The notes under the pieces: generated by a model
Told to the model about the DNA's origin: nothing
Databases searched by the model: none
What the model saw: the letters and a program-made list of their open reading frames with translations, nothing else
Source of the DNA: Candidatus Rokuibacteriota bacterium
Lineage (GTDB): Bacteria > Methylomirabilota > Methylomirabilia > Rokubacteriales > CSP1-6
Assembly: GCA_003220225.1 (NCBI GenBank)
Contig: QHRU01000061.1
Span: forward strand, 1-62,131
Direction: 5' to 3'
Length of the DNA stretch: 62,131 nucleotides
Shown: one piece after another, positions 1 to 62,131 of the stretch
How the letters are laid out: each line of letters starts with the position of its first letter
How positions within the stretch are numbered: the stretch's first letter is position 1
Translations under genes and position numbers: made by a program

Positions 1-228
1 GTGGCGCGCTTGACTGGCCGCGTTGAGCCGGTGCCGCTGCGCCGCCCACTCGCGAATCGCGGCCCGCGACGACAGCCTGACCGTCGGGCTCGACTCGCCG
101 GGGACGATGACTTCGAGGATCCCGTCCTCGACGAAGAGCTGCGCGAACGCGTCCGCGTCCTTGCTGTCGTAGGTGTGCGAATATCGCGCGATCGCCTCCT
201 GGATGGCCAGCCTGTCTTCGACGCTCAT
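1..228 (-). CDS. SnoaL/NTF2-like protein, N-terminal part, cut by window edge
   Basis: Reading from the ATG at 228 towards base 1 gives 76 open codons beginning MSVEDRLAIQEAIARYSHTY, followed by DADAFAQLFVEDGILEV. This is the usual opening of the SnoaL-like/NTF2 fold (helix with AIxxxIARY, then DxxxFAxLFxEDG). Such small alpha+beta barrels act as isomerases, hydrolases or ligand binders, and the substrate cannot be told here. The start overlaps the stop of the upstream membrane-protein gene as ATGA, so it is very likely the last visible gene of the SDR/RidA/reductase operon. The C-terminus lies outside the window. Confidence 0.75.
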   Translation of the reverse strand, partial: MSVEDRLAIQEAIARYSHTYDSKDADAFAQLFVEDGILEVIVPGESSPTVRLSSRAAIREWAAQRHRLNAASQARH

Positions 229-617
229 CGTCGCGGTCCTTTCGTTTGAGGCCAGTGGGCGAAGGCGTCGCGGTAGACCTGGTAGGCGGTGTAGTTGAGC
301 TTGCCGCCGCCAGCCAGGTTCTCGCCGCCGCCGTAGATCGGCAAGAAGCTCAGCGCGAGCAGTGCCGACACCAGCACGATGCCTGCCACGGGTCGAGGAA
401 TGTGCGCGATGAGGACGATCGCGCTCACCAATCGTGACACCCGATGGAAGATCCACGTGTAGACGACGAGGTGGACGAGCGAGAACACCAGCACGACGCC
501 CCCGGCGGTGCCGTACGAGACGATGACGGGAAGCGGCAGCACGCCGCCGACCGCGATCATGTACCACGGGCAGGGGAAGGCCAGGATCAGGCCGAGGAAG
601 GTGACGGCTCGTATCAC
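225..617 (-). CDS. small integral membrane protein, unknown function
   Basis: 130 residues from a GTG start whose GTG overlaps the TGA of the upstream gene (GTGA at 614-617). The longer open frame upstream of this GTG overlaps the preceding gene and reads as non-biological sequence. Three to four hydrophobic segments are seen at roughly residues 4-25, 30-52, 54-72 and 76-96, followed by a short soluble tail containing NYTAYQVYRD. No family was recognised. Its position between a secreted protein and a SnoaL-like protein, with start-stop overlaps on both sides, indicates cotranslation with the operon. Confidence 0.65.
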   Translation of the reverse strand: MIRAVTFLGLILAFPCPWYMIAVGGVLPLPVIVSYGTAGGVVLVFSLVHLVVYTWIFHRVSRLVSAIVLIAHIPRPVAGIVLVSALLALSFLPIYGGGENLAGGGKLNYTAYQVYRDAFAHWPQTKGPRR

Positions 618-1066
618 TCGACGAACTTGAGCGTGGAAATCACTGCGTCGAACGTTGGATCGAGCGGCTCCCGGGGCGAATCCTGGATGATCGAGACCTG
701 GAAGATGTCGCGCCTGTTGAGCGTGGTGTAGAAGTCGAAGTGCTTGCCGAAGGCGCCGGTCAACCGTTTCAGCTGGTCCGCATACCACTGGTCGATCGAC
801 AGGCCGCTGGGATTGATATCGCGCTGAACGATGAGCTGCAGGCGGAGCGTCGGCTTTCCGACCAGTGCCCGCTCGCCCAGCAACACGCTCTCCATGGTTC
901 CCGTGGTTCGGCCGACGCCCCAGGTCGGCGGTGCCTTGACTTCGAATCCCATCGTGGCGTCGCGGAAGATTTTCCAGCCCGACGTGTCGAGAGGAGGCGG
1001 CGCCTGCGCGGACGTGACGGTCGCGGTGACGCCGAGGAGGAGGGCACCAACGAGCAATCTCACCAT
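614..1066 (-). CDS. secreted protein of about 150 aa, unknown function
   Basis: 150 residues with a clear Sec signal peptide (hydrophobic residues 3-15, probable cleavage after TVTSA-Q near residue 20). The mature part begins PPLDTSGWKIFRDATMGFEV and reads FEVKAPPTW..., the pattern of small periplasmic PsbP/DUF1795-like domains in which a phrase such as F-Y-P-x-W starts the fold; that resemblance is weak. The ATG overlaps the preceding TGA by one base (TGATG). It sits directly downstream of the secreted cytochrome/toroid protein and may work with it in the periplasm, but this is inference from position only. Confidence 0.7.
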   Translation of the reverse strand: MVRLLVGALLLGVTATVTSAQAPPPLDTSGWKIFRDATMGFEVKAPPTWGVGRTTGTMESVLLGERALVGKPTLRLQLIVQRDINPSGLSIDQWYADQLKRLTGAFGKHFDFYTTLNRRDIFQVSIIQDSPREPLDPTFDAVISTLKFVE

Positions 1067-2232
1067 CAGTCCGACGCGGTCAGCGCGAGGACGGCGAAGG
1101 TCGTCGCCGCATCGGACATGAACATCCGGCGCCAGGGCTCGCCGTCCCCCCCACCGTGTTCGCGATCACGGTTGAGCGAGTATGAGCGCCAGGCGCGATA
1201 GGTCCGAGGATCGATCTGGATGTCCTGCTGATTGGCCTTGAGCCACTGCAGACCTTTTTTCACCGCCGGATGATCGCCGGGAAGGCCGGCCTTCCGGAGC
1301 GTGTACACGATCAGCCCCGTCGCGTAGCCATCCGAGTGCGCGAGCAGCGCGGCGTCCGGCGTTCCGTGTGGCCGGAAGAGCCATTGATGGCTCCACCTCC
1401 ACGGACCGAGCGTCTGCAGGGACCAGCCGCCGTCGGTCTGTTGTCGGCTCTGGATCTCCGCGATCAGCGGCTCCTGCTGCCCCGGCGTCAGCACGTCCTT
1501 CAACCGCGTCGATGCCAGCAACAGCCACACCCGGTTGAAGAGGTTTTGCGAGGCGCGTCTCGTCTTCAAATAGCCACGCAGCTTGTCGAGGCCGGCGGTC
1601 GCGTCGGTTGCGGGGCTCGTGGAGTAGGCGGAGACGGTTCCGACGGCCAGGGCCGCGAGCGAGGCGCCATAGTACGTGGCGTCGGCGCTCTCGAATGGCT
1701 CGAGGCCGAAGTCGAGCCAGTCCCACGCTCCGTCGGGCCGTTGCGTCTCCCACAGGCGCCGCAGGGCTTTTCGGGTCGGCTCACTGGGCTCTCGCCGGTT
1801 CTGCTCGGCGTCGGCGCTCGCGAGGACCAGCGCGTTGATGACGGCTTCGGTGCCACGAGACTCCGGCTTCTTGGCTTCGTTGAAGTCGTAGAAGAGCTGA
1901 TGCGTGTCGTAGGTCTCCACGCGCCGGATGACGCCCTCGAGCAGCCGCACCTCCTGGGGCGTTGGGGTCGTCACGTGCATCGCCCGCCTCAAGGCCGGCC
2001 GTGACAGCGCGTACGGGACCGCCGTGTGACAGGAGATGCAAGGCGTCTCCCCCTGCCCGGTGCGGAGCTTCTTGGCACCGGCGAACCAGGCGTCCATCCG
2101 GTCGTCCAGATACTTCGCGGCGCCCTCCTGATTCCAGCCGCCCTGCTCGGCCGGGGCATTCTGCGGAGCGACGCCGCGGGCGCTGAGCCCCACGAGGAGG
2201 GTGGTGACGACGACGGCGAGGGCCAGCCTCAT
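1066..2232 (-). CDS. periplasmic single-haem c-type cytochrome with squalene-cyclase-like toroid repeats
   Basis: 388 residues from the ATG at 2232, two bases after the stop of the upstream reductase; the longer frame before it is a shadow. A signal peptide (residues 1-20) is followed by one c-type haem motif CISCH at residues 65-69, so haem is probably attached in the periplasm. The rest carries alpha/alpha-toroid repeats of the squalene/hopene cyclase type (RPDGAWDW, TDGGWSL, KGLQWLKANQQ). No DXDD catalytic motif of hopene cyclases is visible, so cyclase activity is doubtful. The combination suggests an electron-transfer or binding protein for hydrophobic substrates, coupled to the flavin reductase encoded just upstream; this role is inferred. 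Confidence 0.8.
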   Translation of the reverse strand: MRLALAVVVTTLLVGLSARGVAPQNAPAEQGGWNQEGAAKYLDDRMDAWFAGAKKLRTGQGETPCISCHTAVPYALSRPALRRAMHVTTPTPQEVRLLEGVIRRVETYDTHQLFYDFNEAKKPESRGTEAVINALVLASADAEQNRREPSEPTRKALRRLWETQRPDGAWDWLDFGLEPFESADATYYGASLAALAVGTVSAYSTSPATDATAGLDKLRGYLKTRRASQNLFNRVWLLLASTRLKDVLTPGQQEPLIAEIQSRQQTDGGWSLQTLGPWRWSHQWLFRPHGTPDAALLAHSDGYATGLIVYTLRKAGLPGDHPAVKKGLQWLKANQQDIQIDPRTYRAWRSYSLNRDREHGGGDGEPWRRMFMSDAATTFAVLALTASD

Positions 2233-2234
2233 CG

Positions 2235-3724
<1,490 letters not shown>

Positions 3725-3728
<4 letters not shown>

Positions 3729-4168
3729 GACGGCGGCAACACCTCGCGGGGCAGCGGCGGCAGCGCGGCCATCCCCTCGATCTCGATGAGCGCGCCGTTG
3801 GCGGCGTCGAACAGGTCGCGCACCCCGACCAGCGTCATCGCGGGGAAGTACTTGCCGAAATAGTCGCGGTACACCTCGCCGATCGGCTCGAGGTTCTTCT
3901 TGTAGTCGGCCACGTCGAGGACGTAGATGGTCAGCTTGACGAAGTCGGTCATGTCGCCGCCCGCGGCGATGACGACGGCCTGGAGGTTGGCGCAGGTCTG
4001 GCGGAACTGGGCGACGAGGTCGCCGCGGCCGACGATCCTGCCGTTGGCGTCGACCGCCACCTGGCCGGAGACGAAGACGACACGGCCGGACTTGACCTCC
4101 ATCGCGTAGGAGAAGCCGGCCGGCTTGGGCAGCGTGCGCGGCCGCACGGCGGAGATATAGTCCTTCAT
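3725..4168 (-). CDS. RidA/YjgF/UK114 family protein
   Basis: 147 residues. The sequence has the family pattern: SYAMEVKSGRVVFVSGQV (the F-x-S-G-Q motif), a central QTCANLQAVVIAAGGDMTDF and VKLTIYVLDVADY. The C-terminus contains AMTLVGVRDLFDAANGALIEIEG, with an aspartate where the classical catalytic arginine of RidA (A-R-x-x-v-x-v-x-x-L) has its neighbour, so imine deaminase activity is likely but not certain. Trimeric cytosolic enzymes of this family hydrolyse reactive imines or enamines. Its ATG overlaps the SDR stop (ATGA), and its stop overlaps the reductase start. It may deaminate or protect an intermediate of the pathway encoded here. Confidence 0.88.
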
Positions 4169-4932
4169 CGCGTCGCTCCCTTCGGCGCGGGGGCGGTGCC
4201 GTCCAGCACCACCGTCTCGCCGTTTCTCGTGTCGTCGGCCACCAGCCGCGCCGCGGCGTCTGCGACCTCCTCCGGCTCGATCAGCCGGCGGCCCGGGTTC
4301 ATCTCGGCCAGCGCCTGCACCGCGTCCTCGAACGACTTGCCCGTCTTGGCCACGATGTTACGCGCACCACTCCACACGAGGTCGGTGGCGACGAAGCCCG
4401 GACAGAGCGCGTTCACCGTCACGCCCTTGCCCGAGACCTCCGTCGCCAGCGCGCGCGTGAAGCCGACCAGCGCGTGCTTGGAGGCCGTGTAGGCGGTGAC
4501 GTAGGGCGAACCGAAGAGGCCCGCCAGCGAGGCGACGTTGATCACGCGGCCCCAGCGTCGCGCGAGCATGCCCGGCAGCACCGCGCGCGCCAGCAGATAC
4601 GGCGCGCGCACGTTGACCGCGAAGTGGCGATCCCAGAGCTCCGGCTCGGTCTTCACGAACGGCGCCGACTCGGCGATGCCCGCGTTGTTGACCAGCACGT
4701 CTACCGGGCCCAGCTCGCGCGCGGTGCGCTCGACGGCCGCGGCGACCGCGGCGGCGTCGGTGACGTCCAGCACGAGGGCGAGCGCCCCGCGGCCGGCGGC
4801 ACGCGCCGTGTCGTCCACCTGGTCGGCGGTGCGGGCGGCCACGGCCAGCGCGAGGCCGTCGGCGGCCAAGCGCAGTGCGATGGCGCGGCCTATGCCGCGG
4901 CCGGCGCCGGTGACGAGCGCGACGCGGCTCAC
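4165..4932 (-). CDS. short-chain dehydrogenase/reductase (SDR)
   Basis: 255 residues. Classical SDR: TGAGRGIGRA dinucleotide-binding motif at residues 8-17, NNAGIA near residue 87, serine in INVASLAGLFG, and the catalytic YTASKHA (Y-x-x-x-K). It is an NAD(P)(H)-dependent alcohol/ketone oxidoreductase; the substrate is unknown. The GTG start at 4932 has no Shine-Dalgarno sequence but lies six bases after a TAATAT box, so the mRNA is probably leaderless. It is the first gene of a minus-strand operon that runs through RidA, the flavin reductase, the cytochrome/toroid protein and three small genes to the window edge. Confidence 0.9.
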   Translation of the reverse strand: MSRVALVTGAGRGIGRAIALRLAADGLALAVAARTADQVDDTARAAGRGALALVLDVTDAAAVAAAVERTARELGPVDVLVNNAGIAESAPFVKTEPELWDRHFAVNVRAPYLLARAVLPGMLARRWGRVINVASLAGLFGSPYVTAYTASKHALVGFTRALATEVSGKGVTVNALCPGFVATDLVWSGARNIVAKTGKSFEDAVQALAEMNPGRRLIEPEEVADAAARLVADDTRNGETVVLDGTAPAPKGATR

Positions 4933-4938
4933 ATGCTC

Positions 4939-4944
4939 ATATTA
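4939..4944 (-). promoter_or_regulatory. -10-like TAATAT, probable leaderless promoter of the SDR operon
   Basis: TAATAT on the minus strand ends exactly six bases before the GTG start of the SDR gene. No SD sequence lies between. The spacing matches several other starts in this window. No convincing -35 hexamer was seen. Confidence 0.55.
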
Positions 4945-4973
4945 GCGCCTGACGCTGGGCTCTCGCGCCGGCG

Positions 4974-5375
4974 TCACGGGGACGCCGCAACCTGTACCTT
5001 GATCCACTCCGCGGGAGCACTGGAGACCCCGCCCTGGTGGCCTTCGGGCTTCACCTCGACCGTGGCGCCCGGCCGCAGGTCGGCCAACGTGCCCGTCAGA
5101 TTTGGCTGCTGAAGCTTGCTCCGGTCCAGCCAGATCTTCGTCCGCTCAGTGATCCTGACGTTCAAGGCGCCCGTGGTGCCGGCGACCGTGCAGGTCTTCT
5201 CCTGGGGGTTGACCGATTGAAGCTTACCGATGACGGTGTGCTTCCCCGACAGCCCCGGCGACTGCCCGATCGGAATGTACTGCTCGGTCACCATTTGCGC
5301 GGACGGCGCCGCCGCGCTGCCCCACAGGAGCGCGCTCATCCCGACCAGCGCGACGACGAGCTTCCGGACTGTCAT
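4974..5375 (-). CDS. small secreted protein, DUF5666-like
   Basis: 133 residues from the ATG at 5375, chosen because GGGGGGAG lies just before it; an in-frame GTG at 5399 that overlaps the upstream stop would add eight residues. A signal peptide ends near PSAQ (about residue 27). The mature domain reads IGKLQSVNPQEKTCTVAG, RITERTKIWLD and TLADLRPGATVEVK, a small beta-barrel pattern resembling DUF5666 (the domain repeats T-x-x-x-x-G-x-x-V-x-v). Function unknown. It follows the di-haem cytochrome gene by 20 bases and is probably cotranscribed with it. Confidence 0.7.
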   Translation of the reverse strand: MTVRKLVVALVGMSALLWGSAAAPSAQMVTEQYIPIGQSPGLSGKHTVIGKLQSVNPQEKTCTVAGTTGALNVRITERTKIWLDRSKLQQPNLTGTLADLRPGATVEVKPEGHQGGVSSAPAEWIKVQVAASP

Positions 5376-5395
5376 ATCTCCCCCCGTTGCGTCCC

Positions 5396-6748
5396 TCACT
5401 CGACGAGGAACGCTCTCGCTTTCTTCTGCTCTCGGATGGCCTCCTCCGTGTATTTCCGACCGAAGAAGTGGCTCCGGACGGCCTTGTCCGCCAGGCGTCG
5501 TGCTGCCTGGAGGTGAGCGACCGCTTCGGCGTGAAGGCCGCCGCCCCTGAGCACGCGAGTGCTGTCGTTCGTCTCGTGAACGGCGCGCGTGAGAAGGCGC
5601 GCTCTCTCCGCGGAGGACGACACCGCGAGGCTCGCCTCCAGCAGCATGATGCTTTGCCGGATGTTCTCGAGCACGTTGATGACTCGCAGGAAGGCGGCGA
5701 TCGCCACGATCTGCGTCCCGTCGAGCTCGATGCCCTTCCCCTCGGGGTCGAGCTTGGCCAGCGTGCGGCCCGCCGGGGATTTGTTGAACGCCTCGCCGTC
5801 GTAGAACCCGACCGCGCCTTCGATGGTCTCGATGGCGTTGTTGTGGAAGAACGGCCCGCTGTCCGCCGCCTCCACGAGCGGCGGAACGTTGAACGTGCCG
5901 TCCCCCGGCGTGCGGAACCCGTCATCGCGAGGAACCTTCTGGGTGGTCAGCCGAGCGGGCTGATCGGGCAGGTCCTCGACGCCCGTATTGAAGTTGGCGT
6001 TCCCGAGGCTGCCTTGGCCGAGGTTCGACGTCGCCCCGGCATTCACATGGCAGAGGTTGCATTTGCCGAGCTTCTTGTCGAGGAAGATCGCCTGGCCCCG
6101 CTTGGGCACCGTGCCCTTGAGCCGCAGGGGCAGTACCAGGTCCTCCTGCCGCCCCAGGGACAGCTGGAAGGCCTCGAGCGCGTCGAGCTCCTCGTCCGTG
6201 GGCAGGCGGAAATCGACACCGGGGATGCGGTTCAGGGTCTTCGTGAAATGCTGAATGACCGCGCCGGTCGCAAAGGACCGGAGCGATCCATCCCCCGGTG
6301 CGCCGTCTCCGGACCACCCTGTACGGGGCCCTCCGGGGCTGTTCACGGAGGTCCGCAGACCGAGCACGTGCGGGACTCCCCGCATCACGAACTTGTTCTT
6401 CAGGTCGGCGAATCCATCCAGATTTTCGAGAATGAGCCCGAACTCCCGCATCAGCGCCGGATTCTCGAAGTTCTCCTTCAAGGCCGGGATGAATTCGGCG
6501 ACGAAGAGGGGATTGTCCTTCGGCAGCGTGGCGATGAAGGCCGGGTCGATGGTGAAGTTGTTCTCCGCCGGATGGCAGGTGCCGCAGGTACGCCCGTTCC
6601 CCCCGAACGTCTCGTTGAAGAACAGGTCGCTCCCCTTCGCGATGAGCTGGCTCAAACGATCAGGGGGCGGGGAAGCGCTCTTGCAGCCGGACAACCCAAC
6701 GAGGGCGCACACGACGAAGGCGGTAGAGAATAGCTCTCGAGATCGCAT
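5396..6748 (-). CDS. di-haem cytochrome c lipoprotein, cytochrome c peroxidase-like
   Basis: 450 residues. The signal peptide ends in the lipobox LSGC, so Cys22 is probably lipidated and the protein anchored to a membrane facing the periplasm. Two CXXCH motifs are seen, CGTCH at residues 55-59 and CNLCH at 230-234, in the two-domain arrangement of bacterial di-haem peroxidases and MauG-like proteins (KRGQAIFLD-x-KLGKCNLCH, then NVPPLVEAADSGPFFHNNAIET). Peroxidase-type members reduce H2O2 with electrons from small donors; others oxidise organic or metal substrates, and this one cannot be assigned further. An SD (AAAGGAGG) precedes the ATG. Confidence 0.85.
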   Translation of the reverse strand: MRSRELFSTAFVVCALVGLSGCKSASPPPDRLSQLIAKGSDLFFNETFGGNGRTCGTCHPAENNFTIDPAFIATLPKDNPLFVAEFIPALKENFENPALMREFGLILENLDGFADLKNKFVMRGVPHVLGLRTSVNSPGGPRTGWSGDGAPGDGSLRSFATGAVIQHFTKTLNRIPGVDFRLPTDEELDALEAFQLSLGRQEDLVLPLRLKGTVPKRGQAIFLDKKLGKCNLCHVNAGATSNLGQGSLGNANFNTGVEDLPDQPARLTTQKVPRDDGFRTPGDGTFNVPPLVEAADSGPFFHNNAIETIEGAVGFYDGEAFNKSPAGRTLAKLDPEGKGIELDGTQIVAIAAFLRVINVLENIRQSIMLLEASLAVSSSAERARLLTRAVHETNDSTRVLRGGGLHAEAVAHLQAARRLADKAVRSHFFGRKYTEEAIREQKKARAFLVE

Positions 6749-6833
6749 CCGGCCTCCTTTCTCTCGTACCCCTCGACTCTACCAGTATCCGTCGCCCCCA
6801 GCAGCCACGCGGGCCAAGTTGTTTCACGCAGCC

Positions 6834-6849
6834 TGACACGGAGGTGTCA
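6834..6849. promoter_or_regulatory. TGACAC-GGAG-GTGTCA palindrome with extra half-sites
   Basis: A perfect 6-bp inverted repeat around GGAG lies about 90 bases upstream of the di-haem cytochrome start. Further GTGTCA copies occur at 6865-6870 and 6888-6893. It could be an operator array or the worn end of a mobile element; nothing else is recognisable in 6749-6976. Confidence 0.35.
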
Positions 6850-6976
6850 CGTAGTGGACCGTTTGTGTCAGCAGTTGGACAGGCGAGTGTCAGGGACTGC
6901 GCGGCGTCTTTTCGCCAGCCATCGATTCTGCCCAACGTGATTTGCCTGCTGGCTACGGGACTGAGGGGTCACTCGA

Positions 6977-7447
6977 TCACTGGTCGGCGCCGCGCGTGCG
7001 ACGGATATGTCTCACTGTCTCGGCGAACGCCTCTTCGAATGCCCCACGCTCCGCGGGGCTGCAATTGCGATGCGAGAAAGAGGTCGCTGCAGTTCCATCC
7101 CATTTACGAATCGTCGTCCACGTTTCAACGCGGAGGGTCTTCAGGCCACGGCCCATAACGATCAGACCGACGACCGACAGGAGCGGGGCGAGAAGCGGCA
7201 CGTTCGTGTTGAAGTCCGAAAAGTAGACGATGATTCCCAGGGCGAAGATTGTCACACCTCCGATTAGCCTCTCCATTGTTCCCTGCGGGCGCCCGGTTTG
7301 AGACTCGACCTCAGGACTCAGTTGCTGCAATGGCCACGCTTGGCGCCAATGGCTCACTCCGCGCGAGCCGTCCTCGATGAGGTGATCCTCGGTGAGCGTG
7401 AATTTCAGTTTCCGGCCGACGTTGTACACGCGTTCTTCCCGACTCAT
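6977..7447 (-). CDS. membrane protein with a PH-like soluble segment, unknown
   Basis: 156 residues from the ATG at 7447 (MSREERVYNVGRKLKFTLTE); the long in-frame extension upstream is compositionally non-coding. Residues 1-50 look like a short beta-rich PH-like segment (RKLKFTLTEDHLIEDGS). Two hydrophobic helices follow at about residues 59-75 and 80-95, then a soluble tail with AFEEAFAETVRHIRRTRG. Similar bacterial small membrane proteins are known only as hypotheticals. Base composition here (many A/T codons, mixed third positions) is lower in GC than the neighbours. Start choice is moderately uncertain because only a weak GGGAG is seen 12 bases upstream. Confidence 0.5.
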   Translation of the reverse strand: MSREERVYNVGRKLKFTLTEDHLIEDGSRGVSHWRQAWPLQQLSPEVESQTGRPQGTMERLIGGVTIFALGIIVYFSDFNTNVPLLAPLLSVVGLIVMGRGLKTLRVETWTTIRKWDGTAATSFSHRNCSPAERGAFEEAFAETVRHIRRTRGADQ

Positions 7448-7517
7448 CTCACATCTGCTCCCATCAAGAGCCTCTTGGACCTCGAAGGCGGCTTGGCAGC
7501 GGTGCTCCCGAGACTGG

Positions 7518-7652
7518 TTATGGTGCGTAGTCGCGGCCGCCTTCGCGGATTGTCGAGATCTTCCAGCCGTCCGGCTCCCTGACGAACACGTACTCCATTC
7601 GAATCCTACGCTGGCCGGCTTCTCCTGTTCCAGGTGAAGAGCAATACGAGGC
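7518..7652 (-). pseudogene. possible 3' remnant of an NTF2-like/DUF4440 gene
   Basis: A 44-codon open frame without a credible start reads RMEYVFVREPDGWKIS followed by TIREGGRDYAP and a stop. The 'V-x-x-x-D-G-W-K-I' phrase is typical of the last strands of NTF2-like (SnoaL/DUF4440) domains. The rest of the domain is absent; upstream it runs into a TAG and overlaps another small frame. Probably a truncated gene end; low confidence. Confidence 0.3.
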
Positions 7653-7701
7653 CTAGACTCAAGTAGGTGAGCGCGATCACGAGATGACCGGGACTCTTCA
7701 T
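7606..7701 (-). CDS. 31-aa single-pass membrane microprotein
   Basis: ATG at 7701 to TAG at 7606 encodes MKSPGHLVIALTYLSLGLVL and a short basic tail (FTWNRRSRPA). One transmembrane helix (residues 8-23) is followed by positive charges, giving an N-out/C-in prediction. It lies 27 bases after the stop of the small lipoprotein gene on the same strand, so the two may be cotranscribed. No family is recognised and no strong SD is seen. Resemblance to other one-helix assembly proteins is only by topology. Confidence 0.4.
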   Translation of the reverse strand: MKSPGHLVIALTYLSLGLVLLFTWNRRSRPA

Positions 7702-7728
7702 CTGTTCTCGCCGGCACCCTGTGACCGG

Positions 7729-7911
7729 CTACGGGCTCTCCACGCAGAACAGGAAGAACAGCGGACGCAGCTCCGTCTCGTTCGGGTTGGTGAGGCACCG
7801 CACGCGCGGCGAGGAGCCGGCGCGTGGGTGCTGTTGCGGCGGCGGCGACGACGAGGAGGCGCAGCCGACCAGCAGGACGAGCAGCGCCAGAACGAGGAGG
7901 GCTCGGGTCAC
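7729..7911 (-). CDS. small lipoprotein, 60 aa
   Basis: GTG at 7911 opens a 60-residue protein with a textbook lipoprotein signal: MTRALLVLALLVLLVGC, where Cys17 follows the lipobox LVG. The mature part has a Ser/Pro/Gln linker and then CLTNPNETELRPLFFLFCVESP, a conserved-looking hydrophobic end with two cysteines. Function unknown. The start is divergent from the acetyl-CoA hydrolase gene, 25 bases away, and a symmetrical TATGATA box lies between them, so both genes may use the same promoter core. No SD is evident, in keeping with a short or absent leader. Confidence 0.55.
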   Translation of the reverse strand: MTRALLVLALLVLLVGCASSSSPPPQQHPRAGSSPRVRCLTNPNETELRPLFFLFCVESP

Positions 7912-7918
7912 GGCGGGC

Positions 7919-7925
7919 TATGATA
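7919..7925. promoter_or_regulatory. shared bidirectional -10 (TATGATA) between divergent genes
   Basis: TATGAT on plus ends 12 bases before the acetyl-CoA hydrolase ATG; TATCAT on minus ends 8 bases before the lipoprotein GTG. The seven bases serve both directions. Confidence 0.45.
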
Positions 7926-7936
7926 CCAGCCGGCCG

Positions 7937-9211
7937 ATGCCACGCGACTTCGCCCGGCTCTCACCGCGCGCCGCCGTCGAGCGGCTCCGCCCCGGCATGA
8001 AGGTCCTCGTGCCGCCCGCCTGCGGCGAGCCCGTCACGCTGCTCGCGGAGGTCTGCGCGCAGGCCGAGCGGCTGCGCGACCTCACGCTGCTCGGCGGCAT
8101 CCACCTCGGTGATTTTCCCCACGCGCGGCCGGAGCACGCGGCGCTGGGCGCGGCCACGTGGCACATGTCGCCGCGGCTGGAGGACGCGCGGCGGCGCGGG
8201 CGCGTGGAGTTCGTCCCCGTGCGCTACTTCGACGTCGTCACGGAGTTCGCGCGCGGCGGCCACTGGGCGCCCGACTGCGTGCTCGTGCACACGGCGCCGC
8301 CCGACGCCGGGGGCTACCTCTCGCTGGGCGTCGCCGTCGGCGTGTCGCTGCCGGCGGCGCGCACGGCGCCGCTGGTGATCGCGCAGGTCAATCCCCGCAT
8401 GCCGCGCACGCGTGGCAACTGCTGGCTGCACCGGAGCCAGGTCGACGCGTGGGTCGACGTCGACGAGCCGCTCGTCGAGTACCCGCCGCCCACTGTGGGC
8501 GAGGTCGAGCGCGCGGTCGGCCGGCACGTGGCGGCCCTCGTGCCCGACGGCGCCGCCGTCCAGGTCGGGGTGGGCGGCATCCCGCAGGCCGTGCTGGAGG
8601 CGCTCGACGGTCACCGCGACCTCGCGCTGCACTCGCTGCTCGTCGACGCCGCCGTCGGGCTCGTCGAGCGCGGCGTGGTGACGTGCGCGGCCAAGCGCCT
8701 GCACCGCGGGCGCATGGACGTGGCCGAGGCCATGGGCACGCGCCGGCTCTTCGACTTCCTGCGCGACAACGACCGCGTCAACATGGAGTCCTCCGAGTTC
8801 GTCCACGATCCAGAGATCGTCGCGCGGCTCGATCGGTTCGTCTCGATCAACTCCGCGCTCGAGATCGATCTCACGGGGCAGGTGACGGCGGAGAGCCTCG
8901 GCGGGAGGCAGGTGGCGGGCATCGGCGGCCAGTTCGACTTCGTGCTCGGCGCCTCGCGCTCGCGCGGCGGCGCCTCGATCATCGCGCTGCCGTCGACCGG
9001 GCGCGACGGAAGCGTCTCCCGGATCGTGCCGCGGCTGGCGGCCGGCGCCGCGGTGACGACGCCGCGGTTCCTCGCGGACTGGGTGGTGACGGAGCACGGG
9101 GCGGCGAAGCTGAAGGGGCGGGGAGAGCGGGAGCGGGCCGCGGCCCTGATCGCCGTGGCCCACCCGCGGTTTCGGGAGGAGCTGGAACGTGCGGCGGCTA
9201 CTGCTTGTTAG
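7937..9211 (+). CDS. acetyl-CoA hydrolase/CoA-transferase family protein
   Basis: 424 residues from the ATG at 7937; the longer frame upstream crosses the lipoprotein gene. Both halves of the class I/4-hydroxybutyrate CoA-transferase family are visible: N-terminal LRPGMKVLVPPACGEPVTLL and LVIAQVNPRMPRTRGNCW, and C-terminal GVGGIPQAVLEAL, MESSEFVHDP, INSALEIDLTGQV and GGRQVAGIGGQFDF. Members move CoA between acyl-CoA and free acids or hydrolyse acetyl-CoA, through a covalent glutamyl-CoA intermediate. The exact acyl group is unknown. Its 3' end overlaps the end of the convergent selenoprotein gene by 14 bases. Confidence 0.88.
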   Translation: MPRDFARLSPRAAVERLRPGMKVLVPPACGEPVTLLAEVCAQAERLRDLTLLGGIHLGDFPHARPEHAALGAATWHMSPRLEDARRRGRVEFVPVRYFDVVTEFARGGHWAPDCVLVHTAPPDAGGYLSLGVAVGVSLPAARTAPLVIAQVNPRMPRTRGNCWLHRSQVDAWVDVDEPLVEYPPPTVGEVERAVGRHVAALVPDGAAVQVGVGGIPQAVLEALDGHRDLALHSLLVDAAVGLVERGVVTCAAKRLHRGRMDVAEAMGTRRLFDFLRDNDRVNMESSEFVHDPEIVARLDRFVSINSALEIDLTGQVTAESLGGRQVAGIGGQFDFVLGASRSRGGASIIALPSTGRDGSVSRIVPRLAAGAAVTTPRFLADWVVTEHGAAKLKGRGERERAAALIAVAHPRFREELERAAATAC

Positions 9212-9428
9212 CGGCCTCGATCTTCTCGAAGATCTCCTCGTTCTCGGGGAAGCGGTACGTCTCCTGATTGGAGTACACGACCTTCGTGCCGATGAACACC
9301 TCGAAGATGCCGCCCGCGCCCTCGCGCAGCGTGGCGTTGATACCATACTTGTCCTTGATGGCGGCCTGCAAACTGGAGGCCTGAGGCAGGTAGTTTCACT
9401 CGCCGCAATAGAGGATCTCGATGTCCAT
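9198..9428 (-). CDS. SelW/SelT/SelH-family (Rdx) selenoprotein with in-frame UGA
   Basis: 76 residues if the TGA at 9396-9398 is read as selenocysteine. The frame starts with ATG at 9428 behind a strong SD (AAAGGAGGA), reads MDIEILYCGE-U-NYLPQ, and continues NATLREGAGGIFEVFIGTK, VVYSNQETYRFPENEEIF to TAG. This is the Rdx thioredoxin-like fold with its CxxU redox motif (residues 8-11) at the usual place, and the conserved G-x-G-G-x-F-E-V strand. A stop here would leave a 10-residue peptide, yet the coding pattern after the TGA is perfect. A hairpin just downstream fits a bacterial SECIS. Family members are small thiol/selenol oxidoreductases. No Sec machinery gene lies in this window. Confidence 0.85.
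9363..9381 (-). promoter_or_regulatory. candidate bacterial SECIS hairpin
   Basis: Starting 15 bases after the UGA, GGCCT pairs with AGGCC; an inner C-G pair closes the loop AGUUU, which has G in its second position. Distance and loop fit the loose bSECIS pattern. Not energy-tested. Confidence 0.5.
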
Positions 9429-9467
9429 CCAGGCTCCTCCTTTCCCGATGGGCTGCCTGCCATTGTA

Positions 9468-9473
9468 TAGGAT
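9468..9473 (+). promoter_or_regulatory. -10-like TAGGAT before the nucleoside hydrolase
   Basis: TAGGAT ends nine bases before the GTG start. The overlapping minus-strand TATACAAT could serve the divergent selenoprotein gene. Confidence 0.35.
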
Positions 9474-9482
9474 GCCTCCTCC

Positions 9483-10403
9483 GTGACCACCGATTCGAGG
9501 CGCCGGGCGCTGATCGACACCGACCCCGGCATCGACGACGCGCTGGCCCTGCTGCTGGCCTGGGGCTCACCGGAGTGGACGGTGGACGTGGTCACGGTCG
9601 TCGCCGGCAACGTCCCGCTGGAGGCGGGCACCCGCAACGTTTTCCGGCTGATCGACCTGCGCCGGCCGTTGCCCCCGCCGCTCGTCGCCGCCGGGGCGGC
9701 GCGTCCGCTGGCGCGGCCGCTCAAGATCGCGCCGTACCACGGTGTCGATGGGCTCGGCGACCTGCCAGACTGGCCCCCCGTCGAGCCGCGCCCCGTCCCG
9801 GTCGACGCGCCGCGGGTGATCGTGGACGCGGCGCGCCGCCATGAGCGCGGCCTCACGATCGTCGCGCTCGGCCCGCTGACCAACCTGGCCCTCGCGGTCG
9901 AGGCGGACGCGGCGGCGATCCGCGGCGCCGGCCGCGTGGTCGCGATGGGCGGCGCCGTGGACGTGCCCGGCAACGTGACGCCCGACGCCGAGTTCAACGC
10001 CCACGTCGATCCCGAGGCGCTCGCCCGCGTGCTCGACGCCGGCGTGCGGCTCGACCTCGTGCCGCTGGATGCCACGCGCCAGGCCATCCTGGAGCCCGCC
10101 GCGCTGAACGCCGCGCTCGCGCGCGCGCCGAGGCCGTTCGCCGATCGCGTGCGCCGCATCGTCGAATACGCGCTGCGGATCGATCTCGCGCACGGCAAGC
10201 GCGGTATGGACCTGCACGACCCGCTCGCGGTCGGCGTCGCCCTCGATCCGACGCTGGTCGAGTGGGAGCCGGTCCGCCTCGCCATCGGCCCCGACGGCCA
10301 GACGCGGCGCGCCGCCGGCGAGCCCAACTGCCGCTTCGCCCGGGTGGTGGACTCGCCGCGCTTTCTCCGGATGTTTCTGGAGCGCCTATGCCCCGCGTCC
10401 TAG
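9483..10403 (+). CDS. nucleoside hydrolase (inosine-uridine preferring family)
   Basis: 306 residues, GTG start. The Asp cluster that binds Ca2+ is present as LIDTDPGIDDALAL (residues 9-22), with HGVDGLGDLP, AMGGAVDVPGNVTPDAEFN (N and E/F of the ribose pocket), HVDPEAL and the C-terminal LHDPLAV that completes the metal site. The enzyme cleaves the N-glycosidic bond of ribonucleosides to free base and ribose. It overlaps the ribokinase gene by 16 bases, so ribose released here can be phosphorylated by the next product: a compact nucleoside salvage pair. Confidence 0.92.
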   Translation: MTTDSRRRALIDTDPGIDDALALLLAWGSPEWTVDVVTVVAGNVPLEAGTRNVFRLIDLRRPLPPPLVAAGAARPLARPLKIAPYHGVDGLGDLPDWPPVEPRPVPVDAPRVIVDAARRHERGLTIVALGPLTNLALAVEADAAAIRGAGRVVAMGGAVDVPGNVTPDAEFNAHVDPEALARVLDAGVRLDLVPLDATRQAILEPAALNAALARAPRPFADRVRRIVEYALRIDLAHGKRGMDLHDPLAVGVALDPTLVEWEPVRLAIGPDGQTRRAAGEPNCRFARVVDSPRFLRMFLERLCPAS

Positions 10404-11287
10404 TCGTCGGCTCGGCCAACGTCGACTTCACGGTCGCGCTCGAGCGCCTGCCCGAGCCCGGCGAGACGGTCACCGAGGGCACGCTGCTCGTCGCGCGCGG
10501 CGGCAAGGGCGCCAACCAGGCGGTGGCGGCGCGCCGGCTGGGCGCCGAGGTGCGGCTGATGGGCTGCGTCGGCGACGATCCGTCGGGCCGCGAGGTCCGC
10601 GCGGCGCTCGCCGAGGAAGGTATTGGCGTCGAGGGGGTCGTGGCGACGCCGCAGGCCGCGACCGGCACCGCGCTGATCCTGGTGGACAGAGCGGGGCGCA
10701 ACCAGATCGGCGTGGCGCCCGGCGCCAACCGGGCGCTGACGGTGGCGCAGGTCGAGGCGCGCGCGGAGGACTTCGCGTGGGCCGAGGTCGTGGTGGCGTC
10801 GTGCGAGATCCCGCTGGACTGCGTGACCGCCGCGCTGGCGCTGGCGCGACGCCATCGGAGGACGACGATCCTCAATCCCGCGCCCGTGCCGCGGGCGCCG
10901 CTCGATCGGCTGGATCTCGTCGATTATCTGACGCCCAACGCCGGCGAGGCGGCGCGGCTCAGCGGCCTGACGGCCGGCGAGGAGGCGGCCGCCGACGCGC
11001 TCGTCACGCGCGGCGCCGGCACGGTGATCGTCACGCTCGGGGAGGCCGGTGTGTTGTCTCGCGGCCGGGGCGGCTCGCATCGCGCCGCGGGCGTGCGGGT
11101 GCAGGCCGTGGACACCACGGCCGCGGGCGACGCGTTCAACGGCGCGCTCGCGGTGGCGCTGGCCGAGCGCCGCGATCTGCCATCAGCGCTCCGCTTCGCG
11201 AACACGGTCGCCGCGCTCGCGTGCACGAAGCGCGGCGCTCAGCCGTCACTGCCGACGCGCGCGGAGGTGGACCGTGTGGCTCGGTGA
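10388..11287 (+). CDS. rbsK: ribokinase (PfkB family)
   Basis: 299 residues from the ATG at 10388 inside the end of the nucleoside hydrolase gene. Features: VVGSANVDFTV at the N-terminus, GGKGANQAVAARRLG (PfkB signature 1), NPAPVP, TPNAGEAARLSGL, VIVTLGEAGV, and VDTTAAGDAFNGALAVAL, whose Asp in A-G-D-A-F is the catalytic base and whose TTAAGD forms the anion hole. It phosphorylates D-ribose at O5. The tight overlap with the hydrolase supports ribose from nucleosides as the source. A related sugar specificity, such as deoxyribose, is possible. Confidence 0.9.
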   Translation: MPRVLVVGSANVDFTVALERLPEPGETVTEGTLLVARGGKGANQAVAARRLGAEVRLMGCVGDDPSGREVRAALAEEGIGVEGVVATPQAATGTALILVDRAGRNQIGVAPGANRALTVAQVEARAEDFAWAEVVVASCEIPLDCVTAALALARRHRRTTILNPAPVPRAPLDRLDLVDYLTPNAGEAARLSGLTAGEEAAADALVTRGAGTVIVTLGEAGVLSRGRGGSHRAAGVRVQAVDTTAAGDAFNGALAVALAERRDLPSALRFANTVAALACTKRGAQPSLPTRAEVDRVAR

Positions 11288-12134
11288 GCGTCGCGGCGAG
11301 CTGTCGGACTGGGTGACGCAGTGCTGGGTGCGGGCGACGGGCCGGCGCGTCGACCTGGCCGCGGCGCCGTGGCTTGCGGGCCCCGTCGGTGCGCCGCGCG
11401 GAATCGGCTCCGCGTTCTTCGACGAGCTCGCGGCGGCGCGCGGGCTTCGCGTCACGCGGCCCGCGACCTGCGGGCTCGTGGCCGACCTCGCCGTGCTCGC
11501 CGGGCCCGACTTCGACCCCGCGCGCGTCGACCCCAGGGTTCGCGACTTCTACGAGCACACCGCCGCCTACGACCTCGACGCGTGGGCCGAATGGTGCGGC
11601 GCCTTTCGGCCGTTCGGCTGGGCGCTCGCGCGACTCTTCAGCCGGCGACTGCAGCAGCTCAACGTGCCGCTCTCGGCGCTCGACACGAGCCGCGGCCTCA
11701 CGAGTGACGTGCTCCAGCTCACCGACGCGACAGGTGCCGTCCGCCACACCGCGTGGCTGCGCGAGCTCCGCGGCAGCGGCGACGTGGTGTACGCGGCCAC
11801 CTACTCGGTCTGTCGCGTGCCAGGCTACGCAGGGGCGTGCGTGAAGGTCGTATTTCCGCTGCCGAACGGCAATGCGGTGGTGTTGATGCGGCCGACCCCG
11901 AGCGCCGACGGGTCGCTCTCGATCGTGTCCTCGGGCGCGCGCTTCGGCGAGCCGGGCTTCTACTTCACGGTGGTGTCACCGACGCGCGCGTGGGCGCGCT
12001 ACGTGCGCACGATGCGCGAGACGATCCACGTGTACGCCGACGGCGAGCACGTGCGCGCCGACCACACGCTCACGATCTGGCGCACCACGTTCCTCCGGCT
12101 GCATTACCGCCTGCGCCGCCGCGTGGCCGGCTAG
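11274..12134 (+). CDS. unknown protein, 286 aa
   Basis: 286 residues from the GTG at 11274, which overlaps the ribokinase end by 14 bases; the longer frame to 11049 is a ribokinase shadow. Visible features are a tryptophan-rich N-terminus (LGERRGELSDWVTQCWVRAT), VRDFYEHTAAYDLDAWAEW, and a C-terminal beta-rich part with VYAATYSVCRVPGYAG, VKVVFPLPNGNAVVLMRP and a final basic RLHYRLRRR. No signal peptide or membrane segment is seen. The family is not recognised; it looks like a soluble two-domain protein. Position suggests cotranscription with the salvage genes, but a functional link is not shown. Confidence 0.65.
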   Translation: MWLGERRGELSDWVTQCWVRATGRRVDLAAAPWLAGPVGAPRGIGSAFFDELAAARGLRVTRPATCGLVADLAVLAGPDFDPARVDPRVRDFYEHTAAYDLDAWAEWCGAFRPFGWALARLFSRRLQQLNVPLSALDTSRGLTSDVLQLTDATGAVRHTAWLRELRGSGDVVYAATYSVCRVPGYAGACVKVVFPLPNGNAVVLMRPTPSADGSLSIVSSGARFGEPGFYFTVVSPTRAWARYVRTMRETIHVYADGEHVRADHTLTIWRTTFLRLHYRLRRRVAG

Positions 12135-12250
12135 TAGATGGGGGGCCCCGACATGGCCCCCCACATTCTTCAAGCGAAGGGGGCTACGCCCCCCTCGGAC
12201 TCCCCCGGCACGCTCGGGGCGCCCCGGCGAAGCCGTGGCACCCCTCGATA
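12135..12250. repeat. dispersed GC palindromic repeat, copy 1
   Basis: A 9-bp perfect stem TGGGGGGCC/GGCCCCCCA with a 7-base loop (12139-12163) is followed by GGGGGCTACGCCCCC-CTCGGACTCCCC (about 12178-12206) and a GGGGCGCCCC block. The same modules recur at 31222-31335, 52406-52477 and 53051-53119. It fills the space between the unknown gene and the convergent LysM gene and may also work as a terminator. Confidence 0.75.
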
Positions 12251-12265
12251 CTCCGACAGGTTCCT

Positions 12266-13300
12266 CTAGCGCGACTTCCGCTGCTCGAGGCCCTTCAGCA
12301 GGCGCTCGGCCTGCTCGAGGTTGCGCTTGGCGTTGACGTTCTGGGGCTCCAGGTCGAGCACGATCTTCCACTCGGCGATGGCCTCGGGCAGCTTCTCCTC
12401 GCGGAAGAGTCGGATGCCTTCCTGGTAGTGGCGGTCGATGACCTGGCGCCGCGCCTGCGGCAGCAGACTTGCCACGTCCTGGTAGTCGGGCTGCAGCTTC
12501 GCCAGCTGGGTCAGCGCGCGGTACGAGTCGTCGTACTTCTTCTCCTCGAGCGCCGTCTGGCCCAGGCGGTAGAGCGCGAGCTTCTTCAGTTCGGCGCCCT
12601 CGCGGTCGCCCGGGTTCTGCGCGAGGAAGCGGTCGAGGTCGGCGAGCGCGGCGGCGAACTCCTTGTGTTCGACCGCCTCGCGCGCGTCGGAGAGCAGCGG
12701 GCTGACTTCCGGTGGCTCGTCGGGCGGCACCGGCTTGTCGGAGCCGCGCGGCGCGTAGAAGGGTACGCCCGGGATCTCCGGAATGCGCAGCACGGCGCCG
12801 ACCACGAGCGGCTTCCCCGGCGGCAGGTTGTTCGCCTCCCAGATCACCTCGCCGCGCGCACGATCGCCGTAGTAGCGCTCGGCGAGCGAGGCGAGCGTGT
12901 CGCCCGCGCGGACCGTGTACGTCACGAACTCGATGTCGCCGACCTCGCGCAGCATCTCCGCCGCCGTCGCGTTCGCCGGGTCGAGCGCGAGCGCCGACAG
13001 CAGCGAGCGCCGCGCCTGCAGCGGCGCCCCGCGCTGCAGCAAGCCGCGCGCCTCGGTGACCTTCGTGGCCACGAGCCCCTCGATGCGCGCGGTCAGCCTC
13101 GCCTCGTTCGCGCGCGCCTCGGCGTCGTTGGCATCGATGGCGCGCGCGACCTTCCATTCGAGCAGGGCCGGGCGCAGCTGGCCGTCCTTTTCCAGCTTCC
13201 GGGCCTTCGCGTGACTGGATGCGGCCAGCTCGGGTTTCGTCGACGCGGTGGCGCACGCGCCGAGCAGGAGCGCCGCGGCGAGCGCGGCCGAGACCCTCAC
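12266..13300 (-). CDS. LysM-domain lipoprotein with TPR repeats
   Basis: 344 residues from the GTG at 13300, whose GTGA overlaps the stop of the deacetylase gene. Lipobox LLGAC puts the lipidated Cys at residue 16. An N-terminal TPR-like helical region (GQLRPALLEWKVARAID) precedes a LysM domain at about residues 127-175 (TYTVRAGDTLASLAERYYGD and NNLPPGKPLVVGAVLRIPEI), which binds peptidoglycan glycan. The C-terminal half carries three to four TPR units ending KNLEQAERLLKGLEQRKSR. This would tether a protein-interaction scaffold to the wall. It is the last gene of the envelope group with deacetylase, cyclase and NagZ-like genes. Confidence 0.85.
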   Translation of the reverse strand: MRVSAALAAALLLGACATASTKPELAASSHAKARKLEKDGQLRPALLEWKVARAIDANDAEARANEARLTARIEGLVATKVTEARGLLQRGAPLQARRSLLSALALDPANATAAEMLREVGDIEFVTYTVRAGDTLASLAERYYGDRARGEVIWEANNLPPGKPLVVGAVLRIPEIPGVPFYAPRGSDKPVPPDEPPEVSPLLSDAREAVEHKEFAAALADLDRFLAQNPGDREGAELKKLALYRLGQTALEEKKYDDSYRALTQLAKLQPDYQDVASLLPQARRQVIDRHYQEGIRLFREEKLPEAIAEWKIVLDLEPQNVNAKRNLEQAERLLKGLEQRKSR

Positions 13301-14304
13301 CGGAGGTCTTCTGCGTGGAAGAGGTTCAGGTTCTTCGCGAACTGTTCGAGGGTCATCCCGGAGTAGACCTGGCTGCGGCTGATCTGGAGCGGCCGCACGA
13401 AGGAGGGGTTGCTCTCGCGGCGCACGGTGAAGGCGGCGGCGTAACCCTCCTCGCGCACGCGCGCGAGCAGCGCGTCGTCGAAGCGGCCGTACGGGTACGC
13501 GAGGAACTGCACGCCGCGACCGAGCCGGCTCTGGAAGAGCCGCGGCGGCTCGGCCAGCTCGGCCTGCATGCGCCGCGCGTACTGCGCCTCCGTCTCGCCG
13601 CTCACGCGGCGCAGGTCGCCGTGGGTCTTGCTGTGCGCCTGGACGTCGAACCCCTCGGCGGCGAGGCTCTTCAGCTCGTCCCAGGAGAGGGCGTTGCGGC
13701 CGGCGCCGACGTAGTCGGTGTAGACGAAGAGCGTGGCCGGGAAGCCGAGCTGCTTCAGCACCGGGTAGGCGTGGTCGCGGAACGAGTGGTAGCCGTCGTC
13801 GAAGGTCAGCACGACGGACTTCTTCGGCAGCTGGCGCTTGAGGCGCAACCACTCGACGAACTCCGCCAGCGATACCACCCGATAGCCCTCGCGCTTGAGA
13901 TAGCGCATCTGCTCGGTGAACGCGTCGGCGTCGAGCACCAGCCGGCCCTTCGATTGCGGCCCGAGGTTGTGGTAGACGAGGATCGGCACGAGCTGGTAGC
14001 CGGTCGGTTCCACGCCCGCCGGGTTCCACGGCCGCCTGGGCACCACCACGCGCTGGCCGGCCTTGAAGACCCGCGCGCCGCTGTTGAAGTCCTCGATCAT
14101 CCACGCCTTCGCCGGGTCACCGAGGTGAGTCCGCGCGAGCGCCTCCGCGCTCTCGCGCTCCTTCGCGACGACGACGACGATGAAGTCCTCCGACTCGCCG
14201 ACCACGGCGGCCGTGGACTTGTCGGGGCCCGCCCCCGACCAGACGCCCAGCAAGGCGCAGCCGCCCAGGGCGAGGAGCGCGGCGACGAGGCTCAGCGCGC
14301 GCAC
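13297..14304 (-). CDS. polysaccharide deacetylase lipoprotein
   Basis: 335 residues from the GTG at 14304 (VRALSLVAALLALGGC, lipid Cys16). A LysM-like segment follows (DPAKAWMIEDFNSGARVFKAGQ...VVVPRRPW). The NodB/CE4 domain starts near residue 110: ILVYHNLG, VVLTFDDGYHSFRDHAYPVL (catalytic Asp pair TFDDG), HSKTHGDL (the H-x3-H metal motif, in place of SHT-x2-H), and FLAYPYGRFDD. Such enzymes remove N- or O-acetyl groups from peptidoglycan or exopolysaccharide. It overlaps the cyclase stop by 13 bases and the LysM lipoprotein start by 4, so all three are cotranslated. Confidence 0.87.
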   Translation of the reverse strand: MRALSLVAALLALGGCALLGVWSGAGPDKSTAAVVGESEDFIVVVVAKERESAEALARTHLGDPAKAWMIEDFNSGARVFKAGQRVVVPRRPWNPAGVEPTGYQLVPILVYHNLGPQSKGRLVLDADAFTEQMRYLKREGYRVVSLAEFVEWLRLKRQLPKKSVVLTFDDGYHSFRDHAYPVLKQLGFPATLFVYTDYVGAGRNALSWDELKSLAAEGFDVQAHSKTHGDLRRVSGETEAQYARRMQAELAEPPRLFQSRLGRGVQFLAYPYGRFDDALLARVREEGYAAAFTVRRESNPSFVRPLQISRSQVYSGMTLEQFAKNLNLFHAEDLR

Positions 14305-15674
14305 AGGCCGCGCACCTCGTAGACCTCGACCCCTTCCTTCTTGCCCTTCACCTTCATGGTGCCGAGCGACTTCGCGTTCACGAGATCCTTCACCGCCTCG
14401 TACGTGCGGCGGGTGAGGAGGATCGAGCCCGGCTTCGCGCGGTCTTGCAGCCACGCGGCGATGTTGACGCTGTCGCCGATCACGGTGTACTCCATGCGCT
14501 CCTCGGTGCCCACCGTGCCCGCGACCACCTCGCCCAGACTCACGCCGATGCCGACCTCGAACGCGCCTTGCCTCGCCGCGCGGCGGCGCACGCCGAGGTC
14601 GGCGATGGCCTGGCGCATGTCGAGCGCCGTCATCACGGCGCGCGCGGCGTGGTCCGGGTGCCGGATGGGCGCGCCGAAGACGGCCATGACGGCGTCGCCG
14701 AGGAACTTGTCGAGCGTGCCGTCGTGCTTGAACACCGTCTCGATCATGAGCGTGTAGAACTCGTTGAGCACCTTCACGACCTGTTCCGGGCTCAGGTGCT
14801 CGGTCATGGAGGTGAAGCCGCGGATGTCGCAGAAGAGCACGGTGACCTCGCGGCGCTCGCCGGTGAGCATCGCGTGCTCGGGGTCCTTCAGCACCTCCGC
14901 GACGACCTCGCGCGCCACGTAGCGGGTGAACGCGCGCTTGATCATCTCCTTCTCACGCAGGCTCTTGGCCATGCGGTTGAAGGACTCCGTCAGCACGCCC
15001 AGCTCGTCGCGCGTCGTCACGGGCACCGACACGCTGAAGTCGCCCTGGGCGACGGCGTCGGTCGCTTCCATCAGCCGGTGGATGGGGCGCGCGAGCAGGG
15101 TGGCCAGCGCCACCGCGCCGGCAAGCCCGAGGACGACCATGAAGGCGGTGATGACGACGGCCTGGTTGCGGGCCTGGCTGACGGCGGCGGTGATGGGTCG
15201 CGTGGCGAAGCCGACGTAGAGCGTGCCGAGGGGCGTCTTGCTGAAGACGAGCGGCACCGAGATGTCGATGATCTCGGCGCCGCCGGAGGTCCTGTACTTC
15301 TGGACCAGCAGCTCCTTGCCGGGGGGTTTCAGCTTCTCGGGCCGCACCACGGGCTTGCCGATCAGCGTGACGTCGGAGTGCGCGTGGACGAGGCCCTTCT
15401 CGTCGGCGAACACGACGTAGGCGACGTCGCGGTCGCGCAGCGCCTCCCTGATGAGGATGTTGAGCGCGAGGTCGTCGTTGGTGGCCAGCGCGCTCTTGCC
15501 GCCGGCGGCGAGGTTGGCGGCCATGCTGAGACCGCGCCTGGTGACGGCTTCGGTCAGGGCCTGCTCCTGGCGCCGCAGGAGCGAGAAGCTGACGAGCAGG
15601 ACGGCGAGGGCGACGAGGGTGGTGATGAGGAGGCTGAGCTTGACTTTGAGCGGCAGCCGGAACTCGCGCCTCAC
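14292..15674 (-). CDS. membrane-bound adenylate/guanylate cyclase (class III) with HAMP
   Basis: 460 residues. The order is: TM1 at about residues 11-30, a periplasmic sensor region (31-165, with MAANLAAGGKSALATNDDLA and AHSDVTLIGKPV, dCACHE-like), TM2 at about 170-192, HAMP (195-245), a signalling helix, and a catalytic domain from about 265 with VTVLFCDIRGFTSMTEHLS (metal Asp), DKFLGDAVMAVFGAP (second metal Asp) and VIGDSVNIAAWLQ. It converts ATP (or GTP) to the cyclic nucleotide in response to an extracytoplasmic signal. The GTG start lies six bases after TAGTCT with no SD. It heads a coupled unit with the deacetylase and LysM lipoprotein. Confidence 0.9.
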   Translation of the reverse strand: MRREFRLPLKVKLSLLITTLVALAVLLVSFSLLRRQEQALTEAVTRRGLSMAANLAAGGKSALATNDDLALNILIREALRDRDVAYVVFADEKGLVHAHSDVTLIGKPVVRPEKLKPPGKELLVQKYRTSGGAEIIDISVPLVFSKTPLGTLYVGFATRPITAAVSQARNQAVVITAFMVVLGLAGAVALATLLARPIHRLMEATDAVAQGDFSVSVPVTTRDELGVLTESFNRMAKSLREKEMIKRAFTRYVAREVVAEVLKDPEHAMLTGERREVTVLFCDIRGFTSMTEHLSPEQVVKVLNEFYTLMIETVFKHDGTLDKFLGDAVMAVFGAPIRHPDHAARAVMTALDMRQAIADLGVRRRAARQGAFEVGIGVSLGEVVAGTVGTEERMEYTVIGDSVNIAAWLQDRAKPGSILLTRRTYEAVKDLVNAKSLGTMKVKGKKEGVEVYEVRGLCAR

Positions 15675-15680
15675 CTAACG

Positions 15681-15686
15681 AGACTA
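15681..15686 (-). promoter_or_regulatory. -10-like TAGTCT, probable leaderless promoter of the cyclase gene
   Basis: The hexamer ends six bases before the GTG at 15674. It overlaps the end of the upstream NagZ-like gene (stop at 15684). Confidence 0.4.
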
Positions 15687-16814
15687 TCGGACCTCGGCGG
15701 CGGGGGTCAACAATCGAGACCTGAGCGCGGCCACCCGCGCCAGTGCCTCGTCCACCCGGCCGGCCGGCAGCCGGCCCCGGCGCACGGCCCCGCGAATGGT
15801 CTTGAGGGTTTCCGCGGAGGCCGAGCGGTCGCCGGGCAGCCGGTCGTCGGCGATCAAGATCAGGTCGACGCCGGCCCGGAGCGCCAGGACGGCGGCGTCG
15901 CCCGCGCCGTAGTGCTGCTCGATGGCGCCCATCCGCATGTCGTCGCTCACGACCACGCCGCGCCAGCCCAGCTTGCGTCGCAGCATGCCGTCGATGGTCG
16001 GCCGCGACAGGGTGGCCGGGACCCAGGCGTCGAGGTGGCGGTTGTAGACGTGGGCCGTCATCACGGCGTCCACGAGGCCCTCGGCCAGCAGCAGCCGGTA
16101 GGGGACCAGCTCGACGTCCGGCCGCGCGGTGTCGGTGACGTCGACGAAGCCCGCGTGCGAGTCCTCGACGCTCGAGCCGTGACCGGGGAAGTGCTTGAGG
16201 GCGGTGAGGACGCCGGCGGCGTGCATGCCGGTGATGTACGCGCGGGCCTGGGCGGCCACGAGGGTCGGGTTCGCCCCGAACGAGCGGCCGACGCCGACGA
16301 TGACGGGGTTGGCCGGGTTGTAGCCCACGTCCACCACCGGCGCGAGGTTCCAGTTGATGCCGGCGGCGCGGAGCATGCCGCCGATGCGCCGCGCCTCCAG
16401 CTCCGTCTGCGCGAGGTCGCCGGCCTGGCCGAGGTCCTGGTGCGACGGCGTCTCCGTCCAGCCCGCGTCGGGGCCCAGGCGCATGACGCGTCCGCCCTCG
16501 GCGTCCACCGCCACGAGGAGGGCGCGGCCCGTGCACTCGCGGGCGCGAGCGCTGAGGTCGCGCGTCAGCCGCGCCGTCTGCTCCGCGCTGACGATGTTGC
16601 GTGCGAACAGGATGACGCCGGCCACGCGCGTCTCGCACACGAGCCTCTCGAGGGCGGCGTTGTCCTCGAGCGTGGTGCCGTGAAAGCCCACGAGCAGCAG
16701 CTCGCCGAGCCGGGGGTTGAGCGCGCCGAAGCGCTCGGGCGCGGGCGCGGCGCTGCGGCAGCCGGCGACGAGGAGGACGGCGAGGAGGAGCGCGGGCCGG
16801 AGGCTAGCGGCCAC
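15684..16814 (-). CDS. beta-N-acetylhexosaminidase, GH3 (NagZ-like) lipoprotein
   Basis: 376 residues, GTG start overlapping the BtpA stop by 11 bases. The N-terminus is a lipoprotein signal (LLVAGC, Cys19), unlike cytosolic NagZ of enterobacteria. GH3 features: VAGVILFARNI, LLVAVDAEGGRVMRLG (substrate-binding), LAPVVDVGYNPANPVIVG, GVLTALKHFPGHG (the KHFPGHG NagZ signature with the mobile loop His) and VVVSDDMRMGAI, whose first Asp is the nucleophile in the SDD/M motif. It would release N-acetylglucosamine from muropeptides at the membrane surface, consistent with the neighbouring deacetylase and LysM proteins. Confidence 0.9.
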   Translation of the reverse strand: MAASLRPALLLAVLLVAGCRSAAPAPERFGALNPRLGELLLVGFHGTTLEDNAALERLVCETRVAGVILFARNIVSAEQTARLTRDLSARARECTGRALLVAVDAEGGRVMRLGPDAGWTETPSHQDLGQAGDLAQTELEARRIGGMLRAAGINWNLAPVVDVGYNPANPVIVGVGRSFGANPTLVAAQARAYITGMHAAGVLTALKHFPGHGSSVEDSHAGFVDVTDTARPDVELVPYRLLLAEGLVDAVMTAHVYNRHLDAWVPATLSRPTIDGMLRRKLGWRGVVVSDDMRMGAIEQHYGAGDAAVLALRAGVDLILIADDRLPGDRSASAETLKTIRGAVRRGRLPAGRVDEALARVAALRSRLLTPAAEVR

Positions 16815-17574
16815 CGACGGCGTCGACCAGCCGCCGCACGCGGGCGGGGTCGACGGGCGCGCTCACATCGCCGTCGCGCTTCAGCGACGTGCCGACGATG
16901 AGCGCGTCGGCGAGCGAGAGCAGCTCGGGCGCTGTCTCGGGCGTCACGCCGCTGCCGACGAGGATCGGCACGTCGGGCACCGCGCTGCGCACGCGCTTGA
17001 CGTCCTCGATCGGCGTGGTGTCGCCGGTGGCGCGGCCCGAGACGACGAGGCCGTCGGCGAGCGCGCGCGCGGCGAGATCGCGCGCCTGCTGCTCCAGCTC
17101 GACGGGCGCCAGCGGCATCGCGTGCTTGCCCTGCACGTCGGCGAAGATGGCGACGTCGACGCCGAGCAGCCGCCGGTCGCGCAGCAGGTCGTGGGCGTCG
17201 GTCTGCACGATGCCCTGGTCGGCCACCACGGCGCCCGCGAGAACGTTGACGCGGATGAAGCGGGCGCCGATGGCGGTGGCCACGGCCAGCGCCGAGCGCG
17301 CGTCGCTCTTGAGGACGTTGACGCCGAGCGGCGCGTCGGGCAGGGCGCGACGGATCTCGTGCGCGATCACAGCCATCGCCGCGACCGTCGCCGCCCCGAC
17401 GCGGCCGCGCGTGAACGGCGCGTCGCCGTAGTTCTCGACGATGAGCGCGTCCATGCCGTTGTCGACGAGCGCGCGCGCGTCGGCGAGGGCGACGGCGATC
17501 GCGCGCTCCATGGAACCGTCCCAGCGCGGACTGCCGGGCAGCGGAGGCAGGTGCACCATGCCGATCAGGCGCAT
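16804..17574 (-). CDS. BtpA/SgcQ family protein
   Basis: 256 residues from the ATG at 17574 (MRLIGMVHLPPLPGSPRW); an earlier in-frame start would add seven residues. The sequence shows the family features: MVHLPPLPGSP, DALIVENYGDAPF, GVNVLKSDARSAL, IRVNVLAGAVVADQGIVQ, ALADGLVVSGRATGDTTPI and VPILVGSGVTPETAPEL. It is a TIM-barrel protein. BtpA is needed for photosystem I stability in cyanobacteria, but in other bacteria the role is unknown and the fold suggests a phosphate-binding enzyme. It overlaps the NagZ-like gene, so a link to amino-sugar use is possible. Confidence 0.85.
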   Translation of the reverse strand: MRLIGMVHLPPLPGSPRWDGSMERAIAVALADARALVDNGMDALIVENYGDAPFTRGRVGAATVAAMAVIAHEIRRALPDAPLGVNVLKSDARSALAVATAIGARFIRVNVLAGAVVADQGIVQTDAHDLLRDRRLLGVDVAIFADVQGKHAMPLAPVELEQQARDLAARALADGLVVSGRATGDTTPIEDVKRVRSAVPDVPILVGSGVTPETAPELLSLADALIVGTSLKRDGDVSAPVDPARVRRLVDAVGGR

Positions 17575-17585
17575 GACAGCAACGA

Positions 17586-17591
17586 ATTGTA
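17586..17591 (-). promoter_or_regulatory. -10-like TACAAT upstream of btpA-like gene
   Basis: TACAAT on minus ends 11 bases before the ATG at 17574; no SD lies between. Confidence 0.4.
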
Positions 17592-17667
17592 GCACGCGGC
17601 GTGTGGACAGCCTCGGAGACCGTCGCTATCATGGCGCGACGATCTCGAGGCCTGAAAGGAGCCACCC

Positions 17668-18453
17668 GTGGGATACCAGACGCTGATCTCCGAGCGCGCC
17701 GGCGCCCTCGCCACGATCACCCTGAACCGCCCGGACGCCCGCAACGCGCTCGACTTCGTCATGCGCGGCGAGCTGGCGGCCGTGCTCGACGAGATCGAGG
17801 CCGACGAGGCCGCGCGCGTGGTGATCCTGACCGGCGCCGGCGGCCACTTCTGCTCGGGCGGCGACGTGAAGACCATGCGCGCGAAGCGCCACACCGCGGC
17901 CGAGGGCCGCGCGCGGGTCGAGTCGCTGAATCGCATGGTGCTCCGGCTGGTCGACTTCCCGAAGCCGACCATCGCCATGGTGGACGGCTACGCCGTCGGC
18001 GCCGGCTCGAACCTGGCCCTCTGCTGCGACCTCATCGTCGCCTCGGACCGGGCGAAGTTCGGCGAGCTCTTCTGGAAGATCGGCCTCGTTCCCGACGGCG
18101 GCGGCACGTGGCTGCTCTCGCGCGTGATCGGAATGGCGCGCGCCAAGGAGCTGATCTTCACCGCGGAGATCATCGACGCCGCCGAGGCGGGCCGCATCGG
18201 GCTCGTCAACCGCGTGGTGCCGGTCGCGGAGCTGGAGACGACGACGCGCGCGCTCGCGGAGAAGATCGCCGCGGGCCCGCCGGCGGTGCTGAGGATGGCC
18301 AAGCACATGGTGAACCGCGCGGCCACCTCGGATCTCGCCGGCGCCCTGGACCTCGAGGCGTTCTCGCAGGGCGTCGCCATCTCGTCCGAGGACCACCAGG
18401 AGGGGCTGGCCGCCTTCTTCGAGAAGCGGCCGCCGAAGTTCACCGGCCGCTGA
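17668..18453 (+). CDS. enoyl-CoA hydratase/isomerase family protein
   Basis: 261 residues, GTG start at 17668 with the SD AAAGGAG nine bases upstream and a TATCAT box at 17627-17632. Crotonase features: TITLNRPDARNALDF, the oxyanion-hole segments SGGDVKTM and GYAVGAGSNLALCCDLIVAS, and FGELFWKIGLVPDGGGTWLLSRVIG. Position of the first catalytic Glu of hydratases (AEA-x-FG-x-PE) is replaced by KFGELFWKIGL, and the second by PDGG, as in PaaG/isomerase-like and related branches, so hydratase versus isomerase is open. Monocistronic as far as can be seen. Confidence 0.9.
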   Translation: MGYQTLISERAGALATITLNRPDARNALDFVMRGELAAVLDEIEADEAARVVILTGAGGHFCSGGDVKTMRAKRHTAAEGRARVESLNRMVLRLVDFPKPTIAMVDGYAVGAGSNLALCCDLIVASDRAKFGELFWKIGLVPDGGGTWLLSRVIGMARAKELIFTAEIIDAAEAGRIGLVNRVVPVAELETTTRALAEKIAAGPPAVLRMAKHMVNRAATSDLAGALDLEAFSQGVAISSEDHQEGLAAFFEKRPPKFTGR

Positions 18454-18468
18454 GGCCGGCGTCGACGC

Positions 18469-18841
18469 CTACGCCGGCGCGACCTCGAGCCCTGCGCGCC
18501 GCGCGGCCTCGCGAAGCCGCCGATCGAGGGACAGCAGCACGAATGGGCGCGCCCCGTCGCGCGCGATCAGCGCGCTCGCGAGATGAAGGGCATCGAGTGC
18601 CCGGAGCGGTTCGAGGGCGAACGGGCGGCGGGCGCGGCTGACGACCTCATCGTCGAGGCGCATGAGGCTCCACCGGCGCGCCGTCGAGGCGAGCAACGTG
18701 TGGAGTTCCCGGAGCCTCGGCTTCCGCGAGGTGTCGCTCGACGGTGGCGCGGACGATCGTACGATCACATTCGACGAGCGCGAGGTCGGACACGACCACG
18801 CGGTCGCTGCTCGAGACGATGCGCCGGGAGTCCGCGTACAC
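18469..18841 (-). pseudogene. PIN-domain toxin (VapC-like), frameshifted and shortened
   Basis: The GTG at 18841, two bases after the antitoxin stop, opens a frame reading VYADSRRIVSSSDRVVVSDL then ALVECDRTIVRATVERHLAEAEA. The PIN domain then continues in a different frame from about 18720 as LRELHTLLASTARRW, PLRALDALHLASALIARDG (the D-A-L-H-L-A core with the third acidic residue) and SLDRRLREAARRAGLEV. The first Asp (YADS) is kept but about 20 residues that normally follow it seem missing, and a one-base shift separates the halves. Either a decaying toxin or, for the frameshift alone, a sequence error. Intact relatives are tRNA- or mRNA-cutting RNases. Confidence 0.65.
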
Positions 18842-18843
18842 GT

Positions 18844-18990
18844 TCAGCGGTCGGCCCGCACGTCGTCGAGCAGGCGCTGGAGCACCCCGGGAGCGAGAAG
18901 ACGCTTGCGCCGTGGCGGATACGCGCGGGCGTCGTTCTTGCGCAGAGTGATCGAGCCCCGTCGTACCAGCTCCGCAAAGGTGGTCGGCAA
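18844..18990 (-). CDS. small antitoxin partner of the PIN protein
   Basis: An open frame ending two bases before the PIN start encodes PTTFAELVRRGSITLRKNDA, then RAYPPRRKRLLAPGVLQRLLDDVRADR. The only plausible start in frame is the TTG at 18990, giving 48 residues; the long frame further upstream is a gspD shadow. The basic, proline-containing C-terminus ending in a helix resembles antitoxins that wrap VapC toxins; no N-terminal DNA-binding fold is obvious, so the gene may be truncated at its 5' end by the adjoining gspD. Confidence 0.45.
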   Translation of the reverse strand: MPTTFAELVRRGSITLRKNDARAYPPRRKRLLAPGVLQRLLDDVRADR

Positions 18991-19010
18991 CTGTATGCGT
19001 CTGGAGACGG

Positions 19011-21602
19011 CTACTCGCTGCGGGGAGGGATCAGGAGATTCACGGGCGGCGGCAGCGAGCGTCCGTCGGAGCGCGGGCTCGGCTGGGACTCGTCGAGCAT
19101 CGGCGAGCCGGACGACTGCGGCGGCGCCGGCGGGATCGGCGGCACGCCCGAGGGCGGCGTGATCGGCGCGGGCGGCGGCGTCGCCGGCACGGCCGGCGCC
19201 GGCGTGGTCGGCGGCGCGCCGCGCCTCGGCGCGGGAACGGGAGCGGCCGGGACCGGCGCGGGGGCGGGCGCCACCGACGGCGGGGGCGCCGAGGTCGGCG
19301 GGCGGGGCGCGCTGCGAACGGCCTCGTTCAACTCGGGGGTCGCACGACGCATCTGGTCGGTGATCCGCTGCGCGTCGATCGGCGTGCCGACCACCCGCGG
19401 CGTGATCAGGAGGATCAGCTCGCTCTTCTCGAGCTGATTTTCCTTGAAGCCGAACAGGTAGCCGAGCACCGGGATCTTGCTCAGGAACGGGAGGCCGCGC
19501 TCGGTGATCGTGCGCTTGTCCTGGATCAGGCCGCCGAGCACGAGGGTCTGGTTGTTGAGCAGGACGACCGACGTCTCGGCCTCGCGCTTGAGGAAGGAGG
19601 GCGAGTTCGTCGGCGCGACGGCGGGGCCGACGGAGTTGACCTCTTGCTTGATGTCGAGCGCGACCGTCCCGCGCTCGCCGATCCGCGGCGTGACGGTCAG
19701 GATCACGCCCGCGTCCCGGTACTCGATGGTCTGGTTCACGCCGCCCGTCGTGATGGTCGTGCTGGTGGTGCCGGCGGTGGCGCCCGGCGTGCTGACCGTG
19801 CTCGTCTGCTGGCCCGTGATGATCGGCACCGACTGCGACACGTTGATGATGGCCTTCTTGTTCTCCGAGGTCATCACGTGGGGGCTGGACACGACGTTGA
19901 CCCGGTTGTCCGACGCGAGCGCGTTGAGCATCGCGAAGAACTTGTCCGACGTGAACGTGAACGCGGTCAGGCCTGCGCCCGGCAGGCCGGCGATCGCGGT
20001 CGCGGCGCCCAGGGCCTCGAAACCCGTCGGGGTCGTGATCGAGGGCGGGCTCGACGTCTGAATCGACTGCTGCGCGACGCGGAACGGAACGCTCCCGCTC
20101 GACCCGCGCAGCGCCCAGTCGATCCCGAGCCTCGTGTCGTCGTTCAGCGTGATCTCCGCGACCAGCACCTCGATCAGCACCTGGCGCGGCATCTTGTCGA
20201 GCGACCGGATCGTCGGCTCGACGTCCGCCCACAGGCGTGGCGTCGTCGTCACGATCACCGCGTTCGTCGTCTCGTCGGCGATGAAGCGGAACTGGCCTTC
20301 GACGAACCCGACGTCGGTGACGCCGGGCGTGCCGAGCGGGGCGCCGGGCGCCGCCGTGGGCGAGGGCGGCGGCGGCTGGTACGGCGAGCCCGGCGGCCGG
20401 CCCGTGGGCGGCGCCGTCGGCTGCGCCGTCGGAACCGTCTCCTTGGCGCCGTAGATCGCGTTCAGCGTCGCCGCGAGGTCCTTGGCCTTGGCATTCTCCG
20501 CGAAATAGATGAACACCCGTCGCCCGCCCGTGACGTTGATGTCGAGCTGGCTGAGGATGCGGCGGATCATCTCGATCTCGTTCTTGCGCCCGTGGACGAT
20601 GATCGAGTTCGAGCGCTTCTCGGCGATGACGAGCGGCGGCCGGTCGGTCACGGTGGCGCCCGCGGGGCCGGGCGCGGCGGCGCCGGGCGCCGGCGTCGGC
20701 ACACCCGGGACGCCGGGCGTGCCGCCCGCGCGCAGGCGGCCGCCCGCGAACAGCTGGTTGAGGATGGTCGCCACCTCGCCCGCGTCGGCGAAGCTGATCG
20801 GGAAGATCTGCAGCTCGTCGAGCGAGACCTGCACGTCGACCAGCTTGACGATGTCGAGCACGCGCCGGATGTTCGAGGCCGCGTCGGTGATGATGAGGAC
20901 GTTGGTCTCGCGGTTGGCCACCAGCGTGCCGCGCGAGGACACGAACGGCCGCAGCAGCACGCCGAGGTCGTTGACCGACGCGTACCGCACCGGGACGATC
21001 TGCGTGATGATCTCGTCCGGGTTGCGCGTGTCCATCGGCACGTCGCCGATCACCGTGGGCACCGCGCGCTCGCGCGCGCCCTCCACGCGCACGATCTTGT
21101 AGATGTTGCCGGACTTCACCGCGGTGAAGCCGTGCACTTCCAGAATTCCGAGGAGCACGCCGAAGACGTCTTCCTGAGGGATGCGGCCCGAGGTCTGCAC
21201 GGTCACCTTGCCGCGCACGTCGGGCGAGAGCACGTAGTTGAACCCGACGATCTCGCTCGCCGCGTGGATCACCGTCTCGACGTCGGCGTTGTCGAAGTTC
21301 AGCACGATGAAGCGCCCGCTCGGCGACGTCGTGGGCGCCGAGGGCACGCGCAGCTGCATCGCCGGCCGCGGTGGCGTCGCGGGCGCGGCTTCGGGACGCC
21401 CCGGCTCCGCCGCGCGTGGGCCGACGGAGAGGGGCGGCAGCGGCGTCGTCGGCTCGGTCTGGACGGTGACGGTGGGCGGGGGCAGGGGGCCGATGGGCGG
21501 CGTGGCGATCTTCGGGGTCGGCGTGCGCGTCGCGCACCCGGCGACGAGCGAGAGGAGGACGGCGCTGGCGATGAAGCCGCTTACATTATTGTTGCGGCGC
21601 AT
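19011..21602 (-). CDS. gspD: type II secretion secretin GspD (lipoprotein)
   Basis: 863 residues. The signal ends in LSLVAGC (lipid Cys23). After a proline-rich spacer the N0 domain starts near residue 95 (FIVLNFDNADVETVIHAASE), followed by N1-N3 (IVPVRYASVNDLGVLLRPF, RETNVLIITDAASNIRRVLD, INVTGGRRVFIYFAENAKAKDLA) and the secretin core (RQVLIEVLVAEITLNDDTRL, VNVVSSPHVMTSENKKAII, TPRIGERGTVALDIKQEV, VVLLNNQTLVLGGLI). It forms the outer-membrane channel. A Gly-rich insert after N2 and a Pro/Ala-rich C-terminal tail are long. Last gene of the gsp operon; overlaps gspC by 17 bases. Confidence 0.95.
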   Translation of the reverse strand: MRRNNNVSGFIASAVLLSLVAGCATRTPTPKIATPPIGPLPPPTVTVQTEPTTPLPPLSVGPRAAEPGRPEAAPATPPRPAMQLRVPSAPTTSPSGRFIVLNFDNADVETVIHAASEIVGFNYVLSPDVRGKVTVQTSGRIPQEDVFGVLLGILEVHGFTAVKSGNIYKIVRVEGARERAVPTVIGDVPMDTRNPDEIITQIVPVRYASVNDLGVLLRPFVSSRGTLVANRETNVLIITDAASNIRRVLDIVKLVDVQVSLDELQIFPISFADAGEVATILNQLFAGGRLRAGGTPGVPGVPTPAPGAAAPGPAGATVTDRPPLVIAEKRSNSIIVHGRKNEIEMIRRILSQLDINVTGGRRVFIYFAENAKAKDLAATLNAIYGAKETVPTAQPTAPPTGRPPGSPYQPPPPSPTAAPGAPLGTPGVTDVGFVEGQFRFIADETTNAVIVTTTPRLWADVEPTIRSLDKMPRQVLIEVLVAEITLNDDTRLGIDWALRGSSGSVPFRVAQQSIQTSSPPSITTPTGFEALGAATAIAGLPGAGLTAFTFTSDKFFAMLNALASDNRVNVVSSPHVMTSENKKAIINVSQSVPIITGQQTSTVSTPGATAGTTSTTITTGGVNQTIEYRDAGVILTVTPRIGERGTVALDIKQEVNSVGPAVAPTNSPSFLKREAETSVVLLNNQTLVLGGLIQDKRTITERGLPFLSKIPVLGYLFGFKENQLEKSELILLITPRVVGTPIDAQRITDQMRRATPELNEAVRSAPRPPTSAPPPSVAPAPAPVPAAPVPAPRRGAPPTTPAPAVPATPPPAPITPPSGVPPIPPAPPQSSGSPMLDESQPSPRSDGRSLPPPVNLLIPPRSE

Positions 21603-22332
21603 CGCCCATGCCGGGTGGCAGACGGCGCAGCAGGTTCGGTGGAAGCGGGCGCCGGCCTGGAATGACCGGTGGGGTGCCGATCGTCGGCTGGCCGGGGACG
21701 CCGACCATGGGCGGCTGCCCCGGCATGACCGGCGGCTGACTCGGCTGTGTCGGCGGCTGGGCGACCGTGGGCGGTACGGGCGTGGTGGCCGTCGGCGGAA
21801 TCACGCCGGGCAGCGCCGGCGCCACGCTCGGCTGCGGCGGCGCTGACACGGCGGCCGGGGTCGCGCGCGGTTTGCCCGGATCATGGAGCCGCACGTCCAT
21901 CGCGCCGCCGGGCGCGTCGATCGTGACCCCATCGACCTTGATCGCCTGCACGGTGCCGCCCAGAATCCGGTCGCCGACACGATAGCCGGCCACACGCTTG
22001 GTCGTCGGATCCTCGAGATACGCGATCGAGCCGCTCTCGCGCACGACGACGCCGAACAGGTTCGGCTTCAAGAGCGGTGTCGTGGCCACCCCGCCGCTCG
22101 TGGGCGCTTCGGTACGCGTGGGGCTGAACAGGTTGCGTGCGGCGACGACGTTGTAGGCGCTGGCCGGCGGCCTGGGCGGATCGGTCACCGCCGCCGACCC
22201 GGCCGTGGCGGCCCGGCGGCCGCCGACGGGCAATGGCATCGGCGCGATGAACTGGCGGGCGATGTACACGATCAGCAGCGTCGCCACGGCGGCGAGCGCC
22301 AGGTTCAGGGCCACGAATGTCCTTCGCATCAC
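21586..22332 (-). CDS. gspC: type II secretion GspC-like inner-membrane protein
   Basis: 248 residues. One N-terminal transmembrane helix (about residues 6-26), then the homology region of GspC at about 60-150: YNVVAARNLFSPTR, PNLFGVVVRESGSIAYLEDP, GYRVGDRILGGTVQAIKVDG. The C-terminal 100 residues are a Pro/Gln/Gly-rich tail without a PDZ domain. GspC links the inner-membrane platform to the secretin, and here it directly precedes gspD but sits at the far end of the operon rather than at the front. Start overlaps the gspM stop (ATGA). Confidence 0.85.
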   Translation of the reverse strand: MMRRTFVALNLALAAVATLLIVYIARQFIAPMPLPVGGRRAATAGSAAVTDPPRPPASAYNVVAARNLFSPTRTEAPTSGGVATTPLLKPNLFGVVVRESGSIAYLEDPTTKRVAGYRVGDRILGGTVQAIKVDGVTIDAPGGAMDVRLHDPGKPRATPAAVSAPPQPSVAPALPGVIPPTATTPVPPTVAQPPTQPSQPPVMPGQPPMVGVPGQPTIGTPPVIPGRRPLPPNLLRRLPPGMGDAPQQ

Positions 22333-22910
22333 GCTTTCGCCTTGCCGGGCGGAAGAATGAAGCCCGACACTGTCAGCGTCGCCAGCAGTTCCTTCGGCTG
22401 ACTGACGTTTACTACTCTCACGCGCAAGTCCTTAACGGTCAATAATTTTTGCGCGCTCTCGACCCGCGCCAGGAGATCGACCAGCTGCCGGATCTCGGCG
22501 GAGACCGCGATCTCCACCGGAATCTCGAGCAGCTCGCCTCGCTCCTCGGGCGGCAGGATACGCTCGCTGCGGATGTCGGTCCTGGCCTCGGCCGCCATGT
22601 CCTTGACGAGCTTCTGCAGCTCGGAGGCGGCCACCGCGGGCGCCGCCGCCGTCAGGAGGCGGCCGTTGAGCCTCTCGACGCGCGCGTTCGCGTCTTCGAG
22701 GTCGGCGGCGATCTGATTGCGCCGCGCCAGCAGATCCATGCGGCGCACGAGCAGCCGCTCGCGCTCGGGCACCAGGTCGGCGGTGGCGGTGCTCTTCGCG
22801 AGGAGCGGGCTGATCACGAAGAACCAGCCCAGGAGGAGCGCCACCACCGCCGCGCCGCTGATGATGATCACGCGCTCGCGGGGCGAGACCTTGCTGAGCC
22901 AGCTGATCAC
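22329..22910 (-). CDS. gspM: type II secretion GspM-like protein
   Basis: 193 residues from the GTG at 22910 that overlaps the gspL stop (GTGA). MISWLSKVSPRERVIIISG is a typical GspM opening, with a transmembrane helix at about 17-37. A coiled coil follows (RERLLVRRMDLLARRNQIAA), then a ferredoxin-like domain with LEIPVEIAVSAEIRQLVDLL and LTVKDLRVRVV as in GspM/PilO. It helps to build the inner-membrane platform with GspL and GspF. Confidence 0.85.
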   Translation of the reverse strand: MISWLSKVSPRERVIIISGAAVVALLLGWFFVISPLLAKSTATADLVPERERLLVRRMDLLARRNQIAADLEDANARVERLNGRLLTAAAPAVAASELQKLVKDMAAEARTDIRSERILPPEERGELLEIPVEIAVSAEIRQLVDLLARVESAQKLLTVKDLRVRVVNVSQPKELLATLTVSGFILPPGKAKA

Positions 22911-24460
22911 TGGCGGATGCCTCCCGGCGGCGCGGTCGGCCCGGGCCGCCGCGCCGGGGTGGGCGCGCCGGGCGCGCCCGGCACCGCCGGCGGTGCCCCG
23001 GGCGCGCCGGGGCCGGGCGCCGGCACCATGATCGCGGGCCCGGTCGCGGCGGAGCCTGGCGGGGGTGTCACGGCGCCGGGCGCGGGCGGCGGCGCGGACG
23101 TGGACGCGACGGCGCCGCCGGCCTCCCATGCCGCGCGGATGCGGAACTGCTCCTTGTTGTCGCGGCCGCGCGTGACGGGCGAGGAGAACTCCACGCGCTC
23201 CAGGCGCGGCGAGTTCTCGAGCAACGGGATGAGCGCGCTCGCGGCGGAGGCCGAGCCGGTGAGCTCCACGCCCTTGGCGTCGAGCGAGACGGTCGTGAGC
23301 CACGCGTCGGCCGGCAGCAGCTCGGTGAGCTCGCGCAGCACGGGCAGCGGTCGCACCGCCGCGGCCTCGAAGCTATCGACCGTCGCGAGCAGCTTGCGCT
23401 TCCGCTCGAGCTCGCGCAGCACGCGGTCCACCGCCCTCACGTCCGGATCGAGCCGCCCGATCTCCGCGTTGACACGGTTGAGGTGGCGCTGCTCACGCCA
23501 GCCCGGGGCCAGGAGCGCGACGACGGCGAGCACGGCCGTGACCGCGGCCATGCCGACCGTGAACGCCTGTGCGCGCGTGAGGCGGCGCGGCCGGACGGCC
23601 GTCGGCAGCAGCTCGAGCGGGCGCACGCCGCGGCCGGCGGCGACGGCCACCGCGAGCTGGAGGGCGCCGCGATGCTCGGCGGCGAGACCCTCGATCAGGC
23701 GCAGGGCGCGCGGCGTCCACGCCGGCTCCGTCACCGGGGCACCCAGCGCGGAGAGCGCCTCCGCGGTGGGCGCGTGCGGCGCGTCGGCGTCGCCCGAGAC
23801 CCACACCGCGTCGTAGCCGCGCCAGCGCAGCGCCAGCAGCGAGCGCTGCAGCTCTTCGGCGACGAGCGCGTCGTCGGTGCCCGCCAGGCCACGGCTGAAC
23901 ACGAGCGCGTCGCCGATCAGGAACAGGAGCTCGGTCGCCCCCGCCGCGCTGTGCACCCACGCGACGTGCGAGTCCCTGGGCAGTCGCGCCAGCGTGGGCA
24001 GGTTATGGGCGGCGACCGTCAGGGACAGGGGCCGCAGTCGCGCGTCCTCCGCCAGCCGCAGCGCCACGTCGACGACGCGCTGGTCCGCGGCCGTGATGAG
24101 CACGCGCTGCTCGGGAGTGGGGGGCCGCTCGGTTGCGGGATCGCGTGGCAGCGCGACGAAGTCGTAGGACGCGTTTTCCGCGGGAAACGGCAGGTGGCGC
24201 TCCAGCTCGAAGCCGACCATCTGGCGCACGTCGCCGGCCACGGGCGGCAGGTCGATCGGCTTGACCGTCACCGCGTTGCGGGCCAGCGCGAGGAAGGCAC
24301 CGCGCGCCGGCAGTCCGCGCGCGTCCAGCTCGGCGCGCAGGGCGGGCGCCGGACTCTCGGAGTCGACGATGAAAGCCTCCACGCGCGAGCCCCACAGGGC
24401 GGCGATCGCGAGGCGGTCACCGAGCAGGACGACGGAGAGCCGGCTCGACTTGAAGTTCAT
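22907..24460 (-). CDS. gspL: type II secretion GspL-like protein with PilM- and PilN-like parts
   Basis: 517 residues. The N-terminal actin-like PilM/GspL domain covers about residues 1-280 (LLGDRLAIAALWGSRVEAF, VKPIDLPPVAGDVRQMVGFE, LERHLPFPAENASYDF). A transmembrane helix is seen at about 302-320, then a PilN-like region (HLNRVNAEIGRLDPDVRAVD, LTELLPADAWLTTVSLDAKG, ALIPLLENSPRLERVEFSSP). The last 75 residues are a Pro/Ala/Gly tail. It connects the GspE ATPase to the membrane platform. TAGGCT ends six bases before the ATG, so a secondary leaderless promoter may lie in the 46-base gap after gspK. Confidence 0.87.
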   Translation of the reverse strand: MNFKSSRLSVVLLGDRLAIAALWGSRVEAFIVDSESPAPALRAELDARGLPARGAFLALARNAVTVKPIDLPPVAGDVRQMVGFELERHLPFPAENASYDFVALPRDPATERPPTPEQRVLITAADQRVVDVALRLAEDARLRPLSLTVAAHNLPTLARLPRDSHVAWVHSAAGATELLFLIGDALVFSRGLAGTDDALVAEELQRSLLALRWRGYDAVWVSGDADAPHAPTAEALSALGAPVTEPAWTPRALRLIEGLAAEHRGALQLAVAVAAGRGVRPLELLPTAVRPRRLTRAQAFTVGMAAVTAVLAVVALLAPGWREQRHLNRVNAEIGRLDPDVRAVDRVLRELERKRKLLATVDSFEAAAVRPLPVLRELTELLPADAWLTTVSLDAKGVELTGSASAASALIPLLENSPRLERVEFSSPVTRGRDNKEQFRIRAAWEAGGAVASTSAPPPAPGAVTPPPGSAATGPAIMVPAPGPGAPGAPPAVPGAPGAPTPARRPGPTAPPGGIRQ

Positions 24461-24466
24461 TCAATT

Positions 24467-24472
24467 AGCCTA
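24467..24472 (-). promoter_or_regulatory. -10-like TAGGCT before gspL
   Basis: The hexamer ends six bases before the ATG at 24460, within the only sizeable gap (46 bp) of the gsp operon. Confidence 0.35.
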
Positions 24473-24506
24473 CGGGACAAACCCGCGATCTGCAAAACTT
24501 CCCGGG

Positions 24507-25430
24507 TTACCGGACTCCCGACCATTCGAGCACGGTGACGGTGTCCCCGGCCGCCTCGGTCCGGCGCTGGATGATCGCCGAGAGCGTCGCCCGCACCTGG
24601 CCGTCGATCAGGCCGTCGGCCTCGACCCGGTACGTCCGTGTCGTCAGCGAGAGCCCTCGGCCGCCGAACGGGCCCGGCACGCTCGTGTAGGGGCCCTCGC
24701 GCCGGGCCTGCTCGACGGACGAGCACTCGGCATCGCCGAGGGTGAGCGCTCTCAGGACCACACAGGACGCGGTGTTGAGGTTGACCTGGCCCGGCGACTT
24801 CACGGTGACGTAGGCGGCGAGCCCGGGCTTGCCGCCGACGCCGTTGAAGATCGCCGGCGTCACGCCTTTGACCTGGAGCAGCTCGGTGATGGAGTCGAGG
24901 TTACCGTTCTTGGAGCGGTAGGGAAGCGGCAGCTTGAGGTAGTAGTCCTCGCTCTCCGCGCCGTTGAGCCGGTGCTCCTCGTTGGGGTCGCGCCAGTCTT
25001 GCAGGCTGTCGTTGATCGTGTCGCGCTCGGACTTGTCGATGCCCAGGGCCTGGAGCAGCCGGTCCACGCGGTCGGGCGGCGTGATGTTGAGGTTGAGGCG
25101 CGCCTCCTCGTCGCTGATCCGGTAGGAGAAGTGGCCGGCGCCGAGCGGCACGTTCGCGCGCGGCAGGCGCTTGAGCTCCTGGCGCTCGCGGTTGTAGAAC
25201 GTCAGCTGGCCGTCCTCCGCCAGGACGGCGAAGCCGACGTCGCCGGCGATCTCGCGGATGGCCTGCTCGACGGCCGCCTCGGCGAGGTGCGCGCCGGTGA
25301 GCGTGTCCTTGTACGCGCGCACGGACGTCGCCTCGAGCCGCATCGAGTAGGCGAACTCCGCGCCGAGCACGCCGACCATGGCCAGCACGAGGAGCACGGC
25401 GATGAGGGCGAAGCCGCGCTGACGGCTCAC
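24507..25430 (-). CDS. gspK: type II secretion minor pseudopilin GspK
   Basis: 307 residues from the GTG at 25430 (GTGA overlap with gspJ). A short leader VSRQRG is followed by FALIAVLLVLAMVGVLGAEF, the class III signal and hydrophobic helix; GspK normally lacks Glu at +5, as here (F-A-L-I-A). The GspK domain is visible as YRISDEEARLNLN, LDSITELLQVKGVTPAIF, VNLNTASCVVLRAL (NxNTA motif) and FGGRGLSLTTRTYRVEADG. It caps the pseudopilus tip with GspI and GspJ. Confidence 0.9.
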   Translation of the reverse strand: MSRQRGFALIAVLLVLAMVGVLGAEFAYSMRLEATSVRAYKDTLTGAHLAEAAVEQAIREIAGDVGFAVLAEDGQLTFYNRERQELKRLPRANVPLGAGHFSYRISDEEARLNLNITPPDRVDRLLQALGIDKSERDTINDSLQDWRDPNEEHRLNGAESEDYYLKLPLPYRSKNGNLDSITELLQVKGVTPAIFNGVGGKPGLAAYVTVKSPGQVNLNTASCVVLRALTLGDAECSSVEQARREGPYTSVPGPFGGRGLSLTTRTYRVEADGLIDGQVRATLSAIIQRRTEAAGDTVTVLEWSGVR

Positions 25431-26041
25431 CGCGCCGCTCCCGTGGCCCGCAGGGTGACCGTGAGGGGCGGCAGCGTCTGCGTGCGGCCGTTGAGGGTGC
25501 TGCCCAGGCGCAGCTGCACGCCGCGCGGGATCGCCTTGAGCTCCTGACCGTCCCACGTATCGACCCAGTCGCCGTCCTCGTTCTGGAACTTGAAGGCGAG
25601 CGAGGTGATGCTGGGATCGCGCATGACGATCTCGGCCTTCGTGAACGGATCGCGGTTGGGAAGCGCCCGCTCGCGCACGACCAGCCCCGTCTCCTCGCCC
25701 GACTCGAGCGAGATGACCACGGCCGTGAACGCGATCGGCGCCTGGAGCGGCAGCGGCGGCGCCTGCGTGACGAACTCGAGCTTCTGCTCCACGCCGTTGA
25801 ACAGCACGATGACCTCGGGCGCCTCGCCCTTGGCGGCGCGATACGGATAGGCGGCCCCCAGCGCGCGCGCCATCGTGAAGGCGATCGCGCGGACATGCTG
25901 ATGCGCCTCCGCGCGGTCCTCGCCGCGGGTCCAGGCGGCCGTGGCCACGCGCAGGCCGCCGAAGGCGATCGTCAGTAGCAGGCCGACGATGGCCAGCGCG
26001 AGCAGCAGCTCGACCAGGGTGAAGCCGCGCGCGCGCCTCAC
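25427..26041 (-). CDS. gspJ: type II secretion minor pseudopilin GspJ
   Basis: 204 residues from the GTG at 26041 that overlaps the gspI stop. The leader VRRARG is processed before FTLVELLLALAIVGLLLTIA, with the Glu at +5. The remainder (RGEDRAEAHQHVRAIAFTMA, VVISLESGEETGLVVRERAL, ITSLAFKFQNEDGDWVDTWD, IPRGVQLRL) matches the GspJ beta-sheet domain. It is part of the pseudopilus tip complex. The much longer open frame upstream is a gspI shadow. Confidence 0.9.
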   Translation of the reverse strand: MRRARGFTLVELLLALAIVGLLLTIAFGGLRVATAAWTRGEDRAEAHQHVRAIAFTMARALGAAYPYRAAKGEAPEVIVLFNGVEQKLEFVTQAPPLPLQAPIAFTAVVISLESGEETGLVVRERALPNRDPFTKAEIVMRDPSITSLAFKFQNEDGDWVDTWDGQELKAIPRGVQLRLGSTLNGRTQTLPPLTVTLRATGAAR

Positions 26042-26640
26042 GGCTTCGGACTCGTCGGCGTCTTGTCGCCGTCGCCGGCGACCGTGCGGAGCGTGGCCAC
26101 CGAGACCTGGCGGTGATCGCCCCAGCGCACGTGCACGTCCACCTCCCACTGGCGCCATCTCACCGGGCGCCCCTCCACCTCGAGATCCGGCGTGACCACC
26201 TGCTTGATCTCGCGCTCCCACGTGTAGGCGCCCTCGGTGCCGCCGTCGCGGCCCGCCTGCGTCGGCGAGGTGATCTCGCGCGCCTTCAGGTCGGCGAGGA
26301 GCATCGCCTCCTGGTGCTCGCCGGAGAGCTTGAGCAGTCGCAGCCCCGACGCGAAACCCTGGATCGACACCACGATCGCCAGACTCAGAATCGCGAGCGC
26401 GACCAGCACCTCGAGCAGCGTGAAGCCGGAATGATCCCGGCGGCGCCGGCGTGGCCGGGGCGGCGGGGCCCGCCGTTCGACCCGTGTCTTCTGGGTACTG
26501 CGTCGGACCCGGCTCCAAATCGTGGCCCGCTGACAGGCGCAACGCTCAGTCGATTTGCGTGGTCGAACGGCGGGCCCCGCCGCCCCGGCCACGCCGGTGC
26601 GCTGGAACATCCAGGCTGCCCGCCGCCGGAGCGTGTTCAT
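26038..26640 (-). CDS. gspI: type II secretion minor pseudopilin GspI with an abnormally long leader
   Basis: 200 residues from the ATG at 26640, which overlaps the gspH stop (ATGA). The class III motif is SG-FTLLEVLVALAILSLAIVV, but the cleavage glycine is residue 72, whereas GspI leaders are usually under 15 residues. No other in-frame ATG, GTG or TTG lies close before the motif. The extra N-terminal residues are encoded across a perfect 37-bp inverted repeat (26446-26597) whose arms give GVAGAAGPAVRP and RVERRAPPPRPRR. It seems a palindromic element inserted between the original start and the cleavage site without breaking the frame. The rest of the protein (SGLRLLKLSGEHQEAMLLAD, WEVDVHV) is normal. 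Confidence 0.8.
   Translation of the reverse strand: MNTLRRRAAWMFQRTGVAGAAGPAVRPRKSTERCACQRATIWSRVRRSTQKTRVERRAPPPRPRRRRRDHSGFTLLEVLVALAILSLAIVVSIQGFASGLRLLKLSGEHQEAMLLADLKAREITSPTQAGRDGGTEGAYTWEREIKQVVTPDLEVEGRPVRWRQWEVDVHVRWGDHRQVSVATLRTVAGDGDKTPTSPKP
26446..26597. repeat. perfect 37-bp inverted repeat with 78-bp spacer inside the 5' end of gspI
   Basis: Arm 26446-26482 is the exact reverse complement of 26561-26597 (37 of 37 bases). The arms are almost pure G/C (CCGGCGTGGCCGGGGCGGCG...), the spacer is more mixed. No target-site duplication is obvious. It resembles a small MITE-like or recombination-derived palindrome and would form a very strong RNA hairpin between gspH and the mature part of gspI. 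Confidence 0.85.
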
Positions 26641-27128
26641 AGCTTGGTATTTTTCACGCGGCCGGTGATCGGGTCGACGGTCACACGATAGACGACGTCG
26701 CCCGCCCTGACCTTGTAGTCGGCGCCGCTCGACGTCCCCTGGGGCTCGAAGCGCACGGTGAGCGCGGGCGGCGGCGTCGCCTCCACCGTGAGCCGCTCGG
26801 GCAGCGGGCGTGTCTCGCGGACCTCGCCCTCGGGGCCGGCCAGCACCGTCATCTTGCGGTTGGTCGGGTCGATGACGACGGTCTGCGACACGCGGCTTGT
26901 GATCGCGCGCTCGCGCGCCGAGCGCAGGACGGCCGAGAAGCCGGCGACCTCGGCACGGCTGCGCACGGCGTCACTGCTGCGGCCGACCACGGGCACGGAG
27001 ATGGCGGCGACGATCATGAGGATCATCAGCGTCACGATCAGCTCGAGGAGCGTGAAGCCCCTCGCGGCCCGCGCGTGCCGCCCCCGCGCGCTTACGGCTG
27101 TGCCTTTCGCGATTTCAGGGCCTGCCAT
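26637..27128 (-). CDS. gspH: type II secretion minor pseudopilin GspH
   Basis: 163 residues from the ATG at 27128, overlapping the gspG end by 37 bases. The leader is about 24 residues, then G-FTLLELIVTLMILMIVAAIS with Glu at +5. The C-terminal domain contains FSAVLRSARERAITSRVSQT, VVIDPTNRKMTVLAG and GDVVYRVTVDPITGRV, as in GspH/FimT. It lies under the tip complex of the pseudopilus. Confidence 0.87.
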   Translation of the reverse strand: MAGPEIAKGTAVSARGRHARAARGFTLLELIVTLMILMIVAAISVPVVGRSSDAVRSRAEVAGFSAVLRSARERAITSRVSQTVVIDPTNRKMTVLAGPEGEVRETRPLPERLTVEATPPPALTVRFEPQGTSSGADYKVRAGDVVYRVTVDPITGRVKNTKL

Positions 27129-27559
27129 GACGTGACGTCGGCGTTCTCGCCCTCGCCGCCGGGCGCCTTGTCGGCGCCCTCCGACCACAGGTCGTAGTCG
27201 TCGTGCTGGCCCGGGCAGCAGGCGTACTTGTAGGGCGCGTCCCAGGGATCGAGCGGGACCTCTTTCTTCTTCAGATAGGGCCCGTTCCAGTTCGGGACGT
27301 TCGGGTTCGCCACAAGCGCCTGCAGGCCCTGCACGCCGCTCGGATAGGAGCCGACGTCGAGCCGGTAGGCGTCGAGGGCCGTCCCGAACAGCTCGATCTG
27401 GGCCTTCGCCGCCGCCTGCCTGGAGGTGCCGACGTGGCCGAAGAGCCGCGGGCCGACGAGGCCGACGAGCAGGCCGAGGACGATGATCACGACGAGCAGC
27501 TCGACCAGCGTGAAGCCGCGCTCGTTACGGAGTCCCCTGACGAACCTGCCGCGTCTCAC
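27092..27559 (-). CDS. gspG: type II secretion major pseudopilin GspG
   Basis: 155 residues from the GTG at 27559 (GTGA overlap with gspF). Leader of about 16 residues, then ERG-FTLVELLVVIIVLGLLVGL. The canonical GspG domain follows: AKAQIELFGTALDAYRLDVG, YPSGVQGLQALVANP, WNGPYLKKKEVPLDPWDAPY, and an acidic C-terminal loop DLWSEGADKAPGGEGENADV that in GspG binds Ca2+. It is the main subunit of the pseudopilus. A Cys pair (YACCPGQ) in the loop is unusual. Confidence 0.93.
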   Translation of the reverse strand: MRRGRFVRGLRNERGFTLVELLVVIIVLGLLVGLVGPRLFGHVGTSRQAAAKAQIELFGTALDAYRLDVGSYPSGVQGLQALVANPNVPNWNGPYLKKKEVPLDPWDAPYKYACCPGQHDDYDLWSEGADKAPGGEGENADVTSWQALKSRKAQP

Positions 27560-28764
27560 AGCGCCACCTCGTTGATCGAGAAAATGGCCATCAGCATGGC
27601 GACGACGATGAACGCCACGAGCACCCCCATCACGAGAATGATTGTCGGCTCGAGCAGGCCGAGCGTTCGCTTCATCTCGATCCGCACGTCGGTCTCGAAC
27701 GTGTCGGCGACCTTGAGCAGCATCTCCTCCATCCGTCCCGTCTCTTCGCCCACGCGCACCATGTGGATGGCGAGGGCGGGGAACATGCCCTGATCCTGCA
27801 TGCCCGCCGCGATCGTCCCGCCGCGCTTGACGCCGTCCGACAGGCGCGACACCGCGCCGCCCACCGCCTGGTTGGACATCATGTCGCCGACGACGGCGAG
27901 CGCGCCGAGGACCGGCACCCCGGAGCGCAGCATCGTGCCCAGCGTGCGCGCGAAGCGCGCCGTCTCCACGTGCAGCGCGATGCCGCCGAAGATCGGTGCG
28001 TTCAGGATCGCGCGGTCCCACGACAGCCGGCCCTCGGGCGTGGCCGTCCAGACCCGCCAGGCGACGACACCGGCGAGGACGACTATCATGCCGACCCACC
28101 AGTACTGCTGGAGCGCCCCGCTGACCGTGAGCAGGATCTGCGTGGGCAGCGGGATCGCCTGGTTGAGGTCGCGGAAGATCGTCGCGAAGCGCGGGATGAC
28201 GAACGTCATCAGGAAGACGACCGCGCCGGCGCCGACGAGGGTGATGACGAGCGGGTAGATCAGGGCCGAGATGACCGCCTCGTTGAAGGCGGCGCGCGCC
28301 TCGAGGAATTCCGCCAGCCGCCGCAAGGCCACCTCGAGCACGCCGCCCTTCTCGCCGGCGCGGACCATGTTGATGTACAGCCGCGAGAACGGCCGCGGAT
28401 GGTGCTTGGCGAGCGCCTCGCTGAACGAGGCGCCGCCGCGCACGCTGCGCAGCAGGTCGCTGACGATCGCCTTCACACGCGCGTTGGGCGCCAGCTCCTC
28501 GAGGATGGTGAGCGCGCGGTCGAGCGGCAGGCCCGCCTCGAACAGCGTGGCCAGCTGCTGGGTCAGCGCGAGCAGGTCGCGCTGGCCGACGCGCGAGCCG
28601 CCCAGCGAGAACAGGGGCGCGCGCTCGCCGTGCGCCGTGATCTTGATCGGGTAGTAGGCGTCCTTCTGCAGGCGCTCGACGACGGCGCGCGCGTCGGGCG
28701 CGTCCATGACACCGTCGATGGTCTGGCCGCGACGATCGGCGGCCTTGTACACGAAAACGGGCAT
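27556..28764 (-). CDS. gspF: type II secretion inner-membrane platform protein GspF
   Basis: 402 residues. N-terminal FVYKAADRRGQTIDGVMDAPD and two GspF domains (AGLPLDRALTILEE...GGASFSEALAKH-P; FARTLGTMLRSGVPVLGAL...GMFPALAIHMVRVGEETGRM) separated by transmembrane helices at about 168-190, 215-238 and 370-395. It is the polytopic core of the inner-membrane platform that moves pseudopilins. It starts four bases after the gspE stop. Confidence 0.94.
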   Translation of the reverse strand: MPVFVYKAADRRGQTIDGVMDAPDARAVVERLQKDAYYPIKITAHGERAPLFSLGGSRVGQRDLLALTQQLATLFEAGLPLDRALTILEELAPNARVKAIVSDLLRSVRGGASFSEALAKHHPRPFSRLYINMVRAGEKGGVLEVALRRLAEFLEARAAFNEAVISALIYPLVITLVGAGAVVFLMTFVIPRFATIFRDLNQAIPLPTQILLTVSGALQQYWWVGMIVVLAGVVAWRVWTATPEGRLSWDRAILNAPIFGGIALHVETARFARTLGTMLRSGVPVLGALAVVGDMMSNQAVGGAVSRLSDGVKRGGTIAAGMQDQGMFPALAIHMVRVGEETGRMEEMLLKVADTFETDVRIEMKRTLGLLEPTIILVMGVLVAFIVVAMLMAIFSINEVAL

Positions 28765-28768
28765 GGCC

Positions 28769-30466
28769 TCAGGCGTCTTCCTGGGTGACGCGCAGGATTT
28801 CCTCGACCGTCGTCAACCCCTCGCACGCGCGGCGCCAGCCGTCCATGCGCAGCGTGATCATCCCGGCCGCGATGGCGTGCTGCCGGATGTCGCGCGACGA
28901 CGACCGACGCAGCATCAGGCTGCGCGCGTCCTCGGTGATCGGGAACAGCTCGTAGATGCCCATGCGCCCGCGGTAGCCGGTGCCGCGGCATTCGTCGCAA
29001 CCCTTGCCGCGGAGGAGTTGGGTGTTGTCCGGTGCCACGACGCCGAGGGCGTCGAGGTCAGCGGCGCTCGGCGTGTCGGGCACGCGGCAGGCTGCGCAGA
29101 CCCGACGCACGAGCCGCTGCGCGAGCACGGCCTCCAGCACGGAGGCGACGAGATAGGGCTCCACGCCCATGTCTTGAAGCCGCGTGATCGCGGCCGGCGC
29201 GTCGTTGGTGTGCAGCGTCGAGAACACGAGGTGGCCGGTGAGCGACGCCTGGATGGCGATCTCGGCCGTTTCCAGGTCGCGGATCTCGCCGACGAGGATC
29301 ACGTCGGGGTCCTGGCGCACGATGTGGCGCAGACCGGTCGCGAACGACAGCCCGATCTTCGGCTTCACGGCGATCTGGTTGACGCCCTTCAGCTGGTACT
29401 CGACGGGGTCCTCGACCGTGATGATCTTGCGCTCCGGCGAGTTGATCTTGTCGAGGGCGCCGTAGAGCGTGGTGGTCTTGCCGGAGCCCGTCGGCCCGGT
29501 GACGAGGATGATCCCGTGCGGGCGCTTGATGAGCGCGTCGAAGCGCTTGAGCGTGTCCGCGGGGAAGCCGAGCTTGTCGAGCGGCAGGAACACGCTCGAG
29601 CGCTGCAGCAGCCGCATGACGATCGACTCGCCGTGCACGGTGGGGATGGTGGACACGCGGATGTCCACGCGCGCGCCGTGCAGGTTGACGCGGATGCGGC
29701 CATCCTGCGGCAGCCGCCGCTCGGCGATGTTCATCTCGGCCATGATCTTGATGCGCGAGGTGACGGCGGCCTGCAACCGCCGCGGCGGCGCCTCCTGGTC
29801 GTAGAGGATCCCGTCGATGCGGTAGCGGATCCGCAGCGTGTCCTCGAACGGCTCGATGTGGATGTCGGAGGCCTCGGCGGTGATCGCGTTCTCGACGAGG
29901 AGGTTCACGAGCCGTACCACCGGCGCCTCGAAGGCCATGTCGCGCAGATGGTTGACGTCCTCGTCGCCGTCGGGGGCGCGCTCCTCGTCCATGCCCTCGA
30001 CGATGCGCTGGAGCGCAGAGGCGTTGGCGCCGTCGTAATTGCGGTCGATCGTCTCGAGAATCCCCGTGGCCGAGCTGACGACGAACTTGATGGTCAACCC
30101 GGTGGCCTGCCGGAGGTCGTCGGCCACGATCGTGTTGAGCGGATCGGCCGAGGCGACGGTGAGCACGCCGCCCTCGATGGTGATCGGGCAGATCCGGTAC
30201 TGGCGCAGATACTTGGGCGAGACGTTCTTGAGCACCGGGACCGTGGACGGCAGCTCCTCGCGCCAGACGTACGGCAGGTCCTGCTGCACGGCGAGTGCGC
30301 GCGCGACGTCGTCCTCGTTGACGGCGCCGAGGGCGGCGAGGGCCTCGCCGATCAACTCGCCGGTGGTCCGCTGGCGCGCAAGGGCGCGGTCGACGGCGTC
30401 GGCGGTGGTCAGCCCCTCGGCCACGAGGATCTCGCCAAGGAGGCGGGGAGGAGCTCCGATGGCCAT
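28769..30466 (-). CDS. gspE: type II secretion ATPase GspE
   Basis: 565 residues. N1E domain at about 5-150 (LLGEILVAEGLTTADAVDRA), then the RecA-like core: ASDIHIEPFEDTLRIRYRID, Walker A GPTGSGKT at residues 324-331, the Asp box IITVEDPVEYQL, Walker B DPDVILVGEIRDLETAEIA and His box LVFSTLHTNDAPAAI. The zinc-binding tetracysteine motif is present (CAAC then CDEC, about 30 residues apart). It powers pseudopilus assembly from the cytoplasm. First gene of the gsp operon; a GGGAG SD precedes the ATG. Start codons of gspE and the divergent ZIP gene are only 15 bases apart. Confidence 0.95.
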   Translation of the reverse strand: MAIGAPPRLLGEILVAEGLTTADAVDRALARQRTTGELIGEALAALGAVNEDDVARALAVQQDLPYVWREELPSTVPVLKNVSPKYLRQYRICPITIEGGVLTVASADPLNTIVADDLRQATGLTIKFVVSSATGILETIDRNYDGANASALQRIVEGMDEERAPDGDEDVNHLRDMAFEAPVVRLVNLLVENAITAEASDIHIEPFEDTLRIRYRIDGILYDQEAPPRRLQAAVTSRIKIMAEMNIAERRLPQDGRIRVNLHGARVDIRVSTIPTVHGESIVMRLLQRSSVFLPLDKLGFPADTLKRFDALIKRPHGIILVTGPTGSGKTTTLYGALDKINSPERKIITVEDPVEYQLKGVNQIAVKPKIGLSFATGLRHIVRQDPDVILVGEIRDLETAEIAIQASLTGHLVFSTLHTNDAPAAITRLQDMGVEPYLVASVLEAVLAQRLVRRVCAACRVPDTPSAADLDALGVVAPDNTQLLRGKGCDECRGTGYRGRMGIYELFPITEDARSLMLRRSSSRDIRQHAIAAGMITLRMDGWRRACEGLTTVEEILRVTQEDA

Positions 30467-30468
30467 GC

Positions 30469-30474
30469 TATGCT
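30469..30474 (+). promoter_or_regulatory. -10-like TATGCT before the ZIP transporter gene
   Basis: It ends seven bases before the ATG at 30482. The promoter must overlap the start of gspE, since the two starts are 15 bases apart. Confidence 0.4.
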
Positions 30475-30481
30475 CCCGACA

Positions 30482-31216
30482 ATGTTAACATACTTGGCGT
30501 TCGCGGCCGTCGCTGCCGCCGCGGATGTCGCCGGGGCCGCCATCGTCACCAGGGCCCACAAGCACGGCCACGCGCGGCTGCGGTACTTCGTGGCCGGGGG
30601 CGCCGGGTTCATGCTCGCAGCCGCTTTCGTGCGGATGCTGCCGGAGAGCACCCACGTGCCCCACGCCTTCCTGTTCGTGCTGCTCGGGTACTTCGGGGTT
30701 CACCTCTTCGAGCACACGGTGGCCCCACACTTCCACTTCGGCGAAGAGGTGCATCAGGAGGCGCTGCTCCGCCCGTCCGCCGGCTGGCTGGCCGTGCTCG
30801 GGCTCGGCGTGCACACGGTGTTCGACGGCGTGGCCATCGCCGCCGGCTTCATGGTGAGCCCCTCGCTCGGCGCCATCCTGTTCATCGCCGTCATGCTGCA
30901 CAAGCTGCCCGAGGGCTTTACGATCGCGTCGATCATGCTGGCGAGCGGCCACTCGCGCGGCGCCGCCCTGGCGGCGGGGACGGGGCTGGGCGTGCTCACG
31001 CTGGCCGGGGCGCTCGGCACGAGCCTCATCGCGCAGCACCACGTCGCCTACGCGCTGGCGCTCTCCGCCGGCGTGACGATCTACGTCGCCGCGTCCGACC
31101 TCATCCCGGAGGTCAACCGCGAGGACAATGCGCCGGGGCTCGCGTACACGGTCTTCGGCGGCCTGCTCTTCTTCGTCGTCGTCGACTGGGCGTTCTCCGA
31201 GATCCTCGGTCATTAG
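30482..31216 (+). CDS. ZIP-family divalent metal transporter
   Basis: 244 residues from the ATG at 30482; an ATG at 30470 would add four. Eight hydrophobic segments are seen. ZIP signatures: a His-rich loop after TM1 (THRAHKHGH-like: RAHKHGHARL), FHFGEEVHQEAL, the TM4 metal motif LGVHTVFDGVAIAAGF (H-x-x-x-D-G) and TM5 LHKLPEGFTIASIML (H-K-x-P-E-G), which together form the binuclear metal centre, then LIPEVNRED. It moves Zn2+ or a related metal across the cytoplasmic membrane. Transcribed away from the gsp operon. Confidence 0.9.
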   Translation: MLTYLAFAAVAAAADVAGAAIVTRAHKHGHARLRYFVAGGAGFMLAAAFVRMLPESTHVPHAFLFVLLGYFGVHLFEHTVAPHFHFGEEVHQEALLRPSAGWLAVLGLGVHTVFDGVAIAAGFMVSPSLGAILFIAVMLHKLPEGFTIASIMLASGHSRGAALAAGTGLGVLTLAGALGTSLIAQHHVAYALALSAGVTIYVAASDLIPEVNREDNAPGLAYTVFGGLLFFVVVDWAFSEILGH

Positions 31217-31221
31217 GGCGC

Positions 31222-31335
31222 GTGACCGAGGAGCGCCCGGGTCCCCCGGGGCGCTCCGAGCGCTGGCCGGGGGAGTCCGAGGGGGGCGTCGCCCCTTTCG
31301 CTTGAGGAGCTGGGGGGCCATTTCGGGGCCCCCCA
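31222..31335. repeat. dispersed GC palindromic repeat, copy 2 (inverted order)
   Basis: The modules of copy 1 appear here in reverse: GGAGCGCC...GGGGCGCTCC (31231-31250), GGGGGAGTCCGAGGGGGGCG (about 31279-31298), and the stem TGGGGGGCC/GGCCCCCCA with loop ATTTCGG at 31311-31335. It fills the gap between the ZIP and aroQ genes and may terminate ZIP transcription. Confidence 0.75.
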
Positions 31336-31348
31336 AATGGTCGGATGC

Positions 31349-31354
31349 TATCCT
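31349..31354 (+). promoter_or_regulatory. -10-like TATCCT before aroQ
   Basis: It ends nine bases before the ATG at 31364; no SD is visible. Confidence 0.35.
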
Positions 31355-31363
31355 GATCCGGCC

Positions 31364-31813
31364 ATGCCCGGGGCCGCGCTCATCCTCCACGGGGTCAACC
31401 TGAATCTGCTCGGCACGCGCGAGCCGGCCGTGTACGGCCGCACCACGCTGGCCGCCGTCGATCGGCTCATCAAGGAGCACGGGCGCAAGCGCGGCCTCCG
31501 CGTCGAGTGCCGCCAGTCGAACCTCGAAGGCGAGCTCGTCAACTGGCTGCAGGGCGCGCGCCGCGAGGGATTCCTGGGCGTGGTGTTCAACCCCGGGGCG
31601 TTCACGCACTACTCGATCGCGCTGCGCGACGCGGTGGCGGCGATCGAGGTGCCGGTGGTGGAGGTGCACCTGTCCAACGTCCACGCGCGCGAGGAATTCC
31701 GCCGCCACTCGGTGATCGCCGCCGCCGCCCGCGGCCAGATCTCCGGCTTCGGGCCCGAGAGCTACCTGCTCGGCCTGGACGCCCTCCTGGCCCTCGGCAA
31801 GCGCCGCCGCTGA
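31364..31813 (+). CDS. aroQ: type II 3-dehydroquinate dehydratase
   Basis: 149 residues from the ATG at 31364; an earlier in-frame start lies in the repeat. LILHGVNLNLLGTREPAVYG is the N-terminal signature (H replaces the usual N of L-NGPNLN), with the catalytic Tyr in YG, then CRQSNLEGELVNWLQGAR, VFNPGAFTHYSIALRDAV, VPVVEVHLSNVHAREEFRRH (active-site Asn/His/Arg) and ISGFGPESYLLGLDAL. It dehydrates 3-dehydroquinate in the shikimate pathway as a dodecamer. Length fits the family. Confidence 0.93.
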   Translation: MPGAALILHGVNLNLLGTREPAVYGRTTLAAVDRLIKEHGRKRGLRVECRQSNLEGELVNWLQGARREGFLGVVFNPGAFTHYSIALRDAVAAIEVPVVEVHLSNVHAREEFRRHSVIAAAARGQISGFGPESYLLGLDALLALGKRRR

Positions 31814-31887
31814 CGCGTCCTCACTACAATAAACACGGCGAGCCGCGCGTCTAACTGCCGTACGGGGCGTGGCGCCACTCACAACGC

Positions 31888-32925
31888 GTGAAAACCGACG
31901 ACGCCGCCCTCATCGAGCGATGCCGCGCCGGCGACATCACGGCCTTCGAGCCGCTGGTCGAGAAGTATCGCCAACGCGTGTGGCGTCTCGCCTATAACGT
32001 GCTGCGCGATCGGGAGGAGGCGTGGGACGTGTCCCAGGAGGCGTTCGTGCGGGCGTGGCAGGCCCTGCCCAACTTCCGCGGCCAGTCGGCCTTCTACACG
32101 TGGCTGTTCCGCATCGTGATGAACGTGGCGGCCGATCGCGCCCGTTCCCGCGCCGCCCGCGGCCGCGCGTTCGGCACCGAGCGGATCCCGGAGGAGGACT
32201 GGGACCGCGTGCTGGTGGACCAGCCCGCGGAGGCGACGCCCGACGCGGCGGCGGCGGGCGCGCAGCAGCGCGCGCGGATCGAGCGGGCGCTGGCGAGGCT
32301 GTCGGACGACCATCGGCGTATCGTGGTCCTGGGTGACATCGAGGGGCTGTCGTACAAGGAGATTGCGGACGTGTTGGAGATCCCCATGGGGACCGTGATG
32401 TCGCGGCTGCACAACGCGCGCAAGCGCCTGAAGGTGGCCCTCGGCCCGCTGCTGGCCCTGCTCCTGGCGCTCGTGGCCGTGGCGGCGCCGCTGGCCGCCG
32501 ACGCGCAGCAGATCGTGCGCTTCGGCGCCCGCGTGCTGCTGGCCACCGACACGCCGCCGGCGTCGACGTCGCTGCGCGTCGCGCCGCCCGCGCCGGACGA
32601 GCGGCTCCAGGCGTTCCTGCCGCGGCTGCGCCAGCTCACGGGCTACCCGGAGTACACGTCGCTCGAGCGTTATCGCGCGGAGGTGGCGATCGGCTCCGTG
32701 CAGCAGTGGTCGGTGCCGGGTGATCGCATTTTGGAGGTCGTGCCCGAGCGCGTCAGCGGCGACACGGTGCACATGCGGGTGCGCCTGCAGCGGGGCGCGG
32801 TGAACGAGGTCACCACGAACATCCAGGCGGCGCGCGGCAACCCGGCCGTGATCGGCGGGCCGCGCTACGCGGAGGGGGTGCTCGTCATCATCGTCTGGGC
32901 CAACGCCAACCCCGAGCGGCGATAA
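31888..32925 (+). CDS. ECF-type RNA polymerase sigma factor continuous with a secreted-type domain
   Basis: 345 residues, GTG start. Residues 1-85 are sigma region 2 (AFEPLVEKYRQRVWRLAYNV, DVSQEAFVRAWQALPNFRG, FYTWLFRIVMNVAADR), 130-182 are region 4 (ALARLSDDHRRIVVLGDIEG, LSYKEIADVLEIPMGTVMSR). An ordinary sigma factor would stop near residue 185. Instead the frame continues into VALGPLLALLLALVAVAAPLAADAQQ (183-208), which looks like a Sec signal peptide or TM helix, and a 135-residue beta-rich domain (ERLQAFLPRLRQLTGYPEYT, IGSVQQWSVPGDRILEVVPE). The GTG codon 183 (32434) could start a nested secreted protein. No anti-sigma gene is adjacent. Confidence 0.85.
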   Translation: MKTDDAALIERCRAGDITAFEPLVEKYRQRVWRLAYNVLRDREEAWDVSQEAFVRAWQALPNFRGQSAFYTWLFRIVMNVAADRARSRAARGRAFGTERIPEEDWDRVLVDQPAEATPDAAAAGAQQRARIERALARLSDDHRRIVVLGDIEGLSYKEIADVLEIPMGTVMSRLHNARKRLKVALGPLLALLLALVAVAAPLAADAQQIVRFGARVLLATDTPPASTSLRVAPPAPDERLQAFLPRLRQLTGYPEYTSLERYRAEVAIGSVQQWSVPGDRILEVVPERVSGDTVHMRVRLQRGAVNEVTTNIQAARGNPAVIGGPRYAEGVLVIIVWANANPERR

Positions 32926-33352
32926 CGGCGCATCTGCTTCGTTGACTCCGTCGCGCTGCCCTGCGGCGTATGCGGCATACGCCTCGGGCCGCGCTTCCGT
33001 CGTCGCCTCGCATCTGCACCGTTCTCGCCGCTCGGGGCCGCTGCCTCCCATGTGGTGGCGCGCGGCGATAACGGCGCATCTGGTTCGTTGACTCCGTCGC
33101 GCTGCCCTGCGGCGTATGCGGCATACGCCTCGGGCCGCGCTTCCGTCGTCGCCTCGCATCTGCACCGTTCTCGCCGCTCGGGGCCGCCGCCTCACATGGG
33201 TGGCGCGCGGCGATAACGGCGCATCTGGTTCGTTGACTCCGTCGCGCTGCCCTGCGGCGTATGCGGCATACGCCTCGGGCCGCGCTTCCGTCGTCGCCTC
33301 GCATCTGCACCGTTCTCGCCGCTCGGGGCCGCCGCCTCACATGGTGGCGAGC
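32917..33352. repeat. three tandem copies of a 145-146-bp intergenic unit
   Basis: Units begin CGGCGATAACGGCGCATCTG at 32917, 33063 and 33208 and are nearly identical. Unit 1 begins in the last codons and TAA of the sigma gene, and unit 3 ends in the last codons of the convergent cyclase gene, so the whole 411-bp intergenic space is the unit repeated. Each unit has a perfect 8-bp hairpin GGCGTATG-CGG-CATACGCC that may act as a bidirectional terminator. No gene is seen in the interval. Confidence 0.85.
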
Positions 33353-36300
33353 GCCTCGGCCGCTTCCGCCGCGCGCGGGGTGACGCCGATCGCCCGGAAC
33401 GCTCCCGCAGCCGCTCCGAGCTCGCGTCGTGCGGCGTTCGCATCGTCGATGTCGCGGTGGAGGAGCCCGAGCATCAGCCGGCAGTGGGCGGCCAGGAGGG
33501 CCAGACGGAGACGCTCGGCCTCGGCCAGGGCCGCGCGCCACTCGACGCCGGCCCGCGTCCGATCGCCTCGCGCTCGCGCGAGCCCGCCACGCACCCACGC
33601 CAGCCACGCCCCGTAGCCTTCCTCACGGTTGCGCTCCACGTAGCCGCGCGCCTCGTCCGCTGCCCGCTCCGCGTCCTCGAGACGGCCGCTCGCGCCGCGC
33701 AGCTGAGCGAGCAGGTACAGCATCATGCCGCGGTCGGAGTGGGCCCCCGCGCTCTCCTGGAGCGCGATGCACTCCTCGACGAGCCGCGCGCCCTCCGCCG
33801 CCTGCCCGAGCTGGCCCAACGCTGTCCCCGTGGCCATGAGGCCCATCATCGTCTGGCCCGCGAACTGGCGCTCGCGGCACGTCGCGACGGTCGACTCGCC
33901 GATCGCGCGCGCCTCGTCGGCGCGGCCGAGATAGCTCAGGACGAACGTCCGGTAGACGCCGATCACGGTCTGGCTGTAGAGGTGCCCGGCGCGGTCGGCG
34001 ACGCGGGCGCCGCGATCGAGCAGCTCCAGCGCCTCACCGCCGTGTCCGAGCTCGAGCGCGGCCCACGCGTCGTAGGCGCACGATCCGGAGTAGGGCAGCC
34101 CGCTGAGCCCGAACCGCTCGGTCTCGCGTCCGGCGAGCAGCCTGTAGATGCGCGCGTAGTGCGCGCGCGCCTCGAGGAGGCGGCCCGACGAGGCAAACGC
34201 GTGTCCGAGATAGAAGTGCGCGCTCACGCGGAGCGCGGGATCGTCGCGCGCGTCGGCGATGGCCAGGCAGCGCTCGCCGTACTCGATCGATTTCCCGTAG
34301 TCGCCCGATGCCCAGTAAAACTGCGTGAAGAAGCCCGCGACGGCGTCGAGCCGCTCCTGCTCGCCGTGCCGGCGTGCGAGCGTCTCGACGTCGCCGAACA
34401 CCGGCGCGAGCCGGTCGAGGCGGCCCGCGCGCCATAGTGGCGCGCGCAGCGCCAGGCGGACGTCGATGCCCGCGCGTGCGGTCTCTTTCGTGTCCGGCAG
34501 CCGGCCCAGGGCCTCGAGGGCGCGCTCATAGAGGGCGACCGACTCGGCGTCCGCGCACAAGGCCGCCGCCCGGTCGGCGGCGAGGCGGGCGTAGCGCGCC
34601 GCGCGTGTCCAGTCCTCGCCGAGGCGGGCGTGATGCGCCAGCGCTTCGGCGTGCTCGTCGCCGTCGCGGGCTTCGAGCGCGCCCACGATGGCCGCGTGGA
34701 GCGCGCGGCGCTGCTCGCGCAAGAGGCTGCCGTACGCGACGTCGTGGGTGAGCGCGTGCTTGAACGTGTATTCGACCTCCGGATAGAGCCGCGTCTCGTA
34801 GAGCAGCTCGGCCGCCTGGAGCCGCGTGAGACCCTCGCGCAGGCCGGTCTCGTCCGCACCGGCGATGACGCGCATCAGGGACAGGGACGCTTCGTAGCCG
34901 ATGACGGCCGCGCACTGGAGCAGCCGCTTGTCGTTCGGCGCGAGCCGGTCGATCCGCGCCGCGAGCACGGCCTGCACGCTGGCCGGGACTTCCACCGCCG
35001 GCACGGGCCGAACGAGCCGGTAATCGCCGGGCTTGCCCCGCAGCGCTCCGGTCTCGACCAGGGCGCGGACGCTTTCCTCGAGAAAGAGCGGGTTGCCGGC
35101 CGTGCGCTCGCGCAGCATGGCGGCGACTGGCGCCAGCGCCGCATCGCGCCCGAGCAGCGCTTGCAGCAGGGCGCCGGCGGCATCCGCGGGCAGCGGGTCG
35201 AGCCGCAGCTGCGTGTAGTACGACTTGCCGCCCCAGTGATGACGGTACTCGGGGCGGTAGTTCAGGAGCAGCGCGAGGGGCGCCGCCGCCATGCCGTCCA
35301 CCAGCGCGTCGAGCAACGCCTGCGTCTCGGCGTCGGCCCACTGGAGATCCTCGATCACGACGACGAGCGGCCGCTGGCGTGCCGCCTGGAGCAGGAGCTG
35401 TCGCAGGGCGTCGAGCGTGCGCTGTCGCCGCTGCGGGGGGTCGAGCGCCGCCCATGCCGGATCGTCGGTCGGCACTTCGAGCAGGGCGAGGAGCGGCGCG
35501 GCGGCGGCGCCGAGTTCTGCGTCGAGGCCGGCGAGGCGGGCGATGGCCCGCGCCCGCCGCTCGGGCGGCTCGGCGCGCGCGTCGAGGTCGAGCAGAGCCT
35601 CGAGGAGGCCGCCGATGGGCAGGTAGGGCGTCGACGCGCCGTACGACAGGCAGGCCGTCTCGATCACGCGCTGCCCCTGCGCCGACGCGCGTCGCACCAG
35701 CTCGTGGCAGACGCGGGACTTGCCGACGCCGGGCTCGCCGACGACGGCGACGACCTGGCCGCGCCCGCCGGCCGCGGCCTCGAGCGCGCGCGCCGCCTGC
35801 GCGGTTTCCCCCTCGCGACCGACGAAGCGGCTGAGCGCGCCCGCCCGCGCCTCGAGTCGCGTGCGTGCGCCCCGCGCGCCGACCAGCCGCCAGGCTTCGA
35901 CCGGCTCGGCCAGACCCTTCACGCTCACGAGCCCGAGCGGGGTGGCGTCGAGAAAGCCCTCGGCCAGCCGGTAGGTCTGGGCCGTCATGAAGATCGCGTC
36001 CGGCGCCGCCGTCTGCTCCATGCGCGCCGCCAGGTGCGTGGTCTCGCCGACGGCCGTGTAGTCGACGTGCAAAGCGCCGCCGATCGCGCGCACGAGCACC
36101 TCGCCGGAATTGAGCCCGACTCGGATCGCCAGCGGCGGCCCGTCGGCGCGGCGTTCGCCGAGTCGCCGGACGGTGTCCCGCATCGCGAGCGCCGCGTAGC
36201 ACGCGCGTACCGCGTGATCTTCGACGGCGATCGGCGCCCCGAAGAGCGCCATGATGCCGTCGCCCATCACCTGGTTCACGGTGCCGCCGTAGCGGCGCAC

Positions 36301-36627
36301 GGCCTGGATCATCCCGTCGAGTACGGGATCGAGCACCGCGCGCGCGTCCTCGGGGTCGCGCGCGGCCAGCAGCTCCATCGACGACTTCAGATCGGCGAAC
36401 AACACCGTCACGTGCTTGCGCTCGCCTTCGAGAGCGACCCGCGAGCTGACGAGGGCGCCGGGCTCGGGCGCGGCCTCGCCGAGCGGCGCGCCGCACGACT
36501 TGCAGAACCGGTGATCGGGCGCGTTCGCGGTGGCGCAGCGCGGGCAGGCGCGGGGCAGGGGCTGGCCGCAGCCGGGGCAGAAGCGGGCGCCGGTGGGAAC
36601 GACGGCACGGCAGTGCGGGCAGAGCAT
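33337..36627 (-). CDS. class III cyclase-domain / AAA ATPase / TPR regulator with double zinc ribbon
   Basis: 1096 residues. Two zinc ribbons at 3-24 (CPHC...CPGC) and 28-45 (CPRC...CKSC). A class III cyclase domain at about 68-240: HVTVLFADLKSSMELLAARD, NQVMGDGIMALFGAP, VGETTHLAARMEQTA. An AAA/STAND-type ATPase from about 265: SRFVGREGETAQAARAL, Walker A AVVGEPGVGKSRVCHEL, PLVVVIEDLQWADAETQALL and AGNPLFLEESVRALVETGAL. TPR-like helices fill 650-1096. The architecture is common in soil bacteria and resembles signal-transducing ATPases; whether the cyclase is active or only regulatory is not clear, although both metal Asp residues are present. Confidence 0.88.
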   Translation of the reverse strand: MLCPHCRAVVPTGARFCPGCGQPLPRACPRCATANAPDHRFCKSCGAPLGEAAPEPGALVSSRVALEGERKHVTVLFADLKSSMELLAARDPEDARAVLDPVLDGMIQAVRRYGGTVNQVMGDGIMALFGAPIAVEDHAVRACYAALAMRDTVRRLGERRADGPPLAIRVGLNSGEVLVRAIGGALHVDYTAVGETTHLAARMEQTAAPDAIFMTAQTYRLAEGFLDATPLGLVSVKGLAEPVEAWRLVGARGARTRLEARAGALSRFVGREGETAQAARALEAAAGGRGQVVAVVGEPGVGKSRVCHELVRRASAQGQRVIETACLSYGASTPYLPIGGLLEALLDLDARAEPPERRARAIARLAGLDAELGAAAAPLLALLEVPTDDPAWAALDPPQRRQRTLDALRQLLLQAARQRPLVVVIEDLQWADAETQALLDALVDGMAAAPLALLLNYRPEYRHHWGGKSYYTQLRLDPLPADAAGALLQALLGRDAALAPVAAMLRERTAGNPLFLEESVRALVETGALRGKPGDYRLVRPVPAVEVPASVQAVLAARIDRLAPNDKRLLQCAAVIGYEASLSLMRVIAGADETGLREGLTRLQAAELLYETRLYPEVEYTFKHALTHDVAYGSLLREQRRALHAAIVGALEARDGDEHAEALAHHARLGEDWTRAARYARLAADRAAALCADAESVALYERALEALGRLPDTKETARAGIDVRLALRAPLWRAGRLDRLAPVFGDVETLARRHGEQERLDAVAGFFTQFYWASGDYGKSIEYGERCLAIADARDDPALRVSAHFYLGHAFASSGRLLEARAHYARIYRLLAGRETERFGLSGLPYSGSCAYDAWAALELGHGGEALELLDRGARVADRAGHLYSQTVIGVYRTFVLSYLGRADEARAIGESTVATCRERQFAGQTMMGLMATGTALGQLGQAAEGARLVEECIALQESAGAHSDRGMMLYLLAQLRGASGRLEDAERAADEARGYVERNREEGYGAWLAWVRGGLARARGDRTRAGVEWRAALAEAERLRLALLAAHCRLMLGLLHRDIDDANAARRELGAAAGAFRAIGVTPRAAEAAEALATM

Positions 36628-36637
36628 CGGACGAACC

Positions 36638-37618
36638 TCAGGAGGGCGTGGCGGCGCCTCCGGGCGCGGGGCGCCGTGCGAACGTCGCCGTGACCAGTGC
36701 GCGCGCCTTGTCGGGATCGACGCCGTTGGCCTGCATGCACGGCGTCACGTCCTCCAGCACGCGCTCGGGATCACCCCACAGCCGGTACTTCTTGAACTGG
36801 TCCTCGAACTCGATGCCGAGCGCGCGCGCGAACACCGAGAGGTAGTGCTCGATCGTGATGCGTCCCTCGGCCTCGAAGCCGCAGGTCATTCGCTGGCAGC
36901 CGTGATAGATGCACGCCAGCGTGTCGGCGCCGGCGGCGCGGGCTAGCTCGATCTCGTCGCGCACGAGACCGTCCCAGACGTCCTGGCCGAGCGCGATGGG
37001 AATCGCCGGCGCGCACGAGCGGCCGAGGCGCGGCTCCGACGGGAGCGGCACGACGCGGAGACCCGGCACGGAGGCGAGCAGCTCGCGGCACGCGCGCGCC
37101 TCCCGCTGGCGCGCCTCTCCCACGACGTGAGCGTGCACCGCGACCGTGCGCTCCGCGCGCACGGTGAACTGCACGCGCGGCACCTGGGCCAGCAGGAACT
37201 CCGTGGTGTGGCGCACGCGGTACGGCACCTCGGCGTGCATCACCTCGTCGTAGAAGTAGATGCACGACGGGCACCACATCACGACCTCGTCGGGCTCGTA
37301 GCGCTTGAACAGCTCGAGCGTGCGCCTGGCCATGCCGTCGCCGGCCGCCGTGTCGCCCTGCTGGTGATGGACGATGCCGCAGCAGTACGTCGGCCCGCCC
37401 ACGGCGACGTAGTCGAGGCCGAGCCGGTCGAAGACGGCGGTGACGGTGCGGATCATGTGCGAGGTGCGGAGCACGTTGCAGCCGAGATAGAGCACGATCG
37501 GCTTGCGCGCGGGGCGCGCCTCGGGGGCGGCCAGCCGCCACGATCGCTCGTCGGCGCGCGTCGTGAGGTCGTGCGTGAGTTTGATCTCGCCGAAGTACTT
37601 GCCGTAGTCGAAGCCCAT
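36638..37618 (-). CDS. HdrB-like iron-sulfur protein (CCG domain)
   Basis: 326 residues from the ATG at 37618, behind the SD GGGGAGG; the longer frame upstream crosses the promoter of the divergent gene. The N-terminal half has a complete CCG motif: LGC, then 31 residues, CCG, 35 residues after the CC, then CPSC. That spacing fits the noncubane 4Fe-4S site of heterodisulfide reductase HdrB. The second CCG motif is degenerate: HAHVVGEARQ lacks the first Cys, LGRSCAP has a single Cys and ACIYHGCQRMTC remains. HdrB-type proteins reduce disulfides or pass electrons to quinones; the partner HdrC-like subunit is not in the window. Ten bases separate it from the cyclase gene. Confidence 0.8.
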   Translation of the reverse strand: MGFDYGKYFGEIKLTHDLTTRADERSWRLAAPEARPARKPIVLYLGCNVLRTSHMIRTVTAVFDRLGLDYVAVGGPTYCCGIVHHQQGDTAAGDGMARRTLELFKRYEPDEVVMWCPSCIYFYDEVMHAEVPYRVRHTTEFLLAQVPRVQFTVRAERTVAVHAHVVGEARQREARACRELLASVPGLRVVPLPSEPRLGRSCAPAIPIALGQDVWDGLVRDEIELARAAGADTLACIYHGCQRMTCGFEAEGRITIEHYLSVFARALGIEFEDQFKKYRLWGDPERVLEDVTPCMQANGVDPDKARALVTATFARRPAPGGAATPS

Positions 37619-37644
37619 CGTGCCTCCCCGTGGTGCCCCTAGCC

Positions 37645-37651
37645 TACAATA
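37645..37651. promoter_or_regulatory. shared -10 (TACAATA) between divergent genes
   Basis: TACAAT on plus ends eight bases before the DinB-like ATG; TATTGT on minus faces the HdrB-like gene, which has its own SD and a leader of about 26 bases. Confidence 0.4.
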
Positions 37652-37658
37652 TGCGGCG

Positions 37659-38207
37659 ATGGTCGACCCCGCCATGCTGCTGGCGAGCGCCCGCACCGAG
37701 CTCGCGCGGCTGCCGCGCATCCTCGACGGCTTGCTCGGCGATCTCGACGCCGCCACGTGGCGCGGGCGCCCGGCGCCGGCCGAGTGGTCGCCGGTCGAGA
37801 TCGTCTGTCACCTCCGCGACGAGGAGGCCGAGGACTTCGGCGCGCGCGTGCGGGTCGTGGTGGAGGGCGGCGATCGGTTCGCGGCCATCGATCCGGAGCG
37901 GTGGGCGGTGGAGCGGCGGTATCGCGACGCCGACCCGAGTACGGCCCTGACGACGTTCGGAGAGCGCCGGGCGGCGAGCCTCGCGTTCCTCGCCGGCGTG
38001 GCGCCCGAGGTCCTCCGGCACGCCGTCACGCACCCGCGGCTCGGGACGCTCTCCGGCCTCGACCTCCTCGCCGCGTGGGTGACGCACGACCGGCTCCACC
38101 TCGCGCAACTCGCGGCGACGCTCGCCCGGCTCGGCGCGCGACGCTGGACGCCGCTGCGCGCCGAGTACGCGGGGCCGATCCCCTATCGAGAAAGCCCCGT
38201 ACAATAG
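37659..38207 (+). CDS. DinB/YfiT-like four-helix protein
   Basis: 182 residues from the ATG at 37659; 13 more in-frame codons upstream overlap the promoter. The DinB_2 fold is indicated by three histidine-bearing helices: WSPVEIVCHLRDEEAEDFGA (metal His), the middle VLRHAVTHPRLGTLSGLDLL, and AWVTHDRLHLAQLAAT (H-D-R-x-H). Such proteins bind a divalent metal and many are thiol-dependent S-transferases (mycothiol or bacillithiol); the thiol used here is not known. It is followed after four bases by the carboxyltransferase gene, which has its own promoter-like box. Confidence 0.82.
   Translation: MVDPAMLLASARTELARLPRILDGLLGDLDAATWRGRPAPAEWSPVEIVCHLRDEEAEDFGARVRVVVEGGDRFAAIDPERWAVERRYRDADPSTALTTFGERRAASLAFLAGVAPEVLRHAVTHPRLGTLSGLDLLAAWVTHDRLHLAQLAATLARLGARRWTPLRAEYAGPIPYRESPVQ
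38200..38205 (+). promoter_or_regulatory. -10-like TACAAT before the carboxyltransferase gene
   Basis: It ends six bases before the ATG at 38212 and lies inside the last codons of the DinB-like gene. No SD is present. Confidence 0.5.
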
Positions 38208-38211
38208 CGCC

Positions 38212-39741
38212 ATGAGCCAGGGCGAAGAGCGCTATCACGCCGAGCGCGCCCGCATCGAGCAGGGCCACGCGAAGTACCGCGACAAGCTCCGGGCCGAAGG
38301 CAAGATGTTCGTCCGCGATCGTCTGAAGCTGCTCCTCGACCCGGGCACCGAGTTCCAGGAGGACTGGCTCTTCGCGCGCAACCAGGAAGCGGACACGCCG
38401 GCCGACGGTGTCGTCACCGCGGTCGGCAAGGTCGGCGGCAAGACCGTCTGCATCATGGCCAACGACTACACGGTCAAGGCCGGCTCGTGGGGCGAGAAGA
38501 CGGTGCTCAAGATCGTCCGCATCCAGGAGAAGGCCGCGCGGCTGCGCGTCCCGATGCTCTACCTCGTCGACGCCGCGGGCGGGCGCATCTCCGAGCAGAT
38601 CAAGATCTTCCCCGGGCGTTTCCACGCCGGCCGGATCTTCTACAACGAGGTCCAGCTCTCCGGCGTGGTGCCGCAGGTATGCATCCTGTTCGGCCCGTCG
38701 CCCGCGGGCTCGGCGTACCTGCCCGCGCTGACCGATCTCGTGATCATGGTCGACGGCAAGGCCTCGCTCTACGTCGGCAGCCCGCGCATGGTCGAGATGG
38801 CCATCGGTGAGAAGACGACGCTGGAGGAGCTGGGCGGCGCTCGGATGCACTGCACCGTGTCGGGCTGCGGCGACGTGCTCGCCGCGTCCGACGAGGAGGC
38901 CATCGAGCTCGCCAAGCGCTACCTCGCCTACATGCCAGGCTCGTTCCGGGAGACGCCGACGCGCGTGGCGGCCGCCGAGCCGAAGCCGGGCCGCTCGATC
39001 GACGAGATCGTGCCGTACGACCAGCGGAAGTGGTTCGACATGTACGAGGTGATCGACCGCGTGATCGACGCGGGTTCGTGGTTCGAGGTCAAGCGCCTGT
39101 TCGCGCAGGAGGTCATTGTCGGGCTTGCGCGCATCGACGGCCGTGCCGTCGGCATCGTGGCCAACCAGCCCAAGGTCAAGGGCGGCGTGCTGATGGTGGA
39201 CTCCTCCGACAAGGCCGCGCGCTTCATCTGGCTCTGCAATGCCTTCAACATCCCCCTCGTGTATCTCGCCGACGTCGCGGGATTCATGGTGGGCAGCAAG
39301 GTGGAGCGCGAGGGCATCATCCGCCACGGCGCGAAGATGGTGTTCGCGACCTCGCAGGCGACCGTGCCCAAGATCTCGGTCATCGTGCGCAAGTGCTACG
39401 GCGCCGGGCTCTACGCGATGTGCGGCCCCGCCTTCGAGCCCGACGCGACGCTATCGCTGCCGCAGGGGCAGATCGCGATCATGGGGCCGGAGCCCGCGGT
39501 GAACGCCGTCTACTACAACAAGATCATGGAGCTGCCCGAGAGCGAGCGCGCCGCGTACGTGAAGGCCAAGCGCGACGAGTACGCGCAGGACGTGGACGTC
39601 TACAAGCTCGCCTCCGAGATGCTCGTCGATGACATCGTGCCGGGCGCCTCGCTGCGCGCCGAGCTCATCAAGCGCCTGGCCCACGCCGAGAGCAAGGCCC
39701 ACGAGTTCCCGCAGCGCCGCAACGCCGTCTTCCCGGTGTAG
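38212..39741 (+). CDS. acyl-CoA carboxylase carboxyltransferase subunit (propionyl/methylcrotonyl-type)
   Basis: 509 residues. The two crotonase-like halves are seen: GKMFVRDRLKLLLDPGTEFQ, MANDYTVKAGSWGEKTVLKI, MLYLVDAAGGRISEQIKIFP (GG-R oxyanion site), LPALTDLVIMVDGKASLYVG in the N-half; SWFEVKRLFAQEVIVGLARI, PLVYLADVAGFMVGSKVERE and GAGLYAMCGPAFEPDATLSL in the C-half. It transfers CO2 from carboxybiotin to an acyl-CoA. No biotin carboxylase gene is nearby, so the partner is encoded elsewhere. A second paralogue lies at 58805-60358. Confidence 0.92.
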   Translation: MSQGEERYHAERARIEQGHAKYRDKLRAEGKMFVRDRLKLLLDPGTEFQEDWLFARNQEADTPADGVVTAVGKVGGKTVCIMANDYTVKAGSWGEKTVLKIVRIQEKAARLRVPMLYLVDAAGGRISEQIKIFPGRFHAGRIFYNEVQLSGVVPQVCILFGPSPAGSAYLPALTDLVIMVDGKASLYVGSPRMVEMAIGEKTTLEELGGARMHCTVSGCGDVLAASDEEAIELAKRYLAYMPGSFRETPTRVAAAEPKPGRSIDEIVPYDQRKWFDMYEVIDRVIDAGSWFEVKRLFAQEVIVGLARIDGRAVGIVANQPKVKGGVLMVDSSDKAARFIWLCNAFNIPLVYLADVAGFMVGSKVEREGIIRHGAKMVFATSQATVPKISVIVRKCYGAGLYAMCGPAFEPDATLSLPQGQIAIMGPEPAVNAVYYNKIMELPESERAAYVKAKRDEYAQDVDVYKLASEMLVDDIVPGASLRAELIKRLAHAESKAHEFPQRRNAVFPV

Positions 39742-39769
39742 GGCGAGCCGCCGGCTCAGGGCCGATGCG

Positions 39770-40273
39770 ATGCGAGTCGGCGTCGCGGCGCTCTGGCTCG
39801 CCGTGCTCATCAGCGTCCTTCCGGTCACGTCCGGGGCGCAAACCGCCGTCGAGTACTACTGGTGGAAAGCCGCCGAGCGCGCGGAGGGTGGCGACCTCGC
39901 CGGGGCCCGCGAAGACCTCCAGCGCGCGGCGGGCTACGCCACGGATCCCGACACCGCCTTCGCCATCCAGGGCAAACTGGTGGACGTCGACACCGCGCTG
40001 GCCTTCCGTGAGTATGCGCGGAGTCTGCGCGAATCGACTCAAGTCTCCGAGGCCGCGGCCGTCGAGGAGCACGCGACGCGCTACGCCCGGGCCTCGTTCG
40101 GCGGCGGCGACGGCTATCTCGGGTTCAACCCGGCCGAAGTCCTGAAGCTCTACGCGACCCACCTGCGGAGCGTGGGCAGCGCCGGCGAGGCTGCGCGGAT
40201 CGACGAGCTCTCGGAGCGGTACGAGCGCATCCAGGCGGAACACTTCAGGCGCCTCCAGCAGCGACAGCGCTGA
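39770..40273 (+). CDS. secreted helical (TPR-like) protein, unknown
   Basis: 167 residues from the ATG at 39770; 47 in-frame codons before it overlap the carboxyltransferase gene. Signal peptide with cleavage after TSGAQ (about residue 24). The mature part is helical: VEYYWWKAAERAEGGDLAGA, REDLQRAAGYATDPDTAFAI, FNPAEVLKLYATHLRSVGSA and YERIQAEHFRRLQQRQR. It resembles a short TPR scaffold. It follows the carboxyltransferase by 28 bases and may be cotranscribed. No function is assigned. Confidence 0.6.
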   Translation: MRVGVAALWLAVLISVLPVTSGAQTAVEYYWWKAAERAEGGDLAGAREDLQRAAGYATDPDTAFAIQGKLVDVDTALAFREYARSLRESTQVSEAAAVEEHATRYARASFGGGDGYLGFNPAEVLKLYATHLRSVGSAGEAARIDELSERYERIQAEHFRRLQQRQR

Positions 40274-40280
40274 GCGCGCG

Positions 40281-40286
40281 TAGAAT
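40281..40286 (+). promoter_or_regulatory. -10-like TAGAAT before a small gene
   Basis: It ends six bases before the GTG at 40293, without an SD. Confidence 0.4.
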
Positions 40287-40292
40287 GACGGT

Positions 40293-40613
40293 GTGAGCAG
40301 CGTGTGCTGGCTCGAGGACCGCGACAACCGGCTCGCTCGCGCACGGGCGCTCGCCACGACCGATCCTGCCGGCGCGCTCGCGCTGGTCGACTCCGTGCTC
40401 GCCGAGGTGCCCGATGATCCCGTGGCGCTGCGGACGAGGGGCGCGGTGCTGGTGGACGTCGCCGATGCCGAGCGTGATCCGGCGCGCGCGCTGGCGCGTT
40501 ACGACGAGGCGATCGCGCTGCTGCAACGTGGTGGCTGTCCCGCCGATCCCGACCTCGCCGCGGCGCAGCGCGGCCGCGAGGCCGCGCTGCGCGAGCGAGA
40601 CTCCGCCGCCTGA
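40293..40613 (+). CDS. small TPR-like protein, 106 aa
   Basis: 106 residues, GTG start. It reads CWLEDRDNRLARARALATTD, AGALALVDSVLAEVPDDPVA, LRTRGAVLVDVADAERDPAR, ALARYDEAIALLQRGGCPAD: two TPR-like hairpins with the usual small/aromatic pattern (A-L-x-R-Y-D-E-A-I-A). Cytosolic, no signal peptide. It may bind a partner protein. It ends nine bases before the stop of the convergent secreted hydrolase. Confidence 0.55.
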   Translation: MSSVCWLEDRDNRLARARALATTDPAGALALVDSVLAEVPDDPVALRTRGAVLVDVADAERDPARALARYDEAIALLQRGGCPADPDLAAAQRGREAALRERDSAA

Positions 40614-40621
40614 CGCGCCGA

Positions 40622-42715
40622 CTACGGAATGAAGTTCAGCGTCTCCGGGAGGGGCGGCGTGATGGGAGTCTCGAAGAACACTCCGGTGCCGTCCGGGTCG
40701 ACGACGAGGTGGCCGTCGTGCTCGAAGAAGATCGCCATCTGTGCCTGGCCGGCGAGCGCGATCCCGCTGGCCGGGCCCGTGATCCGCGTCAGGAACGTGT
40801 GGGCGTTCTTGAGCGGGTTGAGCACGGCGGGCGGCAAGCCGCTGTTGGCCGCGATGAACAGGTCGTTGCGGAAATAGGTGGCGCGGTCGGCGAGGTCACC
40901 GGCGCGCAGGATCGCCGTCGTGGTGGGATTTGGCACAGTCTGATCGCCGCGCGCGAACTGGAAGATCACCGACTTTGGCTGCACGCCCCGCAGCGGCGAC
41001 TTGCGGATGTACGGCGCGTAGGCGACGGGATTGGCCGACATCGACGCCCACTCGGTATTGTCCAGCACGACCTGGATTGCGCTCGCTCCGGGTACCGTAT
41101 CGATCCGCACCGCCTCGTTGCGGAGCGGCATGTTCTCGTCGAACCCCGGGATAATTCCACCCGGGACGACGCCCAGCAGGATGGGATAGAAGGTCGGCCC
41201 CGTGTTGCTCAGCGCCGGCACGCGCAGGAGCAGGCCGACCGCGACGAGGCCGCGGAAGACGCCGAGCCGCGCGACCTCGATGATCGAGCCGCCGGGCACG
41301 TTCGGCACACCCGCGCGGACACTCGGCTCCACGGCGAGGAACATCGTGCCGTAGATACCGCCGAACGACTGGCCCGCATAGTAGATCCGGTGCCGGTCGA
41401 GGCCGGGGATGCCGCCCGTCTCGATCACGCGCACGAGCTGCATGAGGTCCACCACCGTCTGCCGCAGCCCGTCGCGGTTGCCGATGAGGTCGCGCGGCGG
41501 CGCTGCGCTCACGCCTTCCGTCGAATCGATTCTGCCGTTGCCGTCCTGGTCGATGCCGCGCCCGCCGTCCGGGAACGTGACGGGCGGCCCGTCCGTCCGC
41601 AGCACCGTCAACGTGCCGAGGGCGCCGCCGCCGTGGCCGACCACGTTGATCGCGATGCTGGCGAGGCCGTGCGCGGCCAGCGTCGACGCGACCGCGAACG
41701 GCGCGCCGTGCTTGCTGTCGCCAAAGCCGTGGCCGAAGATCACGACCGGCCAACCGCCGGCGGGCGTCGTTCCCGCAGGCAGGATGAGCTGGAACTGCAG
41801 CGTGTTCTCCCGCTGCGGCCGCGGCTCGCCGAGCAACGTGCCCACGGGCGGGATGAAGCGCTCAGGGGTCTCGTAGTCCGGCGACTTGAACTGGCCGAGC
41901 GCGATGGCACTGACCACGGTCGGGCTCAGCGCCGGCGTCGGCAGGAGCGAGCTCGCGAATAGCGGTGCCGTGCCCACCTGGCGCTGCCACTGGATGGCGG
42001 TGAGCGTCGCGAGCGGGAACGTCCCGTGGATCGTCGCCGGCGCGGGGTGGCTGTGCTTGATGCTGGCGCGGATCTTCTCCAGCGTCGACGTCACGCTCTG
42101 AGTGGTGAAGATGCTCAGGGCGGCGATGCGCAGATCCTGGTCGCCGAACTCCTCGAAGTCGAAGTCCTCGTCGTCGCCGCCGTGGCGGCCCCGGCTGCCC
42201 TCGATGCGGCCGCCGGCCGCGTCGCGGACGTCGCGCGTGACGACGAGCGCATAGCGGGTGTGCTGGTCGAGGAGCTCGTCGGACTCGGCGTGCAGCGTGT
42301 TCGTCGCGGGCTCCCACACGATCTGGTTGATGCCCACCACCTTGCCGCCGTGGGCGCCACGGGTCGTGCTGCCGAGACTCACCAGGAAGACGTTGCTGCT
42401 GTTGACCGACGCGGGATCGATCGGCCCGGTGAAGGGGATGGAGATGCGCGGCTGGAGGTTGAAGCCGTCCAGCGTGTTGAGCACGTCGATGTCCGCGCAG
42501 TCGCTCGGGAACGTCGCGCAGTTCGGCTTGGGCAGGTTGACCCGGACGCCGGTGAGGTGGGTCCGGTCCCGCACCGTGAACACGTCGCTCGGAAACGGCC
42601 GGCCCGACGGCGACGAGCCGTCGAAGCGGACGCGCACGCCGGCGGCGAGCGCGGCCGAAGGCAGCAGGACGAGCAGGGCGAACGTGAGGGGGAGCAAACG
42701 TCGCAACGACGTCAT
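40622..42715 (-). CDS. secreted alpha/beta hydrolase with N-terminal Ig-like domain and EF-hand-like loop
   Basis: 697 residues. The signal peptide is cleaved after ALAA (about residue 25). An SbsA/Ig-like N-terminal region (SSPSGRPFPSDVFTVRD, ISIPFTGPIDPASVNSSNVF) precedes a hydrolase domain from about residue 310: GWPVVIFGHGFGDSKHGAPF (oxyanion region), YYAGQSFGGIYGTMFLAVEP with the nucleophile elbow G-Q-S-F-G, and a C-terminal FFEHDGHLVVDPDG that probably supplies His. Between them GIDQDGNGRIDSTEG matches a calcium-binding loop (D-x-D-x-N-G-x-I-D). Likely an extracellular esterase, lipase or polyester hydrolase, and a plausible substrate of the gsp system; both inferred. Confidence 0.82.
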   Translation of the reverse strand: MTSLRRLLPLTFALLVLLPSAALAAGVRVRFDGSSPSGRPFPSDVFTVRDRTHLTGVRVNLPKPNCATFPSDCADIDVLNTLDGFNLQPRISIPFTGPIDPASVNSSNVFLVSLGSTTRGAHGGKVVGINQIVWEPATNTLHAESDELLDQHTRYALVVTRDVRDAAGGRIEGSRGRHGGDDEDFDFEEFGDQDLRIAALSIFTTQSVTSTLEKIRASIKHSHPAPATIHGTFPLATLTAIQWQRQVGTAPLFASSLLPTPALSPTVVSAIALGQFKSPDYETPERFIPPVGTLLGEPRPQRENTLQFQLILPAGTTPAGGWPVVIFGHGFGDSKHGAPFAVASTLAAHGLASIAINVVGHGGGALGTLTVLRTDGPPVTFPDGGRGIDQDGNGRIDSTEGVSAAPPRDLIGNRDGLRQTVVDLMQLVRVIETGGIPGLDRHRIYYAGQSFGGIYGTMFLAVEPSVRAGVPNVPGGSIIEVARLGVFRGLVAVGLLLRVPALSNTGPTFYPILLGVVPGGIIPGFDENMPLRNEAVRIDTVPGASAIQVVLDNTEWASMSANPVAYAPYIRKSPLRGVQPKSVIFQFARGDQTVPNPTTTAILRAGDLADRATYFRNDLFIAANSGLPPAVLNPLKNAHTFLTRITGPASGIALAGQAQMAIFFEHDGHLVVDPDGTGVFFETPITPPLPETLNFIP

Positions 42716-42913
42716 CGGCGTGTCCTCCGGCGCGGGGGTTGCACGGCTCGCGCGATCACCATCGAAAAGTGCGGAAGGGATAGCACGCGCCGCGGCGCGG
42801 TGTCAAACGACGGGCCCCGGCGCCGCGCTGGCGCGCGACGGCGAGCCGCGAATCTCGCCGCCGCGCGACGTGCCCGGGCGACGGTACTTCCGCCCGGCGC
42901 GCGTTCCGAACAG

Positions 42914-43966
42914 CTACGTGCGCAGTACGAAGAACTGGTTGAACGGGTTCTGGACCGGCAGCTTCTCCACGTGCGAGAAGCCGGCCTCCCGGGCGAGGGC
43001 GCGCACGCCGCGCTCGCCGATGACGGTCCCGAGCCCCTCGCCCCGGTGCGCGAGCGACACGGTCATGCAGTGCAGCGGGCTGACGCACTGGAACGCCTTG
43101 CCGACGGGATGACGGTTCTCGAGCGGGTTGTCGGAGGCGTTCGGCTCGGACCAGAGGAACACGCCGTCGTCGGCGAGACCGGTCCGGATCGCGCGCAGCG
43201 TGCCCTTCGGATCCACCATGTCATGGATGCAGTCGAACGCGCACATGAGCCCGAACCTCCGGTCGCGCGGCAGCTGGTTCGCGGGCTCGGCGCGCCACTC
43301 GACGTTGAGCAGCCTGCGCTCGGCGGACGCGCGGCGGGCACGGAAGATGGAGCCCGCGTGGTAGTCGATGCCGAGGAAGCGCGAGGCGGGGAAGGCGGCG
43401 GCCATCGTCATCGTCGACAGCCCGTAGCCGCAGCCGACGTCGGCCACCTCGATCCCCGCCTTGAGCCGCTCGGGAAGACCGGACACGGCCGGCAGCCACT
43501 CCTGCACGAGGAAGTTGACGTAGCCGGGGCCGAAGAAGCGCGCGATGCCCTCTGGCACCTCGGGCCCGATCTCCGAGTAGGAGATGCCGCCGCCGTCGCG
43601 GAAGATGCGAACCAGCTTCTCGGTGTTGGCGACCGTCGGCGCGGTGAACTGCAGCGGACCGCCCGCCGACATGGGGCTCGCGTCGTCGGCGAGCACGGAC
43701 GCCTGCTCGGGCGTCATCACGTACTGACCGGACGTCGGCTCGTAGTCCAGGTACTCGGCGGCGACCATCGCCTTCAGCCACTCGCGCACGTAGCGCTCGT
43801 TGAGTCGGGTCTTGAGGGCGAGCTGCTCGCTCGTCAGCGGCCCCGCGCCCTTCATCGCGCGGAACAGCCCGAGCCGGTCACCGATGTGGCCGAGCGCCAT
43901 GCTGAACGACGCCGCCATGTCAGCGACCATGCGGAATGCCAGCGCCTCGACCTTCTGCTGGTCCAT
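42914..43966 (-). CDS. SAM-dependent methyltransferase with winged-helix N-terminus
   Basis: 350 residues from the ATG at 43966, behind AGGAGG. Residues 1-110 form a winged-helix dimerisation domain (LGLFRAMKGAGPLTSEQLAL, KTRLNERYVREWLKAMVAAE, YLDYEPTSGQYVMTPEQASV). The Rossmann methyltransferase domain starts near 165 with IEVADVGCGYGLSTMTMAAA (motif I), FLGIDYHAGSI, LMCAFDCIHDMVDPKGTLRA and DDGVFLWSEPN. It is similar to the uncharacterised actinobacterial Rv2258c-type proteins. The substrate is unknown. The 198 bases after it (42716-42913) hold no gene. Confidence 0.87.
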   Translation of the reverse strand: MDQQKVEALAFRMVADMAASFSMALGHIGDRLGLFRAMKGAGPLTSEQLALKTRLNERYVREWLKAMVAAEYLDYEPTSGQYVMTPEQASVLADDASPMSAGGPLQFTAPTVANTEKLVRIFRDGGGISYSEIGPEVPEGIARFFGPGYVNFLVQEWLPAVSGLPERLKAGIEVADVGCGYGLSTMTMAAAFPASRFLGIDYHAGSIFRARRASAERRLLNVEWRAEPANQLPRDRRFGLMCAFDCIHDMVDPKGTLRAIRTGLADDGVFLWSEPNASDNPLENRHPVGKAFQCVSPLHCMTVSLAHRGEGLGTVIGERGVRALAREAGFSHVEKLPVQNPFNQFFVLRT

Positions 43967-44067
43967 GGGGACCTCCTGGTGAGAGCCCATTGCGCCGTCA
44001 CGAACCGTCGCGGGAGCAGAGGAGCATCGGCGATGCCACATCCGGCATCCGAAGTTGGCGGGGATTT

Positions 44068-44087
44068 CGACGGCGCCCCCGCCGTCG
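44068..44087. other. 8-bp palindromic hairpin between divergent genes
   Basis: CGACGGCG-CCCC-CGCCGTCG is a perfect stem with a four-base loop in the 183-bp region between the methyltransferase and the F420-reductase-like pseudogene. Could be an operator or chance GC symmetry. Confidence 0.3.
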
Positions 44088-44149
44088 GTATGGAATTGCG
44101 CCCGAGCGCGGAGGCCGCGAGCCGGGCAAGATTCCTGAAGGAGGCGCGT

Positions 44150-44639
44150 ATGCGGATCGCGATCATCGGGGCGGGCCATGTCGGACAAACCCTGGGCCGG
44201 CGCTGGGCCGAGCGCGGCCACACCATCGTGTACGGCGTACGCGAGCCGGAGGCGTCGAAGTCGAAAGACGCCGCGACGGCCACGGGCCACGGCGCGCGCG
44301 TCGCGACGGCGCGCGAGGCGGCCGCCGACGCGGAGGTGGTGGTGCTCGGCCGGATGGGCGCCGGCGGCGCGCGTGGTGAAGGCCTTCAACACCACGGGCT
44401 GGCCGAACATGAAGGATCCGGACTACGCCGGGCAGCCGGCGACGATGCTCGTGTGTGGCGACGACGAAGAGGCGAATCGCGTGGTGGCGGACCTCGCGAC
44501 GTCCATCGGGTTCGAGGCGATCGACGCCGGCCCGCTGAGGATCGCGCGGCTGCTCGAGCCGCTCGCGATGCTGTGGATCCACCTCGCGCTGGTCCGCGGG
44601 ATGGGCACCGGGATCGCGTTCCGTCTGCTGCGGCGCTAG
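44150..44639 (+). pseudogene. NADPH:F420-reductase-like (NAD-binding) gene with internal deletion and frameshift
   Basis: A good SD (AAGGAGG) and ATG at 44150 begin MRIAIIGAGHVGQTLGRRWA, the Rossmann start of NADPH-dependent F420 reductase-like proteins, followed by VYGVREPEASK and AREAAADAEVVVL. The frame is then lost near 44345-44375 and resumes in another frame as ARVVKAFNTTGWPNMKDPDY, ATMLVCGDDEEANRVVADLA, ARLLEPLAMLWIHLALV and a stop at 44639. In intact relatives about 40-50 residues (the V-v-l-A-v-P-w to D-x-x-N-P segment) separate these parts, so an internal deletion and a shift have removed the middle. The product is not expected to work. Confidence 0.75.
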
Positions 44640-46375
44640 GTCCCGAGCTTGCGGCGCGTGTCGGCGAGCGTGGCGGCGATCGCCTGCGGCAGCCGCGACC
44701 CGAACTGGTCGTAGAAGTCGCCGAGGTCGGCCAGCGCCTGGAGCCACTCGCCGCGGTCCACGCGCAGCGCCTCGGCGACCTGCGCGCGTGAGAGGCCCAG
44801 CCCCTCGGTGTCGAGCCCGTCGGCGGCGGGAATCCAGCCGATCGGTGTCTCCTGGGCGCGCCCGCCGCCGCGGATCCGCTCGACGATCCACTTCAGCACG
44901 CGGACGTTGTCGCCGTAACCCGGCCAGAGGAACTTGCCGTCCTCGCCCTTGCGGAACCAGTTCACGCGGAAGATGCGCGGCGCGTTCGACGCGCGGGGGC
45001 CGGTGGCGAGCCAGTGGGCGAAGTAGTCGGCCATGTTGTAGCCGCAGAACGGCAACATGGCCATCGGATCACGACGCACCACGCCCACCTGGCCCGTGAT
45101 GGCCGCCGTCGTCTCCGTGCTCATCGCCGAGCCGAGGAAGACGCCGTGCGTCCAGTCGAAGGCCTCGAACACGAGCGGGATCACTTTCGTGCGCCGGGAG
45201 CCGAAGATGAAGCCGGAGATCGGCACGCCCTGCGGCTCCTCCCAGTTCGGCGCGACCGAGGGGCACTGGTGCACGGGCACGGTGAAGCGCGAGTTCGGGT
45301 GCGCGGCCGGCGTGCCCGGCCTCCACGGCCGGCCCTGCCAGTCCACCAGGCCGGCGGGCGGCTGGGGCGTGAGCCCTTCCCACCACGGCTCGCCCGAGGG
45401 CGTCAGCGCGACGTTGGTGAAGATCGTGTTGCTCTTGACCATGGCCGTCGCGTTGGGATTCGTCTTCGGGCTCGTGTTGGGCGCGACGCCGAAGAACCCT
45501 TTCTCGGGATTGATGGCGCGCAGCTGGCCGGTGGAGTCCACGTGGATCCACGCGATGTCGTCGCCCACCGTCCACACGCGCCAACCCGGTAGCGACGCCA
45601 CGGCCATGGCGAGGTTCGTCTTGCCCGAGGCGCTGGGCATGGCGGCGGCGAGGTACGTGACGTCGCCCTTCGGATCCTCCACACCGATGATGAGCATGTG
45701 CTCGGCGAGCCAGCCCTCCTGGCGCGCCTGCCACGAGCCGAGGCGCAGCGCGTGGCACTTCTTGCCGAGCAGCGCATTGCCGCCATAGCCCGAGCCCACG
45801 CTCCAGATCAGCTTCTCCTCGGGAAAGTGCAGGATCAGCCGGCGGTCCGGCGAGAGATCGCCGAGCGAGTGCACGCCGGCGATGAAGTCGTCGTCGCGGC
45901 GCATGGCCTTCATCGCGACGTTGCCCACGCGGGCCATGATGTGCATGCTGGCCACGACGTACGCGCTGTCGGTGACCATGATGCCCGTGCGGCTCATCGT
46001 GGATCCGGCGGGGCCCATCAGATAGGGTATCACGTACATCGCGCGGCCGCGCATCGCCCCGTCGAAGTACGCGCCCGCCTTGGCCTTGGCCTCCGGCGGG
46101 GCCATCCAGTTGTTGGTCGGCCCGGCGTCCTGCTTGTCGCGCGTGCAGATGAAGGTCAGCTGCTCGGTGCGGGCGACGTCGGAGGGGTGGCTGCGGTGCA
46201 GGTAGCAGCTCGGATAGGTGCGCGCGTTGAGGGGCAGCAGCGTGCCGTCGCGGAGCATCTCCTCGATCAGACGGTCGTACTCCGCCTTGGAGCCATCGCA
46301 CCACACCACGTTGGAGGGCCGAGTCATACCGGCGGTGCCGTCGACCCACTTTTCAGCCAAGCTGGTCGCGCTCAT
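44636..46375 (-). CDS. pckG: phosphoenolpyruvate carboxykinase (GTP)
   Basis: 579 residues. Family features: FICTRDKQDAGPTNNWM, IPYLMGPAGSTMSRTGIMVT, EEKLIWSVGSGYGGNALLGK, the P-loop AAAMPSASGKTNLAMAV (about residues 245-260), VWTVGDDIAWIHVD (metal Asp), GFFGVAPNTSPKTNPNA and FRVNWFRKGEDGKFLWPGYG. It interconverts oxaloacetate and PEP with GTP. The P-loop has Ser where the reactive Cys of most GTP-PEPCKs is found (F-P-S-A-C-G-K-T). An SD (GAGGAG) precedes the ATG. The stop overlaps the end of the convergent pseudogene. Confidence 0.95.
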   Translation of the reverse strand: MSATSLAEKWVDGTAGMTRPSNVVWCDGSKAEYDRLIEEMLRDGTLLPLNARTYPSCYLHRSHPSDVARTEQLTFICTRDKQDAGPTNNWMAPPEAKAKAGAYFDGAMRGRAMYVIPYLMGPAGSTMSRTGIMVTDSAYVVASMHIMARVGNVAMKAMRRDDDFIAGVHSLGDLSPDRRLILHFPEEKLIWSVGSGYGGNALLGKKCHALRLGSWQARQEGWLAEHMLIIGVEDPKGDVTYLAAAMPSASGKTNLAMAVASLPGWRVWTVGDDIAWIHVDSTGQLRAINPEKGFFGVAPNTSPKTNPNATAMVKSNTIFTNVALTPSGEPWWEGLTPQPPAGLVDWQGRPWRPGTPAAHPNSRFTVPVHQCPSVAPNWEEPQGVPISGFIFGSRRTKVIPLVFEAFDWTHGVFLGSAMSTETTAAITGQVGVVRRDPMAMLPFCGYNMADYFAHWLATGPRASNAPRIFRVNWFRKGEDGKFLWPGYGDNVRVLKWIVERIRGGGRAQETPIGWIPAADGLDTEGLGLSRAQVAEALRVDRGEWLQALADLGDFYDQFGSRLPQAIAATLADTRRKLGT

Positions 46376-46486
46376 GGACGAACTCCTCGCTCGCTGAAGA
46401 CTGGCCCCCGGTGACTTCGATTGTCCGTGCGGGACGGCGCGCTGTCAAACAACTTCTTGCGCGCGGGTAAATTTCTTGCAGCGTGC

Positions 46487-46492
46487 TAGCAT
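46487..46492 (+). promoter_or_regulatory. -10-like TAGCAT before cobS
   Basis: It ends six bases before the GTG at 46499 with no SD. No cobalamin riboswitch is recognised in the 123-bp gap. Confidence 0.45.
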
Positions 46493-46498
46493 GCGCCC

Positions 46499-47242
46499 GT
46501 GTCGCGCGCCCTGCTGGCCGTCCGCTACTTGACGATCCTGCCGCTGTCCCGTCGCAGCCACGCCGGCCTCGAGGACCTCGGCCGCGCCGCGCCGTGGTTC
46601 CCGGTGGTCGGGGCCGCCCTCGGGCTCGTCCTCGCGGCGGTCGACGCGCTGACCGTGCGCGTCTTCCCACCGCTGCTCGCCGCGCTGCTGACCGTGACCG
46701 TGTGGAAGTTTCTCACCGGCGGTCTGCACCTCGACGGTCTCGCCGACTGCCTCGACGGGCTGGCCGGCCGTGACCCGGCCGAGCGGCGCGCCATCATGAG
46801 CGACAGCCGCATCGGGGCGTTCGGCGCCATCGGCCTCATCTTCTTCCTCATGCTCGAGTCGGCCGCGGTGAGCGAGCTGCCCCACGCGGCGCGCTGGCGC
46901 GCGCTCGTCGCCGCGCCCGGCATCGCGCGCGCGACGCCTGCGCTCCTGGGCCGGTTGTTCCGCTCCGCGCGAGCCGGCGGGCAGGGCGCGCTCTTTTCCG
47001 CCGGGCTCGGCCGCGCCGCGGCGCCGGCGGCGCTCGGCGTCGCGCTCGCGGTGGCCGTGGCCGTCCTCGGATGGCTCGGTGCCGTCGCGTTCGCCGTCGG
47101 CGTCGCGAGCGCCATGGCGATCGGCGCGCTCCTCGCGCGCCGGCTCGATGGCGTGACCGGCGACGTGCTCGGCGCCGGCGTGGAGCTGGCCGAGCTGGCG
47201 GTGCTGCTCACGGTCTCCGCGTGGACGCACGCGCGACTCTGA
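46499..47242 (+). CDS. cobS: adenosylcobinamide-GDP ribazoletransferase
   Basis: 247 residues, GTG start. The N-terminus reads ALLAVRYLTILPLSRRS, PWFPVVGAALGLVLAA, then the signature FLTGGLHLDGLADCLDGLAG with the conserved D-G-x-A-D-x-x-D-G metal motif and DSRIGAFGAIGL. About six or seven transmembrane helices follow the CobS pattern, ending GDVLGAGVELAELAVLL. It joins adenosylcobinamide-GDP and alpha-ribazole (phosphate) at the inner membrane in the last step of cobalamin assembly. It overlaps the phosphatase gene by 22 bases. Confidence 0.93.
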   Translation: MSRALLAVRYLTILPLSRRSHAGLEDLGRAAPWFPVVGAALGLVLAAVDALTVRVFPPLLAALLTVTVWKFLTGGLHLDGLADCLDGLAGRDPAERRAIMSDSRIGAFGAIGLIFFLMLESAAVSELPHAARWRALVAAPGIARATPALLGRLFRSARAGGQGALFSAGLGRAAAPAALGVALAVAVAVLGWLGAVAFAVGVASAMAIGALLARRLDGVTGDVLGAGVELAELAVLLTVSAWTHARL

Positions 47243-47835
47243 TCTATCTCCTGCGTCACGGCGAGGTGGCCCAGGCCGACCCGCGGCGCTTCATCGGCCA
47301 CCTCGACGTGCCGCTCTCGGCGCGGGGCGAGGCGCAGTGCCTCGCCCAGGCGCGCCGACTCGCCGGCGCGTCGATCGCCGCGCTCTACACGAGCGACCTC
47401 GTGCGCGCCCGGCGCAGCGGCGAGATCATCGGCGCGCCGCACGGGCTGGCGCCCGCGCTCGTGCCCGATCTCCGCGAGATGGCGATGGGCCGCTGGGAGG
47501 GGCTGACCGCGGACGAGATCCGCGCGCGGGAGCCCGAGGCGTTCGACGACTGGATGGCGCGCGTCGGCGAGTTTCCGTTTCCCGAGGGCGAGAGCGTGCC
47601 CGACCTCCTCAGGCGCGCGGGGCCCGCCTTCGACGCGATCGTGACGAAGGCGGCGGGATCCGCCATCGCCATCGTCGCCCACGGCGGCACCAATCGGGCG
47701 CTCCTCTGTCGCGCGCTCGGCCTGCCACTCGCGCGGCTGCTCGCCCTGGGCCAGGACTACGGCGCGCTCAGCGTGCTCGAGCGGCAGCGCGACGGCTGGG
47801 CGCTGCGCCGGCTCAACGAGCGCCCGATGCTATGA
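47221..47835 (+). CDS. cobC: histidine phosphatase family protein, probable alpha-ribazole phosphatase (CobC)
   Basis: 204 residues from the GTG at 47221 within the end of cobS; the longer frame is a shadow. LIYLLRHGEVAQADPRRFIG carries the catalytic R-H-G motif, with LYTSDLVRARRSGEIIG, LREMAMGRWEGLTADEI (second-His region) and IAIVAHGGTNRALLCRALGL (C-terminal catalytic His-Gly). In cobalamin operons this family removes phosphate from alpha-ribazole-5'-phosphate or adenosylcobalamin-5'-phosphate. Assignment to CobC rests on the overlap with cobS. A 15-codon frame overlaps its stop (ATGA at 47832) but shows nothing recognisable. Confidence 0.87.
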   Translation: MDARATLIYLLRHGEVAQADPRRFIGHLDVPLSARGEAQCLAQARRLAGASIAALYTSDLVRARRSGEIIGAPHGLAPALVPDLREMAMGRWEGLTADEIRAREPEAFDDWMARVGEFPFPEGESVPDLLRRAGPAFDAIVTKAAGSAIAIVAHGGTNRALLCRALGLPLARLLALGQDYGALSVLERQRDGWALRRLNERPML

Positions 47836-47877
47836 CCGTGCACATCGTCGCCACGTTCTTCGGCGACGGCGCCGCGT

Positions 47878-47922
47878 GAATAGTCCTCAGGGCCAGAGCG
47901 ACTCGCACTTGCGGTACTATTC
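47878..47922. promoter_or_regulatory. inverted repeat GAATAGT...ACTATTC upstream of the binding-protein gene
   Basis: Two perfect 7-base arms 31 bases apart; the right arm contains a TACTAT -10-like hexamer (47915-47920) and the SD AAGGAG follows at 47929-47934. Could be an operator for the transporter genes. Confidence 0.35.
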
Positions 47923-47940
47923 GCGCCTAAGGAGCCTGCC

Positions 47941-49485
47941 ATGAGACTCACCATTCCCGCGCTCGCCATCGTGCTGGCCCTCGTCGCCCCGGCGGTCGCC
48001 CAGCAACCCGAGCAGCCGCGCGCCGGCGGCGTCTTCCGGGTGGCGATGATCGGCGAGCCGCCCACGCTCGACCTGCACACGACCACGGCCGTGATCGTCC
48101 AGCAGATCACCTGGCACGTTTACGAGAGCCTCTACACCTACGACCGGAGCTACAACGCGATCCCGCTGCTCGTGGACGCTCACACGGTGAGCGAAGGCGG
48201 GCGCACCTATACGTTCCGCCTCCGGCGCGGCGTGAAGTTCCACAACGGCAAGGAGCTGACCTCTGCCGATGTCGTCGCCTCCCTCAAGCGCTGGGGACGG
48301 CTCGCCACGCCCGGCAAGCAGTTCTGGAAGAACGTCGAGGGCGTGGAGGCCAAGGATCCGTACACGGTCGTGATGTATTTGAAGGATTCATCGGGCGCGC
48401 TGCTCATGGGCCTGGCCCGCCCGAACAACGGCGCGGTGATCTACCCGAAGGAGATCGTGGACGCCGCCGGCGACAACCCGGTGAAGGACTACGTGGGTAC
48501 GGGTCCGTACCGCTTCGTCGAGCACAAGCCGGACCGCCACGTCCGTGTCGCGCGCTTCAAGGACTACGTCGCGCGCACCGACGCGCCCGACGGCTTCGGG
48601 GGCAGGCGCACGGCGTACGTCGACGAGATCCTGTTCATCCCCGTGCCCGACGTCGCCGTGCGGCTCGCCGGCGTGGAGACGGGCGAGTATCACGTCGCGC
48701 TCCAGATCCAGCAGGATCAGTACGAACGGATGAAGACCCTGCCCGGCGTCGTTCCCGCCATCATCAAGCCGGAAGGGTGGAGCACCGCCGTGCTGAACCA
48801 CAAGCAGGGCCTCATGGCGGACAAGCGGATCCGGCAGGCGTTCCAGACGGCGCTCGACATGGAGCCGGTCATGGCGGCGGGATTCGGCAACAAGGAGTTC
48901 TACCGGCTCGATCCTGGTCTCTCGTTCCCCGAGCAGCCTCAGTGGCACTCGAGGGCGGCCGGCGATCTCTACAACCAGAAGAACCCCGCCCGGACGAAGA
49001 AGCTGCTCGAGGCCGCCGGCTATACCGGGCAGCCCGTACGCTGGATCACAACCAAGGAATATCAGTGGATGTACAAGAACGCGCTGGTGGCCAAGCAGCA
49101 ACTGGAGGCGGCCGGCTTCAAGATCGACCTCCAGGTGGTGGATTGGGCCACCCTCGTGCAGCGTCGGAACAAGCCCGAGGTCTGGGACGTCTTCTCGACG
49201 GGCATCACGTTCAATCCCGAGCCCGCCTTCAGCACGGCCGTGAGCTGCAACTGGCCGGGCTGGTGGTGCCACGAGGCCAAGGAGCAGTGGATGGACGCGC
49301 TCGCCCGCGAGGCCGATCCGAGGAAGCGCCGGGCGATGTGGGAGAAGGTCCAGACCATCTTCTACGAGGACGTCGGGCGCGTGAAGTTCGGCGACTTCTT
49401 CGGCCTGCTAGCCGTCCGCAAGGAGGTCCAGGGGTTCCGGGCGACCAACGAGCTGAACCTCTGGAACGTCTGGCTGTCGAAGTGA
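47941..49485 (+). CDS. ABC transporter substrate-binding protein, peptide/oligopeptide family (SBP_bac_5)
   Basis: 514 residues. Signal peptide cleaved near AVAQQP (about residue 21), no lipobox. Family 5 features: GGVFRVAMIGEPPTLDLHTT, ITWHVYESLYTYDRSYNAIP, SEGGRTYTFRLRRGVKFHNG (the family signature), LTSADVVASLKRWG, YVGTGPYRFVEHKPDRH and DKRIRQAFQTALDMEPVMAA. It captures an oligopeptide or similar solute in the periplasm for the two permeases that follow at 22 and 4 bases. The downstream gamma-glutamyltransferase suggests gamma-glutamyl compounds or glutathione as possible ligands, which is inference. Confidence 0.92.
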   Translation: MRLTIPALAIVLALVAPAVAQQPEQPRAGGVFRVAMIGEPPTLDLHTTTAVIVQQITWHVYESLYTYDRSYNAIPLLVDAHTVSEGGRTYTFRLRRGVKFHNGKELTSADVVASLKRWGRLATPGKQFWKNVEGVEAKDPYTVVMYLKDSSGALLMGLARPNNGAVIYPKEIVDAAGDNPVKDYVGTGPYRFVEHKPDRHVRVARFKDYVARTDAPDGFGGRRTAYVDEILFIPVPDVAVRLAGVETGEYHVALQIQQDQYERMKTLPGVVPAIIKPEGWSTAVLNHKQGLMADKRIRQAFQTALDMEPVMAAGFGNKEFYRLDPGLSFPEQPQWHSRAAGDLYNQKNPARTKKLLEAAGYTGQPVRWITTKEYQWMYKNALVAKQQLEAAGFKIDLQVVDWATLVQRRNKPEVWDVFSTGITFNPEPAFSTAVSCNWPGWWCHEAKEQWMDALAREADPRKRRAMWEKVQTIFYEDVGRVKFGDFFGLLAVRKEVQGFRATNELNLWNVWLSK

Positions 49486-49507
49486 GCCGCAGGGCGACGC
49501 TGCGCGC

Positions 49508-50452
49508 GTGAAGACGTACGTCGCGCGGCGCCTGCTCGCGCTGCTCCCGGTCATCCTGGTCGTGGCCACGGTGGCCTTCGTGCTCATCCACCTCGCCCCC
49601 GGCGATCCCGCCTCGATCATCGCCGGTCCCGACGCGAGTCCCGACGACGTCGTGCGCATCCAGCGCCAGCTGGGCCTCGACGCGCCCTTCCACGTCCAGC
49701 TCTTCCGCTGGTACGGACGCCTGGCGCGCGGCGACCTCGGCCAGTCCATCTTCCTGCGCCGCCCGGTGCTCGAGGCGATCGTCGACCGTGCGGAGCCGAC
49801 GATCTTGTTGACGCTCTACGCGATGCTGATCGCGGTGGCCATCGGGGTGCCGGCGGGCGTGCTGGCGGCGCGCCACCACAACGCGACCACCGACCAGGCG
49901 CTGATGGCGGGCGCGCTCATCGGCATCTCGATTCCCAACTTCCTTCTCGGACTGCTGATGATCCTGCTGTTCTCGGTACAGCTCGGCTGGTTCCCGGTGG
50001 CCGGCTACGCGCCGCTCGAGTACGGCTGGTTCGGCACGCTGCGCTCGCTCACGCTGCCGGCCTTCGCGCTGGGCGTGGTCCAGTCGGCGCTCATCGCGCG
50101 CATCGCGCGCTCGGCCATGCTCGACGTGCTGCGCGAGCAGTTCATCATGGCCGGTCGCGCGCGCGGCCTGAGCGAGAGCGCCGTCGTCTACAAGCATGCG
50201 CTGAAGAACGCCATGATCCCGACGATCACCGTCATCGGCATCTCGTTCGCGATCCTCATCTCCGGCTCGGTCGTCGTGGAGCAGGTCTTCAACATTCCCG
50301 GGCTCGGCCGGCTCATCATCTCGGCCGTGCTGCGCCGCGACTATCCCGTGATCCAGGGCGTGGTGCTCTGCATCGCGGGCCTCTACATGCTCGTGAACCT
50401 GGCCGTGGACCTCTCGTACGTGGTGTTCGATCCGAGGGTGAGATACCAGTGA
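49508..50452 (+). CDS. ABC transporter permease, DppB/OppB type
   Basis: 314 residues, GTG start. MKTYVARRLLALLPVILVVA and VAFVLIHLAPGDPASIIAGP are the DppB N-terminal signature, with QLGLDAPFHVQLFRWYGRLA, a BPD_transp_1 domain (six helices) and the EAA loop MAGRARGLSESAVVYKHALK-NAM that contacts the ATPase. The C-terminus ends YVVFDPRVRYQ, as usual. It pairs with the next gene as the membrane heterodimer. Confidence 0.93.
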   Translation: MKTYVARRLLALLPVILVVATVAFVLIHLAPGDPASIIAGPDASPDDVVRIQRQLGLDAPFHVQLFRWYGRLARGDLGQSIFLRRPVLEAIVDRAEPTILLTLYAMLIAVAIGVPAGVLAARHHNATTDQALMAGALIGISIPNFLLGLLMILLFSVQLGWFPVAGYAPLEYGWFGTLRSLTLPAFALGVVQSALIARIARSAMLDVLREQFIMAGRARGLSESAVVYKHALKNAMIPTITVIGISFAILISGSVVVEQVFNIPGLGRLIISAVLRRDYPVIQGVVLCIAGLYMLVNLAVDLSYVVFDPRVRYQ

Positions 50453-50456
50453 GCGC

Positions 50457-51350
50457 ATGGGCATGAGCGTCCTGGCCCTGCCGCGGCCGGCGGAGCCCGT
50501 CCGGCGCCGCGCGCTCTGGCTCTCGCGGCTGGTGCGCCGGCGCGCGACGGTGGTCGGTCTCGTGCTGCTGGCGGTCACGACGCTGGTCGGCGTGCTGGCG
50601 CCCGTCATCGCCGGCGACCCGCTGCGCATGGAGGTGTCGGCGCGTCTGACGGCGCCGGGCGCCGCGCACTGGTTCGGAACCGACGATGTCGGCCGCGACG
50701 TGTGGAGCCGCGTCGTGTACGGCGCGCGGCTCTCGCTGCTCGTGGGCGCGGCTGTGGTGCTGCTGGCCTTCGCGGTCGGGCTCGTCTGCGGGCTCGCGGC
50801 CGGGTACTGGCGGCGGCTCGACAACCCGGTGATGCGCGTGATGGACGGGCTCATGGCCTTTCCGGCCATCATCCTGGCCATCGCGCTGATGGCCTCGCTG
50901 GGGCCGAGCGTCGCCAACGTCATCGTCGCCATCGGGATCGTGTACGCGCCGCGCGTGGCGCGCATCGTACGCGGCTCGGTGCTGGTGATCCGCGAGACGA
51001 TGTACGTGGAGGCGGCGCGCGCGCTCGGCGTTTCCGACGTCGTCATCGTCGCGCGCCACGTGCTGCCGAACTGTCTGTCGCCCGTGATCGTGCAGGCCTC
51101 GTTCGTGTTCGCCGCCGCCGTGCTCACGGAGGCGGCGCTGTCGTTCCTCGGTGTCGGCGTGCCGCCCTACGTGCCGTCGTGGGGCAACATCCTGGCCGAG
51201 GGCCGCCTCTACCTGCAGCAGGCGCCGTGGCTCGTGCTCTATCCCGGCGCCGCCATCATGCTCACGATCTTCGGCCTCAACCTGCTCGGCGATGGACTGC
51301 GCGACCTGCTGGACCCGCGGCTGCGCGGCCTCGTTCGCGAGCGCGCCTGA
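50457..51350 (+). CDS. ABC transporter permease, DppC/OppC type
   Basis: 297 residues; ATG four bases after the DppB-type stop, with a second ATG two codons later. WFGTDDVGRDVWSRVVYGAR is the OppC signature, GARLSLLVGAAVVLLAFAVG opens the transmembrane domain, and the EAA loop is YVEAARALGVSDVVIVARHV-LPN. The end has PSWGNILAEGR and NLLGDGLRDLLDPRLRG. No ATP-binding (DppD/DppF) genes follow; a gamma-glutamyltransferase comes instead, so the ATPases must be shared or encoded elsewhere. Confidence 0.93.
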   Translation: MGMSVLALPRPAEPVRRRALWLSRLVRRRATVVGLVLLAVTTLVGVLAPVIAGDPLRMEVSARLTAPGAAHWFGTDDVGRDVWSRVVYGARLSLLVGAAVVLLAFAVGLVCGLAAGYWRRLDNPVMRVMDGLMAFPAIILAIALMASLGPSVANVIVAIGIVYAPRVARIVRGSVLVIRETMYVEAARALGVSDVVIVARHVLPNCLSPVIVQASFVFAAAVLTEAALSFLGVGVPPYVPSWGNILAEGRLYLQQAPWLVLYPGAAIMLTIFGLNLLGDGLRDLLDPRLRGLVRERA

Positions 51351-51360
51351 AGGAGCCACC

Positions 51361-53049
51361 ATGCCTCCCCATCGTCTCGCCTACCGTCCGACCGTCATGG
51401 GCCGCCGTGGCGTCGTCACCTCCGCGCATCCGCTCGCGTCGATGGCCGGCATCGAAATCTTGCTGGCCGGCGGCAACGCGGTGGACGCGGCGGTGGCCGT
51501 CGGCTCCACGCTCAACGTCGTCGAGCCGTTCATGTCGAGCGCGGGCGGCATCGGCCTCATGCTGATCTCGCGCGGCGGCGAACGGCACGTGCTCGACTTC
51601 ATCGGCCGCGCGCCGCGGGCCGCCGACGCCGCGGGCTGCACGGAGGACGACCTGGCGGGTGGGCCGAAGTCGTGCGCGACGCCCGGCAACCTCGGCGGCT
51701 GGCTGGCCGCCCTCGAGCGCTTCGGCACCATGGACCGCGCGCGCGTGCTGGCGCCGGCCATCGGCCACGCCGAGCGCGGGGTGCCGCTGACGTTCAAGAA
51801 CGTCGAGTTCTTCGAGGCGGCGCGCGCGACCCTCGGCCGGTCGAGGGAGGCCGAGCGGCTCTACCTCGGCAACGGCGGGCCGCGCGCGGGCGGTGTGGTG
51901 ACCTACAAGGAGCTCGCGGCGACGTTCCGCCAGGTCGCCGAGGGCGGCGCCGAGGTTTTCTACCGCGGGCCGATCGCGAAGGCGATTGCGCGCGCCGTCC
52001 GCGAGGCGGGCGGCTGGCTCGGCGAGGAGGACCTGGCGGAGTTCAAGCCGGAGTGGCGCGAGCCGGCGACGATCGCGTATCGCGGCCAACAGGTCTATTC
52101 GATGCCGCCGCCGTTCTCGGCCTTCCAGATGCTGGAGACGCTGAACATCCTCGAAGGCTACGACCTGCGCGCGTGGGGCCACAACTCGGTCGACTACCTC
52201 CACCACCTGATCGAGGCCGTGAAGCTGGGCTCGGCGGATCGCCTGGCCTACGCGTACTCCGGCCAGGTGCCGATCGCGGGGCTGCTCTCCAAGAAGTACG
52301 CCGACAGCCAGCGCGCGCGGATCGACGCCAAGCGCGCGGCGGTCAGCGAGGGCGAGCGGCACACGCGCGAGCGGCTGCCGAACCAGATCACGGAGGGCCG
52401 ACCATCGACCCGAGAGGGCTACGCCCCCTCGGACTCCCCGGCGACCCGAGAGGGCTACGCCCCCTCGGACTCCCCGGCAAAATTCGCCGACGAGCACACC
52501 ACGCATTTCGCCTGCGCCGACGCCGCCGGCACCGTCGTGTCCGTCACGCAGACGCTCGGCGTGCCGTTCGGCTCCGGCTTCGCGATCCCGGGCACCGGCC
52601 TCGTGCTCAACAACATCCTCAAGTGGATGGACCTCGATCCGGCGTCGCCGAACGTCGTGCGCGCCGGCCGCAAGGCGGGGACGATGATGTCGCCGACGCA
52701 GGTCTTCCGGGACGGCGCCTTTGCCCTGTCGATCGGCACGCCCGGCTCCTACGGAATTCTCCAGACGACGGCGCAGATGCTGCTCAACGTTCTCGAGTTC
52801 GGCATGAACGTCCAGGAGGCGATCGAGGCGCCACGCGTGCGCGTCTATCGCGACCGCCTCGTCGACGCGGAGGCGCGCATCACCCCCGAGGTCCGCGCCG
52901 GGCTGGCCGCGCGCGGCCACCAGGTGAACGAGATTGGCGATTGGTCGTGGATCGTCGGAGGCGGGCAGGGGCTCATGCGCGACGCCGCGTCCGGCGCCCT
53001 CATGGCGGGCGCCGATCCCCGCCGCGACGGCTACGCCGTAGCGATTTAG
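51361..53049 (+). CDS. ggt: gamma-glutamyltransferase family protein with an in-frame repeat insertion
   Basis: 562 residues from the ATG at 51361 after GGAGCC. Large-subunit features: GVVTSAHPLASMAGIEILLA, GGNAVDAAVAVGSTLNVVEP, SAGGIGLMLISRGG. The small subunit would begin at the nucleophile Thr380 (first T of HTTHFACAD), followed by VSVTQTLGVPFGSGFAIPGT and GGGQGLMRD. No signal peptide is seen. Just before the nucleophile, residues about 349-373 are two copies of TREGYAPSDSPA encoded by a 36-bp tandem repeat of the dispersed repeat family; this is the loop near the autocleavage site. Family members hydrolyse or transfer gamma-glutamyl groups, for example of glutathione. Adjacent to the transporter genes. 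Confidence 0.9.
   Translation: MPPHRLAYRPTVMGRRGVVTSAHPLASMAGIEILLAGGNAVDAAVAVGSTLNVVEPFMSSAGGIGLMLISRGGERHVLDFIGRAPRAADAAGCTEDDLAGGPKSCATPGNLGGWLAALERFGTMDRARVLAPAIGHAERGVPLTFKNVEFFEAARATLGRSREAERLYLGNGGPRAGGVVTYKELAATFRQVAEGGAEVFYRGPIAKAIARAVREAGGWLGEEDLAEFKPEWREPATIAYRGQQVYSMPPPFSAFQMLETLNILEGYDLRAWGHNSVDYLHHLIEAVKLGSADRLAYAYSGQVPIAGLLSKKYADSQRARIDAKRAAVSEGERHTRERLPNQITEGRPSTREGYAPSDSPATREGYAPSDSPAKFADEHTTHFACADAAGTVVSVTQTLGVPFGSGFAIPGTGLVLNNILKWMDLDPASPNVVRAGRKAGTMMSPTQVFRDGAFALSIGTPGSYGILQTTAQMLLNVLEFGMNVQEAIEAPRVRVYRDRLVDAEARITPEVRAGLAARGHQVNEIGDWSWIVGGGQGLMRDAASGALMAGADPRRDGYAVAI
52406..52477 (+). repeat. in-frame tandem repeat (2 x 36 bp) of the dispersed family inside ggt
   Basis: Units 52406-52441 and 52442-52477 are almost identical and contain GAGGGCTACGCCCCCTCGGA followed by CTCCCCGGC, the core module of the repeats at 12178-12206 and 31279-31298. 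Each unit encodes 12 residues, so the reading frame is kept. Confidence 0.9.
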
Positions 53050-53050
53050 A

Positions 53051-53119
53051 GGAGCGCCACGGGTTCCCCGGGGCGCTCCGAACGCTGGGGGGTTTGGGGG
53101 GCCATCTCGGGGCCCCCCA
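53051..53119. repeat. dispersed GC palindromic repeat, copy 3
   Basis: GGAGCGCC...GGGGCGCTCC (53051-53079) and the stem TGGGGGGCC/GGCCCCCCA (53095-53119, loop ATCTCGG) follow the ggt stop. The central module is missing. It separates two convergent genes and may act as a terminator. Confidence 0.75.
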
Positions 53120-53122
53120 TAT

Positions 53123-53374
53123 TTATAGCCTGGGCAGGAGCCAGTCGAGGAGCGAGCCGGGACCGTAGAGCGAGAGCGTCTGCGCGAGATGCAGGAGAGC
53201 GAGCGCCCCGCCCAGTGCCACCGTGACCAGGGTGGTCACTCGCGCGCCACGTCCCCAGCCCACTTCCCGTGGCTCGAGATGCTCGATGGTGACGACCCGC
53301 GGCGCGCGCATCCTCGCGCCAAGCCTTCGAAGCTCGTTCGCGCGGCGCCGCTCGTCGGCGGTTAGTCGGCTCAT
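53123..53374 (-). CDS. small one-helix membrane protein, 83 aa
   Basis: 83 residues from the ATG at 53374, with AGGAGGAG nine bases upstream. The N-terminal half is strongly basic and hydrophilic (MSRLTADERRRANELRRLGA), the C-terminal half has a transmembrane helix at about 46-66 (VTTLVTVALGGALALLHLA) and ends LYGPGSLLDWLLPRL. Cytosolic basic domain with a membrane anchor. Family unknown. Confidence 0.65.
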   Translation of the reverse strand: MSRLTADERRRANELRRLGARMRAPRVVTIEHLEPREVGWGRGARVTTLVTVALGGALALLHLAQTLSLYGPGSLLDWLLPRL

Positions 53375-53426
53375 CGTGCAACTCCTCCTGCTCCTGTCAT
53401 TGCAAGAGGTCTGCCATGACTTCGAC

Positions 53427-54473
53427 TCAGCGCGGCGTTGATGGACCCGCGGTCCTCTGCGTAGCGGCCCAGCGCTGCGGCGGGACGGCTCGAAGGACCT
53501 CGAACGCTGTGCGATCAGCGACTTCGCGCACGACGCGCAGCAGCGCGCTGTGGGCGATCCGGCCGTACGAGCGGCCCGGCGGCGACGCGAGGAAGTCGAC
53601 GTACTGCCTGAGCTCGGCGTCGCTCAGCGGCGCGTAGACGTAGAACATCTGGGCAAGAACGTTCTCTGCGATGACGACGGCCATCTGGCCGCGCATCTCC
53701 TCGATGCGGCGCTCCACGAGCCCCGCGCGCGCCCGACGCTCGGCAGGCGTGACGGCGGCGGCGGCGCGCGCCACGCTGCCGGCGATCGCGAGCGCGAGGT
53801 CCGTCGTCTCCTGGCTCGTCCCCGTCACCCAGTCGAGCCGCTGCACGAGGTCGAGGCGGGGCGCCGGGGCCGGCGACGTCTTGAGCCCGGCCGCGAAGGC
53901 GGCGATCCTCGGCGCCGCGTCCGGGTTCGCGGCGGCGATCTCGAGCGCGGTGATCCTCCGGCCGAGCGGCGAGCGGAACCAGACGGCGATCGCGTCGAGC
54001 TGCTGTTGATCGACGCGGCGCCGGAAGTCGTCGCGGATGACCGCGTAGAGCCGCGCGGGCGCGAACTGCCGGCCGACGATCTGGGCGACGAGCACGGTGT
54101 CGCGCTCGCCGAGCTGGCCCGGGCGCGGCAGGTACTCGGCGCCGAGCGCGCGGGCGATGGAGGGAAGCTGCGGACGCATTCCCGACAGCTCGAAGATCTC
54201 GTCCACCGTCGCCGGTCTCGTGCTCACGACGACCTCGGCCTCGGACGGCGTCGGGATCGCCGCTTCGGCGGGCGGCGCGTCCGGCGCGGTGACCACGGGC
54301 AGGGCCGGCCGACCCGGCATTGACGTCAGGATCACGCCCTCCGGCGGCCGTTGGTCGCTGTAGACGACGGTCGCGCCGTCGATCCAGCGATAGACGTCGG
54401 CCGCGCGCGCGGGCGCCGCCAGCGCGGCGAGCGTGAGCGCGGTCGCGACGGCTCGGTTCAGGCCTCGCGTCAT
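53427..54473 (-). CDS. secreted protein with DUF4124 and DUF2059-like domains
   Basis: 348 residues from the ATG at 54473, chosen for the GGGGAG before it; an ATG at 54488 that overlaps the upstream stop would add five residues. Signal peptide cleaved after ARAA (about residue 23). DUF4124 follows at once (ADVYRWIDGATVVYSDQRPP). The rest is helical, with DEIFELSGMRPQLPSIA, ALEIAAANPDAAPRIAAFAA and EMRGQMAVVIAENVLAQMFY, then LSDAELRQYVDFLASPPGRS, the DUF2059 pattern. A periplasmic protein of unknown function, encoded after two TPR proteins. Confidence 0.75.
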   Translation of the reverse strand: MTRGLNRAVATALTLAALAAPARAADVYRWIDGATVVYSDQRPPEGVILTSMPGRPALPVVTAPDAPPAEAAIPTPSEAEVVVSTRPATVDEIFELSGMRPQLPSIARALGAEYLPRPGQLGERDTVLVAQIVGRQFAPARLYAVIRDDFRRRVDQQQLDAIAVWFRSPLGRRITALEIAAANPDAAPRIAAFAAGLKTSPAPAPRLDLVQRLDWVTGTSQETTDLALAIAGSVARAAAAVTPAERRARAGLVERRIEEMRGQMAVVIAENVLAQMFYVYAPLSDAELRQYVDFLASPPGRSYGRIAHSALLRVVREVADRTAFEVLRAVPPQRWAATQRTAGPSTPR

Positions 54474-54487
54474 GGAGGGGCTCCCCA

Positions 54488-55870
54488 TCAGTCCTGGTTC
54501 CAACCGAGGATCACGCGCGGGTCGGGGGTCGGCGGCAACACCGGGCCGGGACCCCAGCGCTGGAATTTGTCGAAGAAGGCCGCGGGCTCCTTGACGACGT
54601 CCGGCCCGCGGTAGCCGCGCGCGAAGCCGACCGCGTACTCCGTCTGCTTGCGGTAGCCGTCCCACTTGCCCTGCGCGTAGAGCGCGCGCGCCAGCGCCAG
54701 ACGGCCGCCGACGTCGTCAGGGAAGAGGTCGACCGTCTTCGTGAGCGCGTGCTCCGCCTCGTCCCAGCGCTCGACGGCGAGCAGCGCGCGCCCGAGGTTG
54801 TGCCAGGTGCGCCACGACTCGGGATCGGCATCCACGCCCCGGCGGAGCCAGCGTATCGCCGCCTCGCGGTCACCGTCGTCCAGGGCCAGGCGCGCCTTGT
54901 ACGAGTAGGGACGCGCGAACGTCGGCGACAGGCGCAGGCTCTCGTCGAAGAGTCGCGCCGCGCCGTCGACGTCGCCGTCGCGCAGATAGCGCTGCTTGGC
55001 GATGAGGAAGACCGACTCCGCGCGCTTGGCGACCGGCCGCGCGCCGCCGAGGCGGATCCGCACGAATCGGTTGCCCGAGTCCCTGTTGCCTTGCGAGCTC
55101 GTCAGGCGCGTACCCTCTTCCACCATGAGCCGACCCAGGCGCATGTAACCCTCGTCGGCCAGCCACTGGCCGTACCACCAGATGCAGTCGGCGGCGTTCG
55201 GCTGGGCGAGCGCGGCGAGGCGGAACGCCTTGAAGACCTCGTCGGAGGGGCCCTTGCCGGTCTTCTTCTGGTTCGCGTCCGCGCAGTAGTCGCGGCCGGA
55301 GTCGACGATGGCGTGACGGAGGGCGAGCCGGCGGGCCTCGGCGAGGTCGCCCTTCTCCATCAGGATGTCGATCTGAAGATCGACGAACTGCTCGAGGGCC
55401 GGACTGCGCTTGAGCAGCGGCTTCTGGACGAACGGCGGCGCCCAGCGGAAGAAGAACTGGGCCGCCTTCGGCTGCGTGGCGAGGATGGCGTCCAGCTCGC
55501 GCAGCGCACGATCGTAGTCGCCGATGCGCGTGGCGAACGATGCGACGCGGTAGCGGGTGGCGTTGTCGTTCGGGGCCAGGGCCTGCGCCCGCGCGTACGC
55601 CTGGTACGCCTCGTCGAACTCGCCCATGAACTCCGCCATGCCGCCGTGGGCGAGCTGCGCGGGTACCGAGCGTGGCCCGGCCTCGGCCGCGCGCCGCGCC
55701 GTCTCCAGCGCCTCCTGGAAGCGGCCCTGTGCGTAGGCCGCCCGCGCGCGATCCACGAGCGCGCCGGGCGACTCGCCCGTCGTTGCCCGCCGCTCCTGGG
55801 CGGCCGCGGTCAACGCCGTGATCGAGACGACGACAACGATGGCCACCGCCCGCGTCACGCGTGCGCTCAT
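54488..55870 (-). CDS. secreted TPR protein
   Basis: 460 residues from the ATG at 55870 with GAGGAG upstream. A signal sequence covers residues 1-25 (AVAIVVVVSITALTAAAQ). TPR units occur at about 35-150 (ALVDRARAAYAQGRFQEALE, AYQAYARAQALAPNDNATRY, DYDRALRELDAILATQPKAA) and 310-430 (AARLFDESLRLSPTFARPYS, WRTWHNLGRALLAVERWDEA). A middle part with several Cys (GRDYCADANQKK, AADCIWWYGQWLADEGYMRL) is shared with the next gene upstream, so the two look like tandem paralogues. Role unknown; perhaps an envelope assembly scaffold. Confidence 0.78.
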   Translation of the reverse strand: MSARVTRAVAIVVVVSITALTAAAQERRATTGESPGALVDRARAAYAQGRFQEALETARRAAEAGPRSVPAQLAHGGMAEFMGEFDEAYQAYARAQALAPNDNATRYRVASFATRIGDYDRALRELDAILATQPKAAQFFFRWAPPFVQKPLLKRSPALEQFVDLQIDILMEKGDLAEARRLALRHAIVDSGRDYCADANQKKTGKGPSDEVFKAFRLAALAQPNAADCIWWYGQWLADEGYMRLGRLMVEEGTRLTSSQGNRDSGNRFVRIRLGGARPVAKRAESVFLIAKQRYLRDGDVDGAARLFDESLRLSPTFARPYSYKARLALDDGDREAAIRWLRRGVDADPESWRTWHNLGRALLAVERWDEAEHALTKTVDLFPDDVGGRLALARALYAQGKWDGYRKQTEYAVGFARGYRGPDVVKEPAAFFDKFQRWGPGPVLPPTPDPRVILGWNQD

Positions 55871-55878
55871 GCGGCTCC

Positions 55879-57345
55879 TCACCGGGCGGAAGACGGCGTC
55901 GGCCCGCTGCGCGCGTCGCGCCCGTAGCGGGAGTTGAGATAGCTGCGCTCCGCCTGCAGGCTCGGATCGAGGCGCACGGCGATCTGCAGCTCGCGATCGG
56001 CCTCCCCCTGCTGCCCGAGCTCGATCAGCGTCCAGCCGACGTTGGCGTGCAGCCTCGCGTCGGTCGGGCTGATGGCCAGCGCCTTGCGGTACGCGCTCAG
56101 CGCCTCCGGCCACCGCTTGAGGTTCGCGGTCGTCACGCCGTAGTTGTAGAGCGCGCGCCAGTGATCGGGATTCACCGCGAGCGCCCGCTCGAGCCACACG
56201 CGCGCCTGCTCGTAGTGCGCTTTGGCCATGTAGATGCGACCGATGTTGTAGTGCGGCCACGAGAAGCGTGGATCCGCCTCGATCGCCTTCTGGAACACGA
56301 CGAGCGCCTCGTCGGGAGCGTCGTGCACGTGCTGCAGCCGCAAGCCGGTGGCGTTGAGCGCCTCCGCGAGGCGGGGGACGTCGTGATCGGGGAGCCGGTA
56401 GCGCAGGTAGTACTGCGCGCGCTCGCGCGTCTCGGCCTGCGGCGAGCGGGCGATGCGGTCGAGCAGCATCATGCGCCCGAGGCGCGCGCCCCCGTCGTCG
56501 GCGACGCCCACCGCTGTCGGCAGCGCGCAGTCCGCGCGGTCGGGCTGCGTGAGCATCGCGAGCAGGGCGGAGGTCTCGTGGTCGATCGGCAGCGCGTGGC
56601 GCCCGCAATACTCGACGTCCTCGCGTAGCCACCCGCGGTCGCGCGCGAAGGCCAGCGCGCGGTCGCGCCGTCCCTCTCCGAGGAGGATGCGGAAGACCCA
56701 GCGCGGCACCGTCTCGCGTGAGGTCTCGAAGGAGAAGTCGTAGGCGTCACGGGATCCGTTCACGCACATGTGCCAGAGCCGCGCGGGGTTGGCCCAGGAG
56801 ACCGGCGCGCAGGTGGCGAAGTTCGTCGCCGCCGCGCGGGCGCCCGCGCCGGCGTGGCGGCGCCACGGCCCGTACGCGCCCTCGAGCGTCTGCACCGCGA
56901 GGTCCACGCGGCCCAGGCGGTCGGCGGCGGCGCCGATGCGCAGGCTCGTGTCCTCCGACGGCTCGATCGCGGCCGCCCGCTGGAAGGCCACAAGCGCCTC
57001 GTCGTACTCGCCGAGCATCTCCGCGACGTCGCCGCGGGCCACGTGGGCGCGAACCAGCTCGGGCGCGGCGGCCGTGGCCACGCGGTAGTGGCCGAGCGCC
57101 TCACGCAATGCGCGCCGGTCGGTCGCCGCGCGGCCCGCGGTGAGCGCCACGCTGGCCTGGGCAGGGCCCCCGCAGGCCGGCAACACCTGATCGAGGGGGA
57201 CGACGGTCCCGAGCGTGCCGCAGAGCCCGGCACGGATCTGAGGCAGGGGCACACCGGCGACGACGAGAAGCGTGACGAACACGACGACCCCGAGGACCAG
57301 GACGACCACAACCCGCACGCCGCGGCGCGCCGCTCGTGGAGCCAT
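55879..57345 (-). CDS. membrane-anchored TPR protein
   Basis: 488 residues from the ATG at 57345 (SD GGGAGGAC); an upstream in-frame start would add 14. One N-terminal transmembrane helix (about residues 9-31), a periplasmic body. TPR units at about 75-170 (LREALGHYRVATAAAPELVR, EYDEALVAFQRAAAIEPSED) and 330-460 (EALVVFQKAIEADPRFSWPH, QARVWLERALAVNPDHWRAL, ALSAYRKALAISPTDARLHA). The central region GWLREDVEYCGRHALPIDHE and PDRADCALPTAV parallels the Cys-containing region of the following gene. It starts the three-gene TPR/secreted group. 57346-57468 holds no gene. Confidence 0.78.
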   Translation of the reverse strand: MAPRAARRGVRVVVVLVLGVVVFVTLLVVAGVPLPQIRAGLCGTLGTVVPLDQVLPACGGPAQASVALTAGRAATDRRALREALGHYRVATAAAPELVRAHVARGDVAEMLGEYDEALVAFQRAAAIEPSEDTSLRIGAAADRLGRVDLAVQTLEGAYGPWRRHAGAGARAAATNFATCAPVSWANPARLWHMCVNGSRDAYDFSFETSRETVPRWVFRILLGEGRRDRALAFARDRGWLREDVEYCGRHALPIDHETSALLAMLTQPDRADCALPTAVGVADDGGARLGRMMLLDRIARSPQAETRERAQYYLRYRLPDHDVPRLAEALNATGLRLQHVHDAPDEALVVFQKAIEADPRFSWPHYNIGRIYMAKAHYEQARVWLERALAVNPDHWRALYNYGVTTANLKRWPEALSAYRKALAISPTDARLHANVGWTLIELGQQGEADRELQIAVRLDPSLQAERSYLNSRYGRDARSGPTPSSAR

Positions 57346-57468
57346 TGTTCTGTCCTCCCGGGTGCGCGAAAACCCACCCGGAACCATAGTGGCGTTTTCG
57401 GACAGCCGGGTGTGAGCAAAATCGTCCTGACGCGCCGAACCTCGCGTGAAATCAGGCGGAAGGAGCGG

Positions 57469-58122
57469 TCAGGCCCGGCGGTCAGCGCGCGCGCGGTGGG
57501 CGCGGTAGGCGCCGAAGACGCGCTCGTTCATCTCCCGGCAGGCGGCGCGCGCTGCGGCCTGCGCGCCGGGCGTGTCACAGAGGAGCGTGAGCGCGCGCCG
57601 GCCGATCGCGGCATGGCGCCGCTCGTCGGGCAGGATCCCGGTGCGGTAGAGCGCGGCCGTCTCCGGATCGACATCCGCGGCCAGCGCGATGAGGGTCTCG
57701 AAGCCCTCGCACGATTGCGTCTCGCCGGCGAACTGGAACATCGCCAGCTTCTCCAGCGTTGGCCGAGCGCGGCAGGCGACGAGCCAGTCGAAGAGCGCCT
57801 CCCACTCGGGCAGCGGACGGTAGGCGTCGGGATCCTCGCCGAGGTCGAGCAGGCGGCGCCGCAGCAGGTGGTAGTGCCGGTGCTCGTCGTCGAGCTGCCC
57901 CGGCAGCAGCTCGCGGATCTCGCGCTCCGGCACGTGCGGGATCCAGGCGGCGATCAGCTCGACGGAGCGCAGCTCGTTGTAGACGCCCTGGCGCATCCGG
58001 TAGCGGATCTGCTCGAGCCGCACGGCCGGCGCGGCCGCCGCGTCGAGCCGCACGTCGCGATCCGCCCAGAACGCGGCGTTCTCGTCGCCGAGTGCCTTGA
58101 CGAAGTCGCGCGCGGAGGTCAC
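57469..58122 (-). CDS. ferritin-like superfamily protein
   Basis: 217 residues from the GTG at 58122 that overlaps the DUF3047 stop (GTGA); the longer frame is a shadow. It is all helical, with two carboxylate/His motifs of the ferritin-like di-iron fold: NELRSVELIAAWIPHVPERE with LLPGQLDDEHRHYHLL (E-x-x-H), and AGETQSCEGFETLIALAADV with ILPDERRHAAIGRRAL (E-x-x-H). It probably binds a di-metal centre and may act on an unknown substrate or store/scavenge oxidants. Cotranslated with the DUF3047 gene. Confidence 0.75.
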   Translation of the reverse strand: MTSARDFVKALGDENAAFWADRDVRLDAAAAPAVRLEQIRYRMRQGVYNELRSVELIAAWIPHVPEREIRELLPGQLDDEHRHYHLLRRRLLDLGEDPDAYRPLPEWEALFDWLVACRARPTLEKLAMFQFAGETQSCEGFETLIALAADVDPETAALYRTGILPDERRHAAIGRRALTLLCDTPGAQAAARAACREMNERVFGAYRAHRARADRRA

Positions 58123-58796
58123 TGCTTCTTGAAGACGATGGGCCCGTACATCGCTTCGGAGCTCGTGTTGGTGTCGTTGCTGTCGATGGACAACGAGAGC
58201 ACCGAGGGATCGTCCGGCGCCTCGCCGTAGATCTTCCTGAAGTCCTCGACGACGTTGCGCTTCTCGGTGACCCATTTGCTCAGGTCGGCCGGGCCCGAGT
58301 GCACGACGACGTAGGTGACCGTCCCCGTCTTCTCGCTCTTGCAGATCGTGCCCACGGGCTGCGTCGTGTCCCAGACGTAGCCGATGATGCGCGAGCGCAC
58401 CGCCTCGGGGAAGCGCGGCCACACGAGGAAGATCTGCCCCGCCTGATCGTCCGTCGCCTTCTTGCAGGAGTTGCCGCCCTTGGGCAGCACGCTCGACTTC
58501 CACTGCCACTCGAGCATCGGCGTGTCCTTGAGGCGGACCTTGCCCTTGATCTCCTTGTTGATCGTCGAGCTGTCGTTGGCGCTCTTCATGTAGAGCGCGC
58601 GACGCCCCTCGTCCTCCACGATCTTCAGATTTTCGTAGTGCGGCGTGCCCCAGTTCTGGGGCTTCCAGTCGCCGGGCAGCCCGGTGGTGCCGAGCGGGTA
58701 CGCCTTCCAGTTCTCGATCACGACCTGGTCGGCGGCGGTGGCGACGCCGGCGACGGCGAGCAGGACGAATACTCCGATGACGGCGCGACCGCGCAT
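58119..58796 (-). CDS. DUF3047 family secreted protein
   Basis: 225 residues from the ATG at 58796, eight bases after the carboxyltransferase stop. Signal peptide cleaved after ATAA (about residue 22). DUF3047 pattern: NWKAYPLGTTGLPGDWKPQN, ALYMKSANDSSTINKEIKGK, PMLEWQWKSSVLPKGGN, QIFLVWPRFPEAVRSRIIGY, DLSKWVTEKRNVVEDFRKIY, then ALSIDSNDTNTSSEAMYGPI. A beta-sandwich of unknown function, periplasmic. It lies between a carboxyltransferase and a ferritin-like gene. Confidence 0.87.
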   Translation of the reverse strand: MRGRAVIGVFVLLAVAGVATAADQVVIENWKAYPLGTTGLPGDWKPQNWGTPHYENLKIVEDEGRRALYMKSANDSSTINKEIKGKVRLKDTPMLEWQWKSSVLPKGGNSCKKATDDQAGQIFLVWPRFPEAVRSRIIGYVWDTTQPVGTICKSEKTGTVTYVVVHSGPADLSKWVTEKRNVVEDFRKIYGEAPDDPSVLSLSIDSNDTNTSSEAMYGPIVFKKQ

Positions 58797-58804
58797 GGGG
58801 TTCC

Positions 58805-60358
58805 TCAGGGGCGCATGCCACGGGTCTTCGGACCCAGGCGCGTGGCCTCGTTGTCGTAGGCGAGCGCGATCCAGTCGGTCAGCAGCGGCCGCGTGTCGCG
58901 CGGGTCGATGATCTCCTCGATGTTGAACGCCTCGGCCGTGCGGAACGGGCTGCGATACACGTTCAGCCGCGCCTCGATCTCCTTCAGCAGCGCGGCACGG
59001 TCGGGCGCGGCCTCCAGCTCGCGCTTGTAGGCGGCTTCGATCCCGCCCTCGAGCGGCAGCGAGCCCCAGTCGCCCGAGGGCCACGCGTATCTCAGGTTGA
59101 GCGCCTGCACGTTGGCGTGGCCGGCGCCGGCGACGCCGAACACGCGGCGCACGATGATGGTGATCCACGGCACGCTGGCCTGGTAGACGGCCTGGAGCGC
59201 ACGCACGCCCTTGCGGATCGTGCCGGCCTTCTCCGCCTGGGTGCCGATGAGGAAGCCCGGGTTGTCGACGAAGTTGACGACGGGCAGGTGGAACGTGTCG
59301 CACAGATCCACCATGCGCGTCATCTTCTCCGAGCCGTCCGCGGTGAGGGCGCCGCCCGAGTGCATCGGGTCGTTGGCCATGACGCCGACCGGATAGCCGT
59401 CGAGTCGGGCCAGCCCCGCCACCAGCGAGGGCCCGTACTTCGCGCCGATCTCGAGGAACGAGCCGCGGTCGACGACGTGGCTCACCAATTTGCGAGCGTC
59501 GTACGGGCGGCGGCGGTTCCGCGGGATGATCGAGAGCAACTCGGGCTCGCGGCGCCGCGGATCGTCCGCGGGCGTCGCGCGCGGTGGCATCTCCCACACG
59601 TTGCGCGGCAGGTAGCCGAGCACACGGCGGATCTGCTCGAAGGCCTCGTCCTCGGAGTCCACGACGTTGTCGACGGCGCCCGCCTCGACCTGGATCTTCC
59701 ACCCCCCGAGCGACTCCTTGTCGATCGGCGTGCCGAACGCGCGCTCGACCACCGGCGGACCGGCGACGAAGACCTGCGCGATGCCGCGCACCATCACCGA
59801 GAAGTGCGAGCACGCCACGCGCGCGGCGCCGAGTCCCGCCACCGGACCGAGCGCGGCCGCGAGCACCGGGATCTCGGACATCGACGCGGCGATCACGTCC
59901 CAGCTCGGATTGCCGGGCACGTAGGTGCGGCCGGCGATCTCATAGGTCTTCACGCTGCCGCCGCCGCCGGTGCCGTCCACCAGGCGAACGATCGGCAGGC
60001 GCAGCTCGCGCGCCATGCGCTCGCTGTAGCCCTGCTTGCCGCCGATGGAGGCGTCGTTGGCGCCTCCCCGCACGGTGAAGTCGTCGCCGCCGACCACCAC
60101 GCGGCGGCCGTCGATGCGGCCGGTGCCCATCACGAAGTTGGCGGGACGGATGGAGGCGAGCGTTTCACCCTCGTACTTCGCGACGCCGGCGAGGGCGCCC
60201 GTCTCGTGGAACGAATCCCGGTCGAGCAGGCGCTCGATCCGCTCGCGCACGGTGAGCCGCCCGGCCTTGTGCTGACGCTCGACGTTCTCCGGGCCGCCCA
60301 TCGCGCGCGCGAGCTCCTGGCGCCGCTTGAGCTCTTCGACCTCGGGATCCCAGTCCAT
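58805..60358 (-). CDS. acyl-CoA carboxylase carboxyltransferase (propionyl-CoA carboxylase beta-type)
   Basis: 517 residues. The N-half has AGRLTVRERIERLLDRDSFH, VVVGGDDFTVRGGANDASIG, LPIVRLVDGTGGGGSVKTYE; the C-half has RGSFLEIGAKYGPSLVAGLA, LPVVNFVDNPGFLIGTQAEK, IIVRRVFGVAGAGHANVQAL, and WGSLPLEGGIEAAYKREL. This is the biotin-dependent carboxyltransferase fold; the partner biotin carboxylase is not in the window. It is only distantly like the subunit at 38212-39741 and probably has another acyl-CoA substrate. Start is 26 bases from the divergent S4 gene, sharing a symmetrical -10 element. Confidence 0.92.
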   Translation of the reverse strand: MDWDPEVEELKRRQELARAMGGPENVERQHKAGRLTVRERIERLLDRDSFHETGALAGVAKYEGETLASIRPANFVMGTGRIDGRRVVVGGDDFTVRGGANDASIGGKQGYSERMARELRLPIVRLVDGTGGGGSVKTYEIAGRTYVPGNPSWDVIAASMSEIPVLAAALGPVAGLGAARVACSHFSVMVRGIAQVFVAGPPVVERAFGTPIDKESLGGWKIQVEAGAVDNVVDSEDEAFEQIRRVLGYLPRNVWEMPPRATPADDPRRREPELLSIIPRNRRRPYDARKLVSHVVDRGSFLEIGAKYGPSLVAGLARLDGYPVGVMANDPMHSGGALTADGSEKMTRMVDLCDTFHLPVVNFVDNPGFLIGTQAEKAGTIRKGVRALQAVYQASVPWITIIVRRVFGVAGAGHANVQALNLRYAWPSGDWGSLPLEGGIEAAYKRELEAAPDRAALLKEIEARLNVYRSPFRTAEAFNIEEIIDPRDTRPLLTDWIALAYDNEATRLGPKTRGMRP

Positions 60359-60367
60359 TTCGGCCCT

Positions 60368-60374
60368 TATGATA
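60368..60374. promoter_or_regulatory. shared bidirectional -10 (TATGATA) between carboxyltransferase and S4 genes
   Basis: TATGAT on plus ends 11 bases before the S4 GTG; TATCAT on minus ends 10 bases before the carboxyltransferase ATG. The whole divergent intergenic space is 26 bp. Confidence 0.5.
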
Positions 60375-60384
60375 CCGTCGGCAC

Positions 60385-60750
60385 GTGGATTCGGTGAGGA
60401 TCGACAAATGGTTGTGGGCCGCGCGCGTGTTCAAGACGCGCAGCCTCGCGGCGGACGCGTGCGACGGGGGCAAGGTCCACGTCAACGACCAGTCGACCAA
60501 GCCGGCCAAGGGGGTCCGCCCCGGCGACTATATAAAGGTTACGCTGCCCCAGGGCCGCCGCCGGGTCCTCAAGGTCGTCGGCCTCGACGAGCGCCGGGGC
60601 GCGCCCGCGCACGCGCGCCTGCTCTACGACGACCTCACGCCGCCCGAGCCGCCGCGCCCCCGCTGGTCTCCGCCGCCGTTTCGGCCGCCGGGCGCCGGCC
60701 GCCCGACCAAGCGCGAGCGCCGCGCGCTCGACCGGCTGCGCGAGTTGTAG
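60385..60750 (+). CDS. RNA-binding S4 domain protein (Hsp15-like)
   Basis: 121 residues, GTG start. RIDKWLWAARVFKTRSLAAD, ACDGGKVHVNDQSTKPAKGV and RPGDYIKVTLPQGRRRVLKV form the S4 domain in the Hsp15 arrangement, and a basic tail rich in Pro/Arg ends RPTKRERRALDRLREL. Hsp15 of E. coli recycles stalled 50S subunits that carry peptidyl-tRNA. A similar ribosome-associated role is likely here. Confidence 0.9.
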   Translation: MDSVRIDKWLWAARVFKTRSLAADACDGGKVHVNDQSTKPAKGVRPGDYIKVTLPQGRRRVLKVVGLDERRGAPAHARLLYDDLTPPEPPRPRWSPPPFRPPGAGRPTKRERRALDRLREL

Positions 60751-60834
60751 GGATCGGACCCGGTCAGCGGCGGTGCTGCTCCCACGCGGTGCGGATCGCT
60801 TCGTAGAGCGCTAACGACCCGCCACGGAAGCCCC

Positions 60835-61587
60835 TCAGCGCCCGCGCCGACGGCCCGTGCGCGCCAAGAATACGACGCTGCCCGCGATCTGGACGTTGGC
60901 GAGGTCTACGTACCGGACTCGCTGGATATGGAAGAGATGGTGCAAGACGATCTCGTCGTCGTCCAGGTTGAGCCTCAGCGCGGTTCTGGCGTAGTAGCTG
61001 GCGGCACCTCCGACCGCGATACCGGCGACGATTACGGCGCGCGTCCAGTCACCACGGCTCGCTGACATCACCGCGAGTATCCCGAAGGCCGCGATGACGA
61101 TCGGTACCGCGAGTTGCATTTCCATGCCGAGACGGAAACGACGCTGGGGGCCGCCGGCGCCACGGCCCTGAACGCGCTCGAGCACAAGAGCGCGGAGGCG
61201 CTCGAAATTCGCCAACCAGTTGTAGTCGAGCCACAGCAGCGGCATGCCTTGCGCATCACGCAGCTGTAGGGCTTGCAGGTTGTCTCGTGCGCGGACTTCG
61301 GCGATCTCCGCCCACGCCACGGACCGTGGTGCAGCACGCGGATGCGTCACGCGGATTCCAGCATCATCGACGGTCAGTACTCTGTCGCTGCGCTTCCACA
61401 GCACTATCCAGTACCATGCGACTAAAAGCGGGAACAGGCACACCGGAAGGATCAGCATCCAGTCTTTCGCGCCGGACGCACGCGCACTCCGGGCCATGAA
61501 CACGAAGAAGAGCAGCATCAATGTGCACACCACGGTGCCGAAGGCGGCGAGGGCCCGCACCCCTCGTTTATAGCGGAAGGTTTCCAT
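60835..61587 (-). CDS. membrane protein with PH-like segment, probably frameshifted near its end
   Basis: 250 residues from the ATG at 61587 (METFRYKRGVRALAAFGTVV) to the stop at 60835. Hydrophobic helices at about 11-31, 45-64 and two at 168-205, with a PH-like part between (VLTVDDAGIRVTHPRAAPRS, LQLRDAQGMPLLWLDYN). After LARTGRRRGR the frame stops, but the next frame continues as ARALRGFRGGSLALYEAIRT then AWEQHRR to a stop at 60764. That tail resembles FRDGSFALFRTLDDAHRRGG encoded just upstream of this gene, so the genuine end is probably the shifted one (a lost base in the GGG run at 60854-60856, or a sequence error). Function unknown. Confidence 0.55.
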   Translation of the reverse strand: METFRYKRGVRALAAFGTVVCTLMLLFFVFMARSARASGAKDWMLILPVCLFPLLVAWYWIVLWKRSDRVLTVDDAGIRVTHPRAAPRSVAWAEIAEVRARDNLQALQLRDAQGMPLLWLDYNWLANFERLRALVLERVQGRGAGGPQRRFRLGMEMQLAVPIVIAAFGILAVMSASRGDWTRAVIVAGIAVGGAASYYARTALRLNLDDDEIVLHHLFHIQRVRYVDLANVQIAGSVVFLARTGRRRGR

Positions 61588-61704
61588 CAGCGCGGCGGGC
61601 CGCCGCGCCTGTGCGCGTCGTCCAGCGTGCGGAACAGCGCGAACGACCCGTCCCTGAAGTGGGCGAGCGGCGCGGCGCGGGTAACGGAAGGTTTCCGTTG
61701 CCAT
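61587..61704 (-). pseudogene. collapsed paralogue of the following membrane-protein gene
   Basis: The minus strand reads MATETFRYPRRAA from 61704, like the METFRYKRG start of the next gene, then in a shifted frame PLAHFRDGSFALFRTLDDAH and RRGGPPR to a TGA that overlaps the next ATG (TGATG). The tail matches the shifted tail at 60764-60840 (FR-x-G-S-x-A-L-F/Y). Only the first and last parts of a duplicated gene seem left, the middle being deleted. Confidence 0.35.
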
Positions 61705-61741
61705 CCACGCCGACGGTATCATGGCCGTCCGGAGGAGAGCG

Positions 61742-62131
61742 ATGAGTACGGAGACCTACGACTGGCAGGCGATCGTCGACGGGCTGAACCGCTATCTGCG
61801 GCTGCGCTCCATCCCCATCGGCATGAAGCTCTTCGAGACGGTGGAGGCCATGGAGGCGATCCCGAAGATCCGGCGTCCCCGGGCGAAGCACACGACCGAC
61901 CAGATCGTCGCCCAGGCGCGCCAGCTCGGCTGGACCGTCGGCATCACGATGGCCGACCTGATCGGCGCCCAGTGCGGCGCGGTCATCGGCCTGCACCCTC
62001 GAGACGACGAGTGGCTCTCCGGCAATCGCATGGCCGGCGTGTGGTTCAAGACGCTCGAGGACGCCAGCGCGCACCAGCACGCGATGGACTGCGTGCCCCA
62101 CGGCCGCTACGCGGCGATGGCGGTCGCGCCG
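61742..62131 (+). CDS. DUF169 family protein, N-terminal part (runs off window)
   Basis: 130 codons from the ATG at 61742 with GGAGGAGAG upstream and a TATCAT box at 61717-61722. The sequence begins MSTETYDWQAIVDGLNRYLR, LRSIPIGMKLFETVEAMEAI, then HTTDQIVAQARQLGWTVGIT and GAQCGAVIGLHPRDDEW. DUF169 proteins are uncharacterised; the conserved P-x-G-x-K/V-x-F and C-x-x-x-x-G-L phrases are visible. The C-terminal part lies beyond the window. Confidence 0.8.
   Translation, partial: MSTETYDWQAIVDGLNRYLRLRSIPIGMKLFETVEAMEAIPKIRRPRAKHTTDQIVAQARQLGWTVGITMADLIGAQCGAVIGLHPRDDEWLSGNRMAGVWFKTLEDASAHQHAMDCVPHGRYAAMAVAP

Follow-up and report, generated by a model that had tools for sequence, protein, structure and literature searches.

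A dispersed palindromic repeat read as coding sequence beside the predicted cleavage site of a Rokubacteria gamma-glutamyltransferase

A gamma-glutamyltransferase (GGT) gene from a Candidatus Rokuibacteriota bacterium contains, in frame and close to its predicted autocleavage site, two identical tandem units of a palindromic repeat, H2, that is dispersed through the same genome. The segment is missing from the orthologues of related genomes, and solitary copies of the same repeat have entered several other genes. Very probably, a REP-like mobile palindrome was captured in the GGT gene, the unit was then doubled or a second one inserted, and the enzyme probably still cleaves itself. The stretch of DNA analysed here (the window; 62,131 nucleotides) is contig C98 of a single metagenome-derived draft assembly of 6.03 Mb in 167 contigs; no second isolate bearing the GGT insert was found.

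The GGT insert and its source family

The GGT frame is a full-length match to its Pfam family (G_glu_transpept, PF01019, E=1.8e-120), scores slightly below the cut-off of NCBIfam TIGR00066 (343.4 against 357.85) and has GGT/cephalosporin acylase structures as its closest PDB relatives. The Thr-Thr-His nucleophile motif of the family (Ntn hydrolase, MEROPS T03) is present, as are all invariant residues of a 49-sequence GGT alignment, throughout which T380 and T381 are unchanged. Since the alignment to the small chains of solved GGTs begins at residue 380 and T380 is invariant in the 49 sequences, this residue is the predicted autocleavage nucleophile, in agreement with a first-pass annotation of the DNA.

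The insert (52406-52477) consists of two tandem 36-bp units identical at 36/36 positions, and the direct copies named in that annotation are thereby confirmed within one open frame of 562 codons. Its estimate of about 25 added residues was right as to an in-frame addition and slightly too high as to size, the net gain being 72 bp or 24 residues (about 350-373), with the units spanning codons 349-373. The insert ends seven residues ahead of the scissile bond, where the protein reads EGRPS-TREGYAPSDSPA-TREGYAPSDSPA-KFADEHTTHF, and the predicted peptide of the captured segment is EGYAPSDSPATR. The native A-K-F-A-D-E-H is kept on its 3' side, and the CCCCGGC end of the element overlaps native CC(C/G)GC codons (Pro-Ala). 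As RNA, the palindrome of the first copy is predicted to form a single hairpin of -15.6 kcal/mol.

Table 1 Coordinates of the GGT gene, its insert and the related repeat elements of the window
Feature	Position	Strand	Remarks
GGT gene, Ntn-hydrolase precursor	51361..53049	+	562 codons, single unbroken frame
Tandem unit 1 (CGACC + H2 module)	52406..52441	+	Encodes about S/TREGYAPSDSP; relatives without it
Tandem unit 2	52442..52477	+	Identical to unit 1; encodes ATREGYAPSDSP
Palindrome, H2 copy 1	52410..52432	+	CCGAGAGGGCTACGCCCCCTCGG, then tail GACTCCCCGG
Palindrome, H2 copy 2	52446..52468	+	Then tail GACTCCCCGG
Thr380 codon	52498..52500	+	Predicted autocleavage nucleophile, small subunit residue 1
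Full composite H1-H2-H3, intergenic	12139..12249	+	H2 match at 12182-12205
Full composite H1-H2-H3, intergenic	31224..31335	-	H2 match at 31270-31293
Sister element H1-H3 without H2	53053..53122	-	Directly 3' of the GGT stop codon

The unit comes from an intergenic composite repeat, roughly 113 bp long, whose three hairpins are H1 (GGGGGGCCCCGATATGGCCCCCC), H2 (CGAAGGGGGCTACGCCCCCCTCGGACTCCCCCGG) and H3 (GCTCGGGGCGCCCCGGCGAAGCCGTGGCGCCCCTCG). H2 is a hairpin with a conserved GGGGAGTC tail at one foot, about 32-40 bp in all, and the GGT insert is H2 with its tail alone, without H1 and H3. Within the unit, the roughly 32 bp that belong to H2 match an intergenic copy on contig C31 exactly, the reversed-pattern control gave 0 matches in 6 Mb, and the tail CCCTCGGACTCCCC is common to all four H2 copies of the window. 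Both 36-bp units begin with a CGACC leader, which is missing from the C31 copy; on their left side, some other solitary copies have a similar (T)TGACC. The module had been placed at three other intergenic positions in the window, two of which hold (Table 1); the third is the sister element H1-H3, which has no H2. This two-hairpin form is also found on contigs C53, C33, C117, C42, C1, C95, C93, C26 and C113, and the mixture of two- and three-hairpin forms suggests that H2 is gained or lost as a module.

A genome-wide count of the module, which the first-pass annotation had proposed as a check, gave at least 42 copies of H2, 32 of them in composites and ten solitary; it showed both a dispersed family and additional copies in frame within other genes. 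The tally comprises 32 sites that match the 13-mer GGGGAGTCCGAGG exactly, eight one-mismatch sites with a hairpin and two variants (C94:49456 and C97:57881); the remaining one-mismatch sites have no hairpin and were set aside as chance matches. All 32 composite copies are apparently intergenic, and none passed a codon-model test for gene location, the pattern of which was too strict for the GT9, hyuA and second fdhA copies; these were recovered by reading each locus. The composite also occurs in other Rokubacteria genera, and the window contains no Rfam match at the gathering score. Some two-hairpin copies stand in tandem with the three-hairpin form, with the flanks TCATCGATCGTCGTG...GACACAGGATGTCTCATCG between them. 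A second composite type, with H2 placed after a different hairpin (CTCGGAGGGGGGCTTCGCC...), was seen at C62:35485 (L005), C144:1216 (L197), L207 and L218, and is spread over several Rokubacteria genera.

The insert is missing in every Rokubacteria orthologue read (about 35 sequences, the same genome being present twice in some cases), and the region follows the pattern EG(H/P/Q)PA-x-F-xxE(H/Q/S)TTHF. Among these are two congeners, 94% and 89% identical, which carry an unbroken EGHPAKFADEHTTHF at the insert site. The more distant homologues of the 49-sequence alignment likewise gave no support for conservation of the segment, so the refuting condition named in the first-pass annotation, when put to the test, did not refute capture. 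Capture of a dispersed repeat as coding sequence, as first proposed from the letters of the window, is thus backed both by the exact match on C31 and by orthologues that read without the segment.

Solitary copies in other genes

Eight of the ten solitary H2 copies overlap genes, namely GGT (two), fdhA (formate dehydrogenase alpha, two sites), GT9 (glycosyltransferase-9), hyuA and the C-termini of a cupin protein and a CoxS-like protein; the other two (C62:35485 and C144:1216) adjoin another hairpin and look intergenic. At the first fdhA site the protein reads SMLTP-PGEYEGGVAPLTRTA-RNGF, compared with SMLTPAPHRNGF or SMLTPAGERAGDRNGF in congeners, and at the second WYAKP-HLFQARGATPPSELPRG-SCLIWG, where relatives have WYA(K/R/Q)PPF(A/S)GSCLIWG. 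GT9 has gained 13 codons (VAASV-DRGGLTPPSDTPGA-PGRDVW; VAPSVAPGCDVW in a congener), and hyuA reads ETAM-GESEGGLPLGQ... compared with ETAMAEAEEGLVRH in a congener. All of these internal insertions, including that of GGT, keep the frame and are missing in the same-genus orthologues read. At gene ends, H2 makes the C-terminus of the cupin protein, whose gene adjoins that of LigA (ASPGESEGGVAPLAR followed by the stop), and supplies the TAG stop of the CoxS-like 2Fe-2S protein.

Every genic copy retains the tail and the hairpin, with H1 and H3 dropped, and between them these copies use both orientations and several frames. Since five of the six reading frames of H2 are free of stop codons, insertions of compatible length can be translated through. 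The sister genome G002 has a separate H2 variant at a different site in fdhA (VREGESEGESEGGLPLGQKGG). In another genome (G005, locus L242), fdhA carries an insert of another kind, GC-rich and hairpin-coding (KTEASSGGGLRPHEDT), at the position of the first insertion described above, so this loop may be an insertion hot spot.

Consequence for the enzyme

Compared with the nearest congener, the GGT gene has a dN/dS of 0.13 in the part upstream of the insert and of 0.05 in the part downstream, values in which a very recent loss of function would be invisible because the averaging covers mostly pre-insertion time. With a third genome as outgroup, no acceleration was found in the lineage of the GGT gene relative to that congener. 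The gene is therefore under purifying selection (dN/dS 0.05-0.13), with no relaxed selection. An AlphaFold2 model built on the 49-sequence alignment has a mean pLDDT of 90.6 and falls below 50 only at residues 351-376; its predicted fold matches GGT and cephalosporin acylase, including the precursor mutants 4y23 and 2e0w. The fold thus appears normal in the model, with predicted disorder confined to residues 351-376. In Escherichia coli GGT, cleavage is followed by an outward flip of the P-segment, the C-terminus of the large subunit; in Bacillus GGTs this segment, where length varies naturally, carries additional sequence (PMC8062742).

Taken together, dN/dS, the predicted fold and the movement and length variation of the P-segment make tolerance of the insert plausible, and the earlier suggestion that the enzyme may tolerate it gains inferential backing from dN/dS and AlphaFold2. 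Because the predicted disordered loop sits at a place of variable length among GGTs, folding and self-cleavage are probably retained, and we infer normal maturation with the insert in place. The contrary reading, a decaying pseudogene in which the insertion disables autocleavage and the frame survives by chance, draws on the proximity of the insert end to the scissile bond, seven residues away; it is improbable given an intact 562-codon frame with all invariant residues kept, a low dN/dS without acceleration and a confidently predicted fold. Selection for the insert itself, through changed maturation or substrate access and beyond mere tolerance, has only a slim chance of being correct: the insert does occupy a segment that moves on maturation (PMC8062742), and two copies have been kept, but the same peptides occur in unrelated proteins and in different frames, which favours neutral tolerance.

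Mechanism and relation to known palindromic repeats

In the explanation we prefer, H2 alone, without its usual neighbours H1 and H3, would have inserted at the codons for the C-terminus of the GGT large subunit, presumably by transposition. The 36-bp unit would then have been doubled in tandem, possibly by slippage, or a second unit would have inserted alongside. The added stretch of 24 residues would be a disordered loop within the segment terminating at the scissile bond, H379-T380. An assembly artefact, in which repeat copies were looped or joined within GGT during short-read assembly, might be suspected from a metagenome-derived draft of 167 contigs and the repetitive nature of H2. It is very unlikely in view of the GGT sequence in correct frame on both flanks, a length of 72 bp that one short read can span, and comparable in-frame inserts both in at least four further genes and in an independent genome. 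Another reading treats the segment as GGT coding sequence that was duplicated in tandem or expanded locally, its likeness to the intergenic repeat being a coincidence of high GC content. This would suit the perfect tandem pair and the chance origin of short GC palindromes in GC-rich genomes, but is scarcely credible against about 32 bp of identity to an intergenic copy with a reversed-pattern control of 0, a tail shared by all four window copies and relatives that have no precursor sequence at the site. Local duplication is refuted as the origin of the unit, yet it is likely the cause of the second copy: since both copies share the CGACC leader, tandem doubling of the 36-bp unit is the simplest account.

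The Y1/RAYT transposase (PF01797) was absent from the genome under study (G000) and from two congeners (G001 and G002), with positive controls, and a search of this genome and 39 relatives found it absent from the genus and present in some other lineages. A RAYT-driven REP was rejected on this ground. No transposase candidate having emerged, we infer the mobility of H2 purely from its distribution. No clear target-site duplication was seen at the filled and empty sites compared (GT9, fdhA and GGT). It is possible, though doubtful, that REP-like palindromes of Rokubacteria move without Y1/RAYT, the solitary hairpin entering genes and the three-hairpin form staying intergenic; if true, this would be an undescribed way to move short palindromes and would steadily supply the proteins of this phylum with new loops.

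The best-known protein-coding palindromes are those of Rickettsia and of a handful of other bacteria. The Rickettsia palindromic elements (RPEs) are described as in-frame insertions in many genes in a review, PMC10969869, that cites Ogata et al. 2000, 2002. On the description given there, H2 resembles them in being a lineage-specific palindrome that lies in frame within unrelated protein genes, contributes a peptide and is tolerated by the host protein; this RPE-like behaviour was found in GGT, fdhA (two sites), GT9 and hyuA, the two being likened by mode of action only. They differ in that RPE-1, as portrayed there, is about 150 bp with one preferred peptide frame, whereas H2 is 32-40 bp and uses several frames and both orientations, and in that the H2 host is a GC-rich free-living bacterium of a different phylum. 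Like miniature inverted-repeat elements (MITEs), H2 is a small non-autonomous repeat able to fuse with host ORFs in frame (PMC10969869); MITEs have terminal inverted repeats with target-site duplication, and no clear duplication was seen at the H2 sites compared.

GTAG/CGTC REPs also occur inside ORFs in several species, often as dimers encoding 20-30 residues and sometimes supplying stop codons (PMC3733652). H2 shares with REPs a hairpin of 20-40 bp, a conserved single-stranded tail at one foot and a mainly intergenic position near gene 3' ends, and with intragenic REPs the single, double or grouped occurrence in ORFs, the 20-30 amino acids and the stop codons in some cases (PMC3733652). As a short, dispersed and mainly intergenic palindrome (at least 42 copies, 32 in intergenic composites) it is REP-like; unlike REPs, its tail is GGGGAGTC and not GTAG or CGTC, GTAG being found in H2 only at the loop, it usually sits within a three-hairpin composite, and its genus has no detected Y1/RAYT transposase. 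Because H2 lacks both the REP tag and RAYT, and RPEs were compared by mode of action only, we regard it as a new family of the known protein-coding palindromic repeats and not as an RPE or a GTAG REP.

New here are the repeat family, its phylum, the GGT site and a genus without a detected Y1/RAYT transposase. The repeat-driven protein change is real, and cases of its kind are already on record for Rickettsia and a few more bacteria. The phrase "caught in the act" in the first-pass annotation suits a lineage-specific insertion with two identical copies; the phenomenon itself is already known (PMC10969869, PMC3733652). As a second clear system, found in a phylum that is free-living and GC-rich, the case shows empty and filled sites between congeners, and it opens questions about the route of repeats into genes, how often they are tolerated, and whether a self-cleaving enzyme can accommodate 24 additional residues where its large subunit ends.

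Two further repeat structures were noted in the window. At 32908-33343 a sequence of about 145 bp is repeated in three direct tandem copies of 94-100% identity, which extend from just past the end of a sigma-factor-like ORF (31888-32925) to where an adenylate-cyclase/ATPase-like ORF of the opposite strand has its 3' end. Arms of 40 nt at 26443-26482 and 26561-26600, 98% complementary and 78 nt apart, would form a large hairpin.
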